Source: Thermoplasmata archaeon (GTDB taxonomy: Archaea > Thermoplasmatota > Thermoplasmata > Methanomassiliicoccales > Methanomethylophilaceae). From it: a DNA stretch of 64,000 nt. Position 1 is the stretch's first letter, and every line of letters begins with the position of its first letter. The stretch covers positions 106,791 through 170,790 of the forward strand of contig SUTA01000001.1 of the NCBI GenBank assembly GCA_015063135.1. The letters are read 5' to 3'. Below are positions 1-64,000 of the stretch, piece by piece. The position numbers and the translations under genes are program-made. Under the pieces are notes generated by a model, which saw only the letters and a list, made by a program, of their open reading frames with translations, searched no databases and was not told the origin of the DNA.

Positions 1-122
1 GGTTAAGAATGTAAATTCTGAATAGCTCGGAGCTACGATCCGGAGATGCTGGCTAGCTTGATGATTCCTCATTAAACGGTGTTAAGCCACCATTTATCTA
101 CTTTTACTAACTAAACCGCCTT

Positions 123-710
123 ATGTATGTCTACATTCTGGGCGGGTTCCTGGGAAGCGGGAAGACCACCCTCCTGATGAAATTGGCATCCATGTACACC
201 AAGCGCGGACTGAAGACCGCCCTGCTCGTCAACGAGAGCGGGGAGATCGGAGTGGACGGCGCCACCCTCAAGGCCGAGGGGTACGATGCCATAGAGCTCC
301 CTGACGGGTGCATCTGCTGCTCCCTGTCCGGAACCCTGCAGTCGGCTCTGAAGAACATCAAGAACGACATAGACCCGGACATCATCATCGTCGAGCCCAC
401 CGGCCTGGCCCTCCCCCACAAGGTGAAGGAGCTGGTGCGCGTCTCCATGATCGACGACGACGGGACCTACATCATCGGGATCTGCGACGTGCAGAGGTTC
501 AACGACCTCATCAAGAAGAAGGAGCAGTTCTTCCACATGCAGATGTCTGGGGCGGACTTCGTCCTGATCAACAAGGCCGACCTGGCCAAGCCCGGCCAGA
601 TCGAGGAGATGGAGAAGTACATCCAAGAGCAGTTCCCCGACAAGAAGGTAATGGCGGTGTCCGCGAAAGACGGCACCAACATGGACGCAGTCTACGAGAT
701 GATGAAATGA
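123..710 (+). CDS. CobW/HypB-like G3E family GTPase
   Basis: GGFLGSGKTT Walker A, GCICCSL metal motif, NKAD; TGA stop. No in-frame CGA on codon-by-codon reading. Confidence 0.85.
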   Translation: MYVYILGGFLGSGKTTLLMKLASMYTKRGLKTALLVNESGEIGVDGATLKAEGYDAIELPDGCICCSLSGTLQSALKNIKNDIDPDIIIVEPTGLALPHKVKELVRVSMIDDDGTYIIGICDVQRFNDLIKKKEQFFHMQMSGADFVLINKADLAKPGQIEEMEKYIQEQFPDKKVMAVSAKDGTNMDAVYEMMK

Positions 711-1264
711 CCGACCACGAGCACCACCATCACGACGGGGAGGAGTGCCACTGCCACGACCATGAGCACGAGCACCACCACCATGAGCACGAGGCCACGT
801 CCATAGAGCAGGCGGGCGGCTGCGCCGTCGGCCTGACCGGGACCATCACCTGCTGGAACGCCGATGCGGAGGCGAGGTTCGCCAAGGCCCTCGAGAGGGT
901 CGGCCAGTGGGTGGAGCACGAGGCCGGCTGCATGCTCGGCCACATCAAGGCGGCCATCACCCTGGACGACGGCACCGGAATGACGCTCAACCTGATCAAC
1001 ATGGACAACGGCGTGGAGCACCACGGATCCCTGGAGCCCTCTGAGAAGGTCAACTTCACCTTCATGTGCGCCGTGCTGGACGTCGAGGAGCACGACCTGA
1101 GGCACATGATGTTCCACGCGGTGGACGACACCGGCCTGGACTACAAGCTGAACGAGCACGTCGAATGCCACTGCCACGACCATGATCACGATCACGAGCA
1201 CCACCACCATGATCACGACCATGAGCATGGGGACGGGTGCTGCTGCCACCACCACGACGATTGA
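707..1264 (+). CDS. His-rich putative metal-binding protein
   Basis: ATGA overlap with upstream GTPase; HEHHHHDGEECHCHDHEHEHHHH at N-term and HDHDHDHEHHHHDHDHEHGDGCCCHHHDD at C-term. Confidence 0.75.
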   Translation: MTDHEHHHHDGEECHCHDHEHEHHHHEHEATSIEQAGGCAVGLTGTITCWNADAEARFAKALERVGQWVEHEAGCMLGHIKAAITLDDGTGMTLNLINMDNGVEHHGSLEPSEKVNFTFMCAVLDVEEHDLRHMMFHAVDDTGLDYKLNEHVECHCHDHDHDHEHHHHDHDHEHGDGCCCHHHDD

Positions 1265-1341
1265 AACCGCCGGGCGCCGCGGGGGTCGGATCCCCGCCGC
1301 GCCCCTGTTGAAACCCCTTAGATACATTGGAGGAATGCTCG

Positions 1342-2958
1342 ATGAGATACGGGATATCCCTGGACATAGGGACCAGCGGTACCAGGGCCCACGCCGTGGA
1401 CCTTGACACCGGCAAGATTCTTTCGACCACGGTCACTGAATGCCACCCCCTGCCCGGGGCCAACATCATGGACCACCTGACCTTCTGCATCAACGTCGGG
1501 ACCGACGTGGCGCACAAGATCCTGATAGACACGGCCAACAAGGTGATCGCCTCGCTGGGGATAGACCTGAACAGGGTGGAGAGGGTCAGCATATGCGGGA
1601 ACCCCATCCAGCTGTCCCTGTTCCAGGGCATACCGGTGGACGACCTGGCATTCGCGGGCGAGAACGCCCACAGGGAGAGGGGCATCGTGGACCAGAAGAG
1701 GGACGCGGGTGTGTTCTCCGCCGTGGACGTCGGGCTCAACGTGAGGGACGGCTGCGAGCTGCTGGTGCCCCCGGCGATAAGGCACGAGATAGGCGCGGAC
1801 GCCCTGGCCATGATGTACAAGAGCGGTTTCCTGGAGCAGAAGGAGAACTGCCTGGTCACGGACTACGGTACCAACGCCGAGATGGCCCTGAAGATAGGCG
1901 ACGAAATCTACACCGGGTCCGCCGCCGCGGGACCGGCCATGGAGGGTCAGTCCATCAAGTGCGGGATGCTGGCGGGACCCGGGGCGATATCCGACCTGGA
2001 GTACGACTACCAATGGGTCTGCAAGGTCCTGAACGACGACATAATCCCGGAATCCGGGGACAGGGTGGACTTCGCGTTCGACACCGTGACCCCCGAGGGG
2101 CCCATGTCCGGGAAGGCCATCGGCATCACCGGCACCGGGGTCATCGCGGCCGTCGCCGCCGCCCAGGACGAGCACCTCTGGAGGAAGGGGAAGCTCACCA
2201 CATCCGACGGCAAGCTGCACCTGCAGGACGGGGTCTACATCGACTCCCACGACATCCAGGAGGCCATGAAGGCCATCGGCGCCATGAGGGCCGGCCACTT
2301 CACCCTGCTGGAGCACGCGGGCGTGAAGTTCGAGGACATGAGGATCATGTACATGGCGGGAGCGTCCGGGACCTATGTCGACGCGGTCAAGGCCCGCCAG
2401 GTCGGGCTGCTGCCCCCGTCGTGCGACACCATCTACCAGTACGGCAACACCTCTCTGGCCATGTCCACGGACATCCTAAGGAACCCGGAGCTTCTGGACG
2501 AGCTGCAGGACATCGCCAACGGCATCCGCGCGAACCACATCATGTTCGCAGGTGACAAGATCTTCGAGCAGATCTACATGCAGGAGCTGGCCGTCTGCGA
2601 CGAGGGCATGAGCATGGAGACCTACAACAATAACAACGCGGTCATGGGCATCCAGGCCCTTCCGAAGCCCAAGGGGCACCCGAATGTCATCCGCGTGGTC
2701 CAGAGGGACATCCCCGACCTGGGAGAGAGGGGCCTCACCATCCTGCACGACATCGGGACTGAGCTGAAGGGCTACATGGACGGTTGCATCGGATGTGGCG
2801 TCTGCGAGAAGGAGTGCCCCGAGCACGCCCTGAAGCTCATGGAGGACAAGCAGATCGTCGTCCAGACGAAGAAGTGCCTGGGAACCGCCTGCTACAGATG
2901 CCAGTTCAGCTGCCCCAAGAAGGTCTACAAGTACGACAACCTGAAGCTCAGCTTCTGA
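1342..2958 (+). CDS. ramA: RamA-like corrinoid methyltransferase reductive activase (ASKHA-type plus C-terminal ferredoxin Cys motifs)
   Basis: LDIGTSGTRAHAVDLDTG start, CIGCGVCEKECPEH and CLGTACYRCQFSCP Cys motifs; RBS GGAGG at 1329. Confidence 0.8.
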   Translation: MRYGISLDIGTSGTRAHAVDLDTGKILSTTVTECHPLPGANIMDHLTFCINVGTDVAHKILIDTANKVIASLGIDLNRVERVSICGNPIQLSLFQGIPVDDLAFAGENAHRERGIVDQKRDAGVFSAVDVGLNVRDGCELLVPPAIRHEIGADALAMMYKSGFLEQKENCLVTDYGTNAEMALKIGDEIYTGSAAAGPAMEGQSIKCGMLAGPGAISDLEYDYQWVCKVLNDDIIPESGDRVDFAFDTVTPEGPMSGKAIGITGTGVIAAVAAAQDEHLWRKGKLTTSDGKLHLQDGVYIDSHDIQEAMKAIGAMRAGHFTLLEHAGVKFEDMRIMYMAGASGTYVDAVKARQVGLLPPSCDTIYQYGNTSLAMSTDILRNPELLDELQDIANGIRANHIMFAGDKIFEQIYMQELAVCDEGMSMETYNNNNAVMGIQALPKPKGHPNVIRVVQRDIPDLGERGLTILHDIGTELKGYMDGCIGCGVCEKECPEHALKLMEDKQIVVQTKKCLGTACYRCQFSCPKKVYKYDNLKLSF

Positions 2959-2965
2959 ACTCAAT

Positions 2966-2992
2966 CGCCCGGCGGGAAGCCGCCGGGCCCCA
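2966..2992 (+). terminator. GC-rich hairpin after ramA
   Basis: cccggcgggaagccgccggg stem just after the TGA. Confidence 0.4.
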
Positions 2993-3113
2993 TTACCCCT
3001 TTTGTACCGATATACCGCGGCCGTTGCCATCAAAGGATGCACGAAAACGCATGCTGGATGCTGGCATATCGCCCCCCAGTCAGTGAAAAAGGTATGCTAT
3101 TCATCCAGTTTTA

Positions 3114-3125
3114 TCCTAATTAGGA
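3114..3125. promoter_or_regulatory. Perfect palindrome TCCTAATTAGGA upstream of ABC operon
   Basis: TTTTATCCTAATTAGGAAAAAA about 60 nt before the start codon. Confidence 0.4.
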
Positions 3126-3184
3126 AAAAATTGTATGAATGTATATATACCATCCCCAGCTTTCTTCGTTCCAGGTGAAGCACC

Positions 3185-4417
3185 ATGAACACCAAAATCG
3201 TTGCAGTGGCCCTCGTGGCCATCCTGGTCGTCGCCGGTGTCGCCGTTTTCTTCGCATTCGGAGGGAAAGGCGGCAACAGCGAGGACAAGGGACTCAGCAT
3301 CGTCGGTCGCGTCAACTCCGAGGGATCGGGAATCCTCCTGGACCCCTCGCAGAACGTGGACGACTACATGACCATCACTGACGAGCCCATGCTCGGCTCC
3401 TACTCCATCTACAACAAGTCCGAGGACAAGTACTACAACCTCCACGCCAACGGATGGGGCGGCAAGATCTTCGCCACTCCCGGCACAGCGACAATCCAGC
3501 ACGTCCAGCTGATGACGCTGGCATACGGGATGAACCTCAAATGCGTGGCCTACACCGAGGGCGCCACCCTCAAGGCGGACACCCTGTACTACGTCCCCAG
3601 CATCGCATCCTTCGCTGACTTCGTCAACGCCCAGAAGAACACCAACCTCGCCGGATTCATCATCTGGGAGGCCCAGTACTCCGTCGGAGTCGTCAAGGGC
3701 TACACCGGCCTCGTGACCACCAACAGCATCTTCGAGGACCACACCTGCTGCATCATCGGAGCCACCAACAAGTACCTCAACCACAACGAGGAGGCATTCG
3801 TCTCCTTCCTGAGCGTCTACATCAACGCCGTCGACAGGATCAACGCGGCCCTGGCCGACAAGTCCTCCGCCGACTACACCCAGCTCGTCTCCATCGCCAT
3901 GAACAGGGTCACCATGCCCGACGGCATGACCGAGGACGAGAAGAGGCAGGCGATCATCAGCGCCCTTGACAACGTCACATACGTCTACGCCGACAACTCC
4001 TCCGGTTCCCTGAAGAACCTGCAGGCTGACATCGCGGTCCTCGCCGAGAGCCTGTACGAGGTCGGCGCCGTCGAGAAGTCCGCCAAGGACCTCGGGTTCG
4101 ACAGCTACGAGGCCCTTGCCAGCAAGTTCGTCAAGGACTATTACATCAAGGAAGCGCTGCAGATCAACGACGGCAAGCAGGATGCGAAGACCGTCATCAA
4201 CGTCGCCGCCATCAAGGGAGACATACACCAGATCGCCCTGTGGTTCGCCAAGGACACCGGGATGTTCGACGCCAAGAACCTGGACGTCAAGATCTCCCAG
4301 CAGGTCAACGGACCCGGCATCTACACCCAGCTGGCCAACGGAGAGTCCGACATCGGATTCCTCGGAGCGCCCCCGATGACCATCAGGAGCATGAACGCCG
4401 AGCAGATCAAGGCCTGA
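3185..4417 (+). CDS. NitT/TauT-type ABC transporter substrate-binding protein, circularly permuted
   Basis: N-terminal signal anchor; second-lobe motif GGKIFATPGTATIQHVQLM precedes first-lobe motif IKGDIHQIALWFAKDTGMFDAKNLDVKISQQVNGPGIYTQLANGESDIGFLGAPP at the C-terminus. Confidence 0.8.
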   Translation: MNTKIVAVALVAILVVAGVAVFFAFGGKGGNSEDKGLSIVGRVNSEGSGILLDPSQNVDDYMTITDEPMLGSYSIYNKSEDKYYNLHANGWGGKIFATPGTATIQHVQLMTLAYGMNLKCVAYTEGATLKADTLYYVPSIASFADFVNAQKNTNLAGFIIWEAQYSVGVVKGYTGLVTTNSIFEDHTCCIIGATNKYLNHNEEAFVSFLSVYINAVDRINAALADKSSADYTQLVSIAMNRVTMPDGMTEDEKRQAIISALDNVTYVYADNSSGSLKNLQADIAVLAESLYEVGAVEKSAKDLGFDSYEALASKFVKDYYIKEALQINDGKQDAKTVINVAAIKGDIHQIALWFAKDTGMFDAKNLDVKISQQVNGPGIYTQLANGESDIGFLGAPPMTIRSMNAEQIKA

Positions 4418-4455
4418 GCGATAGGTAATAAGTAAGGTAAAGGATACTGGTCGCA

Positions 4456-5262
4456 ATGCATCTGTTCAAGTTCGATGAGAACAACCGCAGGGACCGCATA
4501 CTGCGCATGGCGCTCATAGTGGCGGTCTCCCTGCTGACATTCCTGGTGGTGTGGTGGATCGTCACCATACTGCTGGACAACGTCAACTTCCCGACGCCGG
4601 ACAGGGTCTTCGAGGCCCTTTACAACCTCATCGTCTACGGCGACAGAATGGGCGGGCACTCCCTCTGGGAGTACCTGGCGACCAGCCTCGCCACCTTCAT
4701 CGAGGGGTTCCTCATGGCTATAGTGGTAGCAATCCCGCTCGGCCTGCTCCTCGGCTACATCAAACCCGTAAGGGAGTTCATCACGCCCTGGATCGAGGTG
4801 CTCCGCCCCATCGCGCCCATCGCGTGGGCTCCCATCTTCATCATCTCCTTCGGCTCGGCCATGGGATCCGCCCTGGTAGTGTTCGTTGGAATCGTCTTCC
4901 CTCTGCTGACGAGCATCATCTTCGGCGTGCAGAGGATAGACAAGAACTGGCTGGACGCCTCCAAGACCCTGGGGGCCAGCCAGGGGCAGATCTTCTGCAA
5001 GGTTGTCCTGCCCGCGACCGTCCCGTACATCCTGAACGGTATGAAGGTCGGACTCGGGATCGGCTGGATGTGCATCGTAGCAGCCGAGATGTACAAGAGG
5101 ACCGGGGGCATCGGGCAGTTCCTCGTCGATGCTGTGAACAACGGACAGATGTCGACGGCCTTCGCGATCATCATAGTGATAGCCGTGCTCGGAATACTGA
5201 CCACGGGAGTGGCCGAGTACGTGAGCAAGTACGTTTCACGCAGAATGGGGTTGGACGCATGA
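4456..5262 (+). CDS. ABC transporter permease (NitT/TauT family)
   Basis: Multiple TM helices; EVLRPIAPIAWAPIFIISFGSA and DASKTLGASQGQIFCKVVLPATVPYILNGMKVGLGIGWMCIVAAEM motifs. Confidence 0.88.
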   Translation: MHLFKFDENNRRDRILRMALIVAVSLLTFLVVWWIVTILLDNVNFPTPDRVFEALYNLIVYGDRMGGHSLWEYLATSLATFIEGFLMAIVVAIPLGLLLGYIKPVREFITPWIEVLRPIAPIAWAPIFIISFGSAMGSALVVFVGIVFPLLTSIIFGVQRIDKNWLDASKTLGASQGQIFCKVVLPATVPYILNGMKVGLGIGWMCIVAAEMYKRTGGIGQFLVDAVNNGQMSTAFAIIIVIAVLGILTTGVAEYVSKYVSRRMGLDA

Positions 5263-6113
5263 GCGAGGAGATAGTCATCAAAGGGAAGAGGTTCAGTTCG
5301 GCGGACAGGGTCCGTGCGGACCGCACCGACAAGCTCTACGAGCACATCCCCGAGGGGGAGCCCCTCGTCAAGATCGAGAACCTGAACGTGACGTACCGCA
5401 CCGACGAGAAGACCACGGTGGCCGTGGACAACCTGTCCTTCAACATAATGAAGGGGGAGCTCGTCGCTATAGTAGGCCCCTCCGGATGCGGGAAGTCCAC
5501 CATCCTCAGGTGCATCTCCGGGCTGCTGCAGCCCACGTCCGGCACCATCATGATCGGCGACAAGGAGTGCACCACCGCGGGATCGGACAGGGGTATGGTC
5601 TTCCAGGACTTCGCCCTGTTCCCCTGGAGGTCGGTCAGGCAGAACGTGGAGTTCGGCCTGGAGATCGCAGGGGTTCCGAAGGAGGAGCGTCACGAGAGGT
5701 CCGAGAGGTACCTCAAGGCCATGGGCCTGCAGGAGTTCGCCGATGCCAGGGTGCACGAGCTATCCGGTGGCATGAAGCAGAGGGTGGGCATCGCCAGGGC
5801 GATGATCATGCACCCCGCGGTGATCCTCATGGATGAGCCCTTCGGCGCTCTCGATGCGCAGACCAGGAACATCCTTCAGGAGAGCCTGGTGAAGGTACTG
5901 AAGAACTCGCCGAGGACCATCGTCTTCGTCACCCACTCGGTGGACGAGGCCCTGTACCTGGCAGACCGCGTGCTGATCCTCTCCAAGAGGCCGGCCACGA
6001 TACACGCCATCCTGGAGGTTCCCGGGGAACGCCCGCGCGAGAGGACGTCGCCAGAGTTCATCCAGATGAGGCAGGAGATCCTCAGCTATCTCCAGTCGCA
6101 GAACACGCTGCGA
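5259..6113 (+). CDS. ABC transporter ATP-binding protein (NitT/TauT family); ends at CGA 6111-6113
   Basis: GPSGCGKST, LSGGMKQRVGIARA, DEPFGALDAQT; ATGA overlap with permease; CGA followed by hairpin at 6132-6148. Confidence 0.85.
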
Positions 6114-6131
6114 TTCGCTAACGTTTTTCAT

Positions 6132-6148
6132 GGGGCCCTCAGGGCCCC
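6132..6148 (+). terminator. Hairpin ggggccctcaggggcccc-like after ABC ATPase
   Basis: GGGGCCC-TCA-GGGCCCC inverted repeat 18 nt after the CGA. Confidence 0.45.
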
Positions 6149-6206
6149 GTTCTCCCTTCTATACGTCTCCTTTAACTACGCATACCCCGATTCCGTCCCG
6201 ATAACC

Positions 6207-6533
6207 ATGTCCGACGAATGCACGATCACCGTGATGGCTGGCGTATGCGCCATGACCACCAAAATCCACGCCAAGATGAACGACGACATGTCCGTCACCC
6301 TTGAGATCGAGACCGACTGCCCCCAGATCAAGAAGGGGCTGGAGGCCGAGCCCATACCCGTGGGGATGCCCTGGGACGAGGTCGGGACCCCTATGATCGA
6401 GTCCGGCATCTACAAATGGGCCTCCGAGCACCTCAGGCACACCGCCTGCCCCGTTCCCTGCTGCGTCATCAAGGCGATCGAGGCTGCCGGCGGGCTGGGG
6501 CTGAAGAAGGACCCCGTGATAAAGATAGAGCGA
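6207..6533 (+). CDS. Small conserved methanogen protein (DUF6951-like); ends at CGA 6531-6533
   Basis: MSDECTITVMAGVCAMTTKIHAK...HTACPVPCCVIKAIEAAGGLGLKKDPVIKIE; normally a stand-alone protein by recall. Confidence 0.6.
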
Positions 6534-6663
6534 GCGTCTAGCACCATCATGCCAGCCCCCTCCAGGCCGCCAGATGCACCGATCGTTGCCTGGACGGCGC
6601 CCTTTCGAATATCCAGCAAAAACCCTTTTTTATATCCTATATTCTAACCGACCTCCGATTGCC

Positions 6664-7875
6664 ATGCAGACGAAGATCAAAGCTTCGAGAAGGTCCCTGG
6701 GTATGAACTATGCCATCCGCGAGGTAACTGTCCCCGCCGCCCAGGCCGCCGCCAACGGCAAGAAGCTCCTCCGCCTGAACATCGGCGATCCCAACAAGTG
6801 GGACTTCCAGACCCCCGAGTACTTCAAGGCCACCCTCCGCGCCGCCGTGGACGAGGTGGACAACGGGTACGGCGACTCCCAGGGTGAGCCCGACCTCCGC
6901 GATGCCATCGTCGTCAGGGAGCACGAGAAGAACGGGATCAACATCACATCAGACGACGTCTACGTCACCGCCGGCGTCAGCGAGTGCATCAACATGCTCA
7001 TGGGCACGTTCTTGGAGCCCGGCGACCAGATCCTGGTCCCCGGCCCCGGATACCCCTCCTACGCCCAGTACATCAACTTCTACGAGGGGCAGACCATCCC
7101 CTACAGGATGATCGAGGAGGAGGACTGGAGGCCCGATGTCGACATGATCCGCAAGAGGATAACCGACAGCACCAAGGCGCTGATCCTGATCAACCCCAAC
7201 AACCCCACCGGCGCCGAGTACGAGGAGAAGGACCTCCGCGCCATAGGGGACATCGCCGCAGAGTACGGCATCCCGATCATATCCGACGAGATCTACGACA
7301 AGATCGTCTTCGACGGGGAGTTCTACTCCATGTCCAAGCTGCCCTCCGACGTCCCGAGGATCATCCTCAACGGGTTCTCCAAGGTGAACCTCATGCCTGG
7401 ATGGAGGGTCGGCTACTGCTACTTCATGGACGAGGCCGGCCTCATGGACGACATCCGCACCGGCTTCATGAAGCAGATGCGCGCCAGGATCTGCCCCAAC
7501 GTCCCCTGCCAGGCCGCCGCCAGAGCGTCCCTGCAGGGCCCCCAGGACTACATCGTGGAGATGAACAGGAAGCTCAAGGAGCGCGCCGACTTCACGTACA
7601 AGAGGCTCAACGAGATCGACGGCATCTCCACTAGGAAGGCCAAGGGGGCGCTCTACATGTTCCCCAGGATCGACCTCTCCGGTACCCCGTGGAAGAACGA
7701 CTACGGATTCGTCCACGACCTGATCATGGAGGAGGGAGTGGTGCTGGTGCACGGTTCCGGGTTCTGCGAGGAGTTCGGGCAGGACCACTTCAGGACCATC
7801 CTGCTGGCGCCTCAGCCGGTGCTCGAGGAGGCCTACGACAAGCTGGAGTCGTTCCTCGGCAGGCACAGGCAGCGA
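6664..7875 (+). CDS. Class I/II aminotransferase (AspC/AlaT family); ends at CGA 7873-7875
   Basis: INPNNPTGAEYEEKDLRAI, NGFSKVNLMPGWRVGY. Confidence 0.88.
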
Positions 7876-8197
7876 TCCTCCGTCCTTTCGCATCAATCGC
7901 AGCGGCCCCGCTGTCGTTCCTACCTATCGAGGCGGGGCCTGCACGATATGTCCGGAAGCACCGCTTATCCTAGCGTCAGCCTTGGACATAACTTACCACC
8001 ATTGGCTGAATTATCCATCATCTACATGAATATGACATAGCATCTTTTTCAATATTGATTCCTCAACATTTTATGTCTGGATGCAGAAAATTTGCCATTT
8101 TCAATCAGGAATTCTCCGATTTTCACGAGGTTGGATGGTTCCATCATCCAAACCCTTATATACAGTCCTCCCCATTCTTCGGACAACATCCGAGGGT

Positions 8198-8605
8198 ATG
8201 GACATGTCCAATGATAGGTCGATGGATAAGGTATGCGGGAGGTGCGGTCACACCTGGATCAGCTTCAAGGAGACCCCCGCGCGCTGCCCGTCCTGCGGCA
8301 CTTACCATTGGAACGGGGAGTCCGTGACGAACACATGCGCCTCATGTGGTCACACGTGGTTCCCCAGGTCGTCCCGCGTGCCCCTTAGGTGCCCTAAATG
8401 CAAGACGAGATCTTGGGCCTCCGGCTCCGCGAGGGGAAGGAGGGGTTACGTCGACTGCAAGGACGAGGATTCCCGCCGCATAATCGATCTGTACATGAAA
8501 GGGAAGGGCTGCGTTGCCATTGCCATTGAGACAGGGCTGTCCCTCTCCGAGATCGTGGACACGGTCAAGGCGGGCATCTCCGACGGGCGCGCTCCGAGGA
8601 TGCGA
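8198..8605 (+). CDS. Zinc-knuckle plus HTH-like protein; ends at CGA 8603-8605
   Basis: CGRCGHTWISFKETPARCPSCG, CASCGHTWFPRSSRVPLRCPKCK; C-term IDLYMKGKGCVAIAIETGLSLSEIV; paralogue of 53662-54198. Confidence 0.6.
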
Positions 8606-8710
8606 ACGAAACGGCTTATGCAACTGCTCGTTGTAGACCTCTGAAAAACCAGGACGGCGGCCAACCGTCCCATCTTTCCTTTTTTATCCCATCATCATGC
8701 CGGCAGGCCG

Positions 8711-9772
8711 TCGGTTCGACCGCTTGCCGGAGGGCCTATACCTCGCATCCCTATAGCTCCCGGCTTTCTCTATCCTTCCGTCACTCGTCATATCACGGAG
8801 GACCTTCTCGACAGTGGACTCCGACAGTTCCGGGAAAAGACGGCACAGCTCCGACTTGGATACCGGGAGGGCGGTGCGGAGCAGGAACTGCTCCAGACCA
8901 TCGGATTTCTTATGCCTGCTCATGGCGGACCCGATGGAGAGGTTCAGCTCCCTATAGCAGAGGAACAGCTGCGATAGGAAATACGAGATGAAGGGACCGT
9001 AGTCGCACCTGTTATCGAACCATCCGTCCTGGGATTCCTCAAGTGCGCGGTAGTAGTCGCTCTTGCTCACGTTGATCTTCGATTCCATGGAGACATACCT
9101 CACTGCCGCGTACCCCTCCTGGCGCAGGAGGAGCGTCGTCAGCAGGCGGGACATGCGCCCGTTGCCGTCGGAGAACGGGTGCACCATCAGGAAATCGCAT
9201 ATGAAGCAAGGTATCAGCAGCAGGTTCTCAATGTCCGCATCGTCCCTAGCCTCCAGGAAGGCCCATACCAGCTGCCGCATGCAATCCTCCGCCTCACCCG
9301 CCGGGACCACCTCGTGCACCTTGGCTATCCTCCCATCGCCGTCCCTCTCGATTATGATGTTGTCCCTCTGCTTGAAGCCGATATAAGCCCCAGCCTTGTG
9401 CCCCATCAGGATCGCGTAAAGGTCCAGTACGGTATCCATGGAGATGTCGATACCGTCGGGGTCCGACTGTATGAGCCTCAGTGCGTCGCAGTACCCGGCG
9501 ATCTCCTCCTCGTCATGTCCGCGGGGAACGGTCCCCCCGGAGACGATCCCCATGAGGCGCCCCTCATCCGTGTATATGCCCTCGATGGCATTGGAGTCCG
9601 CGACCGAATTGATGAGGGCGCGGAGTTCCAATGCGGATGCTACACTGTCCCCGATCGCCCCCATGCCGCCAATCGAGGCATTCATCCGCTCGATGCCCCC
9701 TACCCTTCCAAGCGTGTCCGCATCGACTGATGCCCGCTTGAGAAAGGAGTAGTCGAAAATGTGCATATTCAA
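8711..9772 (-). CDS. Fic family protein with N-terminal Fic_N-like region and C-terminal winged helix; ends at CGA
   Basis: HPFSDGNGRMSRLLTTLLL matches HPFxDGNGRxxR. Confidence 0.88.
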
Positions 9773-9873
9773 AAATTAATGAAATTGTTATAAAATATTT
9801 TCTATTTTACTGCATTAAATCGATTGGAAAATAAGGCAGTGAATGCCGGGGGGCCTCCCCCCGGCGTTGAGTT

Positions 9874-10287
9874 TCAGAAGTCGAGCCTCTGGAGCATCTT
9901 GACGACGGTGTCGACGACGTCCCTGCCCTTCTCGATCCTGTCCATGGCCTGGAGCTCGGTCATGCCCGGTCCATTGATGCCGAACCCGACGGGCTTGCCG
10001 TATTCCAGCCCCAGGTCCATGATCTTCCTAGAGGCCTGCGCCACGACGACCTCGTCGTGCTTGGTCTCGCCGGTGATCACGGCGCCGAGGGTGATGACGG
10101 CATCGATGTCGTCCTGCTCCAGCAGCTTCTTGGTCGCCATGGGCACCTCGAACACGCCGGGCACCTTGACGGTCTTGGTGATCTTCACACCGAGGAAGTC
10201 GGCCTCCGCCTTCGCCCTCTCCATCATCAGCGAAGTGATCTCGTAATTGAACTCCGCCACTACCATTCCGATCTTGTACGCTTTCAT
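9874..10287 (-). CDS. ribH: 6,7-dimethyl-8-ribityllumazine synthase
   Basis: VPGVFEVPMATKKLL, GAVITGETKHDEVV; small ribH. Confidence 0.88.
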   Translation of the reverse strand: MKAYKIGMVVAEFNYEITSLMMERAKAEADFLGVKITKTVKVPGVFEVPMATKKLLEQDDIDAVITLGAVITGETKHDEVVVAQASRKIMDLGLEYGKPVGFGINGPGMTELQAMDRIEKGRDVVDTVVKMLQRLDF

Positions 10288-10292
10288 GGTAC

Positions 10293-11183
<891 letters not shown>

Positions 11184-11894
11184 TCAGACTTCCATGCCGG
11201 TGCGGGCGATGAACTTCCCCCACTCCTCGATGACGGTCTCGCCGTCGATCATGGGGATGCCGTGCTCCTTCGCGAAGGCGGCGACGCTCTCCTTGCTCCT
11301 GGATCCGCCGTCGTCGCCCATCATCTCGCAGATGGTCGCCGAGGGCTTCACGCCGGCCATGTACATCAGCGCGGTGCACAGCTCGGTGTGGCCCTTCCTG
11401 CTCTTCAGTATCCTCTCGGAGGTGTTCAGCAGGTGCACGTGGCCGGGGGCCCTGAAGTGCTTCCCCAGGTCGGCCTGGATCTCGGCCGCGGGCTTGTCCT
11501 GGAAGATCGTCTCCGCGTAAGCCTTGATGGTCAGGGCGCGGTCCTTGTCCGTGATGCCGGTGTAGGTATCGCGGTGGTTGATCGTGATCCCGAAGGAGGA
11601 CTTCGTGTTGTCGTAGGGGATGTCCGTGGGCGCCATGGCCTTGAGCAGGGGGTACTTCCCGCAGTCGTCCCAGAAGACGTCGGACATGAACGGCAGCCCG
11701 AGCTCCTTGGCGACCCTGTAGGGCGTGGTGGTACACACCAGGCCGCCGGCCTCCTTGCGCATCATCCCCAGGATCTGGGGGGTGATGAACTCCGATGCGA
11801 TGGTGAGGTCTGACTCCCTCTCCCTGTCGTCGAAATCGTATACCAGGATCGGTTTGCCCGCCCTGATCGCATCCAAAACTTCCTCGATGCCCAT
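11184..11894 (-). CDS. ribB: 3,4-dihydroxy-2-butanone-4-phosphate synthase
   Basis: GKPILVYDFDDRERESDLTIASEFITP; PGHVHLL; HTELCTALMYMAG. Confidence 0.87.
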   Translation of the reverse strand: MGIEEVLDAIRAGKPILVYDFDDRERESDLTIASEFITPQILGMMRKEAGGLVCTTTPYRVAKELGLPFMSDVFWDDCGKYPLLKAMAPTDIPYDNTKSSFGITINHRDTYTGITDKDRALTIKAYAETIFQDKPAAEIQADLGKHFRAPGHVHLLNTSERILKSRKGHTELCTALMYMAGVKPSATICEMMGDDGGSRSKESVAAFAKEHGIPMIDGETVIEEWGKFIARTGMEV

Positions 11895-12033
11895 TTTCTA
11901 ATCTCCGGTAGGCTTTGTAAAGACGTCTATAAAATAATCTGCGTGTAATTACGCGAAATATGGTAGATTGGGGGAGGCGCCCCGGCATCCCGGGGCCTCC
12001 GGCTGGTGGGGGGGGGGGGTGACCCCCGTGAGC

Positions 12034-12828
12034 TCACTTCTTCAGGTGCTTCGCGGCCTCCTCCACGGAGGCGCCGTTTATCACGATGTCCGAGACGGCG
12101 GACATCATCCCCTTGACGTCCTTGTGCTGGAAGATGTTCCTTCCGATGGACACGCCATGGCCTCCGGCCTCGAGGGAGTCGTGCACCATGTTCAGGACGT
12201 CCATGTCGGAGTTCATCTTGGGGCCGCCGGCGATGAGCACGGGGACCATGGCGCCGCGGACGACCTCCCTGAAGGAGTCGATGTCGCCGGTGTAGCTGCA
12301 TTTGACGATGTCCGCGCCGAGCTCTGCGGCGACCCTGGCCGCATGGGCGACGGCCTGGGGGTCGTAGGAGTTCTGGATCTTGGGGCCGCGGGGGTAGGCC
12401 ATGACGATCAGCGGCATGCCCCACTCGGTGCACTGCCTGGAGACCATGCCGAGGTCGGAGAGCATCTGGGGCTCTGACTCGGCACCGACGTTGATGTGCA
12501 TGGATACGGCATCGGCACCCATCTTGAGCGCCTCCTCGACCGTTGCGACCAGAACCTTGCTGTTGCTGCTCACGCCGATGTCCGTGGATGCGGACAGGTG
12601 CAGGATCAGCCCGACGTCGTGCCCGGTGGTCCTGTGCCCCTGGGGGACGATCCCCTTGTGCATCAGGACGGCCGTGGCGCCGCCCTCGACCACGTCGCTG
12701 ACAGTCTTCTTCATGTCCACGAGCCCGGAGATGGGCCCAACGCTGATGCCATGGTCCATGGGGACGACGACAGCGTTGCCGCTTTCCCTGTCCATGATCC
12801 TCTCGATCCTGATGTTCTTGCCGAACAT
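12034..12828 (-). CDS. 2-amino-3,7-dideoxy-D-threo-hept-6-ulosonate synthase / archaeal class I aldolase
   Basis: [34 protein letters not shown]. Confidence 0.8.
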
Positions 12829-12918
12829 TTCTTTCACCGTGCTACATGCTAACACGGCACACTATATTAACCCTTGCCTCGACAGCAACGATAAAATGGC
12901 CGGCACGGATGACATGGC

Positions 12919-13197
12919 ATGAAATCCGTAAACGCATCCCACATCCTCGTGAAGAACGAGAAGGACGCCAAGAGCATCATGACCCGCCTGGAGAAGGGCG
13001 AGAGCTTCGAGGCCCTGGCCAAGAGGTTCTCCAAATGCCCCTCCGGGAGCAAGGGAGGCAACCTCGGCTGGTTCGGCAGGGGCGACATGGTCCCCGAGTT
13101 CGAGGAGGCCTGCTTCAACGGCAAGAAGGGCGACGTCGTCGGGCCGGTCAAGACCGAGTTCGGCTACCATATCATCAAGATCAACGATCAGAGATGA
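12919..13197 (+). CDS. Parvulin-type peptidyl-prolyl isomerase
   Basis: ASHILVKNEKDAKSIMTRLEKGESFEALAKRFSKCPSGSKGGNLGWFGRGDMVPEFEEACF. Confidence 0.9.
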   Translation: MKSVNASHILVKNEKDAKSIMTRLEKGESFEALAKRFSKCPSGSKGGNLGWFGRGDMVPEFEEACFNGKKGDVVGPVKTEFGYHIIKINDQR

Positions 13198-13387
13198 ACC
13201 CGCTTTCCGGCCGGCGACGGCCGGAGAAACCATTTCCATTCTTCTCCGCTATAAGGGCCATCGGAGCCGCCTCGCTAGATGAAACGGCCTGAGGTTCCAC
13301 CTCTTTCATGCCCGAAATTCTCTTCGGATGGGGCATTCGGCCCTTATTCGAGCATAATTCCCAACAATCCTTTTTAAATATCTATTC

Positions 13388-13414
13388 TGACATTATGTCA
13401 TTGACACGATGTCA
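13388..13414. promoter_or_regulatory. Tandem TGACA-N3-TGTCA operators upstream of TetR gene
   Basis: TGACATTATGTCA and TGACACGATGTCA one base apart, 20 nt before the TetR start. Confidence 0.6.
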
Positions 13415-13433
13415 GAATACATCGGGCAGTGAT

Positions 13434-14060
13434 ATGATGCCGAGGAAGACGCCGGAACTGATCGCCAGCAGGCGCAACGAGATCATCAACGCCTGCAGCA
13501 CCCTGTATTCGAAGAAGGGCTTCGCGGACATCTCCATGGCGGACATAGCCAAGGGAACCACGTTCACACGCACGTCCATCTACAACTACTTCCACACCAA
13601 GGAGGAGATCTTCCTCGCCCTCCTGCAGAGGGAATACGATGGTTGGGCGGACGAGATGGACTCCGAGATGGACAGCACGGCGACGATGTCGGATGATGAG
13701 CTGGCGGAATTCCTTGCATGCTCCCTGGATTCCAGGAGGCAGATGCTGAGGCTCCTCTCCATGAATTTCTACGACATGGAGGGGAACAGCCGCATGGAGA
13801 ATCTGACGGACTTCAAACGCTCGTACGGGAGGACGATGCAATCCGTGAAGGCCCTGGTGTCCGGATGCCACAGCGAGTTCGACGAGGACGACCTGAACGG
13901 CTTCCTGTATTCGTTCTTCCCGTTCCTGTACGGATTGTGCCCCTATACCGAGGTCACCGACAGGCAGGAGGAGGCGATGTCGGCGGCCGGGGTCGAGTTC
14001 GTCCACCATTCGGTGCACGATCTGACATTCGCGCTGGTCGTGAACCTGCTCAAAAGATAA
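13434..14060 (+). CDS. TetR/AcrR family regulator
   Basis: RRNEIINACSTLYSKKGFADISMADIAKGTTFTRTSIYNYFHTKEEIF N-terminal HTH; TAA stop. Confidence 0.88.
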   Translation: MMPRKTPELIASRRNEIINACSTLYSKKGFADISMADIAKGTTFTRTSIYNYFHTKEEIFLALLQREYDGWADEMDSEMDSTATMSDDELAEFLACSLDSRRQMLRLLSMNFYDMEGNSRMENLTDFKRSYGRTMQSVKALVSGCHSEFDEDDLNGFLYSFFPFLYGLCPYTEVTDRQEEAMSAAGVEFVHHSVHDLTFALVVNLLKR

Positions 14061-14074
14061 GGAAGTGAGATGAG

Positions 14075-14257
14075 ATGCCATCGATAACGATTGAAATAGC
14101 GCCCCTGACGAAGGAGCAGAAAGCACAGATAGCGAAGGAGTTCACCGAATCCATCTCGAAGGTCACCGGGATCGACGCCAAGGCGTTCTACCTGTTCTTC
14201 AACGAGTACCCCAGGGAAAGCATCGCGGTCGGCGGGACCATGCTCTCGGACAGGTGA
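14075..14257 (+). CDS. 4-oxalocrotonate tautomerase family protein
   Basis: MPSITIEIAPLTKEQKAQIAKEFTESISKVTG; about 60 aa. Confidence 0.8.
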   Translation: MPSITIEIAPLTKEQKAQIAKEFTESISKVTGIDAKAFYLFFNEYPRESIAVGGTMLSDR

Positions 14258-14261
14258 TGGG

Positions 14262-15194
14262 ATGGCGCTGCCTAGGATAGCGATGGGCGCATGGGCCTGG
14301 GGCAACGACGGGACATTCGGCGGGAAGCAGGACGAGGGCACCCTCAGGGATGTCTTCGACACCGCCATGGAGAACGGGCTTTGTCTCTGGGATACCGCAT
14401 ACGCGTACGGCGCAGGCCAATCCGAGAAGGTCCTGGGCGGTTTCATCAGGGGACTGCCCCGCGGCTCCTTCATGATCTCGGACAAGCTCACTCCCCAGAT
14501 GATGGACACCTCGTCCCCCCACCCTGTGAAGGACATGCTGGACATGCAGCTCTCCATCATGGGGCTGGACAGGTTCGACATATACTGGATACACAACACG
14601 GCTGGCGCTCCGGAATGGACGAGGAGGGTCGCGGAGTACTTCGAGGGGAGGGATGATGCCCCCATGATCGGAGTCTCCAATCACGATCTCTCCGAGATAA
14701 GGCAGGCGGACGAGATACTGCAGGGACACGGCCTGAGACTCTCAGCCGTCCAGAACCATTACAGCCTTATCAACCGCTCCTCGGAGCACTCGGGCATCCT
14801 GGAATATTGCAGGGAGAACGGGATCACGTTCTTCTCGTACATGGTATTGGAGCAGGGCGCGCTCACCGGGAAGTACGATTCCTCGCATCCCATGCCGGAA
14901 GGCTCGGCGCGCGCCCAGACCTACAATCCCCTGATGGATAAGCTGGAGGTCATCAATGCCAAGCTCTCCGAGATAGCCGCCAGGCACGGCGTGAGCACGG
15001 CGCAGATACCCGTAGCATGGGCGATCGCGAAGGGCACGCTGCCGATCATCGGCGTCACCGGAAAGAAACAGGTGGAGGATGCGGTGAAAGCCGCGAACGT
15101 GGAGCTCTGCGACGATGAGATCGCTGAGATGGAGGAGACAGCAGACCGCTTCGGCCTCAACGCCATCCGGTTCTGGGAGAAGGAGATGAGGCGA
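14262..15194 (+). CDS. Aldo/keto reductase; ends at CGA overlapping next ATG (CGATG)
   Basis: LPRIAMGAWAWG..LWDTAYAYGAGQSEKVLGGF; CGA 15192-15194. Confidence 0.85.
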
Positions 15195-15673
15195 TGTCAG
15201 GCAAAACGCTCGTAGCATACTTCTCCGCCAGCGGGGTGACCGCAGACGCCGCCCGCGTGATAGCGGATGTCACAAAGGGGGACCTGTTCGAGATCGTCCC
15301 CGAGACGAGATACAGCGATGCCGACCTCAACTGGAGGGACTCCAAGAGCAGGAGCTCGGTGGAGATGAAGGACCCGAAGGCCCGTCCTCCGATATCGTCC
15401 CGTGTCGACCGCATGGAGGAGTACGGCACCGTCTTCGTGGGCTTCCCCATCTGGTGGGGTGTCGCCCCCCGCATCATCGATACCTTCCTGGAGAGCTACG
15501 ACTTCTCCGGGAAGACGCTGGTGCCCTTCTGCACGTCGGGAGGGAGCGGAGTCGGGAGCAGCGATGCGAAGCTCCACAAGGATGTCAGCCCGGATGTGGA
15601 CTGGAAGCCCGGCAAGCTTATCGGCCGCGCCGACAGGGCGGCCATCGAGAGATGGATAGAATCATTGGAGTGA
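15194..15673 (+). CDS. Flavodoxin
   Basis: TLVAYFSASGVTADAARVIAD; VGFPIWWGVAPRIIDTFLE. Confidence 0.88.
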   Translation: MSGKTLVAYFSASGVTADAARVIADVTKGDLFEIVPETRYSDADLNWRDSKSRSSVEMKDPKARPPISSRVDRMEEYGTVFVGFPIWWGVAPRIIDTFLESYDFSGKTLVPFCTSGGSGVGSSDAKLHKDVSPDVDWKPGKLIGRADRAAIERWIESLE

Positions 15674-15678
15674 CCGAA

Positions 15679-16287
15679 ATGAACAGGAACCTCGTATTGC
15701 TGGCGATCGGCGCTGTGGCCGTGATCGCCGTTGCGGCCGTCGTATTCGCCAACACCGGCGACAGGACGGCACCCGCACCGGATGACCCGATCCATACCGA
15801 CGCATCCGTGGCCGTGGTGTATTTCTCCGAGACGGGGAACACCGAGGACATTGCAAAGAAGATAGCCGAGGCCGCCGACTGCGACCTCATCCGCATCGTA
15901 CCCGAAGTGGAGTACACTAGCGCGGACCTGAACTACAACGACAGCAGCAACCGCACCTATGTGGAGAGCCATGATCCCAGTGCCCGTCCGGGCATCGCGA
16001 ACAGCATGGACCTCAGCAGGTACGACTGCATCTTCCTCGGATACCCTATCTGGTACGGTGATTCGCCGAAGATCATGTGGACGTTCGCGGAGACGCAGGA
16101 CCTCGCAGGCAAGACCGTGATCCCCTTCTGCACATCTGGGAGCAGCGGGATTGGGAGCAGCGCGGCCCATCTGGAGGCCCTGACTGACGAGGGCGCATGG
16201 CTGGACGGAAAGAGGTTCTCGGGATCGGCCTCCTATGACGAGGTCTACTCCTGGGTTTCCGACCTCCTCGCGGGGGACGCCGCATGA
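15679..16287 (+). CDS. Membrane-anchored flavodoxin
   Basis: N-terminal hydrophobic anchor then VAVVYFSETGNTEDIAKKIAE; LGYPIWYGDSPKI. Confidence 0.85.
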   Translation: MNRNLVLLAIGAVAVIAVAAVVFANTGDRTAPAPDDPIHTDASVAVVYFSETGNTEDIAKKIAEAADCDLIRIVPEVEYTSADLNYNDSSNRTYVESHDPSARPGIANSMDLSRYDCIFLGYPIWYGDSPKIMWTFAETQDLAGKTVIPFCTSGSSGIGSSAAHLEALTDEGAWLDGKRFSGSASYDEVYSWVSDLLAGDAA

Positions 16288-16817
16288 GGATAACCGTTCT
16301 CCAGGGCAGCCCCAACAGGGATGGCTCGACCGCCATGCTCGTGGATGAGTTCGTGAGGGGCGCCGAGGAGAGCGGCCACTCATGCGATGTCATCCACGTA
16401 TGCGGCATGGACGTGTCCCCCTGCACGGGGTGCGTGGCATGCGGCTACGAAGGGCCGTGCTCGATAGACGATGACAACGGCACCATACGTTCCAAGATAC
16501 TGTCATCGGACATGCTGGTGTTCGCCACCCCCCTGTACTATTTCGGGATGACGTCCCAGCTCAAGGCCGTGATCGACAGGTTCTGCTCGTACAACTCCAG
16601 CATATCGAACAGGAATCTCAGGTCGGCCCTCATCTCGGTGGCGTGGAACTCGGATGACTGGACCTTCGAGGCGCTCACGGCGCACTACCGCACCCTGGTC
16701 AGATACCTGAACCTCCGCGACGAGGGGATGATGCTCGGAGGAGGATGCGGCACGCCTTCCATGACCGGTTCGAGCCGGTATCCGAAGATGGCGTACGAGT
16801 TCGGGAAACGGTTGTGA
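16284..16817 (+). CDS. NAD(P)H-dependent FMN reductase / multimeric flavodoxin family
   Basis: ITVLQGSPNRDGSTAMLVDEF; CTGCVACGYEGPCSIDDD. Confidence 0.85.
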   Translation: MRITVLQGSPNRDGSTAMLVDEFVRGAEESGHSCDVIHVCGMDVSPCTGCVACGYEGPCSIDDDNGTIRSKILSSDMLVFATPLYYFGMTSQLKAVIDRFCSYNSSISNRNLRSALISVAWNSDDWTFEALTAHYRTLVRYLNLRDEGMMLGGGCGTPSMTGSSRYPKMAYEFGKRL

Positions 16818-16821
16818 TCCC

Positions 16822-17787
16822 ATGAGATATGCGGAAATGGGCGGCACCGGGATCAAGGTCTCGCGCATCTGCGTGGGCGGGATGTCGTTCGGGGTGCCTT
16901 CGGAGGATTTCCACAGATGGACCCTCGACAGGGAAGCCACCAAGGACATCATCGGACTGTGCTTCGAGAACGGCGTGAACTTCATCGACACCGCCAACGG
17001 ATACAGCCACGGGACCAGCGAGGAGTTCATAGGATGCGCGCTAAGGGAACTGGAGATACCCTGCGAGGATGTCGTCCTGGCTTCCAAGGTCTACTACAAC
17101 GAGGGGAAGCTGAGCAGGAAGGCGATACTCAGGGAGATAGACATGACGCTGGAGCGCCTGGGGACCGATTACCTCGACCTCTACCAGGTGCACCGCTTCG
17201 ATTACGGCACCCCCGTTGAGGAGACGATGGAGGCCCTCAACGAGCTCGTCGAATCCGGGAAGGTCAGGGCGATCGGCGCTTCCGCGATGTACGGATACCA
17301 GTTCCATAACATGCAGATAACGGCGGAGAGGAACGGATGGGCCAGGTTCTCGACGATGCAGAACCACTACAACCTGCTGTACCGCGAGGATGAGAGGGAG
17401 CTGATCCCCATATGCAGGCAATACGGGGTATCGCTCATCCCGTACAGCCCCCTGGCAGGAGGCCATCTGGCCCACACAGGATGGACCTCGGGGAGCATGA
17501 GGAGCTCCACCGACGGGGTGCTGGCCGACAAGTACGACCGTGCGAAGGACAACGACCTGCGGATAATCGATCGCGTGCATGAGCTGTCCCTCAGATACGG
17601 GGTGTCCATGTCGCAGATATCGCTCGCATGGCATTTCGCGAAGGGCGTCACCGCGCCTATCGTCGGGGGAACTAAGAAGTCCCATATGGAGGAGGCCATA
17701 GCCTCCGTGGACCTCAGGCTGAGCGATGACGACGTGCGGTATCTGGAGGAGCCTTATGTCCCCCATGAGATCGTCGGTGCTCTCCGA
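16822..17787 (+). CDS. Aldo/keto reductase; first in-frame CGA 17785-17787
   Basis: FIDTANGYSHGTSEEFIGCAL; YLDLYQVHRFDY; a second CGA follows at 17812. Confidence 0.82.
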
Positions 17788-17940
17788 ACGATGCTTAGAC
17801 CGACCGGATCCCGAGGCCGCCGCCATCTTCCCTTGAATGGATGAAATGCGAGACGGCGGACGGGGATAGACGTCTAATACGGCGGCAGAAAACAAAGAGT
17901 TTAACCGGGAGGGGGCGAGCCCCTCCCTTTGATTTTCAAA

Positions 17941-18471
17941 TCAGCAGATCTGAGCCTGCTTGGCACCGGCGAGGATGCGCAGGGCACCGGCGATCAGCAC
18001 CAGGATTCCGATGATGATCATGACGATGTCGGCGGTGTCGTCCAGGTTGAGGGCGGCGTAGACTCCGACGATGACGAAGATGGCTCCGACGATGACGGGG
18101 AGGATGTAGGCCTTGCCGTCTCCCCTGTCTGCGACGCCGCTCATGACGGACAGGATTCCGATGAGGATCAGGCCGATGGCCAGGAGCAGCATCAGGATGT
18201 CGCTGACGAGATTGGGTGCGATGAGGAGCACGAATCCCACTATGAGGATGATGACTCCGATGCACATGAGAACTTTGTCGTTGATCACGTATCCGTCATA
18301 GATGCGGAGGACTCCGACGAGGATGGCGAAGACACCCGCGATCATCAGGATGATCTCGAGGCTGTCCTGTTTCAGGACAATCATCAGGATACCCATGATG
18401 ACCATGAGGACACCGGTGAGCAGAGCAACGTACCCACCGATTTTGTCATTGCTAGGTCTGGTAACTTCCAT
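17941..18471 (-). CDS. HdeD/DUF308 family membrane protein
   Basis: Six hydrophobic segments; YVALLTGVLMVIMGILMIV. Confidence 0.7.
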   Translation of the reverse strand: MEVTRPSNDKIGGYVALLTGVLMVIMGILMIVLKQDSLEIILMIAGVFAILVGVLRIYDGYVINDKVLMCIGVIILIVGFVLLIAPNLVSDILMLLLAIGLILIGILSVMSGVADRGDGKAYILPVIVGAIFVIVGVYAALNLDDTADIVMIIIGILVLIAGALRILAGAKQAQIC

Positions 18472-18517
18472 ATTATTACCTTAAAGGGAGAATTTTAACC
18501 ACACAGATATAAAACTA

Positions 18518-18835
18518 TCGCGGATTCCCGAGCCTCACGACCGCAGGCACCTGATGGCACAGGTCCTGGCCGTACATGATGTCGGAATCCGGATGACGAG
18601 CGGCGACCTCGTCCAGGCAATCCCAATGCATCGCGATGGCTATGTCCGCGTCTGAGGGGCCGTCGGCGCCGATCGCCACGGAATACCCCATCTCGCGGGC
18701 CTTGGACGCGACGAAGCGGACCAGCTCCTCCCTCCCCATCCGGCGGATCCCGGTGACGGCCGAGGAGGACCTGTCGGCGATGAACCTCTCGACCCTCGTG
18801 TCCAGGTTGGACCCGTCCCCGGCGGCGCATTCCAT
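18518..18835 (-). CDS. Hypothetical protein; CGA immediately followed by TAG
   Basis: ORF ending RLGNP-CGA-TAG. Confidence 0.5.
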
Positions 18836-18904
18836 GTCACGCCATCGGATGCTGGCTATATAATTGGTGGCAAATTCTTTATCCGAGCCGGTGCATGCAG
18901 CGGC

Positions 18905-19309
18905 ATGCTCAACCTTTGCCCCAACGAGGCGGACCCCGAGGAGGGCCTGGAGGCCTTCCTGAAAGACGACTCCATCCTTGTGCTCCCCGGCCTGAGGAAC
19001 CAGGTCCTGCAGATGGCCGAGTGCGTAGAGGCGGGGCTGAGGAGATACGAGCCAGACTCCGAGGTCATCGTCATCAACAGGGACTCCCTGGTGGACCTCG
19101 GGATAACGTTCCCCTCGGAGCTCAAGGCGTTCTTCGAGAGGAAGCTGGGCGAGGGGAAGAGGCTCAACATCATAGTCATGGAGGACATCCCGATCCTCGG
19201 ATGGCAGTCGGCCGCCGAGGTGCTCAGGGGCAGGGACGCCGAGCTCTACGGCGTCAGCATGTCCTGCAAGTTCGTCCCGATCTGCGTCAAGCTACTCAGG
19301 GTCAGATGA
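18905..19309 (+). CDS. Hypothetical protein
   Basis: Intact ORF, TGA stop, genome-typical AGG/CGC Arg usage. Confidence 0.5.
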   Translation: MLNLCPNEADPEEGLEAFLKDDSILVLPGLRNQVLQMAECVEAGLRRYEPDSEVIVINRDSLVDLGITFPSELKAFFERKLGEGKRLNIIVMEDIPILGWQSAAEVLRGRDAELYGVSMSCKFVPICVKLLRVR

Positions 19310-20111
19310 CCGAGTCGCGCTTGTTGGCCAGGAACTCGGCTATGCCGAGGACCTCGTCCATGACGTAATCTATGGGCACCCATTCGTCGCAGCGCCTGCC
19401 GTCCGCGCCGTAGCAGTAGCTCACGGCCCTTATCCTTATGGCGTCGCCTTCCACGTCCGCGCGTACGCCCAGCGGGGCCCACGGGGGGACCCCCATCAGG
19501 TTCATCACGGCCCTCTCCGCCTCCGCGGCGGTGCGGGAGGGCATGTGGTTCAGCGACCTCACGGCGTTCACAGAATCGTCGTTCTTACGGGTGAAGACCG
19601 CGACGCTCCCGGTCCCCGGGGAGCCTATGAAGACGTCCTCGTCCAGGGGATGGCCGTCGAGGACGGCCCTTGGCCGGACCGAGCACGAGGGCTCGCCTGA
19701 AGGCTCCATGGTGGCGGTCACGCCCGGGAGCTCCTCTTTGAAAATCAGCTCGAGGATCTCGGACGGGACGGCTATCTCCGAACCGTCCGGCACGTCATGG
19801 ATCGGAACCGTGGATGCCAGCCCCGGAAGGTCCCTCGGGAGCACGGCCGCGAGGGTCAGCCCGGGGTCCAGCCCCTGGGGGACCCTGTCGTACCATGCGA
19901 CATAGGCGTCGATGTCCCCGGACAGCAGCATTCCCTGGAAATCCTCCTCCGGAACCTCGACAACATCCGCGCCGAGGGCCTCCGCGACGCGTGCCGCATC
20001 GACTCCGGCCCCTCCTGTGCCCACCTTCACCGTTATCACCGCCCGGTCTATGCCCCAACGCGGATTTATCCTAAGCGGTCGCGCGACAGATATATGTCCA
20101 GATGGGGGCAT
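19302..20111 (-). CDS. Divergent hydroxymethylbilane synthase (HemC)-like protein lacking the dipyrromethane Cys
   Basis: C-terminal AERAVMNLMGVPPWAPLGVRADVEGDAIRIRA resembles HemC AERAFLxxLGGGCxxPxG; Cys replaced. Start uncertain. Confidence 0.5.
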   Translation of the reverse strand: MPPSGHISVARPLRINPRWGIDRAVITVKVGTGGAGVDAARVAEALGADVVEVPEEDFQGMLLSGDIDAYVAWYDRVPQGLDPGLTLAAVLPRDLPGLASTVPIHDVPDGSEIAVPSEILELIFKEELPGVTATMEPSGEPSCSVRPRAVLDGHPLDEDVFIGSPGTGSVAVFTRKNDDSVNAVRSLNHMPSRTAAEAERAVMNLMGVPPWAPLGVRADVEGDAIRIRAVSYCYGADGRRCDEWVPIDYVMDEVLGIAEFLANKRDSVI

Positions 20112-21857
20112 ACCATCCGCGGTGGTCGGCTGATTCTCAAATACCTCGGGAGGGGGGACTGGTGCATGTTCGCCGTTCTGGCGGCCCTCGTGGTCGTCCA
20201 GGTGTTCCTGGACCTGAGGATCCCGGAGTACATGAGCGACATCACCGACAGCATCCAGATGGGGCTGCCCACCGATGTGATCGCCGACGCCGGGATAGGG
20301 ATGGTGGCCTGCGCCTTCGCCAGCCTCCTGTGCGCCATGACCTGCGGGGTGCTGGGCGCACGCATCGCCTCCTCCCTGGCCATGACCCTCCGTGCCAAGC
20401 AGTTCGAGAGGGTCATGGGGCTGTCCTCAGCCGACATATCCGAATTCTCGATCCCCACCCTGGTCACCAGGTCCACCAACGACGTCTACCAGCTGCAGCA
20501 GTTCCTGGCCAGGACGATGTTCATCGTCGTGAAGGCCCCGGTGACCGCGGTATGGGCCACAACCAAGATCGCCGGCGGCTCCCTGGAGTGGACGGCCGTC
20601 ACCGCGGTCACCGTGGTGACGCTAGCCATCATCATGACGATCGTCCTCCGCCTCAGCATCCCGTACTTCAAGAAGGTCCAGTGGCTGACCGACGGGGTCA
20701 ACCACCACACCAGGGAGAACCTGGAGGGCGTGAGGGTCATCAGGGCCTACAACGCCGAGGAGCGCCAGACCGCGGCCCTGATAGCCGCGAGCGACGACGT
20801 CCTGGCCAACAACAAGAAGGTGGAGGCCATCATGGCCCCGCTGCACCCGCTGGCCGGGTCCATGCTGAACTTCCTGACCATCGCGATATACTGGATCGGG
20901 GCCGGGATCATAACATCGGCCGGCACCCAGGCCGAGCAGATGCTGATATTCTCGGACATGATCGTCTACTCCACGTACGCCGGCCACGTGATCGTCTCCG
21001 TCATGATGATCACCGGCCTGTTCCGCGGCCTGCCGAGCATGATCGTCTCCGCCAGGCGCATAGAGGCCGTCATAAACATGCAACCCTCCGTGACGGACGG
21101 CGATGCCAGGGACGTCCCTTCCACAGGCTCCGTTGAGTTCAGAAACGTCTCCTTCAGGTACCCGGGGTCGGAATCCGATGCGATATCCGGGATCTCATTC
21201 AAGGCGGAGCCCGGGCAGACCGTCGCAGTTGTCGGGCCCACGGGAAGCGGGAAGAGCTCTCTCGCGGCCCTCATACCGCGGTTGTACGATGCCACGTCCG
21301 GGGAGGTCCTGGTGGACGGCGTCGATGTCAGGGACTTCGCGCAGAAGGACCTCAGGTCCAGGATAGGGTTCGTGCCCCAGTCGGCGGTCATATTCACCGG
21401 CACGGTGAGGTCCAACGTCGCCTACGGCAATCCGGATGCCACGGACGAGGACGTCCGCAGGGCGCTGTCCGTGGCCCAGGCCGAGTTCGTGGATTCGATG
21501 GAGGACGGCATGGACTCCATGATATCGAAGCACGGGAGGAACATCTCCGGCGGCCAGAAGCAAAGGATCTGCATCGCCAGGGCGATCTGCAAGGACCCGC
21601 GGATCTTCGTGTTCGACGATTCGTTCTCCGCATTGGACTACAAGACCGACAGGGAGCTCAGGTCCGCCCTAAAGAAGGAGGCCGCCGGCAGGACGTCGAT
21701 CATCGTCGCCCAGCGCATCGGCACGGTCATGGACGCGGATAGGATCATCGTCCTGGACCGCGGCAGGGTGATCGGCGACGGGACCCATGCGGAGCTCATG
21801 GAGGCCTGCCCCCTGTACAGGGACATGGCGGAATCGCAGCTGGGAGGCGACAGCCGA
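20094..21857 (+). CDS. ABC exporter (TMD-NBD) subunit 1; ends at CGA overlapping next ATG (CGATG)
   Basis: GPTGSGKSSL, ISGGQKQRICIARA; CGA 21855-21857. Confidence 0.87.
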
Positions 21858-23650
21858 TGGCGCATGCGGGGCCGATCTGGGCCAGGGGCGACAAGCCCCA
21901 GAACCTTTGGAGCTCGGTCGCCGAGCTGTTCAGCTACGCCGGGCCGCTCAGGAACCGCATGCTGCTGTCCATATCCGTGGCGCTGTTCGGCACCGTCCTC
22001 GCGCTGTTCTGCCCCCAGTACCTGTCGGACATCACGGACGAGATATCTGATGCCATATCGTACTCCCGGGCCATCGACACGGACCTGATCCTCCGCGACA
22101 TCCTGGTCCTGCTGGCGCTATACGGGGGCAGCCTGGCCATCACCGTCGTCTCGAGCTATGTCCTGGCGGTGGCCTCCGAGACCCTCAGCAACAAGATGCG
22201 CCGCGATGCGGCGGCGAAGCTGGACAGGATGCCGCTCAGCAGCATCGACGCCGCCAGCACCGGCGACCTCATGAGCCGCATGACCACGGACTGCGACACC
22301 GTCGGCAGGTACGCCGGGGACTCCCTGAGGATGCTCTGCGTCGGGGTGCTGTCCATGGCCGGGTCCATCGTCATGATGCTCATCACCGAATGGAGGCTTG
22401 CCCTCGTCACCCTGGCGCCCGCCGTCATAGGGTTCGCGGCGCTCTACGGCGTCACCCGCTTCACCCAGCCCTTCTTCCGCGCCCAGCAGAGGGACCTGGG
22501 CGAGATGAACGGCCTGGTGGAGGAGACCTACTACGGCCAGGACATCGTGAAGCTCTACGGCGGGGAGGCCGAGGCCTCGAAGAGGTTCGAGGAGATCAAC
22601 TCCAGGATCTACGCCAGCTCCTTCAAGTCCAGGGCGGCGACCTCGATGATGCCCAACGCCATGGGCTTCATCTCCAATATCGGGTTCGTTCTGGTGTGCA
22701 TAGCGGGATCCATCATGGTCCTGGACGGGGAGATCGGCTACGGGACCGTCGTGGCGTTCATCGTCTACGTCAGGATGATGACCGAGCCGCTCAGATTCCT
22801 CGCTGAGACCATCTCCATGCTCCAATCGGCCGCATCCGCTTCCGAGAGGGTGTTCTCCCTCCTCAACCAGGGCGAGATGGGCGAGTCGGAGGACCCTGTG
22901 GAGCCGTTCTCGGTCAGGGGCAGGGTGGAGTTCAGGGACGTCTCCTTCGGGTACGCGGAGGGGGACGAGGTCATACAGCACCTGGACCTGGACGTCCGGC
23001 CCGGCTCCAAGGTGGCCATAGTGGGCCGCACCGGGTCCGGCAAGACCACGATAGCCAGCCTGCTCGTCAGGTTCTACGATGCAAGGCAGGGGGACATCCT
23101 GGTGGACGGGGTGTCGATATACAGCATGCGCAGGTCCGACGTCAGGAGGATGTACTCCATGGTCCTGCAGGACACCCGCCTGTTCGACGGGACCCTGGCC
23201 GAGAACATAGCGTTCCACAAGGAGGGGGTCACAGAGGAGCAGATCCGCTCGGCATGCGAGGCCGTGGGGATAATGGATTACATAGACTCCCTGCCCGACG
23301 GTCTGCAGACGAGGGTGTCCGGGGACAGCGACTCGCTGTCCGCCGGCCAGAGGCAGCAGGTCACGATAGCCAGGGCGATGGTCAGGGACGCGCCGATGAT
23401 AATACTGGACGAGGCCACCAGCTCGGTGGACACGGCCACCGAGAGGAGGATCCAGGAGGCGATGTCGAGGCTCACCGAGGGCAGGACGTCCTTCGTCATA
23501 GCGCACAGGCTGTCCACCATCCAGGACTCGGACATGATCCTGGTGATACGCGACGGCAGCGTCGCGGAGAAGGGCACCCACTCCGAGCTGATGGCTATGG
23601 ACGGGTACTACCGCGGGCTGTACGACAGCCAGTTCGAGGGCTGCGAGCGA
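21857..23650 (+). CDS. ABC exporter (TMD-NBD) subunit 2; ends at CGA
   Basis: [35 protein letters not shown] 23648-23650. Confidence 0.87.
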
Positions 23651-23651
23651 T

Positions 23652-24407
23652 TCGCTTCTTCTTGCCCTGGTTCGCGACGGCGTTGACCTTGGCGTCGATG
23701 GTAGCCTGGTCGCCCAGGTACCTCTTGGACAGGACCTTGAAATCCTTGTCGAACTCGTAGACCAGCGGCACGCCTGTGGGGATGTTCAGACCGACGATAT
23801 CCTCGTCGGAGATGCCCTCAAGCTGCTTCGCCAGGGCCCTCAGGGAGTTACCGTGGGCCACGATGAGCACCCTCTCGCCCCTGATCATCCTGGGCCTGAT
23901 CTCGGCGTCGAAGTAGGGGACGACGCGGGCGACGGTGTCCTTCAGGGACTCTGTCAGGGGCATCTGGCTCTTGTCCTCGTTCCTGTACTGGGCCTGCAGG
24001 GCGGGGTTCCTCTCGTCCTTCTCGTCCAGGGCCGGCGGCGGGGTAGCGTAGGACCTCCTCCATACCTTGACCTGGTCCTCGCCGTACTTCTCGGCGGTCT
24101 CGGACTTGTTGAGCCCCTGCAGGGCGCCGTAGTGGCGCTCGTTGAGCTTCCAGGTCTTGATGACGGGGAGCCACTCCCTGTCCATGCCCTCCAGGGCGAG
24201 GTTCAGGGTGTGGATCGCCCTCTTGAGGTAGGACGTGTAACAGACGTCGAAATCGAATCCCTCGTCCTTCATGGCCTTTCCAGCGGCCCGGGCCTCCGCC
24301 CTCCCGGTGTCGGAGAGGTCCACATCGGTCCATCCGGTGAAGAGGTTCTTCTTGTTCCAATCGCTCTCGCCGTGGCGGACGAGCACGAGGGTCATCTTAT
24401 CTGCCAT
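23652..24407 (-). CDS. gpmA: 2,3-bisphosphoglycerate-dependent phosphoglycerate mutase; ends at CGA
   Basis: [32 protein letters not shown] read on minus strand at 23654-23652. Confidence 0.92.
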
Positions 24408-24514
24408 GCCTGCGGGTATGGCCTGCGGATAGATAAACAATATCGACCCCGGGAGAATCCGCGGTGCTTCATCTGTCTGGTCGGCGATGTGAAACATGTA
24501 CATATGCCCTCCAC

Positions 24515-24695
24515 GCAGGGGGGGTAAGCGGTTTCAACGAAGGGGTTCGGCCAAAAGCCGGACGGCTTCGAGGGCCAGAGCTGGGCCGGCAGGCAACGGC
24601 CCTCCCTTTCGCCGGTCCATTTGCACCTTCTCCGGGGCCTTAAAGCCCGTTTCGCACGGTTGGAAGCCCTTGCGCACCGGACTTCCGCCCCGACG
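24515..24695 (-). ncRNA. Structured RNA, copy A of a two-copy family
   Basis: Minus strand shares GGAAGTCCGGTGCGCAAGG(G/A)CTTCC, GGAGAaGGTG, AGGGAGG and CTCGAAGC..TCCGGCTTTT with 47188-47375(+); stems CGGGGC/GCCCCG and GAGGGCC/GGCCCTC. Confidence 0.65.
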
Positions 24696-24856
24696 GTTCC
24701 CTACTTATGCTTCGGGACTTGATCGCTGTTTTAGCCATATCGTAAAGTGGGAATGCCGATATCCGCGAATATCTGGCCTCCCGCCCGGCCATGGCTCACA
24801 ACCCTTATTATAGGTATTAACGATAGGGGTCGCTAATCAAGGATATGGTGTGAAAC

Positions 24857-26056
24857 ATGTCTGCAGAGAAAGTCACTGTTTCTATAATCAAAGCCGACGT
24901 CGGATCCGTCGTCGGCCACGCCAGGCCCCACCCGTCCATGCTGGACGCGGCGAGATCCGTCCTCAAGGACGCCCAGAAGGCCGGCACGATCGAGGACTTC
25001 TACGTCACCCGCGTCGGCGACGACATCAACCTCTACATGACCCACTACAGGGGCGACAACGACTCCGAGGTCCACGGGACCGCCTGGGAGTGCTTCATGC
25101 AGGCGACCAAGATCGCCAAGAAGATGAAGCTGTACGCCGCCGGCCAGGACCTCCTGACCGACGCCTTCTCCGGCAACGTCAAGGGAGCCGGCCCCGGCTC
25201 CGCCGAGATGACCTTCGAGGAGAGGGGATCCGAGCCTCTGCTGTTCTTCATGGCGGACAAGACCGAGCCCTCCGCGTACTCCCTCCCCCTGACCAGGATC
25301 TTCATGGACCCCTTCACCACCACCGGCCTCGTCATCGACAAGAGGGCCAAGCAGGGATTCGACTTCGAGATCCAGGACGTCATGGCCAACAAGAAGGTCG
25401 TCATGTCCGCCCCCGAGGAGAGCTGGAGCATCCTGTCCCTCCTGGGCGACACCTCCAGGTACGCCATCAAGAGGGTCAACTCCAGGTCCGGCATCGGACC
25501 CGCGGCCGTCGTCTCCACCGACAAGCTCAACATGACCGCCGGCAGGTACGTCGGCAAGGACGACCCCGTCTGCATCTGCAGGTGCCAGAGCGGCCTGCCC
25601 TCCGTCGGCGAGTACACCCAGCCGTTCATCAACAACACCATGCTCGTGGCCGGATGGATGAGGGGCTCCCACATAGGGGCCTTCTACCCCTGCTCGCCCG
25701 AGGACTCTGATCCCACCTACTACGACGGACCGCCGAGAATCTGCTGCCTGGGATTCCAGCTCAACGACGGAAAGCTGCAGGGTCTCGAGCCCTACGGCGC
25801 CAAGAACGGCGAACACATCCCCGTGGACTTCTTCGGCACGTCCACCTTCGACGAGGCCAGGAGGAACGCCATCAGGGCCAGCAAGTTCATGAGATCCCAG
25901 GGTCCCTTCGTGCCCTCGATCCTCGGAGCCGAGGAGATGGAGTACACCTCCAGGCCCGACGTCCTCAAGGAGCTGACGAACAGGTTCGTCAACCTGGACG
26001 ACGAGAAGCCCGCCAAGAAGTGCTCCTGCAAGAAGGACGCATCTGACGTAGAGTGA
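24857..26056 (+). CDS. fbp: Bifunctional fructose-1,6-bisphosphate aldolase/phosphatase
   Basis: VTVSIIKADVGSVVGHARPHP...GPGSAEMTFEERGSEPLLFFMADKTEP. Confidence 0.93.
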   Translation: MSAEKVTVSIIKADVGSVVGHARPHPSMLDAARSVLKDAQKAGTIEDFYVTRVGDDINLYMTHYRGDNDSEVHGTAWECFMQATKIAKKMKLYAAGQDLLTDAFSGNVKGAGPGSAEMTFEERGSEPLLFFMADKTEPSAYSLPLTRIFMDPFTTTGLVIDKRAKQGFDFEIQDVMANKKVVMSAPEESWSILSLLGDTSRYAIKRVNSRSGIGPAAVVSTDKLNMTAGRYVGKDDPVCICRCQSGLPSVGEYTQPFINNTMLVAGWMRGSHIGAFYPCSPEDSDPTYYDGPPRICCLGFQLNDGKLQGLEPYGAKNGEHIPVDFFGTSTFDEARRNAIRASKFMRSQGPFVPSILGAEEMEYTSRPDVLKELTNRFVNLDDEKPAKKCSCKKDASDVE

Positions 26057-26060
26057 TCCG

Positions 26061-26729
26061 ATGGCGAATCCCGCTGTCATAGTGAACTTCAAGGTCTACA
26101 CCGAGGTGGAGGGGGAATCCTCCCTCCGCCTCTCCCAGATCTGCGCGAGGGTCGCCGAGGAGTCCGGGGCGAACATCATAGTTTGCCCCCCGATGGTCGA
26201 GCTGGGACGCGTCTGCGCGTCCGCCGGCATCCCGGTCTTCTCCCAGAACGTCGACCCCCGCTCCCCCGGTTCCGGCACGGGATTCACCACCCCCTCGCTC
26301 GTCAAATCCGCGGGTGCCGCGGGCACCCTCATCAACCATTCCGAGCACAAGCAGCCCGCCGAGGACGTCGCCAAGTGCGTCGAGCTCTGCAAAGCCCTAG
26401 GACTGAGGACCTGCGTCTGCGCCGACACCGTCGCGGACGCAGCCATCCTCGCCAGGAACTCCCCCGAGTTCGTCGCCGTGGAGCCCCCGGAGCTCATCGG
26501 AGGGGACATATCCGTCACCACCGCCAACCCCAAGATTGTCGGCGACACCGTCGACGCCGTCAAGGCCGTCGACTCCGGGATCGCCGTGCTCTGCGGTGCC
26601 GGGGTGAAGAACGGCGCCGATGTGAAGGCGGCCGTGGACCTGGGCGCCAGCGGGGTCCTGCTGGCATCCGGGGTCGTGAAATCCAAGGACCCCGAGGCCG
26701 TCATGCGCGACCTCATCAAATTCATCTGA
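26061..26729 (+). CDS. tpiA: Triosephosphate isomerase (archaeal)
   Basis: VIVNFKVYTEVEGES; LINHSEHK; VAVEPPELIGGDISVT. Confidence 0.92.
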   Translation: MANPAVIVNFKVYTEVEGESSLRLSQICARVAEESGANIIVCPPMVELGRVCASAGIPVFSQNVDPRSPGSGTGFTTPSLVKSAGAAGTLINHSEHKQPAEDVAKCVELCKALGLRTCVCADTVADAAILARNSPEFVAVEPPELIGGDISVTTANPKIVGDTVDAVKAVDSGIAVLCGAGVKNGADVKAAVDLGASGVLLASGVVKSKDPEAVMRDLIKFI

Positions 26730-26739
26730 AGGTGCCGGC

Positions 26740-27699
26740 ATGAACGAGATCTGGACCGAGAAGTACAGGCCGAGGACCCTCGACGACGTCGTGGGCCAGA
26801 AGCACGTGACCGAGAGGCTCAAGGCCTACGTCGAGTCCAGGAACATGCCGCACCTCCTCCTGACCGGCCCCGCCGGGACCGGGAAGACCACCTGCTCCCT
26901 CGCCCTCGCCAAGAGCATGTTCGGCGACGAGTGGAAGGGCAACTTCATCGAGCTGAACGCCTCCGACGAGAGGGGCATCGATGTTGTCAGGGGCAAGATC
27001 AAGGAGTTCGCCAGGACCGCCCCCATCGGCGGCGCCGAGTTCAAGATCATATTCATGGACGAGGCCGACGCGCTCACCTCCGACGCCCAGGCGGCGCTGA
27101 GGAGGACCATGGAGAAGTACTCCGGGATCTGCAGATTCATCCTCTCGTGCAACTACTCCTCCAAGATCATCGACCCCATCCAGAGCAGATGTGCCGTGTT
27201 CAGGTTCAAGCCCCTCACCGAGGACGACCTCAGGGAGTACATCATGAAGATCGTCAAGGCCGAGGGCATCGACATCGACGACGAGGCCGTCAGCGGGCTC
27301 GTCCGCATCGCCAGGGGCGACATGAGGAGGGCCGTGAACTCCCTCCAGGTCGCAGCCTCCCTCGGCACCAGGATCGACCTCGATGCCATCTACAAGACGT
27401 CAGGCATGGCCAAGCCCGAGCTCATCAAGCAGATGCTGGAGACCGCTCTGGGCGGGAACTTCATCCGCGCAAGGGAGATGCTGGAGGAGGCCATGATCGA
27501 GTACGGCCTCTCCGGCCAGGACATCATCAGGCAGATCCATTCCACTTTCTTCGACCTTAGCATCACCGATGCCGAGAAGGTCAGGCTCATGGACAAGACC
27601 GGCGAGATCGAGTTCAGGATCGTCGAGGGCAGCAATGAGAGGATACAGCTCGAGGCCCTCCTCGCCTACCTCGTGATGGTCGGCGGCAGCAAGAGACGA
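26740..27699 (+). CDS. rfcS: Replication factor C small subunit; ends at CGA
   Basis: WTEKYRPRTLDDVVGQ, GPAGTGKTT, DEADALT; 319 aa if CGA 27697-27699 stops, the expected length. Confidence 0.92.
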
Positions 27700-27738
27700 T
27701 CCTGCCGCGGCGCATTTTTTCCGATAGGTCCTATCGCT

Positions 27739-28506
27739 TCGCCTGAGCAGATGCGGGAGGATCTCCTCCTTCGCCTCTTCGAGGACCTCCCCGGAAGAGC
27801 AGAGAATGAGGATGCGGTCCCTGTCCATCAGGTCCCTGTCGTAGACGGCTCCCGCCATCTCGGCTATGTACAACCCGGGCAGGAAGTCCCACAGCTTGTT
27901 GGTGAACCTTACGTGCACATCCGTGCGACCGCATGCGAGGTACGCGAAGTCCACGCAGGCGGCGCCGAACATCTTGAACCTCGCCACGAAGTCCCTGCAC
28001 TCGGACATCAGCCTCGCCTGCGCGAGCCTGAAATCCTCCGACCTGCGGCTGAAGTCGCCCGTGGTCAGTATGCATTCCCTGAGGGGCCGCGGCTCGGCGG
28101 TGCGGATGGGCTTCCCGTTGCGGAACGCCCCGCCCTCCGATGCCCAGAACTCCTCGCCCAGGGCGGGGAAGAGGATTACGGCGGCCTTCGGGGCCCCGTC
28201 CTCCACGAAGACGCCCTGTATGCCGTAGAACGGTATCCCGCGGGTGAAGTTCACCGTGCCGTCGATGGGATCGATGATCCACGTCCTTCCGGACACGGAT
28301 GCATCGGGATTGGTCTCCTCGGAGACGAAGGCATCGTCCGGGTAGTGCTCCCTGATGAAGCTGATGATGCCCTCCTCCACCATCACGTCGGAATCGGTGA
28401 CGGTGTCATAGACGCCCATGTCGTTGCCCTTGAGCCTGATGCTGCGGCCCTTGAGGCGGGCGACCCCCGTCTCGATGGCCAGCCTGAGTACTTCCAGTTC
28501 GTCCAT
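27739..28506 (-). CDS. Inositol monophosphatase family protein; ends at CGA
   Basis: WIIDPIDGTVNFTRGIPFYG; 255 aa with CGA at 27741-27739. Confidence 0.87.
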
Positions 28507-28508
28507 GT

Positions 28509-29738
28509 TCGATACCTGTTATCGAATATCCTGCAGGTCTTCTTCTCGCTGCGCGGGAGGTACCCCACGTCCACGGCCCTCGCCTCGACGGTCACCCCGA
28601 TGATGGACTTGATGTCCGCCCTCATCTTGCTCTCCGCCCCGGCGCGGTCCTCGGCCTCGGTCTCGAAGTAGAACGTGATGCGGTCCTTGCCCTCCAGGTG
28701 GTCTATCATTATCTGGTACTCCCCGGAGGCGCAATCGTTCCTGGCGATTATCTCGTCGAACTGCGCCGGGAACATGTTCACGCCCTTGACCTTGACCATG
28801 TCGTCGGTCCTTCCCATGATGATGTCTATCCTGGGGAACCTGGACCCGCAGGGGCAGTCCCCCGGGACGATCCTGGTGAGGTCGTGGGTGCGGTACCTTA
28901 TGAGAGGGGCGCCCTCCTTGAGGAGCGTGGTTATCACGAGCTCCCCGGTCTCCCCGTCCGGCAGCACCTCGCCGGTGGCGGGGTCTATGATCTCGAAGTA
29001 GAGGTAGTCGTCCCACATGTGGATGCCGTGGCTGTAGTCGCAGCTTATGCCGATCCCGGGGCCGTATATCTCTGTGAGGCCGTATATGTCGTAGAACTCC
29101 ACGCCGAGGTCGTTGGCGATGCTGTCGCGCATCTTCTCGCCCCAGCGCTCGGAGCCGATGATTCCCTTCCTCAGGTGGATCCTGTCCTTCATGCCGCGCC
29201 TCTTGACCTCCTCGCTCAGGAGCAGCGCGTATGATGATGTGGAGCACAGCACGGTGGACTTCAGGTCCTACATCATCTGAAGTTGCTTCTCGGTGTTGCC
29301 GGGTCCGGTGGGCACCGCCATGGCGCCCAGCCTCTCGCATCCGGCCTGGAAGCCGATCCCGGCGGTCCACAGGCCGTAGCCGGGCGTTATCTGTATCCTG
29401 TCCTTCTCCGTGACTCCGGCCATACGGTAGCAGCGCTCGAACATGACCGCCCAGTCCTCCACGTCCTTCCTGGTGTACGGGATGACCACCGGGGTGCCCG
29501 TGGTGCCGGAAGAGGAGTGGATCCTGACGATGCTATCCTCCGGGACGGCGGCCAAGCCGAGGGGGTAGGCCTCCCTGAGGTCCCCCTTGTCGGTGAACGG
29601 GAGCTTCTCGAACGAATCCTGGTCTGTGACCTGTGATAGGTCGATGCCCTCGAACTTCCTCGCGTAGAACGGGCTGCGCTGCTTGATCGTGGAGAGGAGC
29701 CTGACAATGGACTCCCTCTGGTAGTCGTTCATCCTCAT
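28509..29738 (-). CDS. Phenylacetate-CoA ligase family protein with in-frame amber TAG (29270-29268); ends at CGA
   Basis: SSSGTTGTPVVIPYTRKDVEDW upstream of TAG; DLKSTVLCSTSSYALLLSE downstream in the same frame. Confidence 0.82.
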
Positions 29739-30460
29739 TCCATTCCCTCCAGTATACTCGCTGCTTCATCGCTGCCCCTGGCCGCTGCCCTGCGGAGCCA
29801 CGCCCTGGCGTTCTTCTCGCTCTTTACCATGCCCTCGCCGGACAGGCTGAGCTTCCCGAGCTGACACATGGCATCGGGGGAGTCCATGTCGGCCGCCTTG
29901 ACCAGGTACTTCACGCCCTTGGTTGGGGACTTGGGGAACCCCCTGCCCTCGATGTGCATCATGCCGAGGCGGTACCCTGCCTTGGGGTATCCCCCCGCTA
30001 GGCACCTCTCGTAGGCCTCGGCCGCCGCCTTGTAGTCGACATCCTTTCCGTAGCCCTCCTCGTTGATCACGCCGACCCTATAGAGAGCCATGATGTTGCC
30101 GGCCTCGGCGGCCTTGGAATACCAGTAGAGGGCCTTCTCCCAGTCCTGGGGGATGCCCTCGACGTCCGAGTACATGAATCCGAGATTGAACATTGCCTGG
30201 GGCCATCCGAGCTCCGCCGATCTCTGGTAGAGCTCCATCGCCTTGTCCAGGTCCAGCCTGAGCCCGGAGCCGTGGGCCCTCATATGGCCCAGATTGCACA
30301 TGGCCTCGGCATTGCCCTGGTCGGCGGCCAGGCCGAACCACCTGGCGGCCTCCCTGCGGTCCTGGGTGACACCGTCGCCTGTGAAGAACATGTAGCCCAT
30401 CGCGACCTGCGCATGCTGGTCGCCGTCCTGCGCGGCATGCAGGACGTCCTCGAAGGACAT
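29735..30460 (-). CDS. Sel1-repeat protein
   Basis: Repeated AxxxLGxMxxxGxGxxxDxxKA units; TGA overlaps next gene. Confidence 0.85.
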   Translation of the reverse strand: MSFEDVLHAAQDGDQHAQVAMGYMFFTGDGVTQDRREAARWFGLAADQGNAEAMCNLGHMRAHGSGLRLDLDKAMELYQRSAELGWPQAMFNLGFMYSDVEGIPQDWEKALYWYSKAAEAGNIMALYRVGVINEEGYGKDVDYKAAAEAYERCLAGGYPKAGYRLGMMHIEGRGFPKSPTKGVKYLVKAADMDSPDAMCQLGKLSLSGEGMVKSEKNARAWLRRAAARGSDEAASILEGME

Positions 30461-31917
30461 CGGCGCCTCTCCTTCTTTATCCTCTCGAGCAGCGCCGCGG
30501 CATCCGGGTCGCCCTGCTTCATCGCCATGCTCAGGAAGCGCTTGGCGCGGGGGATGTTCCTGTCGACGAACTCGCCCTCGTAGTAGAGCTTCCCGAGATA
30601 GTACTGGGCCTCGTAGTAGCCGCCCTCGGCGGCCCTGTTGAGCATGTCCAGGCCCTCCTCGACATCCTGCTCCGTGCCCTTTCCGTTGAGCAGCATCATC
30701 CCGAGCAGCGACATAGCGCCCGGGTGGCCCTGCTCCGCGGACTGGCGGAACCACATGGCCGCCTCTGAGAGGTCCTTCTCGCAGCCGCGGCCCTCGTAGT
30801 AGAAGCATCCAAGGCAGTACTGGGAGTTGACCTCCCCCATCTCCGCCGCCTCCCTGAACCATTTGAGGGCCATCTCGTCGCTCTTCTCGTAGTAGTATCC
30901 GTTTCCGTACAGGCAAGCGAGGGCGTACTGGGCGTACCCGTTGCAGCTGTTGGCGGCGACGGTGAACCAGTGGGCGCACTTCTCCAGGTCCTTGGGGACC
31001 ATCTTGCCCTCGAAGCACATGTTGGCGTAGTCGACCATGGCCTGCTGGAAGCCGCCCTCGCAGGCCTGCTCCAGCCATTTCGCGGCCTGGACCGGGTCCC
31101 TGCGGACGCCGGCGCCGGTGGCGGTCATCATCCCAATCTGGTAAGCGGCCTCCGCATGGCCCTGCAAGGCGGCCTTGGAGAACATCAGGGCGGCGTCCTT
31201 GTCGCTGGACCAGCGGTTCTTCGGGGTGGCGTAAATGCACCCGAGGGCGAACTGGGCGTCCCTGTCCCCTCCTTCGGCCCCCTTCCTGTACCATTCCACG
31301 GCCCTCTTCAGGTCCGGCTCGGTGCCGCAGAGGCCCTCATCGTACATCTGGCCGAGGCGGTACATGGCCCTGGCATACCCGTTGGACGCGGACTCCTCGA
31401 GCCATCTGACGGCGGTCTCGCGGTCCTTGGGGATCCCCTTGCCCATGAGGTTCATGAACCCGACGGTGCACTGGGCCTCGGCGTCTCCCGACTCGGCGCA
31501 GACCGTCAGGAACCTGACGGCCTCGTAGTGGTCCTTCTTGGCGAGAGCGTTGCCCTTGTCGTATATCGCGAAGAGCTCCCTGCAGGCATCCGTGTCGCGC
31601 ATCTCCCCCCTGAGCCTGAGGGAGAGCAGCTCCCCCTCCTCCTTCTCGGGGTTCCTCGCGAGCTCCGCAGAGACGATGATGGCCTCCCTGGATCCGGACG
31701 AACCGGCCAGCGTGACGTCGTCGGTCCCGGATGCGATGTCCTTCTGCCCGGCCTTGCCGGTCAGGCGGAAGAGGCCGCGGATGTAAAGTGCGTCGGCGTC
31801 CCCCGCCTCCGCCCCCCTGTCGGCCTCCCTGCGCGCCGCCTCCGCGCTGAACGAGGGCGACGAGATGTCCATGAGCGAGCGCATCGGCCCGTAACGTGCT
31901 GAGGAATCCTGCTGCAT
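30460..31917 (-). CDS. Sel1-repeat protein; ends at CGA overlapping next ATG (CGATG)
   Basis: More than ten Sel1-like repeats; CGA read at 30462-30460. Confidence 0.85.
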
Positions 31918-32003
31918 GCTAACCCCTCCCTAGACGCGCGCATTAGATAAACCCTCGTCTGCGGCGGGGCATTGGCTTATATCCACGAGGCCATTCCCCA
32001 CCC

Positions 32004-32678
32004 GTGAACCCCGACCAATCCAGTATGGAGCCCATGGAGTGGGCGAAGTACGTAATCCGGAACAAGAACGAGGAGAGCTACACCGAGGCCTACTCGATCT
32101 TCGTGAAGGAGTCCCGCAACAACGACCCCGAGGCTGAGTACTGCCTCGGCCTCATGTATGCCAGGGGACAGGGGATGTCCAAGGACTACAAGTCCGCGAA
32201 ATCGTGGTTCGAGAAGTCCTACCAGCACGAGAACATGGCCGCGGCCTACTTCCTCGGCAAGATCTACCTCCACGGCTTGGGGGTCCCCAAGGACGTCGTC
32301 AGGGCCGAGATGCTCTTCAGGAAGGCGGCGGACGCCCAGGACATCCGCGCCGAGTACGAGCTCGGCCTCATATACTTCCGCAACGACACCGTGGAGCGCG
32401 ACCTCGGGAAATCGGCGGAGTGGATGGGGAAGGCCGCCGAATCCGGCCACGCGGACGCGCAGTTCGTCCTGGGACAGTTCTACAAGACCGGCGCGGGCGT
32501 ACCGAAGGACATCGACATGGCCGTCAGATGGCTCACGGCGGCCGCGCTCAACAGGCACACCGGGGCGCAGATCCTCCTCGGGAACATGTACCGCCTCGGC
32601 GACGGGGTACCCACCGACATCGAGGAATCCGACCGCTGGTACGATATGGCGGACGGGCGCAAGATCGTCCAGAAACGA
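32004..32678 (+). CDS. Sel1-repeat protein (GTG start); ends at CGA
   Basis: AEYCLGLMYARGQGMSKDYKSAKSWF repeats; CGA 32676-32678. Confidence 0.8.
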
Positions 32679-32777
32679 TTCCCCGTATCCATCCAATATC
32701 ATGTCTGGCTATGTTGCCGTTGTGGATATATTTAATATTGTCTAATTAATTTTTGGTTAGATTAAAGTTAAATACAA

Positions 32778-32793
32778 TTTAGTTATTCCTAAA
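32778..32793. promoter_or_regulatory. Inverted repeat TTTAG-N6-CTAAA, feo copy 1
   Basis: TTTAGTTATTCCTAAA ending 3 nt before ATG; same element and spacing at 35895-35910. Confidence 0.6.
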
Positions 32794-32796
32794 TTT

Positions 32797-33075
32797 ATGA
32801 TTGACATCGAGGCTGCCCCCTCGGGGACCACCTGCAGCCCGGGGGCCATTCCCGGCCTGCCGGTAACCATGTGCAGGGTCGGCGAGAAGGCCACCATAGC
32901 GAGGATATCGGGCAAGGAGGAAGTGAAGAAGTTCCTGAACGGCCTGGGATTCATCGTGGGCGGCTCAGTAACCGTCGTCAGCCGCGCAGGGAACAACCTG
33001 ATCCTGGAGGTCAAGGGCTCGAAGATAGCCATCGACGGGCATATCGCATCCAAGATAGTCGTCAATCCGGAGCGA
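32797..33075 (+). CDS. feoA: FeoA domain protein (copy 1, first FeoA); ends at CGA
   Basis: VTMCRVGEKATIARISGKEEVKKFLNGLGFIVGGSVTVVSR...IVVNPE-CGA. Confidence 0.8.
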
Positions 33076-33082
33076 TGGTATT

Positions 33083-33310
33083 CTGGTAACACTGGGAGAG
33101 ACATCAACAGGAAAAACGGTCAAGGTCGTGAAGATCCACGGCGAGGGCGCTGTGAAGCGCCATGTCATGGACATGGGCATCACCAAGGGATGCCAGGTGT
33201 TCGTCAGGAAGGTTGCCCCCCTGGGCGACCCGATCGAGATAACCGTCCGCGGATACGAGCTCACGCTCAGGAAGACCGAGGCCGCCACGATAGAAGTAGA
33301 AAACCTTTGA
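33083..33310 (+). CDS. feoA: FeoA domain protein (copy 1, second FeoA); apparent CTG start
   Basis: VKIHGEGAVKRHVMDMGITKGCQVFVRKVAPLGDPIEITVRGYELTLRK; 75 aa, TGA stop. Confidence 0.75.
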   Translation: MVTLGETSTGKTVKVVKIHGEGAVKRHVMDMGITKGCQVFVRKVAPLGDPIEITVRGYELTLRKTEAATIEVENL

Positions 33311-33372
33311 AACGGTCCCGAATCGCTCCCCCCTCCTCTTCTGGGCGATGCCGGGCAATAGGAGATGAAGCA

Positions 33373-35553
33373 ATGGCCATAGCGATAGCCCTGGCCGGCA
33401 ATCCCAACTGCGGCAAGACCACCCTGTTCAACAGGCTGACCGGGTCGAACCAGCGCGTCGGGAACTGGCCGGGCGTGACGATTGACAGGAAGAGCGGCAA
33501 GCTCAGGGGCGTGGACGGGGCGGAGGTCGTGGACCTCCCCGGCATCTACTCCATGTCCCCGTACTCCCCGGAGGAGCGCGTCGCAAGGGACTTCCTGATG
33601 AAAGACCGCCCCGATGCGGTGATAAACATAGTGGACGCGACCAACCTGGAGAGGAACCTGTTCCTCACGATGCAGGTGCTGGACACCGGCATCCCCACCG
33701 TGGTGGCTCTGAACATGATGGACGCCCTCGAGAAGAACGGCGACAAGATCGACGCCGCCGAGCTCTCGAAGAGGCTCGGATGCCCCGTGGTGCCCATCTC
33801 GGCCCTGAACGGGCACGGCGTGGACTCCCTGGTCGACAGGATCGTGGAGGTCGCCAGGGCGGGGACGGCGACGAAGCCCGTCCCCCTCGGCGGGAGCATA
33901 GAAGGAGCGGTATCTACGGCAGAGGATGCCCTCAGGGGGAAGGTCCCCGACGAGAGCCTCCGCTGGCACGCCGTGAAGCTGGTGGAGAACGACCCCGAGC
34001 TCTCGGAGAGGTTCCCCGAAGAAAAGAAATCGATCTCCGGGCCCCTCAAGGCCCTGGAGGACGAGCTCGACGACGAGTGCGACGCGATCATCGCCGATGC
34101 GAGGTACAGCCACATCGGGGAGATCGTCGGGGCGTGCCTGACCCGCGCGCCGAGGGACGAGCGCGGCACCAGGTCCGACAGGATCGACAGGATCCTCACC
34201 CACAGGATCTGGGGCCTCCCGATCTTCATCGGGACCCTGTCCCTCGTATTCCTTTTCATCATAGGTTTCGGCGACTACACGCTGACCAACGGGTATCCCC
34301 TCGGGATAGGTACCTACTTCACCGACATCATGAACGATTGGATGGAGAGGCTCGGCGGGATCGCAGAAGATTGGTGCAACGACAACAACGTGAGCCCGGC
34401 GCTCACCGGGCTGCTGTGCAACGGGATAATCGGCGGAGTGGGAGCGGTCATCGGATTCCTCCCGCAGATGCTCTTCCTCTTCCTCATCCTGTGCATACTC
34501 GAGGACATCGGGTACATGGCAAGGGCCGCCTTCGTCATGGACCGCATCTTCAGGTACTTCGGCCTCTCCGGGAAGTCCTTCATCCCCGCCCTCACCGGCA
34601 TCGGGTGCAGCATCCCCGGCATCATGGCCACCAGGACCATCGAGAGCGAGAGGGACAGGCGCATCACCGCCATGACCGTGCCGTTCATGCCCTGCGGCGC
34701 GAAGCTGCCCATTATCGCGATGATCGCCGGCGCCCTGTTCTCGCAGAACGGTTTCGTCGCGATATTCGCGTACGTCATGGGCATCGCATGCATGCTCATG
34801 TCCGGCATAATCCTCAAGAAGTTCAGGAAGCTCGCAGGGAAGCCCGCCCCCTTCATCATGGAGCTTCCCCCGTACCATGTGCCCGCATTGTTCACCGTCA
34901 TAAAGACGACGCTCGACAGGGGCTGGGCGTTCGTGAAGAAGGCCGGGAGCATCATCCTGATCGCAACCGTCCTCGTCTGGTTCCTCGGCTCGTTCAGCTG
35001 CAGCTTCGAGTATCTGGGCGCGGACAGCATCAAGGATTCCATCCTCTATGCCATAGGCAACGCCATCTGCGGCATATTCGTGCCGCTAGGATGGGGAGAC
35101 CACTGGGAGCTCACCGTCGGGTCCATCACCGGGCTCATCGCCAAGGAGAACATCATCGCCACCTTCGGCACCATCTTCGAGATAGAGGAGATAGGGGATT
35201 CCGGAGAGGAGATATGGGACGCCCTCAGGGAGTACCTCACGCCCGCCGCGGGCCTCGGATTCCTGACGTTCAACCTGTTCTGCGCCCCGTGCTTCGCGGC
35301 CATCGGCGCGATGCACAGGGAGCTCGGCGGTTGGAAGGACACGGCCCTGGCGGTCGGCTACCTGTGCCTGTTCGCCTACGGTCTCGCCTCCATCGTCTAC
35401 GTCGTCGGGAGCCTCGTTGCGGGGACCCATGTGGAAATCAGCGGATGCGTTGTCGCAGTCATCGCATTCGTGGTGCTCGCGTACCTGCTGATCGCCAAGG
35501 ACCCGTTCAGACAGCTCCGCGGGCTGAAGCCCGAGGGTGCCGGAGGCGAGCGA
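33373..35553 (+). CDS. feoB: Ferrous iron transport protein B (copy 1); ends at CGA
   Basis: ALAGNPNCGKTTLFNRLTG G1; multiple TM; C-term ...GAGGE-CGA. Confidence 0.92.
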
Positions 35554-35554
35554 T

Positions 35555-35749
35555 TTGGACGGCAACCTCATCGTGGCCCTGGTCATCATCGCATTGGTGG
35601 CGATCGCCGTCGCCAAGGTGGCGTACGACCTGAGGATCGGGAAGAGCTGCGACTACTGCGGGGGCTCCTGCGAGTGCTGCGGCGCCTGCAAGAAGGGCCC
35701 CGTGACCGTCGATGACGACGGGAGCGAGGATGGGGAGAAGAAAGAATGA
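35555..35749 (+). CDS. FeoB-associated Cys-rich membrane protein (copy 1)
   Basis: Single TM then CDYCGGSCECCGACKK; TTG start probable; TGA stop. Confidence 0.75.
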   Translation: MDGNLIVALVIIALVAIAVAKVAYDLRIGKSCDYCGGSCECCGACKKGPVTVDDDGSEDGEKKE

Positions 35750-35894
35750 CATGAACCGAGGGGGCCGCACGCCCCCTCGGAAACCCCTTAACGGCATCCT
35801 CCCCGCATAGGTCCAGGATGCCGGGCGTTTCCGCCACGTTCGGGTACTTTAGCGGATGCTCATTCGATTTAGGGCAGATTAAACTTATATATGG

Positions 35895-35910
35895 TTTAGC
35901 ATTTCCTAAA
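35895..35910. promoter_or_regulatory. Inverted repeat TTTAG-N6-CTAAA, feo copy 2
   Basis: TTTAGCATTTCCTAAA ending 3 nt before ATG. Confidence 0.6.
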
Positions 35911-35913
35911 ATC

Positions 35914-36168
35914 ATGAGCGAGACTGCGTCCAGCGCCGGAGCCCCCCCGTGCCCCATCACCATGTGCAGGGTGGGCGAGAGGGCGACAATTTCCAGGATC
36001 TCCGGTAGGGAGGAGACCAAGAGGTTCCTCGCCGGGCTCGGGTTCCTGGCTGGCGGAAGGGTCTCGGTCGTGAGCCGCTCCGGCGACAGCTTCATCCTCG
36101 ATGTCAAGGGATCCAAGATAGCCATCGACGGGAGCATGGCGTCCAGGATCGTCGTCAACCCGGAGCGA
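35914..36168 (+). CDS. feoA: FeoA domain protein (copy 2, first FeoA); CGA then TGA 9 nt later
   Basis: ITMCRVGERATISRISGREETKRFLAGLGFLAGG...IVVNPE-CGA. Confidence 0.78.
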
Positions 36169-36176
36169 TTTTTCCA

Positions 36177-36404
36177 ATGAAGACTCTCGGGAAGGTTTCA
36201 ATCGGCACGACCGTCAAGGTGGTCAAGATCCGCGGCGAGGGCGCCATCAAGCGCCACATCATGGACATGGGCATCACCAAGGGCTGCCAGATCTACGTCA
36301 GGAAGGTCGCCCCGCTGGGCGACCCCATAGAGATAACCGTCCGCGGATACGAGCTCACGCTCAGGAAGTCCGAGGCGGACAACATCGAGGTCGAGAGCCT
36401 CCGA
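36177..36404 (+). CDS. feoA: FeoA domain protein (copy 2, second FeoA); ends at CGA
   Basis: 75 aa, same length as copy 1; ends IEVESL-CGA where copy 1 ends IEVENL-TGA. Confidence 0.82.
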
Positions 36405-36417
36405 GGCGGCGACCGAG

Positions 36418-38604
36418 ATGGCAGTGATAATAGGATTGGCCGGGAACCCCAACTGCGGGAAGACCACCCTCTTCAACAAGCTCACCGGCTCCAACCAGCG
36501 CGTGGGCAACTGGCCCGGCGTCACCATCGACAGGAAGAGCGGGAAGCTCAGGGGCATCGACGGCGCCGAGGTCGTGGACCTCCCCGGTATCTATTCCATG
36601 TCCCCGTACTCCCCGGAGGAGCGCATCGCCAGGGACTTCATGATGCACGACCGCCCGGACGCGGTCATCAACATCGTCGACGTGACGAACCTGGAGAGGA
36701 ACCTCTACCTCACAATGCAGATCCTCGACACGGGGATCCCCACGGTCATCGCATTGAACATGATGGACGCCCTGGAGAAGAGGGGCGACTCCATCGACCC
36801 CGCCCTCCTGTCGAAGAGGATGGGCTGCCCCGTCGTGCCGATCACCGCGATCACGGGCGAGGGCGTGGACGAGCTAGCCGAGAAGGCCGTGGAGGTCGCC
36901 GAGGCCGGAGTCAGATTCGAGCCCATACGCCTGGCAGACGACATAGAGGAAGCAGTGTCCGCCGCGGAGGAGGCCATCAGGGGCAGGGTGCCGGAGGAGA
37001 GCCTCCGCTGGCATGCCGTCAAGCTGCTCGAGAAGGACCCCGAGGTCTCCGATGTGTACTCCGCGGAGAGGGAGTCCATATCCGATGTCATCGGCAGGAT
37101 GGAGGCGGACTACGACGACGGCTTCGACGCGATCATCGCCGATGCGAGGTACAACGACATCGGCGACATAGTCGGCGAGTGCATGACGCGCGCCCCGAGG
37201 GACGAGCGCGGCACCGTCTCCGACAGGATAGACCGCATCGTCACCCACAGGATCTGGGGCCTCCCGATATTCGTCGGGACGCTGTCGTTCGTGTTCATCC
37301 TGATCATAGGTTTCGGCGACTACAACATCGCCAACGGCTATCCTTTCGGGATAGGGACATACTTCACCGACATCTTCAACGACTTCGTGGACCAGTTCGG
37401 CAGCAACGTCGAGTCGTGGTGCAAGGACAACGGCGTCAGCCCGATGCTCACGGGGCTGCTGTGCGACGGCATAATAGGCGGCGTTGGGGCCATCCTCGGG
37501 TTCCTGCCGCAGATGCTGCTGCTCTTCTTCATACTCTGCATACTCGAGGACATCGGATACATGGCCAGGGCGGCCTTCGTCATGGACCGCCTCTTCAGGT
37601 TCTTCGGCCTCTCCGGGAAGTCCTTCATCCCAGCCCTCACCGGCATCGGATGCAGCGTGCCCGGCATCATGGCCACCAGGACCATCGAGAGCGAGAGGGA
37701 CAGGCGCATCACCGCCATGACCGTGCCGTTCATGCCCTGCGGGGCCAAGGTCCCCGTGATAGCGATGATCGCCGGGGCGCTGTTCTCCCAGAACGGTTTC
37801 GTCGCGATATTCGCGTATGGCATGGGCATTATGTGCATGCTGCTCTCCGGGATCATCCTGAAGAAGTTCAAGAGGCTGGCCGGGAAGCCCTCCCCGTTCA
37901 TCATGGAGCTCCCCCCGTACCACATCCCGTCCTGGTTCGGCGTCATCAAGACCACGCTGGACAGGGGCTGGTCCTTCGTCAAGAAGGCCGGAACGGTCAT
38001 CCTCATCGCCACCGTGCTCATATGGTTCCTGGCTTCCTTCGACACCGGGCTGCGCTACCTTGGGCCGGAGGGGATCAGCAATTCCATCCTGTGCACCCTG
38101 GGCACCGCCGTGTGCGGGATATTCGCCCCCATAGGATGGGGCGACCACTGGGAGCTGACCGTAGGTTCCGCGACGGGACTGGTGGCGAAGGAGAACATCA
38201 TCGCCACCTTCGGCGCCATATTCGAGATACAGGACATCGGCGACGAGGGGCAGGAGGTCTGGGAGGCGCTGAGGAGGTACCTCACGCCGGCCGCGGGCCT
38301 CGGGTTCCTGGCGTTCAACCTGTTCTGCGCCCCGTGCTTCGCGGCCATCGGCGCGATGCACAGGGAGCTCGGCAGGTGGAGGGACACGGCCATGGCCGTG
38401 GCCTACCAGTGCCTGGTGGCCTACGCGCTCGCATCCATAGTCTACGTGCTGGGCAGCTTCGCATGGAGCACCGAGGTGGAGACCAGCGGAATCATAATAG
38501 CCACGGTATCCGCTGCCATATTGGCATACCTGCTGCTGGTGAAGGACCCGTTCCTGCAGAACCGCAGGGGCAGGTCATCGGATCCCGGGAACGGGGGTGA
38601 ATGA
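36418..38604 (+). CDS. feoB: Ferrous iron transport protein B (copy 2)
   Basis: GLAGNPNCGKTTLFNKLTG; ends GNGGE-TGA. Confidence 0.92.
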   Translation: MAVIIGLAGNPNCGKTTLFNKLTGSNQRVGNWPGVTIDRKSGKLRGIDGAEVVDLPGIYSMSPYSPEERIARDFMMHDRPDAVINIVDVTNLERNLYLTMQILDTGIPTVIALNMMDALEKRGDSIDPALLSKRMGCPVVPITAITGEGVDELAEKAVEVAEAGVRFEPIRLADDIEEAVSAAEEAIRGRVPEESLRWHAVKLLEKDPEVSDVYSAERESISDVIGRMEADYDDGFDAIIADARYNDIGDIVGECMTRAPRDERGTVSDRIDRIVTHRIWGLPIFVGTLSFVFILIIGFGDYNIANGYPFGIGTYFTDIFNDFVDQFGSNVESWCKDNGVSPMLTGLLCDGIIGGVGAILGFLPQMLLLFFILCILEDIGYMARAAFVMDRLFRFFGLSGKSFIPALTGIGCSVPGIMATRTIESERDRRITAMTVPFMPCGAKVPVIAMIAGALFSQNGFVAIFAYGMGIMCMLLSGIILKKFKRLAGKPSPFIMELPPYHIPSWFGVIKTTLDRGWSFVKKAGTVILIATVLIWFLASFDTGLRYLGPEGISNSILCTLGTAVCGIFAPIGWGDHWELTVGSATGLVAKENIIATFGAIFEIQDIGDEGQEVWEALRRYLTPAAGLGFLAFNLFCAPCFAAIGAMHRELGRWRDTAMAVAYQCLVAYALASIVYVLGSFAWSTEVETSGIIIATVSAAILAYLLLVKDPFLQNRRGRSSDPGNGGE

Positions 38605-38605
38605 C

Positions 38606-38809
38606 ATGAGCGCCAACCTGATCGTCGCCTTGATACTGATAGCAATCATCGGGATCGCAGCGGCAAAGGTCATCTACGACTTCAAGAAGAAGAACTACTG
38701 CGAGTTCTGCGGCGGCAACTGCGGGGGCACCTGCGAAGGCTGCAACGCGTGCAAGGGAGTCATCGTCCCTATCGAGGACGATGGCGGGTCCGATGGGAAG
38801 GAAGAGCGA
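38606..38809 (+). CDS. FeoB-associated Cys-rich membrane protein (copy 2); ends at CGA
   Basis: CEFCGGNCGGTCEGCNACKG; CGA 38807-38809. Confidence 0.75.
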
Positions 38810-38878
38810 GGATCCCTCACCGGTCGCGCTGGGCGTACATCCCTCAAGGTTATATCGGCCCAAGCCCTCGCGCTCCGC

Positions 38879-40369
38879 ATGAGCACGGCCCACAAAGCGG
38901 TGGCGGTTATCGCGGTCGCGATCCTGGTCGCATCGTCCGCGGCGGTCATCATGTGCACCTGGCCGGACGGCGGAGGCGGCGAGGAGGAGGACGCGTACCT
39001 CTTCGTGACGTACGAGCGCACCATCGAAGAGAACGTCATGCTCAAGACCTACTACACCGACGATTACTTCTCCGAGCCTTCCACCGTCAGGAACAACAGC
39101 CTCATGACCTTCGCCCTGTGCCTGGAGCTCTCCTGCGGCTACGACGACGGAGGCGACGGCTCCCGCAGGTCGGATGCCGTGGTGAAGCTGCTGGGGGACA
39201 TCGGCTGCGACAGAGTCGCCGTCAACGATTGCTACACCAAGGAGAGCACGCCAACGTCCACGGACATCGCCATCGGCGCGAAAGCGGTCGGCGATTACAC
39301 GGTGCTGTTCGTCGCCATCAACGGCGCGCTCTACGGCGGCGAGTTCGCATCCAACATGATGCTCGGGGCATCCGGGGACCATGCCGGTTTCTCGAAGTCC
39401 GCCCGCGATACCATCGATTTCCTGAGGGAGTTCATCCAGGACAACGGGATCGCCGGCAAGGCGAAGATCCTCATCACCGGCTACAGCAGGGCCGCAGCGG
39501 CATCCAACCTCATGGGCGCATACCTGGCCGATGCCATGGCCGGGGGCACCGAGAAGGACCTCGTCGGTGACGTGGACATCGCCCAGGAGGACGTCTACTG
39601 CTTCGGGTTCGAGACCCCCTACTGCGGATCCTGGTCCAAGGCGTCCGGGAGGCCCGCCCCGACCGACGCCCGCTACGGCAACATCTGGTACACCACGAAC
39701 CCCGACGACCTGTTCACTTACGCCCCCGCGGCGGAATGGGGCTTCTGCAGGTACGGCAACAGGATCGTCCTGGATTCCCACGACAGGGAGTCCGCGGAGG
39801 CGATGCTCGGATACGCCAGGGAGTTCTTCGGGGACGTCACGGCCGATGCCCTGGACATGTCGAAGTTCATCAGGGCGTCCATATTCGTCCCCAGCATGAA
39901 GTCCTTCAACGAGGGGTTCTTCGAGAAGCTGTTCGCCTCCGTCGACGGCGGGAGGGAGTACTACCACGCCCATATGGAGGAGGATTTCGCTACGGTCGCC
40001 TATGTCGTGAAGACGCACTGGAGCGTGCCGGGGGACTTCCTGGAAGAATACGGCGGGGATGCCACCGCCCTCCTCAGGGACGTAGCCGGCCATTTCAATG
40101 ACCCGGAGGAGGACTTCAGGTCCCACTTCGGCCCCAAGGTGCTGTCCGCCCTGGAGAAGAGCGGCTGCTCCCAGTATGCCGACGGCATCACCGGCGCCCT
40201 CTACCAGGCGGCCAAGCTGATGAACTCGTACTGCAAGGGCAGCCTCACCAGGCTGGTAACCGACGGCTACGTGCTGACAGTGGCATACAACGGCCTCCTG
40301 ATGATCATGCCCCACATGCCCTCGATGACCCTGTGCTACATGGTCCAGGACGACCCGAACTACGGCTGA
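38879..40369 (+). CDS. Membrane-anchored lipase-like alpha/beta hydrolase (copy 1)
   Basis: N-terminal anchor; GYSRA nucleophile-elbow-like motif; TGA stop. Confidence 0.65.
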   Translation: MSTAHKAVAVIAVAILVASSAAVIMCTWPDGGGGEEEDAYLFVTYERTIEENVMLKTYYTDDYFSEPSTVRNNSLMTFALCLELSCGYDDGGDGSRRSDAVVKLLGDIGCDRVAVNDCYTKESTPTSTDIAIGAKAVGDYTVLFVAINGALYGGEFASNMMLGASGDHAGFSKSARDTIDFLREFIQDNGIAGKAKILITGYSRAAAASNLMGAYLADAMAGGTEKDLVGDVDIAQEDVYCFGFETPYCGSWSKASGRPAPTDARYGNIWYTTNPDDLFTYAPAAEWGFCRYGNRIVLDSHDRESAEAMLGYAREFFGDVTADALDMSKFIRASIFVPSMKSFNEGFFEKLFASVDGGREYYHAHMEEDFATVAYVVKTHWSVPGDFLEEYGGDATALLRDVAGHFNDPEEDFRSHFGPKVLSALEKSGCSQYADGITGALYQAAKLMNSYCKGSLTRLVTDGYVLTVAYNGLLMIMPHMPSMTLCYMVQDDPNYG

Positions 40370-40481
40370 CGCGGGGCTCGAAAGCGGTAGTGCGGGACGA
40401 TGATGGCAGAACGGCCATCATTCCCGCCCGTCCGAGCGTTGGAACCTCACAGTTATATCCGTCCAACCTATACCAGAATCC

Positions 40482-41987
40482 GTGAGCACCGACCACAGGG
40501 TCCTTGCTGCCGTCTTGGTAGCGCTGATAGTCGCATCGTCAGCGGTCGTCATCCTCTACAAGCAGCCCGAGGGAAGGGGCGGGGGCGAGGAGGCCGAGAT
40601 GTTCTCGTTCGAGACGTACGAGTTCACCGTCGACGACAACGTCTCCCTCAAGACCTACTACACCGACGACTACTTCTCGGAGCCGGCGACCGTGAGGAAC
40701 AACAGCCTCATGACCTTCGCCCTGTGCCTGGAGCTCTCCTGCGGCTACTACGACGGGGGAGACGGGTCCAAGAGGTCCCAGTCCGTCGTCGAGCTCCTGA
40801 GGAACATCGGATGCGACAGGGTGTCCGTCAACGAGTACTACACCAAGGAGAGCACGCCCACGTCCACCGACGTCGCCATCGGCGCGAAGAATATCGGGGA
40901 CAGCACGGTGCTGTTCGTCTGCATCAACGGCGTGTTCTACACCAACGAGTTCGCGTCCAACATGATGCTCGGGGCATCCGGCGACCATGCCGGCTTCTCG
41001 AAGGCCGCCAACGACAGCATCGCGTTCCTGAAGAAGTTCATCCAGGACAACGGGATCACCGGCAAGGCGAAGATCCTCACCACCGGCTACAGCAGGGGCA
41101 GCGCCGCATCCAACCTCATGGGGGCGTACCTCTCCGACGCCGTGGCCGAGGGCACCGTGAAGGACCTGGTCGGCGACATCGAGATCACCCAGGGGGACGT
41201 CTACTCCTTCGGGTTCGAGGTCCCCTACTGCGGGTACTGGACCGCCGGGTCCGGCAAGCCCGCCCCCACGGACGCCCGCTACAGCAACATATGGTACGTC
41301 ACGAACCCGGATGACGTGGTCACATACGTGCCGACCTCCGACTGGGGGTTCTGCAGGTTCGGGAACCAGGTGGTCCTGAGGTCCCACGACGCGAAGGCCA
41401 CATCCTCCATGCTCAGCTACGCCAACGATTTCTACGGGGAGGCCACGGCCAAGTCCATGGACATGACTAGGTTCCACCAGATCGTCCGCAGCATCCCGAC
41501 CATGAAGGAGTTCAACGAGGGATTCATCAAGAAGCTGTTCGAAACCATCGACGGCGGGAGGGCGAGCTACAGCGCCACCATCGAGGAGGACCTCTCGATG
41601 TCGATCTACGCCTTCTTCAAGTACCAGAGCGTGCCGAAGAACCTCACCGCGGAGTACGGCGGGAACATCATCGCCATGCTCACGGACCTGCTGATCCACT
41701 ACAAGGATGCGGAGCAGGACTTCAAGGCGTACTTCGGCCCCAAGGTGCAGTCCGCGCTTGACAAGAGCGGATGCGGCCAGTACGCCGCGAACATGACTGG
41801 CGCGTTCTACCAGATCGCCAATCTGCTGAACAACTACTGCAAGGGGGAGCTGACCAGGCTGATCACCGACGGCTACGTGCTCACCGCGGTGTCCAACACC
41901 GACATGCTCCTGAAGCCGCACCTGCCCCCGATGACCCTTTGCTACCTGGTCGTGGAAGACCCCAATTACGATGTCTACCCTGCGCGA
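40482..41987 (+). CDS. Membrane-anchored lipase-like alpha/beta hydrolase (copy 2); ends at CGA
   Basis: Close paralogue of 38879-40369; GYSRG; CGA 41985-41987. Confidence 0.65.
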
Positions 41988-42020
41988 ACGCGCCGGATAG
42001 AAAGAAGATAAACGGTTTGA

Positions 42021-42043
42021 TGCCCGGCCCCGAAGGGCCGGGC
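42021..42043. terminator. Bidirectional hairpin between convergent genes
   Basis: gcccggccccgaagggccgggc. Confidence 0.5.
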
Positions 42044-42052
42044 TTCCGATCG

Positions 42053-43726
42053 TCACTTGAGCCCGACGATCCTGCCGCTGTCGTCCATGTCTATGCGCAT
42101 AGCGGCGGGGACCAGGGGCAGCCCGGGCATGAGCGTCAGCGTGCCGCAGACGGCCACGACGAACCCCGCCCCGGAGGAGAGGTTGATCTCCCTGACGTTC
42201 AGGGTCCACCCCTTGGGCGCTCCCTTCTTCTTGGAATCATCAGTCAGCGAAGCCTGCGTCTTGGCGATGCACACCGGGAGGTTGCCGAAACCCTCGGCCT
42301 CGATCGTGGCGATCGTCCTCTTGGCGCTGACCGAGAAGTCCACGTCGGCCGCGCCGTAGATCTTCTTGGCGACGGTCTCGATCTTCTCCTTGAGAGAGCA
42401 GTCCAGGTCGTACAGGAATTTGAAGTCGGTCTTCTCCTCGGTGGCCTCCAGGACGGCCTTGGCCAGCTCCTCCGCGCCCTCGCCGCCCTTGATGAACCCG
42501 TCGGAGAAGGCGACCCTCACTCCGAGGTCCTTGCAGTGCTGGCGGAGCAGCTCGATCTCCTCGGGCTTGTCATGGGCGAAGTGGTTGATGGACACGACCA
42601 CGGGGGCGCCGTAGTAGGACATGTTCTCGATGTGCTTGTCGAGGTTGCACAGACCGGCCTTCAGGGTGTCGAGGGTCAGCGTGGACTCGTCCTCCAGGGC
42701 GCCTCCGCCGTGGGTCATGAGCGCCCTGATGGAGGCCACGATGACGACGCAGCTCGGCCTGATTCCGGACTGCCTGCAGACGATGTCCATGAACTTCTCC
42801 CCGCCCAGGTCGCTGGCGAATCCAGCCTCGGTGATGACGTAGTCGCCGAGCTTCAGCGCGGCCTTGGTCGCCAGGATGCTGTTGGTACCGTGGGCGATGT
42901 TGGCGAAGGGGAACCCGTGGACGAACACGGGCTGCCCCTCGAGGGTCTGGACCAGGTTGGGGCTGATGGCGTCCTTCAGCAGGACCATCAGGGACCCGAC
43001 GCACTTCAGGTCCTTCACCGTGACTGGCTTCTTGTCGAAGGTCTCGGCGACGACCATCCTCTCCAGCCTCCTGCGGAGGTCGGCCCTGTCCTCGGACAGC
43101 GCGAGGATGGCGGAGATCTCGGACGCGGAGGTGATGAGGAACCCGTGCTCGTGGGGCACCCCTCCCAGGATCCTGTCCCTGCCGAGGCCGGTGACTATGT
43201 TCCTGAGCTCCCTGGCGTTGATGTCCATGGCCTTCTTCAGGAAGACCCTGGTGGGGTCGATGCCCAGGGGGTTCTCCCTGACCAGCTCGTTGTCGATGAT
43301 CGCCGACAGCAGGTTATGCGCGGCCGTGACGGCGTGGATGTCGCCGGTGAAGTGGAGGTCGATGTCCCACATGGGGTACACCTGGGCATAACCGCCGCCG
43401 GTGGCGCCTCCCTTGATGCCGAAGGTGGGCCCGATGGACGGCTCCCTCAGGGCCCCGACCACGTTCTTGCCCAGGCGGCCCAGCCCCTGGATGAGGCTGA
43501 TAGTGGTGACGGTCTTCCCCTCTCCGGCGGGCGTGGGGGTGATGGCGGTGACCATCACGAGCTTCCCGTCCTTGTTGCCCTTGAACTTGTCCAGGGATTC
43601 GAGGGGGACCTTGGCGATGTATTTGCCGTAGAGGTCGATGTCTTCCTCGGAAAGGCCGATGGAAGCCGCGATCTCCTTGATCGGCTTGACCTTGGCGTCG
43701 TATGCGATCTCGATGTCAGTCTTCAT
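42053..43726 (-). CDS. fhs: Formate-tetrahydrofolate ligase
   Basis: TPTPAGEGKTVTTISLIQGLGRLGKN; FGIKGGATGGGYAQV. Confidence 0.93.
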   Translation of the reverse strand: MKTDIEIAYDAKVKPIKEIAASIGLSEEDIDLYGKYIAKVPLESLDKFKGNKDGKLVMVTAITPTPAGEGKTVTTISLIQGLGRLGKNVVGALREPSIGPTFGIKGGATGGGYAQVYPMWDIDLHFTGDIHAVTAAHNLLSAIIDNELVRENPLGIDPTRVFLKKAMDINARELRNIVTGLGRDRILGGVPHEHGFLITSASEISAILALSEDRADLRRRLERMVVAETFDKKPVTVKDLKCVGSLMVLLKDAISPNLVQTLEGQPVFVHGFPFANIAHGTNSILATKAALKLGDYVITEAGFASDLGGEKFMDIVCRQSGIRPSCVVIVASIRALMTHGGGALEDESTLTLDTLKAGLCNLDKHIENMSYYGAPVVVSINHFAHDKPEEIELLRQHCKDLGVRVAFSDGFIKGGEGAEELAKAVLEATEEKTDFKFLYDLDCSLKEKIETVAKKIYGAADVDFSVSAKRTIATIEAEGFGNLPVCIAKTQASLTDDSKKKGAPKGWTLNVREINLSSGAGFVVAVCGTLTLMPGLPLVPAAMRIDMDDSGRIVGLK

Positions 43727-43978
43727 GCTGGACGGATGCGGCTCTGGATAGATAAACGCCACCGTCCGGGCGCGTGCGTTCTATGAGGAAAAGGGACGTA
43801 CACCATCTGTACGCCCCGTCATTCGATATTTTCCCGGATCCAGATGATGCACCGGTCCGGCGGGCATCCCGGCCGGACTTCGGATGCATACGTTTGGAAG
43901 CAAGCCTGCACCCCTGATTGCAGCGAACATGACTAACATCACTAACAAACCAAGGTTGAAATGACCTGATCCGATCAT

Positions 43979-44560
43979 GTGCCAAAGACCTCGGATCTAG
44001 CAAGGCGTACAACTCCATCGGTTGCTTGCATCCTGTTCGACAGGATAACTGATACATGCGAGATCTGCGAGCTATGGGGGTGGGATGAGATGATTACAGA
44101 TGGTACTGTACAGAAGGTGATAGCATCCAAGAAGTATCTGAGGCGCGCAATAGATCTGGATAATCTGTCATTATCGCCCGATGGCAATTACCGTTTGGGG
44201 AGGGCCGATCTCGTCTGCGAGGAATTCGAGTGCAGGATTTTGGTCAGGCAGAATGTTGACAGGCCCACTAATTTCTCGATCATACTCATGTACAGGGATC
44301 CGGTATGCGGCGATGTCGCCGTGATGCGCTTCAACGGCGACCATGGGGGGCACACCAATAGGTTGGAGAAGGAACGGATTCACGGCCCCCACATCCATAT
44401 CATGACGGAGAGGTACCAGGAGCTGACGACCCACCCTGATGGATTTGCCATGCCTGCCCGCGGATACAAGGATATAAAAGGGGCGATGATACAGTTCATG
44501 GAGATGGCGAACATCTCCTATCGGACAAAGAAGGGCCAAAAGCGCTTGGAGGAGTACTGA
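43979..44560 (+). CDS. Hypothetical protein (DUF6978-like), GTG start
   Basis: Overlaps the next gene by TGATG; HGPHIHIMTERYQ. Confidence 0.5.
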   Translation: MPKTSDLARRTTPSVACILFDRITDTCEICELWGWDEMITDGTVQKVIASKKYLRRAIDLDNLSLSPDGNYRLGRADLVCEEFECRILVRQNVDRPTNFSIILMYRDPVCGDVAVMRFNGDHGGHTNRLEKERIHGPHIHIMTERYQELTTHPDGFAMPARGYKDIKGAMIQFMEMANISYRTKKGQKRLEEY

Positions 44561-45303
44561 TGGATGGAGTCATGGCTGCTGTGAGGAGATCGATCTGCAG
44601 TTCGTATGACGTCGAGTCCCTGGATGATGGCAGCTTGCTCATCCACACCGGCAAGTACTTCGACGATGGTGATGAGCTGCACATCGTACTGGTGCGCAAG
44701 GATGACGGGTACGATCTCACGGACGAGGGTCACACGCTGATGTGGCTATCTTATGAGGAATACAACTTCACACCGCTGAGGACCGAGATTCTGGAGGGCA
44801 TAATAAAGCAGAACGATGTCCGTCTGGAAAACGGGCGTATCCATGTGCCCGTTGGTGATCCGGATCAGACCGGTGCTGCGTTGCAGTCGCTGGAGCAGGC
44901 GATCATCCAGGTAGCGGATTTGAGGAGGCTCAGCCGTCCGAACGTTGCCAGTACATTCATGGAGGACCTTCGCGCAGCGTTCTTGGATTCCCCATTCGGA
45001 GATAGATGCGAATTCGGGAAGAAGGTAAAGTCGGGGGAGAACATCCTGGAGCCGGATATCTATGTGGATGATGAACGCCCCGTTCTGATATTCGGTGTCA
45101 ATAATTCGGAGAGGGCGAAGGAGACCATGATTAACCTCCTCTATGCGCGCAACGGCGACCAGAGATATAGGACCATAGTGGTCATAGACGATGATGCTGA
45201 GATCTCCTCCAAAGACCGGAAACGTCTGATCAACACCGCGGACCGTCCGATCGAAGGTCTGGATGATGTCCAGCAGGTCACCAGCGACTTCGTCAGCGCC
45301 CGA
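44560..45303 (+). CDS. DUF1828/DUF1829-like protein; ends at CGA
   Basis: [46 protein letters not shown] 45301-45303. Confidence 0.55.
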
Positions 45304-45415
45304 CTATTGGCCCCGTCATTATGCGATCTGCATCTTCGGGCGAAAGGACAGCCATCCGCCGAATGCGAACCTGGCGATGTGTGCTGTTTATAATCCAGGT
45401 CGCGATACGTGCCGC

Positions 45416-45550
45416 ATGCAGTACAGATGCCCCACGTGCGGACACATCTACGACGAAGAGGAGGAGGGCGTGCCCTTCGCGGACCTCCCCGACGACTGGC
45501 ACTGCCCCATCTGTGGCGAGCCCAAGTCCGAGTTCTACCCGGTCGAGCGA
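45416..45550 (+). CDS. Rubredoxin; ends at CGA
   Basis: [38 protein letters not shown], 44 aa. Confidence 0.88.
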
Positions 45551-45614
45551 ATCCGCCCGGCCAAACCCCTTCCCATAGCCACATTTATCTATAACGCGCG
45601 ACTACGACCACCCA

Positions 45615-47042
45615 ATGTCCCTGATGATCCACAACACGCTGACGAACTCCGAGGAGGAGTTCGTGACGGTCGAGCCCGGCAAGGTCAAGATGTACGTCTG
45701 CGGAGTGACCGTATACGACGACATCCACATGGGCCACGCCAGGAGCATGATAGTGTTCGACGTGGTCGCACGCTACCTGCGCTACCTCGGCTACGACGTC
45801 ACCCACGTCACCAACTTCACCGACGTGGACGACAAGATCATCATCAGGGCCGCCAAGGAGGGCGTCGAGCCCCTGGAGCTCTCCAGGAGGTACATCGACA
45901 GGTACTTCGAGGACGCCCAGAAGCTGGGCATCAACAGGGCCGACATCTATCCGAAGGCGAGCGAGTGCATCCCCGACATCATCGCCATGGTCCGGGACAT
46001 CATCGACAGGGGCTTCGCCTACCCCGCCGCCGACGGCAGCGTGTACTTCAGCGTCGCCAAGGTGCAGGAGTACGGCAAGCTCAGCGGCAGGAAGCTGGAG
46101 GACATGAGGTCCACCGGCAGGATCGAGAGCGACCCCAACAAGAGGGATCCCATGGACTTCGCCCTCTGGAAGGGCGCCAAGGAGGGGGAGATCTCCTGGC
46201 CCTCGCCCTGGGGCGAGGGGAGGCCCGGATGGCACATAGAGTGCTCCGCCATGATCAGGAAATACCTCGGGGATGAAATCGACATCCACGGCGGAGGGAA
46301 CGACCTGGTGTTCCCGCACCACGAGAACGAGATCCTGCAGTCCGAGGCCGCCACCAGCAGGCCCCTGAGCAGGTACTGGATGCACAACGGGATGCTGCAG
46401 GTCAAGGGCGTCGGGAACTCCAAGGAGGAGAAGATGTCCAAGTCCCTGGGCAACTTCTTCACCGTCAAGGACGTGCTCCAGAAGTTCGACACCTGGACGG
46501 TCAGGTTCTACTTCCTCAACACCCACTACATGAGCCCCCTCGTCTACGGCGAGGACATGCTGAAAGAGGCCCAGTCCGCCCTGTCCAGGCTCGTCAACAA
46601 CCAGAGGGACCTGCAGGCCTACCTGCGCAGCGCCCCCGAGGGGGATGCGGAATCGGACGACGTCTGCGATTCCATCGAGTCCTACAGGGCAGCGTTCAGG
46701 GCCGCCATGGACGACGACTTCAACACCCGCCGCGCCATCGAGGCGATGTTCGAGATGGCCAGGACGACCAACCGCGCCATGGGGGACAAGACCCTGACCA
46801 AGAAGGGCGCGGAGAGGTACCTAGCACTGCTGGACGAGTTCAACGGGATCCTGAACATCCTGCCCCCTGTCGCAGCCGCGGACGATTCCATGGAGGACGT
46901 GATGTCCATCCTGATCGACCTTCGCTCCGAGCTCAGGAAGAGGAAGATGTACGACATGGCCGACCTCATCCGCGATAGGCTGAAGGATGCGGGCATAGTC
47001 CTCGAGGATTCCGCCGACGGCGTCAAGTGGAAGAGAATCTGA
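45615..47042 (+). CDS. cysS: Cysteinyl-tRNA synthetase
   Basis: [31 protein letters not shown]; no in-frame CGA on codon-by-codon reading. Confidence 0.93.
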
Positions 47043-47187
47043 TTAGCCACCCCGTGATGGCCGATTGTTCGGTTCTGCCGACAATCGAGCGACAGCATCA
47101 GAATTCAAGGTTTCATAGTCGCAGTTTACTGACCGTCAAATATCGATTGCTTAGGCAGTTTTTAACAGCATCCCAGTTCGAACAATC

Positions 47188-47375
47188 ACCAGGGTGGAAG
47201 TCCGGTGCGCAAGGACTTCCAGCCATGCGTGCCGAGCTTCGGACCCTGTAGGAGATGGTGAAAATCGCCGATGATAGGGAGGACCGGGGCTGTTGGCTTA
47301 CAGGCTTAGCCCTGGTCCTCGAAGCAATTCGGCTTTTTGTCGAGTTGCTGAGATAAACACTTTACTCCTCCTTCG
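47188..47375 (+). ncRNA. Structured RNA, copy B of a two-copy family
   Basis: Nested stems CAGGGT/ACCCTG enclosing GGAAGTCC/GGACTTCC, plus GAGGACC/GGTCCTC; homologous to 24515-24695(-). Confidence 0.65.
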
Positions 47376-47426
47376 GGAGGAGGTCATGTTCGTTTCCTTT
47401 TATGAAATGGCAAGTATAAAACAGTT

Positions 47427-48359
47427 TCACGGAGCGCTATTTTGCCCTTCAATCCTGCGCCGGGCCTCGTCGAGGAGCTCGCAACCCTTGCACCTGTCAC
47501 CCACCGTGGGCTCGCCGCACTGACACAGGTGCAAATCGGATTGGGCGTACTCCTCCCTAAGAATCGGCCTGAGCGTGTCGTAGGACGATAGGATGCTGTA
47601 CCTAGCGCCGGGCGTCCTGTCCTCCAGATCGTCCACGATATCGCGGTACTGGTTCCTAAGCGCCTCTTTCCAATATGGGCACTCACCGTCCCAGAACTCC
47701 AGGCCTGTGACTATCGCGTAGAGCAGCGACTCCTTCTCAGGGATCAGCCTCAGGGGCAGGAACCTTGGTATGAGCCCAGGCTGCACCTTGGTGTGCGGGC
47801 CGAGGCGGGCGAGCCTCTCCACGTCACCCCTGACGAAGTTCATCATGATGGATTGGCACATGTCGTCGAGGTTGTGGCCGGTGGCAAGGAATTTCGCCCC
47901 TATCCTGCGCGCCTCGTCGTTCATCAGCCTGCGCCTGAACACCCCGCAATAGGTGCATGGGGAGCTCTCGCCGCTGACGGGGGCCACGGCGTCCATGGTG
48001 ACGCCGAGTTCCGAGAACGACCTCAGATGGAACTCTATGCCGTTGGATTCGCAGAACCTGCGGACGATGTCCACGCTCGGGGGGCGGTAGCCCTCGATCC
48101 CCTCGTCTATGGTTATCGCATGGACCCTCGTGCCGTTTACCTCGCCGAACACCGATGACACGATCTTCAGTGCGACCATGCTGTCCTTGCCTCCGGACAC
48201 GGCGACCGCGATGTCGTCGCCCGGATGCACATCGATCTGCTTGCGGATCTCCCTCTTGACCCTCTTCTCCACGTAGCGCGCGAAGTGCTCGCCGCAGAGG
48301 TGCGTTCCATTGTACCTGATGTACGTGACCGCCTCGCGGCCGCAGTGCTCGCACCTCAT
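47427..48359 (-). CDS. tRNA 2-thiolation protein of the TtuA/NcsA family
   Basis: CEHCGREAV zinc finger, AVSGGKDSMVAL PP-loop, CTYCGVFRRR, C-terminal CxC..CxxC. Confidence 0.87.
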   Translation of the reverse strand: MRCEHCGREAVTYIRYNGTHLCGEHFARYVEKRVKREIRKQIDVHPGDDIAVAVSGGKDSMVALKIVSSVFGEVNGTRVHAITIDEGIEGYRPPSVDIVRRFCESNGIEFHLRSFSELGVTMDAVAPVSGESSPCTYCGVFRRRLMNDEARRIGAKFLATGHNLDDMCQSIMMNFVRGDVERLARLGPHTKVQPGLIPRFLPLRLIPEKESLLYAIVTGLEFWDGECPYWKEALRNQYRDIVDDLEDRTPGARYSILSSYDTLRPILREEYAQSDLHLCQCGEPTVGDRCKGCELLDEARRRIEGQNSAP

Positions 48360-49530
48360 CGGATCCTCCCGATGAGTTCCCGTCGAGGATCTCGGCCATC
48401 TTGTCCGCCAGGACCCTGGCGGGGATGTCGGGTATCGATATGAGGGTGGTCCTACCGTTACCGTCGCTGCGGACCTCGGTGCGCAGGAGGCCGGACCTCT
48501 CGAGGTCCTGCACATAACCCCAGAACTGCGTGTGCTTCCTGGCGGGGTACTCGTACTCCTCGCACACCACGGCATAGGTCTTCTCCGCCGCCGAGATCGG
48601 TATCTCCATGTTGTCCTTCATGGCCCTGGACACCGCCAGGAGCGTGAGCCTGCGGTTCGTGTCCAGGGAGACGAGCTTGGACTCCGACACGGAGCTGTAT
48701 ATCATGGCCTTGGCGGCGCGGACGTGCTCCGGGTCTATCTCCCCGGCGGTATCCCCCTCGGCGATGTTAGCGGACTTGTCCAGGAGCTCTATGGCCATCC
48801 TGGCGTCGCCGTAGTCTGAGGAGACCTTGGCGATCATTCCGATGGCCTCCTCCCTGATCTTGCCGGGCATTATGGCCTCGTCGGCCCTCGCCTTGACAAT
48901 GTCGTACAGCTCGTGCTCGGTATACTTGTCGAAGACGACCTTGTTGGCGCGCTTGAAGGTGGACAGCGACGCCTGGTCGAGCATCCCGTCGATGCTGTAC
49001 TGCGAGATCATGATCAGCGATACTTTCCCAGGGGACTCCGCCCCCTCGGAGAAGCGCGTGAGCTGGTACACCAGGTCCACGCCGCCCTTCTTCAGGAGCA
49101 GGTCAACCTCGTCCAGGATTATCACCATCTGACGGGTGTTGCCCGCGAGATGAGTCCTTAGCACCCTGGACATCTCCTCCGAGGAGAAACCCCTGTCCGG
49201 GAATCCCCTGTCGAAATGGCGGATCAGCTGCAGGATGACGGCCGCCTCGGAGTTCCTGCTCCTGCAGTTCACGTAGATGGTGTCGAGCGGGGAGTTCTTG
49301 GAGTTGCAGTACTCGGTCAGGTCGGCGCAGAACCTCTTCGCCGTAACGGTCTTCCCGGTGCCAACCCCTCCGGTGAGGAAGGCGCTGCTCGCCCTGCCGT
49401 CCCTGGCAAGGGGCGTGAAGAGCGTCTCCAGGGAGCGCATTTGCTCCTCCCTGTTCATCAGCACCTTCGGTACGTAGTCGTAGTCCAGCTTGGACCCGTC
49501 CCTGATTATCGTGGACGCCCTCTCGAACAT
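48349..49530 (-). CDS. orc1/cdc6: Orc1/Cdc6 replication initiator; ends at CGA
   Basis: TGGVGTGKTVTAKRF, VIILDEVDLLL, C-terminal winged helix. Confidence 0.9.
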
Positions 49531-49531
49531 G

Positions 49532-50488
49532 TCGGTTCCTGCTATAGCGTGTGAATCCGGAGCAGGGGAGCACGTCGATGCCCTCCCTCTCCCAGACGTC
49601 GCATATCAAGTTCACACCCAGCGAGTCGGAGGCCATGTGCCCGGAGATCACCAGGTTCACGTGGGCCTCCCTCGCGGCATCGTAGTGGCTGTCGGGGAAG
49701 TGCATCCCGACCACGGTGCCGACGCCGGCGTCCGCGAGGGCCTTGTAGATATCCTTAGGCGCTGACGTGCCGCCGTTCATCTTGCAGACGATCCTGCCGC
49801 AGCGGTTGTTCTTGGTTCCCACCGCGATGACCGGGGGGCTGTTGCACCTGGCGGCCGCCCTGAACTCGGGCTCGCTGTACAGCGAATCGATGAGGTCCCC
49901 GAGGGTCCTGAGGTCCTTCTCCCCGAAGAAATCCGTGAGATAGGCCTGGACCATGTTGTCCGCGGGGCAGTGGATGTTCATTATCGGGACCCCCAGGAGC
50001 TTCGCGGCGTCGACGGCCTGGTTGTAGTTCAGACCGAGCATGGAGCGGTTTACCTCCTCCATCCTCGGCCCCACGAGGGCCTCTGCGACGTTGATCGGGA
50101 CGCCCTGGTTGTGGAACAGGTCGGACTGGAGAGACACGACCTCGCCGAAGCGGGTGCGCGCGGTGCCGAGCGGATGGTGCCCGACGAGCGCGGATATCGT
50201 CTCTCCCTTCTCCCTGAGGCGGTCGGCCAGGAGCACCTCGGCCGGACCGATGTCGATGCCCCACATCATGCGGACGGCGTCGATGTCCTCGTCGGGGAGG
50301 TAGGACAGCCTGGTGTCCGCGTAGGGGTTCCACAGGCGCTCCGTGTCGTAAAGGTCCTTGCGGTCCGCGGGCAGGGCATCGTAGACCCTGGCGGCGTCCG
50401 CCAGGATCCTGTCGACGACGTCTTTGGGGCGGACGTCCTTCCCCATGCCGGTCTCGACGGCCAGCCTGTAGGCTTCCTGAATCTTCAT
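49532..50488 (-). CDS. NIF3/NGG1p-interacting-factor-like protein; ends at CGA (CGACATG junction)
   Basis: LVGHHPLG; PIMNIHCPADN; VVGMHFPDSHYDAAREAHVNLVISGHMASDSLGVN. Confidence 0.7.
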
Positions 50489-50533
50489 GCCAAGCGGATG
50501 CCCATCGCCCGTTTTATCTTTGCGCCCGCGCGC

Positions 50534-50668
50534 TCGCTCGAGGAACGAGATGATGGAGTTGATGTCGTCGTTCCTGTTCCTGTTGTCCGTGCGCCTGTCC
50601 CTTCTCTGCCCCTGCTGGGGGATGCGCTGCTTCGGGAAGGGGATCAGGATAGTCTGAGTGGTTGCCAT
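50534..50668 (-). CDS. Small basic protein (44 aa); ends at CGA
   Basis: MATTQTILIPFPKQRIPQQGQRRDRRTDNRNRNDDINSIISFLE-CGA. Confidence 0.45.
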
Positions 50669-50834
50669 TTCTTTGTCTCCTGCGCCGGCCTCGCCGGCTA
50701 CAGTACTAACATTGCGGATGGAGTATAATTACTGTGTTTTGTTATAACTGTTATAATAGTTATGAATGTTATGAGATTATGCGGCAAGATGTCGGAACCG
50801 ATCCATAGCTACTATTCATCCAACATTATATTGT

Positions 50835-51236
50835 GTTGCTACAAATGAAGTGATAAATTGTTATGAATAGAAGCGGCACCTTTGATCTTTGTCTGAGAGA
50901 AAGGCTAGAATCATGTTTCATTTATATGCTATAAACTTTATGATATTTTGTTATGAAATTATTCATTCATTCTGGCTCAGTTAAAAACAATGGAATGATG
51001 CTCATCTATTATCTTAGAATTTGATTAATGTGCTACAAATAAACAGATAATTTGTTTCAAAATAAAGCCAGTGCTGATCAGCCGTAAGACGATCCGAATT
51101 GCATCGTAAGCCGATTTTTTATCAGGCATTACTATTGCGTTGCTACAAATTAATTGTAATTTAGTTATTGTGTTGTGTCTGGGATCTCTGTGCTTAGAAC
51201 ATTGAGTTGCTACAAATGAACAGATAAAATGTTATA
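50835..51236. repeat. Degenerate repeats GTTGCTACAAATgaacagataaatTGTTAT in an AT-rich intergenic region; candidate origin
   Basis: Copies beginning 50835, 51030, 51139 and 51206, with a weaker one near 50925; orc1/cdc6 about 1.2 kb away. Confidence 0.55.
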
Positions 51237-51367
51237 TTATAACGCCCAGCAAAAGAGCTGAAACATCGCCAATCTGCTGCGAACAGCATGTAATTTCCAT
51301 ATATCGGATCGGCGACCGGCAGAAACGCAATCGAGGATGGAACGAATCACCGGGATGAGCAAAGGCC

Positions 51368-52186
51368 TCGGTCGACGTAGAACGTCTCGATCGCGTTCTG
51401 GCCGAGGGCGGAGATTATGTACTTCCTCCCGTAGGGGTCCCTCTTGATCCACCCGAGGGTCAGCCACTTGTAGGTGAAGTCCCTCTGATAGTACACGGCC
51501 TCGGTCTGCCTTACCTTGGACGCGGGGACGTCAGAACGCTCGGTGTCCCTGGGCCAAAGGCCCGCCTCCTTGAGGGCGGCGACCATGAAACGGCTGGATG
51601 TGGGCAACTTGGCGGCGCTCCTCTCGGCGAGGATCCTCAGGCCGCGGACGAGATACTCCGGGGGCATCTCGATGACGTACGTCGGGAGGGCCCTGGGCTC
51701 GTACGTGGCCTTGGCGAGGCCCACGGGCTTGCCCTCCATGTAGTAGAGCTTCTCGATCATGTCATCGGACACCGTGTACTCCTTGACGCCGACCGAGAAG
51801 GGGACGGTGTCCTCCTCCATCATGGACGCTATTGCGGACGCGGCGGCGTACTCCGGGGTTCCGGAGGAGACGTTGACGTATATCTCGCAGTCGGGATCCT
51901 CGGCCTTCTCGCCCTGTATGATCGCGAGGACGGTCCTGAGCATCACGCCGAAGTCGCTGACGCGCTCGTTGTGCTCCACGACCTCTATGCCCCTCCTGTA
52001 ACCGTCGATGATGTCCACCACGCGGTCGTAGAATGCGGCGTAGGTCCCGCTCTTGGCGGCGCCCTCCTTGAGGTAGTGGATAATGTGCACTTTGTTGATC
52101 TCATAATACTCGACGGGATCGGTCACCTTGACGGTCTCGAAGGTGACGCAGGCGATCATGATGCGCTTCTTGCGTCCGGAGGGCAT
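51368..52186 (-). CDS. CARF-like plus winged-helix regulator (DUF6293/HFX_2341-like); ends at CGA
   Basis: YVNVSSGTPEYAAASAIASMMEED Rossmann-like motif; C-terminal wHTH-like WLTLGWIKRDPYGRKYIISALG. Confidence 0.55.
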
Positions 52187-52321
52187 GTGGCCGGTATCGG
52201 GGAGAACGGATTAAACGTTTTTCACGATAATAACCGAACATGGTTATCGGCCTCGAACGGAGCCTCTGGCGCGGAATCGACCAAAATGCTTTTATTGATG
52301 ACCTATATAGCATGAATCAAC

Positions 52322-52399
52322 GGACGAGTGGCCTAGCCTGGATATGGCGGCAGCCTCCTAAGCTGCAAGCCAAGGGTTCGAATCCCTTCTCGTTCGCCA
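52322..52399 (+). tRNA. tRNA-Arg (anticodon CCT), CCA encoded
   Basis: ggacgag/ctcgttc acceptor, gcc/ggc D-stem, gcagc-ctCCTaa-gctgc anticodon arm, aaggg-ttcgaat-ccctt T-arm, G-CCA. Confidence 0.9.
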
Positions 52400-52457
52400 T
52401 CTTCTCCATCTACATCATCCCGGGGCCTCCCTCGCGTTCGTTATAAACCCGTACCTG

Positions 52458-53510
52458 ATGCGCACCACCATGGAGCACACCCACGATGCCATAGTCGTAG
52501 GCGCGGGTCCCGCCGGGGCCTCCGCCGCGCACCACCTGAGGAGGTGCGGCATCGTGAATGTGCTCGTCATCGAGAGGATGTCCGAACCCGTCTACCGCAG
52601 GTACCACTCGATCTGCGGCGAGGGCGTCAGCGCCCGTTCGCTGAAGAGAGCCGGCGTGGAGCCCCGGGAGGCCGTCCGCAAAGTGGACTCCATAGACCTC
52701 GGCGTCCCCGGAGGGGTCCGCGTCCGCATACCCGTGGACGGGTACATCATCGACAGGGCCGCGATGGCCGGGAGGCTGCTGTCCGAGAGCGGCGCGGAGC
52801 GGATCCGCGCAACCGTTGTTTCCGTGGAGGCCCTGGATGGCGGATACGCCGTGAACACGGCCGCGGGCCGCTTCGCCGCCCTCGTCCTGATCGGGGCCGA
52901 TGGGGCGCACTCCGTGGTTAGGAGGGACGTCTTCGGCAGCTCGCCGGAGGAGTTCCTCGCGATAGAGAACTGCATCATGACCGGTTCCCGCGGACCGTCC
53001 CTGGGGTTCGACGTGGGCGGGACAGAGGGGGCGTACACGTGGGAGTTCCCGTCCGCCGACGGGAGCCTCTCGGTGGGCTCTGTTTAGGGGTGGAGCCGTC
53101 CCGAGGGCGCGGTGCCCGTGGGATGCAGGCACATCCCCATTGGGAGGGTGCAGAAAGTCACTGACGGGGTCGGATGCTACCTCGTGGGTGATGCCGCGGG
53201 GCTCCCGAACCCGCTCTGCTACGGGGGGATCGGTGCGGCCCTCGTATCGGCCAAGGCTGCGGCGGAGGCCGCATCCAACAAAAATCCTGTTAGTTACGCT
53301 CGTTTCATAGAACGCGATCCGATGTTCGACAGGCGGTTCATGGACGTCCACCGGATGACCGCCGCCTGCGGGAAGGCGGAAGCGGAGAACCTGCTGGCGC
53401 CCTTCAGGAACGGGTACTCCCTGCCCCGGGGCATGCTGGCCATGCTCCGCAGGCCGAAGTACGCGAGGGCATACTTCGGCATGTGGCGGGGATTCAAAGT
53501 TGGATGGCGA
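52458..53510 (+). CDS. Geranylgeranyl reductase family FAD-dependent oxidoreductase with in-frame amber TAG (53085-53087); ends at CGA
   Basis: DAIVVGAGPAGASAAHHLRRCG; after TAG the same frame gives GCYLVGDAAGLPNPLCYGGIGAALVSAKAAAEA. Confidence 0.8.
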
Positions 53511-53661
53511 ATCTGCCTAGGTATCACTATTTAAAGATTCTCTTCCTAGGACGTGATACTGGCTTCCTTTATCACAGAATATCCATATTATGGATGATTA
53601 TGTTGTATCTGTCAATGAATGATATTTAACTATTACCCATCTACAACATAAGATATTTATA

Positions 53662-54198
53662 GTGTACAATGGAAATAGATACCCGGAGAGTGCGGGATTG
53701 ACATACCAACCAAACGGAGTTCTGAAGTGCGCCAGGTGTTCTTACATCTGGGTCCCGAGGAGGGATCGCGAGCCGGACAGGTGCCCGCGTTGCAGATCCG
53801 TGAAATGGAACATGCCGCACCTCACGGTCACCTGCAAGAGATGCGGGTACACATGGAACTCCCACAACGGCACTCCCAAGAGGTGCCCCCAGTGCGGGTC
53901 CCACCAGTGGGACGTACCGCCCAGGGTCAACCACTGCCTCAGATGCGGGAACACCTGGACCTCCAGATCCATGGCGGAGCCCCGCAGGTGCCCGAAATGC
54001 TCCTCCACGGAGTGGTACCTCGACATACCCCTGACCGAGAGGCCCAGGAGGGCCGTCGAGGTCGACGAGCCTGTTAAGGCGGCTGTCCTGGAGAGGTACG
54101 ACAGGGGGATGTCCAACCTGGACATCGCCATAGAGACGGGGATCCCGTTCAGCGTCGTGCAGAGCGTGGTGACCGCGGAGAGGAAGGGCCTCAGGCGA
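53662..54198 (+). CDS. Zinc-knuckle plus HTH-like protein; ends at CGA
   Basis: Three CxxC..CPxC knuckles; LERYDRGMSNLDIAIETGIPFSVVQSVV; paralogue of 8198-8605. Confidence 0.62.
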
Positions 54199-54726
54199 TC
54201 GCTGGGGCGATTCCCTTATCGCCTGCGCCTTGCGCTTGGCCTTGATGTACAGCTCGTGCTCGGCATCCGCCGCCCTGCGGAGCTCCATGGCCTGCTCGTG
54301 ATAGACCTGGGCCTGCTCCCTCAGGGCGCTGGCCTCCTCCTGGAGCTGCTTCATCTTCTCGTGTGCCAGCTGGCCGCTGTTGGAGAATTTCACGGCCTTC
54401 TGGTGGTAGTTGCTGGACTGGGACCTGGCCTCTCCGATGTCCCCCAGGCCCCCACGGGCCTTCATGGTGTTGGCGCGGTCGTTCCACTCGTCCCTCTTGC
54501 CCCTGGCCTCGCTCGCCGACAGGTTGTAGTCATCGCGCCTGTCGCGCATGTAGCGGGCCTCGTTGGACAGCTTCTTCGCCTTGTCCTGGAGCTGGTTGCG
54601 CTTGTCGATCAGGACCTGGGCCTGCCTGAAGTACTTGTCCCTGGCGGCCTTGTGCTTGACGGCGTCCCTCTCGGCATCGCCGGCGAGGTCCTCCATGGTC
54701 CTCTCGGCGTCGTACTCGGTGGTCAT
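54199..54726 (-). CDS. Coiled-coil protein (archaeal phosphoserine phosphatase-like/DUF7121-type); ends at CGA
   Basis: Long charged helical protein LIDKRNQLQDKAKKLSNEARYMRDRRDDYN; CGA at 54201-54199. Confidence 0.6.
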
Positions 54727-55289
54727 CCTTTCACCTTGAACATGTAGAACTCGGTCATGTTGTCGTCCCGGTCCTCGATGTCCTCGTATACCATGTTTAG
54801 CCCGAACATCTCCCCCGCGTTGCGCCTGCAGATTACCGCGGTGGTGTCCGGCAGCCTGCCCTCGGCCAGGTACTGCGCCGAGAGCGCCGTGTCCTCGGAT
54901 TCCTGGAGCTCCGCATCCGGGAAGAGCCTCTTGAGGCTCTGCCTGCATTGGAGGAGGGCCTGTATGTGCGAGGAGACGGCGGTGATCCTCTCCGGCTCCC
55001 CCTTGACGAAGACGCAATGATGGATCGGCACCCACTGGCTGGCCACGAACTTCATGTCCTTGCCCGCCAGGGCCCTCCGGGTCTCGATGACAGGCCCGGC
55101 CTCGATGTTCCTGAAAGCGACCACGCCGTAGTCGCACTCCCCGTCCTCGAGTGCATTGATGGTCCTCCTGGAATCCACCAGGGGGATGAGGACCGTGTCG
55201 GACCAGCCCATCATCACTGCGAAGCCCTTCGCGGCAGCCTCGGAATTGGATCCGGGGATGCCCATGTACCCTATGCGCACTGCGCCCAT
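54723..55289 (-). CDS. Prephenate dehydratase-like protein
   Basis: RIGYMGIPGSNSEAAAKGF; CDYGVVAFRNIEAGPV; ATGA overlap downstream. Confidence 0.7.
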   Translation of the reverse strand: MGAVRIGYMGIPGSNSEAAAKGFAVMMGWSDTVLIPLVDSRRTINALEDGECDYGVVAFRNIEAGPVIETRRALAGKDMKFVASQWVPIHHCVFVKGEPERITAVSSHIQALLQCRQSLKRLFPDAELQESEDTALSAQYLAEGRLPDTTAVICRRNAGEMFGLNMVYEDIEDRDDNMTEFYMFKVKG

Positions 55290-55376
55290 GCTACCACGGA
55301 AAGGGTTGGCGTATAATTATCTGATGCCCGTCTGCGTTATATCCAGACAAGGGGTACCCCCTCCAGAGGTGCCGAG

Positions 55377-55610
55377 ATGGACGAGAGCTACGGGAAATGC
55401 AGGACCTGCAGGCTGTGCATCCACAGGGATGAAGTCTGGGTATGCGCCGCCGAGGACCGCTCCACCCAGCCCGATTCCGGGTGCGGCAGGTGGAGGCCGG
55501 GATGCTGCGAGAACTGCCGGAGCTACTCGTCCGGGAGATGCGGCGATTCGGGTCTGGAGATGTACCCGATGGACGTCTGCGACAACTACGACCCGGCGGG
55601 CCCCCGCCGA
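55377..55610 (+). CDS. Cys-rich small protein; ends at CGA
   Basis: CRTCRLCIHRDEVWVCAA..CGRWRPGCCENCRSYSSGRCGDSG; CGA 55608-55610. Confidence 0.55.
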
Positions 55611-56519
55611 TCGAGCGTCGGAGAGGCGCTCCTTCCTGTTGGCGACGCAGTTCTTGATGCTCGCCTTAGCCTGGGACTCGCCGCGGAGGACCTTGGCCGC
55701 CGACTCCGGGATCCCGTAGTAGACTATGTTGTCGCAGAGGGACGCGTTTGCGCGCATGGAGCCGCGGACCCTCAGGTACGAGGACTGCAGGGCGTCCATA
55801 ACGCCCCTGACGTCCTCCGACAGCGCGTAAATGTTCTTGGACACGAAGTCCTTGGAATTGATGAACCCGGATCCGGGGAGGTAGGCGTTGAAGGTGCCGT
55901 CCATGTAGTCCTGCTCCAGGTCGTCCAGGGCGTCCATGACGTAGACGGCCGACGTGAGCTCCTGGAACACCCTGTCCAGGTCGTCCGACCCGTGGTCGCC
56001 TGCCATGTCCCTGAGCGGCATGGCCAGATACCTCCCGAACTCCCTGCCGAGGGCCTTGGCGTCCCTGGTATCCGCCTCCTCCATCTCCACCAGCCTGCGG
56101 AAGCCCTCGCCGACCTTCTCGTCGTACTCGGGGTACTCCCTGACGGCCTTGCCGATCGCCTGTGCCAGAACCTCGGAAATCAGCTTGGACTTCCTCGACG
56201 GCTTGTCGTTCTCGTCGTCCGCCAGCTCCCATTTGGTGATGATCAGCGTGTACGCCGCCATTGCCCTTAGGATGTCGGAATCGGCCTTCGGCTTCTCGAA
56301 AACGCACAGCTTCCTGGTGGTGCCCTCGAAGTCCGTGACGTCCCCGGCTATCCCGTTGAGGAGGATCGCGTTGAACGTCATGTCGTAGTTGACCGTCAGC
56401 GTCCCCCTGAGCCCGTACCCGGCCTTCAGCTGGTGGCAGCCCTCGCAGTAATACCTGCGGTAGAGCAGGAAATCGGAGGGCGACAGCCTCCCGTACGAGG
56501 GCACGGTGTATCCGAGCAT
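55611..56519 (-). CDS. DUF5685 family protein; ends at CGA
   Basis: MLGYTVPSYGRLSPSDFLLYRRYYCEGCHQLKAGYG; CGA at 55613-55611. Confidence 0.75.
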
Positions 56520-56673
56520 CGCATGGACGATGGACGGGGCCGTATAAAGGCATCTGCCCCGGCCGGTGATGATGCATCCAACTCCAGCCCACCAGTCTGG
56601 CTGGCGGGCGGACTAATATTATTAAATATGGCGAAAGAGTACGGCAACTATCGATTCGATAGGTGATAATCCC

Positions 56674-56973
56674 ATGGCACACGAGACCGACAGCGTAGAC
56701 AAACTTACTTCCCTGTATCAGAGCCAGTCCCCCGCCGCGTTCATCGCGTTCTCTATGGAGGGCCTCCCCAAGGACAACCAGCATGCGGAGCGCTTCGACA
56801 AGGGCGACCACGAGGGATCCAGCAAGTGCGACTACTGCTGCTGCAACGACAGGGGATACTGCAACTCCTGGGGATGGCACGCGCTCATCATCGGCGGAGT
56901 CGTCTGCTGCTGCGCATGCTGCTGCTACGTCACCAACGGATTCAACGGCGTCTGGACCTACTGGCCCTTCTGA
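56674..56973 (+). CDS. Cys-rich 99-aa peptide; candidate RiPP precursor
   Basis: CDYCCCNDRGYCNSWGWHALIIGGVVCCCACCCYVTNGFNGVWTYWPF; about 30 nt upstream of radical SAM gene. Confidence 0.6.
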   Translation: MAHETDSVDKLTSLYQSQSPAAFIAFSMEGLPKDNQHAERFDKGDHEGSSKCDYCCCNDRGYCNSWGWHALIIGGVVCCCACCCYVTNGFNGVWTYWPF

Positions 56974-57005
56974 GCCGACACCGGGCCTGCATGGGGCCCG
57001 TCACC

Positions 57006-58139
57006 ATGAATCCCTACATCTCGGTGGTTGTCAAGCCCACCCTTTTCTGCAACACCAGCTGCGCGCACTGCTATCACACCCCTGAGGAGAGGGTCGAGGG
57101 CAGGATGTCCGCCGGGACCCTCGAGAACCTGACGCGCCTGGTCTCGGAGGAGTACGAGGCCGCATGGTTCATTTGGCACGGCGGCGAGCCGCTCACCCTG
57201 CCGATGCAGTTCTACAAGGACGCCATGGAGCTCCAGGAGAGGTACTTCGGGAAGAACACCTACCGCTGCGGCAACACCATCCAGACCAACGGCCTGCTGC
57301 TTAACAGGAGGCTGATGGCCTACTGCAGGGAGAAGCAGATCAACATAGGGGTGTCCTACGAGGGCCCCTACAACCCCATCCTGAGGGAGGGGGACGTGGA
57401 GGGCGCGCTGTCCAAGCTGTCCGCCAAGGACAACAAGTACTCCGTCTCCGCCACGATCTCCAGGGAGACGGCCTCCAAGCAGGCCGAGCTGTACAGGTAC
57501 TTCAGGGACAGGGGGACCAACGTCTCCTTCTCGCCGGTCATCCCCGCTGGATGCGCCAAGTGCAACGGCACCGTCCCGGACCCTGATGAGTACATCCGCG
57601 GCAGCATCGAGGCGTTCGACGAGTGGCTCCGCGACAGGGACTCCAAGGTCCCGCTGGTGCCCCACTACCTCTACGTCCTCAACTATCTCGGGGACCCGAC
57701 CCCGTCGGACTGCGCCCACACCTCCTGCCTCACCAAGTGGTTGTGCGTCAACCCCGACGGCACGATATACCCGTGCGCCAAGGCCTGCCCGCCGGAGTTC
57801 GCCATGGGCAACGTCAACGAGATCGGGCACCTTTCGGACGCCTTCAGGAGCGAGGGCTTCAGGAGGATCCTCCTGGGCTCGGTCCAGAGGAGGGAGAAGT
57901 GCGCCTCCTGCCCCGTCTACAGGTACTGCAACGGCGGGTGCAGCATGGACGCGTACCACGAGTGCGGGCTGGAGAACAACGGAGGCGACTCGTGCAGGAT
58001 CTTCAAGGAGGTCTTCGGTCACGTGTCCGCGGAGATCCAGAGGATCCTCGACGAGAAGCAGGACCTGGATTCGCTGAACCCCTTCGTGAAGGATGCCATC
58101 CTCGGGAAGCTGGTGAACCCGCGGACCGTCACCCTACGA
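57006..58139 (+). CDS. Radical SAM/SPASM peptide or sulfatase maturase-like protein; ends at CGA
   Basis: CNTSCAHCYH CxxxCxxC; SPASM-like CAKACPPEFAMGNVNEIG and CASCPVYRYCNGGC. Confidence 0.87.
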
Positions 58140-58503
58140 TGCCGATGGCGTCGATCTCTATCATCACGCCCTTGGGGAGATGGGGGGACTCCACGCAGGT
58201 CCTCGCCGGGTAGGGCTCGGCGAAGAATCTCGCGTAGACCTCGTTCACCGCCGCGAACTGGGACATGTCCGATATGAACACCGTGACCTTCAGGGCCCTC
58301 CCGGTCCCGGATCCCGTGGCCTCCAGGACCGCGGAGAGGTTCTTCAGGGCCTGCTCGGCCTGTGCGGCCATGCCCTCCGGTACGCTCCCGGTGGCGGGAT
58401 CCACCGGTATCTGGCCGGAGACGTATACCAATCCATCGTGGACGACGGCCTGCGAATAGGGCCCGGCCGCCTTGGGCGCTTTATCTGTCGCTACTGCCTT
58501 CAT
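58129..58503 (-). CDS. ridA: RidA/YjgF family deaminase
   Basis: [38 protein letters not shown]. Confidence 0.93.
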
Positions 58504-59426
58504 TGGATATCCTTCCCGATGTCTTCGATGTTATAAGGCGTCTTCTGGTAGACGTTGTAGTTGAGCCAGTTCGTGAAGAACATCGTCGCGTGGCACCTCC
58601 ACCTGACGATGGGGTCCTTGCGAGGGTCGTCGTCCTCGAAGTAGTTGTCGGGGACGTGGGGGTTCCTGCCGGCGTTCAGGTCCCTCTCGTACTCGTAGGC
58701 GAGGGTGCCCGCATCGTACTCGAAGTGCCCGGTGATGAAAACCTGGTTCCTCTCGTCGACGATTATCCCCGGGCCGGTGACGTCGCTCTCGGCGACTATG
58801 TGGAGGTGCGGGTTGGCGCATATGTCCTCGGCAAAGATCTCGGTGTGCCTGGACTGGGGCATGAAGAACCTGTCGTCGAAGCCCTTGAGGATGCCCTCGT
58901 TCCTGTCAAGCACGCGGTGCTCGAATATCCCGGAGAACTTGGATTCCAGGGGGTGCTTGTCGATGCCGTAGTGGTGGTAGAGGCCGGCCTGGGAGCCCCA
59001 GCAGATGTAGAGGGTGGAGCACACGTTGGTGAGTGTCCAATCCATGATCTCGCAGAGCTCGTCCCAGTAGTCCACGTCCTCGAATCCTATGTTCTCCACG
59101 GGGGCGCCGGTGATGATCATGCCGTCGAACTTCCTGTCCCTGACCTCGTCGAAGGTGCGATAGAACCTGCTGAGGTACTCTATCGGGGTGTTCTTGGACT
59201 CGTGGGTGGCCGCCTGAAGGAACGTGACGTCTGTCTGCAGGGGGCTGTTGCTCAGGCACCTGAGGATCTGGATCTCCGTCTCGACCTTGGTCGGCATGAG
59301 GTTCATGATGAGTATCTCCAGCGGACGGATGTCCTGCGTCTCGGCGCGGGTCTGACTCATCACGAAGATGTTCTCCGAGCTCAGAACGGAGTAGGCCGGG
59401 AGGTCATCGGGGATCTTGACTGGCAT
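58500..59426 (-). CDS. metA: Homoserine O-acyltransferase (MetA family)
   Basis: [33 protein letters not shown]; no CGA among Arg codons. Confidence 0.92.
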
Positions 59427-59493
59427 GTAAACACCTGTTAAGTGTGGCTATATATTCCTTTAATAAAAATATTGTTGAATATTATATTCATAA

Positions 59494-60933
59494 ATGAATA
59501 ACGCTGAGGATACCCATATATACGCGCCAAACGGAAATATCGGCATGGCGGAGTACTCCACGAAGGAGATGAGGATAGTGCTCCTCGCTTGCTGCACGTC
59601 CTGCTTCGTCGCGCCCCTCCTCAGCACCATGATGAACCTCTCCCTGGTGAACATCGGGGAGGAGTTCGACGTCGGGTCCCATGACCTGGCGTACGTCAAC
59701 ACCGCCTTCCTGCTGTCATCGGTCATCTTCATGGTGCCGATGTCCAAGCTGGGCGACATCGTGGGGAAGAAGAGGCTGTTCATCGCCAGCCTGGTAGGCA
59801 TGATCGCCACCTGCATACTGGCCTCCCTGTCCCCTACGTTCTGGTTCCTTATCGCCTGCAGGGCGGCCATGGCCGTCTGCTCCGCCGCGGTGATGTCCCT
59901 GGGCGTCTCCATGATAGCGGACGTCTACCCGCCTCAGATGCGCGGCGGGGCCATAGGGATACAGACCATGTGCGTGTACATCGGCCTGTCCCTGGGGCCC
60001 ACCCTCGGGGGGATACTGAACGATGCCATCGGATGGCACCACGTGTTCCTCGTGATCGTCCCGATCGCAGCATTGGCCGCGCTGGCGATGCTCATGTTCC
60101 CCGGGGAGATCAGGCCGGCGGAGGGGAGGAGGCTGGACACCGTCGGGTCGCTGTACTACGGCCTGGCGATGCTGCTCATCATGGGCGGCGTCATCAACCT
60201 CCCGGCCCTGTGGGCCTGGCCATCCATGGCGGTCGGCGCAGTGATGCTGTACCTCTTCGTGCGCAGACAGCTGACGGTGGAGGACAAGCTCCTGGACGTT
60301 ACGCTGTTCAAGAACAGGGTGTTCTCCGGCTCCTGCCTCGCCGCGTTCCTGGTCTACGCCTCGTCGTACTCCATATCGTTCTTCCTGGCCCTGTACCTCC
60401 AGAGCATAGGCGAGCTCTCGGCATCCGCCGCCGGCTCGCTGATGCTCATACAGCCGGCGGTGCAGGCCGTATTCACCCCCCTGTTCGGGAAGCTGTCGGA
60501 CAGGATGGAGGACAAGAGGATCCTCCCCACCTCCGGGGTGCTCCTGGTGACGGTGGGGCTGGTATCCATGTCCACCTACGGCCTGGAGATGAACCTGACG
60601 CAGATAGTCGCGACGATGCTGGTCGTCGGGTTCGGCTTCGCCATGTTCTCGGCGCCCAACGTGTCCATCGTGATGGGGTCCGTGCCCAAGGAGTCCACCG
60701 GGGAGGCGTCCGCCGTGCTGGGGGTGACGAGGCAGGGCGGGATGATGGTCAGCATGGGGCTGGCCATGATGGTCATAGCCCTGACCATGGGGTCCGCGGA
60801 CCATCTGGTCCCGGAGCGCTACCCGGAGTTCATCGAGGTCATCCGGATCACGTTCATCATGTGCGCCGGGTTCGGCGTCGTGTCGATGATGGCATCGATG
60901 CTCAGGAAGCCCGTCCGCAGGCATACTACCTGA
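59494..60933 (+). CDS. MFS drug-resistance transporter (DHA2-like)
   Basis: 14-TM-like hydrophobic pattern; SKLGDIVGKKRLF; no CGA among Arg codons. Confidence 0.87.
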   Translation: MNNAEDTHIYAPNGNIGMAEYSTKEMRIVLLACCTSCFVAPLLSTMMNLSLVNIGEEFDVGSHDLAYVNTAFLLSSVIFMVPMSKLGDIVGKKRLFIASLVGMIATCILASLSPTFWFLIACRAAMAVCSAAVMSLGVSMIADVYPPQMRGGAIGIQTMCVYIGLSLGPTLGGILNDAIGWHHVFLVIVPIAALAALAMLMFPGEIRPAEGRRLDTVGSLYYGLAMLLIMGGVINLPALWAWPSMAVGAVMLYLFVRRQLTVEDKLLDVTLFKNRVFSGSCLAAFLVYASSYSISFFLALYLQSIGELSASAAGSLMLIQPAVQAVFTPLFGKLSDRMEDKRILPTSGVLLVTVGLVSMSTYGLEMNLTQIVATMLVVGFGFAMFSAPNVSIVMGSVPKESTGEASAVLGVTRQGGMMVSMGLAMMVIALTMGSADHLVPERYPEFIEVIRITFIMCAGFGVVSMMASMLRKPVRRHTT

Positions 60934-61069
60934 TTTTAAGTTGACCTTAACCGAAATTAGGCAACCCGATAGCCAGAATCTGCGTCTCACCTATGTTTGT
61001 TTAAGGAAAACTAAACATCCAACAACCAAAACATACCCTTTATATCGCAGCAATCGGATGCGAAACAGC

Positions 61070-62101
61070 ATGCAGAAGGTCACCTGCGAGACGTTCTCGC
61101 TGCAGAAGAAGATCGCGATCCTCGCGGTCTTCCTGTTCTCCGTCAAGGTAGTGGCCTATCTCATCACCCATTCCACGGCGATCCTCGCGGACGTGATGGA
61201 GACCACCGTGAACGTCGCCGCCGCATTCATCGGGCTGGCGGCGATATACATATCCCTCCAGCCCGCGGATGCCAGCCACCCGTTCGGGCACGGCAAGGTG
61301 GAGCTGGTCTCCGCGATGGTCGAGGGAGCGATGATCACCATCGCCGGGGTCATCATGATAGTGGAGTCCCTGGACGCCATCCTTCACCCCCACGACATCA
61401 CAGACCTCGGGATCGGAATAGTGCTGATAATCGCGGCCGGCGTCGCCAACTTCATCGTCGGCAGGATGGCCATAAGGAAGGGCGAGAGGAGCATGTCCCC
61501 CGCCCTGGTCGCCAGCGGGAAGCACCTGGTGTCCGACACCTACGTGGCCATCGGCGTGGTAGGCGGGCTGTGCGCCGTGCTCGCCATGTCGGAGCTAGGA
61601 TACGACGCGTACTGGCTGGACGCGGGGATCGCCCTGGTGTTCAGCCTGGTCATAGTGGTCACCGGGATCAGGGTGGTCAAGGAGTCCATCGACGACATCA
61701 TGGACAAGTCGGATTTCGACCTGCTGCAGCAGATCACCGACACCCTCAACGAGCACCGCGACGAGCATTGGATCGACATCTACGGCATGAGGCTCATGAA
61801 GCACGGCAGCAGGATCTACGCGGACTTCCGCGTGGTCCTCCCCAAGGACATGACGGTGGACGACGTCGCCAGGGAGGAGAGGGAGCTCCAGGAGGCCATC
61901 ACCTGCAGGATGGGGGACGTGGAGATATCCATGACCCCGGTGCCCTGCGACGACGGTGTCTGCTGGGAGTGCGGCACTGAATGCACCGGGCGCCACGAGG
62001 GGTTCCTGGGCCTGCGCGAGTGGACCGTCGAGTCGGTCACGTCGGAGACGTCCACGTTCCTGCAGTGGGGCAGGGAGCCCAAGCCGATCGTCCCCGAGCG
62101 A
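61070..62101 (+). CDS. Cation diffusion facilitator transporter; ends at CGA
   Basis: DVMETTVNVAAAFIGLAAIYISLQPADASHPFGHGKVELVSA; CGA 62099-62101. Confidence 0.88.
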
Positions 62102-62354
62102 AGCCCTCCACCGGAAACCGGGGTATGCGCCTGAGCCCCGGATTTTTATACTCGCCGTCGACTGGCGTACATTCGCCCGGACCATGATTTCCCATGGAAC
62201 GCATCCATGGCACCGAAATATCTCCTCTGGACCTTCGGATCGCTCGTTTTCGTCGTTGCTCACTGCCGTTACCGCCCGATTTGGGCAGCCAAGAGCCGCA
62301 TTCTGTGACCGCACGGTGCCCATTTCATATACTCGGCCATGACGTGGGCTCCCG

Positions 62355-63263
62355 ATGACCAATCGCATCGCTAATGAGAACCGCAGGGACAACTCGGCGA
62401 AGAAGATATTCAGCTACAGGTCGGTGGTGGCCATGATGTTCCGCGGGACCGTCCCCGGCTTCGAGGACACGGACATGGAGGTGGCCGAATCCTACTTCGG
62501 CCCGGAGACGGTGCTCAAGGGCATAGGGGAAGTGGACCCCAAGACAGGACTGAGGTACGACCTGATCTTCGAGGCCAAGATTCCCGACAGGGAGAAGCCG
62601 ATCCGGATATGGATAAACATCGAGCCTCAGAACGATTCCCGCATGATGGAGCGCCTGATGTGCAGGATGGAGTACTACTCCGCCAACCTGCTCGTGATGC
62701 AGAAGGGGCGGACCTTCGAGAGCGACAACTATTATGATATGGCGGACACCTATTCGATATGGGTCTTAATGGATCCGCCGAAACGGATGCGCAACAAGAT
62801 CCGCCACATCGGATTGTCCGAGAGGGCAGTGCACGGGGATGCCGATCCGCCCCTGCCGTTCAGGGGCATCCAGAACATAGTGGTGATCGGCATCGGCGAT
62901 CCCGAGGATGACGGCGTCCCTGTGATGCTGAAGATGCTGGACTGGATGATGTGCGAAGGATACAGCAGAGACGAACGCAGGAAAGGGCTCATGGGGCTGG
63001 GACTGACGGTGACCAAGGACATGGAAGACAATATCCTGAGGATGAACAGCATCGACGAGGACAGGGACCGCAGAATGAGGGATGCTGGCAGGGAAGAGGG
63101 TAGAGCGGAAGAAAGGAAAATCTTGATGCCCGTTCTAGCGAGTACAGTTCGCGCCTTTATGGAGGACAACGGTTTGAGCGTGGAAGAGGCCGTTGTTCGG
63201 GCGAGAATCCCCGAAGATATCCGTGATGATATCATCTCAGCACTCAGCCAATCAAGTAATCGA
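62355..63263 (+). CDS. PD-(D/E)XK/Rpn-like nuclease-transposase family protein; ends at CGA
   Basis: GLRYDLIFEAKIPDREKPIRIWINIEPQND; CGA 63261-63263. Confidence 0.65.
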
Positions 63264-63563
63264 AACAAATGGACGGTCGCGGACATGGCAGGCTATAATC
63301 TGAGGATGAACAGCATCGACGAGGACAGGGACCGTAGGATGAGGGACGAGGGCAGAGAAGAAGGCAGAGCCCTGGGTAGAGAAGAAGGCAGAGCCCTGGG
63401 TAGAGCCGAGGCCAAGGCAGAAATGAGATCTGTTCTGGTGTCCGTCCTAACCAATGTAGCGCGCGCCCTCATGGAGGACCATGGCTGGACCGTTGAAGAA
63501 GCTCTCGCCAGATTGAATGTGCCCGACTATGTCCGCGATGACGTCATCTCGGCCCTCGGCTGA
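63264..63563 (+). pseudogene. Duplicated C-terminal segment of the preceding nuclease-like gene, in frame after CGA
   Basis: NLRMNSIDEDRDRRMRDEGREEGRA...ARALMEDHGWTVEEALARLNVPDYVRDDVISALG repeats the C-terminus before the CGA. Confidence 0.6.
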
Positions 63564-63682
63564 TTCCACCCAATCGTTTTGATGATCGGATAGCCCCAGG
63601 CCCAGGCATGGACGGTGGCATCCAGTGCTTCCCGGCCCTGGGCCGAGCCATATGTTTTTACGCTGCCCGACCATGTCGCGGC

Positions 63683-64000
63683 ATGGACGGGCAGACTCCC
63701 ACTCAGATTACAGCGGCCGGCCTCGACGGCTGGTACGGAACCCTCTCCGACCCCGACAAGGTAAGGCTCAGGAGATACCTGGACTCGGACGCTTCGTCCG
63801 CGGAGTCCTTCCTGCTCGGCGTCATGGCCGGGGCCCAGGAGGATCACAACTTCCGCCTGGCGGTCACCGCCGGAGCGTACGCCCTCACGCTGGACCTCGA
63901 CGACATGGAGACGTTCAGGGTCAGGGAGGCCTATATCGACGGCCTCGCCGCCGCCGGGATGTACGACGAGGCCAAGGCCCAATGCGAGCTCAACCTCGAC
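63683..64000 (+). CDS. Hypothetical protein, truncated by window end
   Basis: ATG ORF MDGQTPTQITAAGLDGWYGTLSDPDK running off the window. Confidence 0.45.
   Translation, partial: MDGQTPTQITAAGLDGWYGTLSDPDKVRLRRYLDSDASSAESFLLGVMAGAQEDHNFRLAVTAGAYALTLDLDDMETFRVREAYIDGLAAAGMYDEAKAQCELNLD

Follow-up and report, generated by a model that had tools for sequence, protein, structure and literature searches.

Natural circular permutation is usually deduced from two distant end states. Among binding proteins of ABC transporters, the permuted Type I protein TpMglB-2 (Tp0684) of Treponema pallidum carries its first three strands at the C-terminus; the designation 'Type Ic / Cluster Bc' was proposed for it, together with a tie between the permutation and the tethering of the protein (PMC4990184). 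Permutation between members of the family of glycine-betaine-binding proteins was revealed from structures with CPSARST (PMC2395249). Tandem intermediates have been documented for DNA methyltransferases, and saposin/swaposin is also a case of permutation by duplication (PMC3320104). The SsuA/TauA/THI5-like substrate-binding proteins (SBPs; Pfam NMT1 and NMT1_2, NCBIfam SsuA_fam) are canonical in order.

The gene considered here lies in the window, the whole analysed stretch of 64,000 nucleotides. It can be regarded with high confidence as encoding a permuted SBP of a three-gene NitT/TauT (SsuA/TauA) type ABC importer of a Methanomethylophilaceae methanogen (UBA71-like, judging by its relatives), in which the canonical first ~75 residues stand after the canonical C-terminus, the anchor has stayed in place and the relatives have been repeatedly re-permuted. 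Like TpMglB-2, it is a tethered ABC-type SBP in which the three leading strands of the first lobe have become C-terminal; TpMglB-2 still folds and binds its ligand, and the fold of the window SBP is predicted. Unlike TpMglB-2, a Type I sugar-binding protein with one permuted form described, the window SBP is SsuA/TauA-like (predicted Type II), and its homology to SsuA/TauA places it outside the Type I (Cluster B) fold; besides, its family was cut at several different places, includes fused dimers and reverted once to canonical order. The glycine-betaine binders are likewise a natural circular permutation among binding-protein relatives, but they share less than 24% identity and were detected by structure, whereas the proteins described here are orthologues from one operon, many of them 35–75% identical, within a family. 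DNA methyltransferases and saposin/swaposin also comprise permutants plus tandem-duplicated intermediates; what distinguishes the present case is four single-copy orders with tandem intermediates across related archaea, the operon being unchanged. A literature search, thin on subscription journals, found no reports of permuted binding proteins in archaea or of this SBP family. Permuted binding proteins are thus already known; what appears to be new is a series of such changes, repeated and in part reversed, in a single orthologous operon.

The open reading frame, delineated with the circular profile and an AlphaFold2 model, occupies positions 3185–4417 of the plus strand and encodes 410 amino acids in what is called here arrangement A (anchor, M, C, N); its extent is the one given in the preliminary description. 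The hydrophobic N-terminal helix (residues 1–24, 3185–3256), supported by a model helix at 3–24 and by Kyte-Doolittle analysis, is a signal anchor or signal peptide. After this helix and a short linker, the mature chain opens with GLSIVGRVNSEGSGILL at residue 36. Block M (residues 36–150, 3290–3634), first in the mature chain, corresponds to the canonical structure from β4 onward, according to the strands from 37–44 onward and the alignment to canonical relatives. Block C (residues 151–327, 3635–4165), recognised by the Pfam NMT1_2 match and by invariant residues, comprises the canonical second lobe and C-terminal helices; W161 and an H-x-C-C sequence (186–189) sit in it. A linker (residues 328–335, 4166–4189), located by the best rotation start at residue 329, leads from the canonical C-terminus to the canonical N-terminus. 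It is followed by block N (residues 336–408, 4190–4408), the canonical β1-α1-β2-α2-β3-α3 portion, now C-terminal, assigned from the models and NCBIfam SsuA_fam and carrying the GDIHQ and GAPP motifs. The chain ends with the block ...INVAAIKGDIHQIALWFAKD...DIGFLGAPPMTIRSMNAEQIKA, and the last three strands of the model are 336–343, 366–373 and 390–394. A permease gene (4456–5262, BPD_transp_1, TauC/NtrB/SsuC-like; Pfam 5.6e-23, NCBIfam TauC 2.4e-40, below its cut-off) and an ATPase gene (5259–6110, ABC_tran 3.7e-37) follow directly, as had been noted, both on the same strand.

The displacement of the usual N-terminal motif to the end of the chain, which the preliminary description had proposed, was recovered with external profiles. 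The GDIHQxALW...GFLGAPP motif occupies residues 345–397 of 410, and the N-terminus of the SsuA_fam profile (positions 8–64 of 290) aligns with residues 346–400, a weak match (E 0.0015) below the cut-off of the model. The C-terminal part of Pfam NMT1_2 (PF13379, positions 169–244 of 252) matches residues 151–225 with 29.5 bits against a cut-off of 24.7, so that the curated cut-off is passed only over these residues; as also proposed, canonically downstream sequence comes first in the mature chain. Canonical-order relatives match NMT1_2 over nearly its full length. It is because block N stands at the C-terminus that the standard profiles match the window protein piecewise.

The claim that joining the C-terminus to the mature start restores the usual order was borne out by a rotation scan, in which every rotation of the mature chain was compared with a profile made solely from other arrangements. 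The native order scored 105 bits and the rotation from residue 329 scored 166 bits; the optimum was confined to 325–337 (within 2 bits), i.e., to the linker ahead of the motif. The median rotation reached 106 bits and the best of 200 shuffles 4 bits. A canonical profile of three sequences had lacked the power to resolve the window protein because of the insert of this family in block M, and the larger profile worked; with the relatives L032 and L047, rotation brought no full-length gain, owing to an insert. On a doubled circular profile, the window SBP spans exactly one unit (model positions 84–447). Searching the PDB by sequence with the window SBP gave no match. External profiles, circular profile and rotation scan all support a circularly permuted ABC binding protein: since the block that is N-terminal in NMT1/SsuA-TauA SBPs is C-terminal here, the window SBP is, as judged from its sequence, a variant with permuted order and not a standard member of that class.

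Structure prediction, which the preliminary description had suggested as a check, was carried out on the native order with AlphaFold2 and 27 same-order sequences. The model reached pLDDT 91.2 and pTM 0.86, with values of 91–98 for the displaced block. Foldseek, which retains sequence order, found no match of this model in the PDB at E ≤ 1e-3; the best match was SsuA with E 3.9e-3, TM 0.45 and rmsd 7.9. In contrast, the model of L046, a canonical-order relative from genome G002, gave 1107 matches at E ≤ 1e-3, SsuA and TauA being on top (1e-12, TM 0.79), although it is the less confident model (pLDDT 79.4). This contrast is what is expected under circular permutation. The series of helices and strands agree after rotation, window residues 336–404 corresponding to L046 residues 34–102 and window residues from 37 onward to L046 residues from 118 onward. 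Residues D346, H348, Q349, N44, G47, S48, Q105, W161, H186, C188 and C189 are 95–100% conserved in 129 units of any order. The permuted chain is predicted to still adopt the usual two-lobed clamp and can therefore be presumed to bind its ligand and to engage the permease in the manner of a normal binding protein. The invariant H-x-C-C sequence (3740–3751) aligns weakly (12 bits) with yeast THI5 from residue 196 on, where that protein is rich in Cys, and is possibly a ligand- or metal-binding site.

A search for the same permutation in relatives, the other check suggested, recovered arrangement A in 82 genes, which together represent nearly every genome of the family, at 25–100% identity and with reading frame, anchor and stop intact. 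The permutation is thus family-wide, judging by these genes, and goes beyond the window gene alone. The closest A relatives belong to genomes G009, G019, G011 and G007 (55–58% identity). The permease and ATPase genes follow the SBP gene in nearly all relatives whose contig extends that far. A few divergent paralogues have permease and ATPase on the opposite strand, as seen for L053, L054 and L055 (G004, G018 and G001), a divergent second A-type paralogue with 25–31% identity. Close pairs compared by the Nei-Gojobori method gave dN/dS of about 0.04–0.37 in each arrangement tested, including the two halves of a fused gene, which indicates that the arrangement-A genes are under purifying selection. 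Since, in addition, AlphaFold2 models the native order with confidence, the window gene, earlier called likely functional, is very probably so.

Mapping of the relatives onto the doubled circular profile, with a unit of 365 positions, distinguished four single-copy orders, A, B1, B2 and canonical, each spanning one full unit of ~365 positions and starting at profile positions 84, 212–214, about 168 and 1, respectively. The order B1 occurs in G027, G001, G029, G018, G025, G068 and G074. The order B2 was found in 29 genes, which come from different families of the order or from elsewhere in the class, and the canonical order in G002 of the same genus, in G047 and G052 of the order and in G200 of the class. 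All orders are present in single-contig genomes (A in G007 and G014, B1 in G068, B2 in G187 and others, canonical in G047), as is a fused form (G030). External matches follow the orders: NMT1_2 positions 4–103 align with residues 187–295 of a B1 protein, positions 151–240 with residues 33–123 of a B2 protein, and positions 22–242 span the copy junction of a fused protein. Every cut falls in a predicted loop. In the window SBP, the site matching the B2 cut, where the B2 relatives begin at about model position 168, is a loop at about residues 127–132 (3563–3580); the site matching the B1 cut is a loop at about residues 170–172 (3692–3700), between helix 164–170 and strand 174–178, and the B1 relatives start at model positions 212–214 and end at 574–577. 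The N-terminal hydrophobic helix is kept in every arrangement, with Kyte-Doolittle 19-mer values of 2.8–3.3 in one or two representatives of each.

The fused genes L037, L041, L042 and L044 encode 766–793 amino acids with two complete A units each and were found in four genomes of the same genus (G030, G003, G013 and G012). Their halves are 66–82% identical in DNA, and the halves of the G030 gene are mosaic, windows ranging from 53 to 100%, a pattern that gene conversion would leave. Two binding domains in one chain are also known from the tandem domains of GlnPQ (PDB 6h30, a weak Foldseek hit); unlike in GlnPQ, both fused units are permuted here and close relatives hold single permuted copies. 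Several extra residues at the former A termini, resembling the linker of the fused genes, are present in the B1 genes and in the canonical gene of G002 and are lacking in the order-level canonical genes. The A-type SBP gene L144 (3348–4898, G118) was considered as a partial duplication and rejected; its C-terminal extension (GTVTDADGAPVADKEVTF...) is an unrelated domain resembling a carboxypeptidase-regulatory-like/Cna-B beta domain. A B2-type gene of G049 (L160, 2590–3769) is broken by an apparent frameshift in a metagenome-assembled genome (MAG).

Phylogenetic trees of the SBP were built on rotated units with alignments of about 365 columns. In these trees the B1 genes lie deep within the A clade, as does the canonical gene of G002, and the B1 genes of G068 and G074 form a sister group to the window's own A group, separate from the other B1 genes. 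In the independent tree of permease and ATPase, G002 falls within the B1 group, where its B1 neighbour is L048 (91% identity), G068 stands next to the group of the window, and both B1 groups lie within A. The minimum number of order changes over five states was 6 on the SBP tree and 7 on the permease and ATPase tree. Both trees nest B1 twice and the canonical order once in A, and they therefore suggest repeated re-permutation, in which B1 would have arisen twice from A and one lineage would have returned to the canonical order. The order-level canonical genes stand next to or within B2, which is widespread in the class; rooting and outgroup are weak at this level. The history would comprise an ancient B2/canonical stage and then A in the family; from A, B1 would have arisen on two occasions, and a single gene would have reverted to canonical.

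Each change of order probably passed through an in-frame tandem duplication and fusion, giving anchor-M-C-N-M-C-N. The order B1 (C-N-M) would then result if M was lost behind the anchor and the second copy was truncated, and the canonical order (N-M-C) from deletion of M-C and the last N from the fused dimer. Permutation by duplication is suggested because fused dimers exist, halves are mosaic and linker scars lie at former termini; each permutant is one full unit. Overall, it is likely that one orthologous SBP was re-permuted at least four times in one archaeal lineage via gene-converting fused dimers, including two independent acquisitions of B1 and one reversion to the ancestral order, the anchor always being re-attached N-terminally. 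The rotation itself may have been selected, by shifting where the anchor meets the two lobes.

Other explanations of the unusual order have to be considered. The window genome is a MAG of 40 contigs, 87% complete, and the gene might be a misassembled ordinary binding-protein gene or a broken one. There is next to no chance of this, since the same order is kept in many independent genomes, those of single contigs G007 and G014 included, which excludes misassembly; the intact frames, the conserved operon and the low dN/dS also argue against it, and for arrangement A the artefact reading is refuted. The number of changes could be overestimated if the canonical G002 gene and the B1 genes were old paralogues or horizontally acquired, leaving only two or three changes of order. 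Single-gene trees of short proteins may mislead, canonical-order genes are known elsewhere in the order (G047 and G052), and the canonical G002 gene is one gene from a MAG that is 61% complete. This alternative is nevertheless very improbable: the permease and ATPase tree agrees with the SBP trees, and G002 and B1 have in common an insert at the point that was the joint in A as well as, in block M, the insert specific to the family. The means of the rearrangement could also have been fission and fusion, or a cut-and-paste event that carried the opening ~75 residues to the 3' end, in place of tandem duplication. No half-truncated intermediates were seen among the relatives examined, and internal rearrangement is required under any model because the anchor stayed N-terminal. 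Against such a course speak the in-frame tandem dimers of the four same-genus genomes, which occur beside permuted single copies, and the location of the inserts at former termini; split genes with separate halves were not met in the loci examined. It is therefore considered unlikely, and permutation through tandem duplication is preferred.

The nature of the ligand is less certain. The best named profiles for the SBP family are SsuA/TauA, and the operon partners, an ABC ATPase and a permease whose best match in NCBIfam, though below the cut-off, makes it TauC/NtrB-like, fit the NMT1/SsuA-TauA class; by these profile matches, the window SBP serves as the binding component of an importer of the SsuA/TauA type, with homologous sequence, the same predicted fold and the same type of permease and ATPase. 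Methanogens import coenzyme M (CoM) through ssuABC (PMC10658910, PMC12068725), Methanosarcina acetivorans has CoM-specific ssuA/ssuC (PMC12068725), and several rumen Methanomassiliicoccales are without CoM synthesis (PMC10658910, PMC5011839). The window genome contains mcrA, and ComA, ComB, sulfopyruvate decarboxylase (ComDE) and above-cut-off MMP16 were not found in it (87% complete). In G016, an apparent CoM-synthesis operon with genes for a fused ComDE, cysteate synthase, MMP16 and an Fe-S protein lies directly upstream of the permuted SBP gene on the same strand (L078, 8052–12273). A remnant of sulfopyruvate decarboxylase (beta half) is located just upstream of the SBP gene in the single-contig genome G014 (L045, 5290–5870), with an in-frame TAG where G016 has Gln; decay is likely there, and an alternative reading is a pyrrolysine codon. 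In other genomes that keep CoM genes, these are not adjacent to the SBP gene. It seems that CoM or a closely related organosulfonate is the best guess for the ligand and has somewhat better than even chances, given CoM physiology, the CoM genes not found in the window genome, the G016 operon and the G014 remnant.

A different ligand, e.g., taurine, another organosulfonate, a thiamine-pyrimidine-like compound or a metal complex, is only a little less probable. The mcrA gene was not found in the class-level B2 genomes, nor in G052, and the wider family is therefore not CoM-specific throughout; the weak alignment of the invariant H-x-C-C with THI5 also counts for a different ligand. The order-level neighbours (radical SAM/Elp3, thioredoxin, thioredoxin-reductase-like and TPR proteins) gave no clue to the ligand. 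The ramA and CobW-like genes and a His-rich gene near the importer in the window hint at a corrinoid or metal ligand, which is kept as a rival reading only, because beyond this family neither ramA nor CobW-like genes lie close to the operon. The linkage of a complete CoM-synthesis operon in G016 and of the remnant in G014, together with the SsuA/TauA profiles, speaks for CoM or a related sulfonate. If the transporter is a true CoM importer, it would be an essential nutrient gate for rumen and gut methane producers unable to make CoM.

Here, close relatives with an unchanged operon show the end states, an independent second instance of one cut, a reversal and intermediates in fused form, and the path is therefore directly testable with laboratory constructs. 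The SBP series constitutes an unusually clear natural record of protein ends shifting while the fold is kept. A protein search of the window genome returned the window SBP gene as the sole match, and a search with NMT1_2 found nothing at threshold, which makes a permuted gene easily missed. The permuted importer has probably been missed or misannotated in gut methanogens.

Some further features of the locus deserve mention. No stop interrupts the ATPase frame at the position where its relatives terminate (...SQNTL/M); the frame stays open to position 6647, continuing in frame across the intergenic region into a DUF6951 gene (6207–6647). This read-through (5259–6647) is either a real stop loss with fusion or a base error. 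Upstream of the SBP gene, the window contains genes for a CobW/HypB-like GTPase (123–710), a protein rich in His and Cys that contains the runs HEHEHHHH and CHCHDH (707–1264) and the ramA corrinoid activase (1327–2958). Many genomes of the family also have the GTPase and ramA genes close to the importer, frequently encoded on the other strand.
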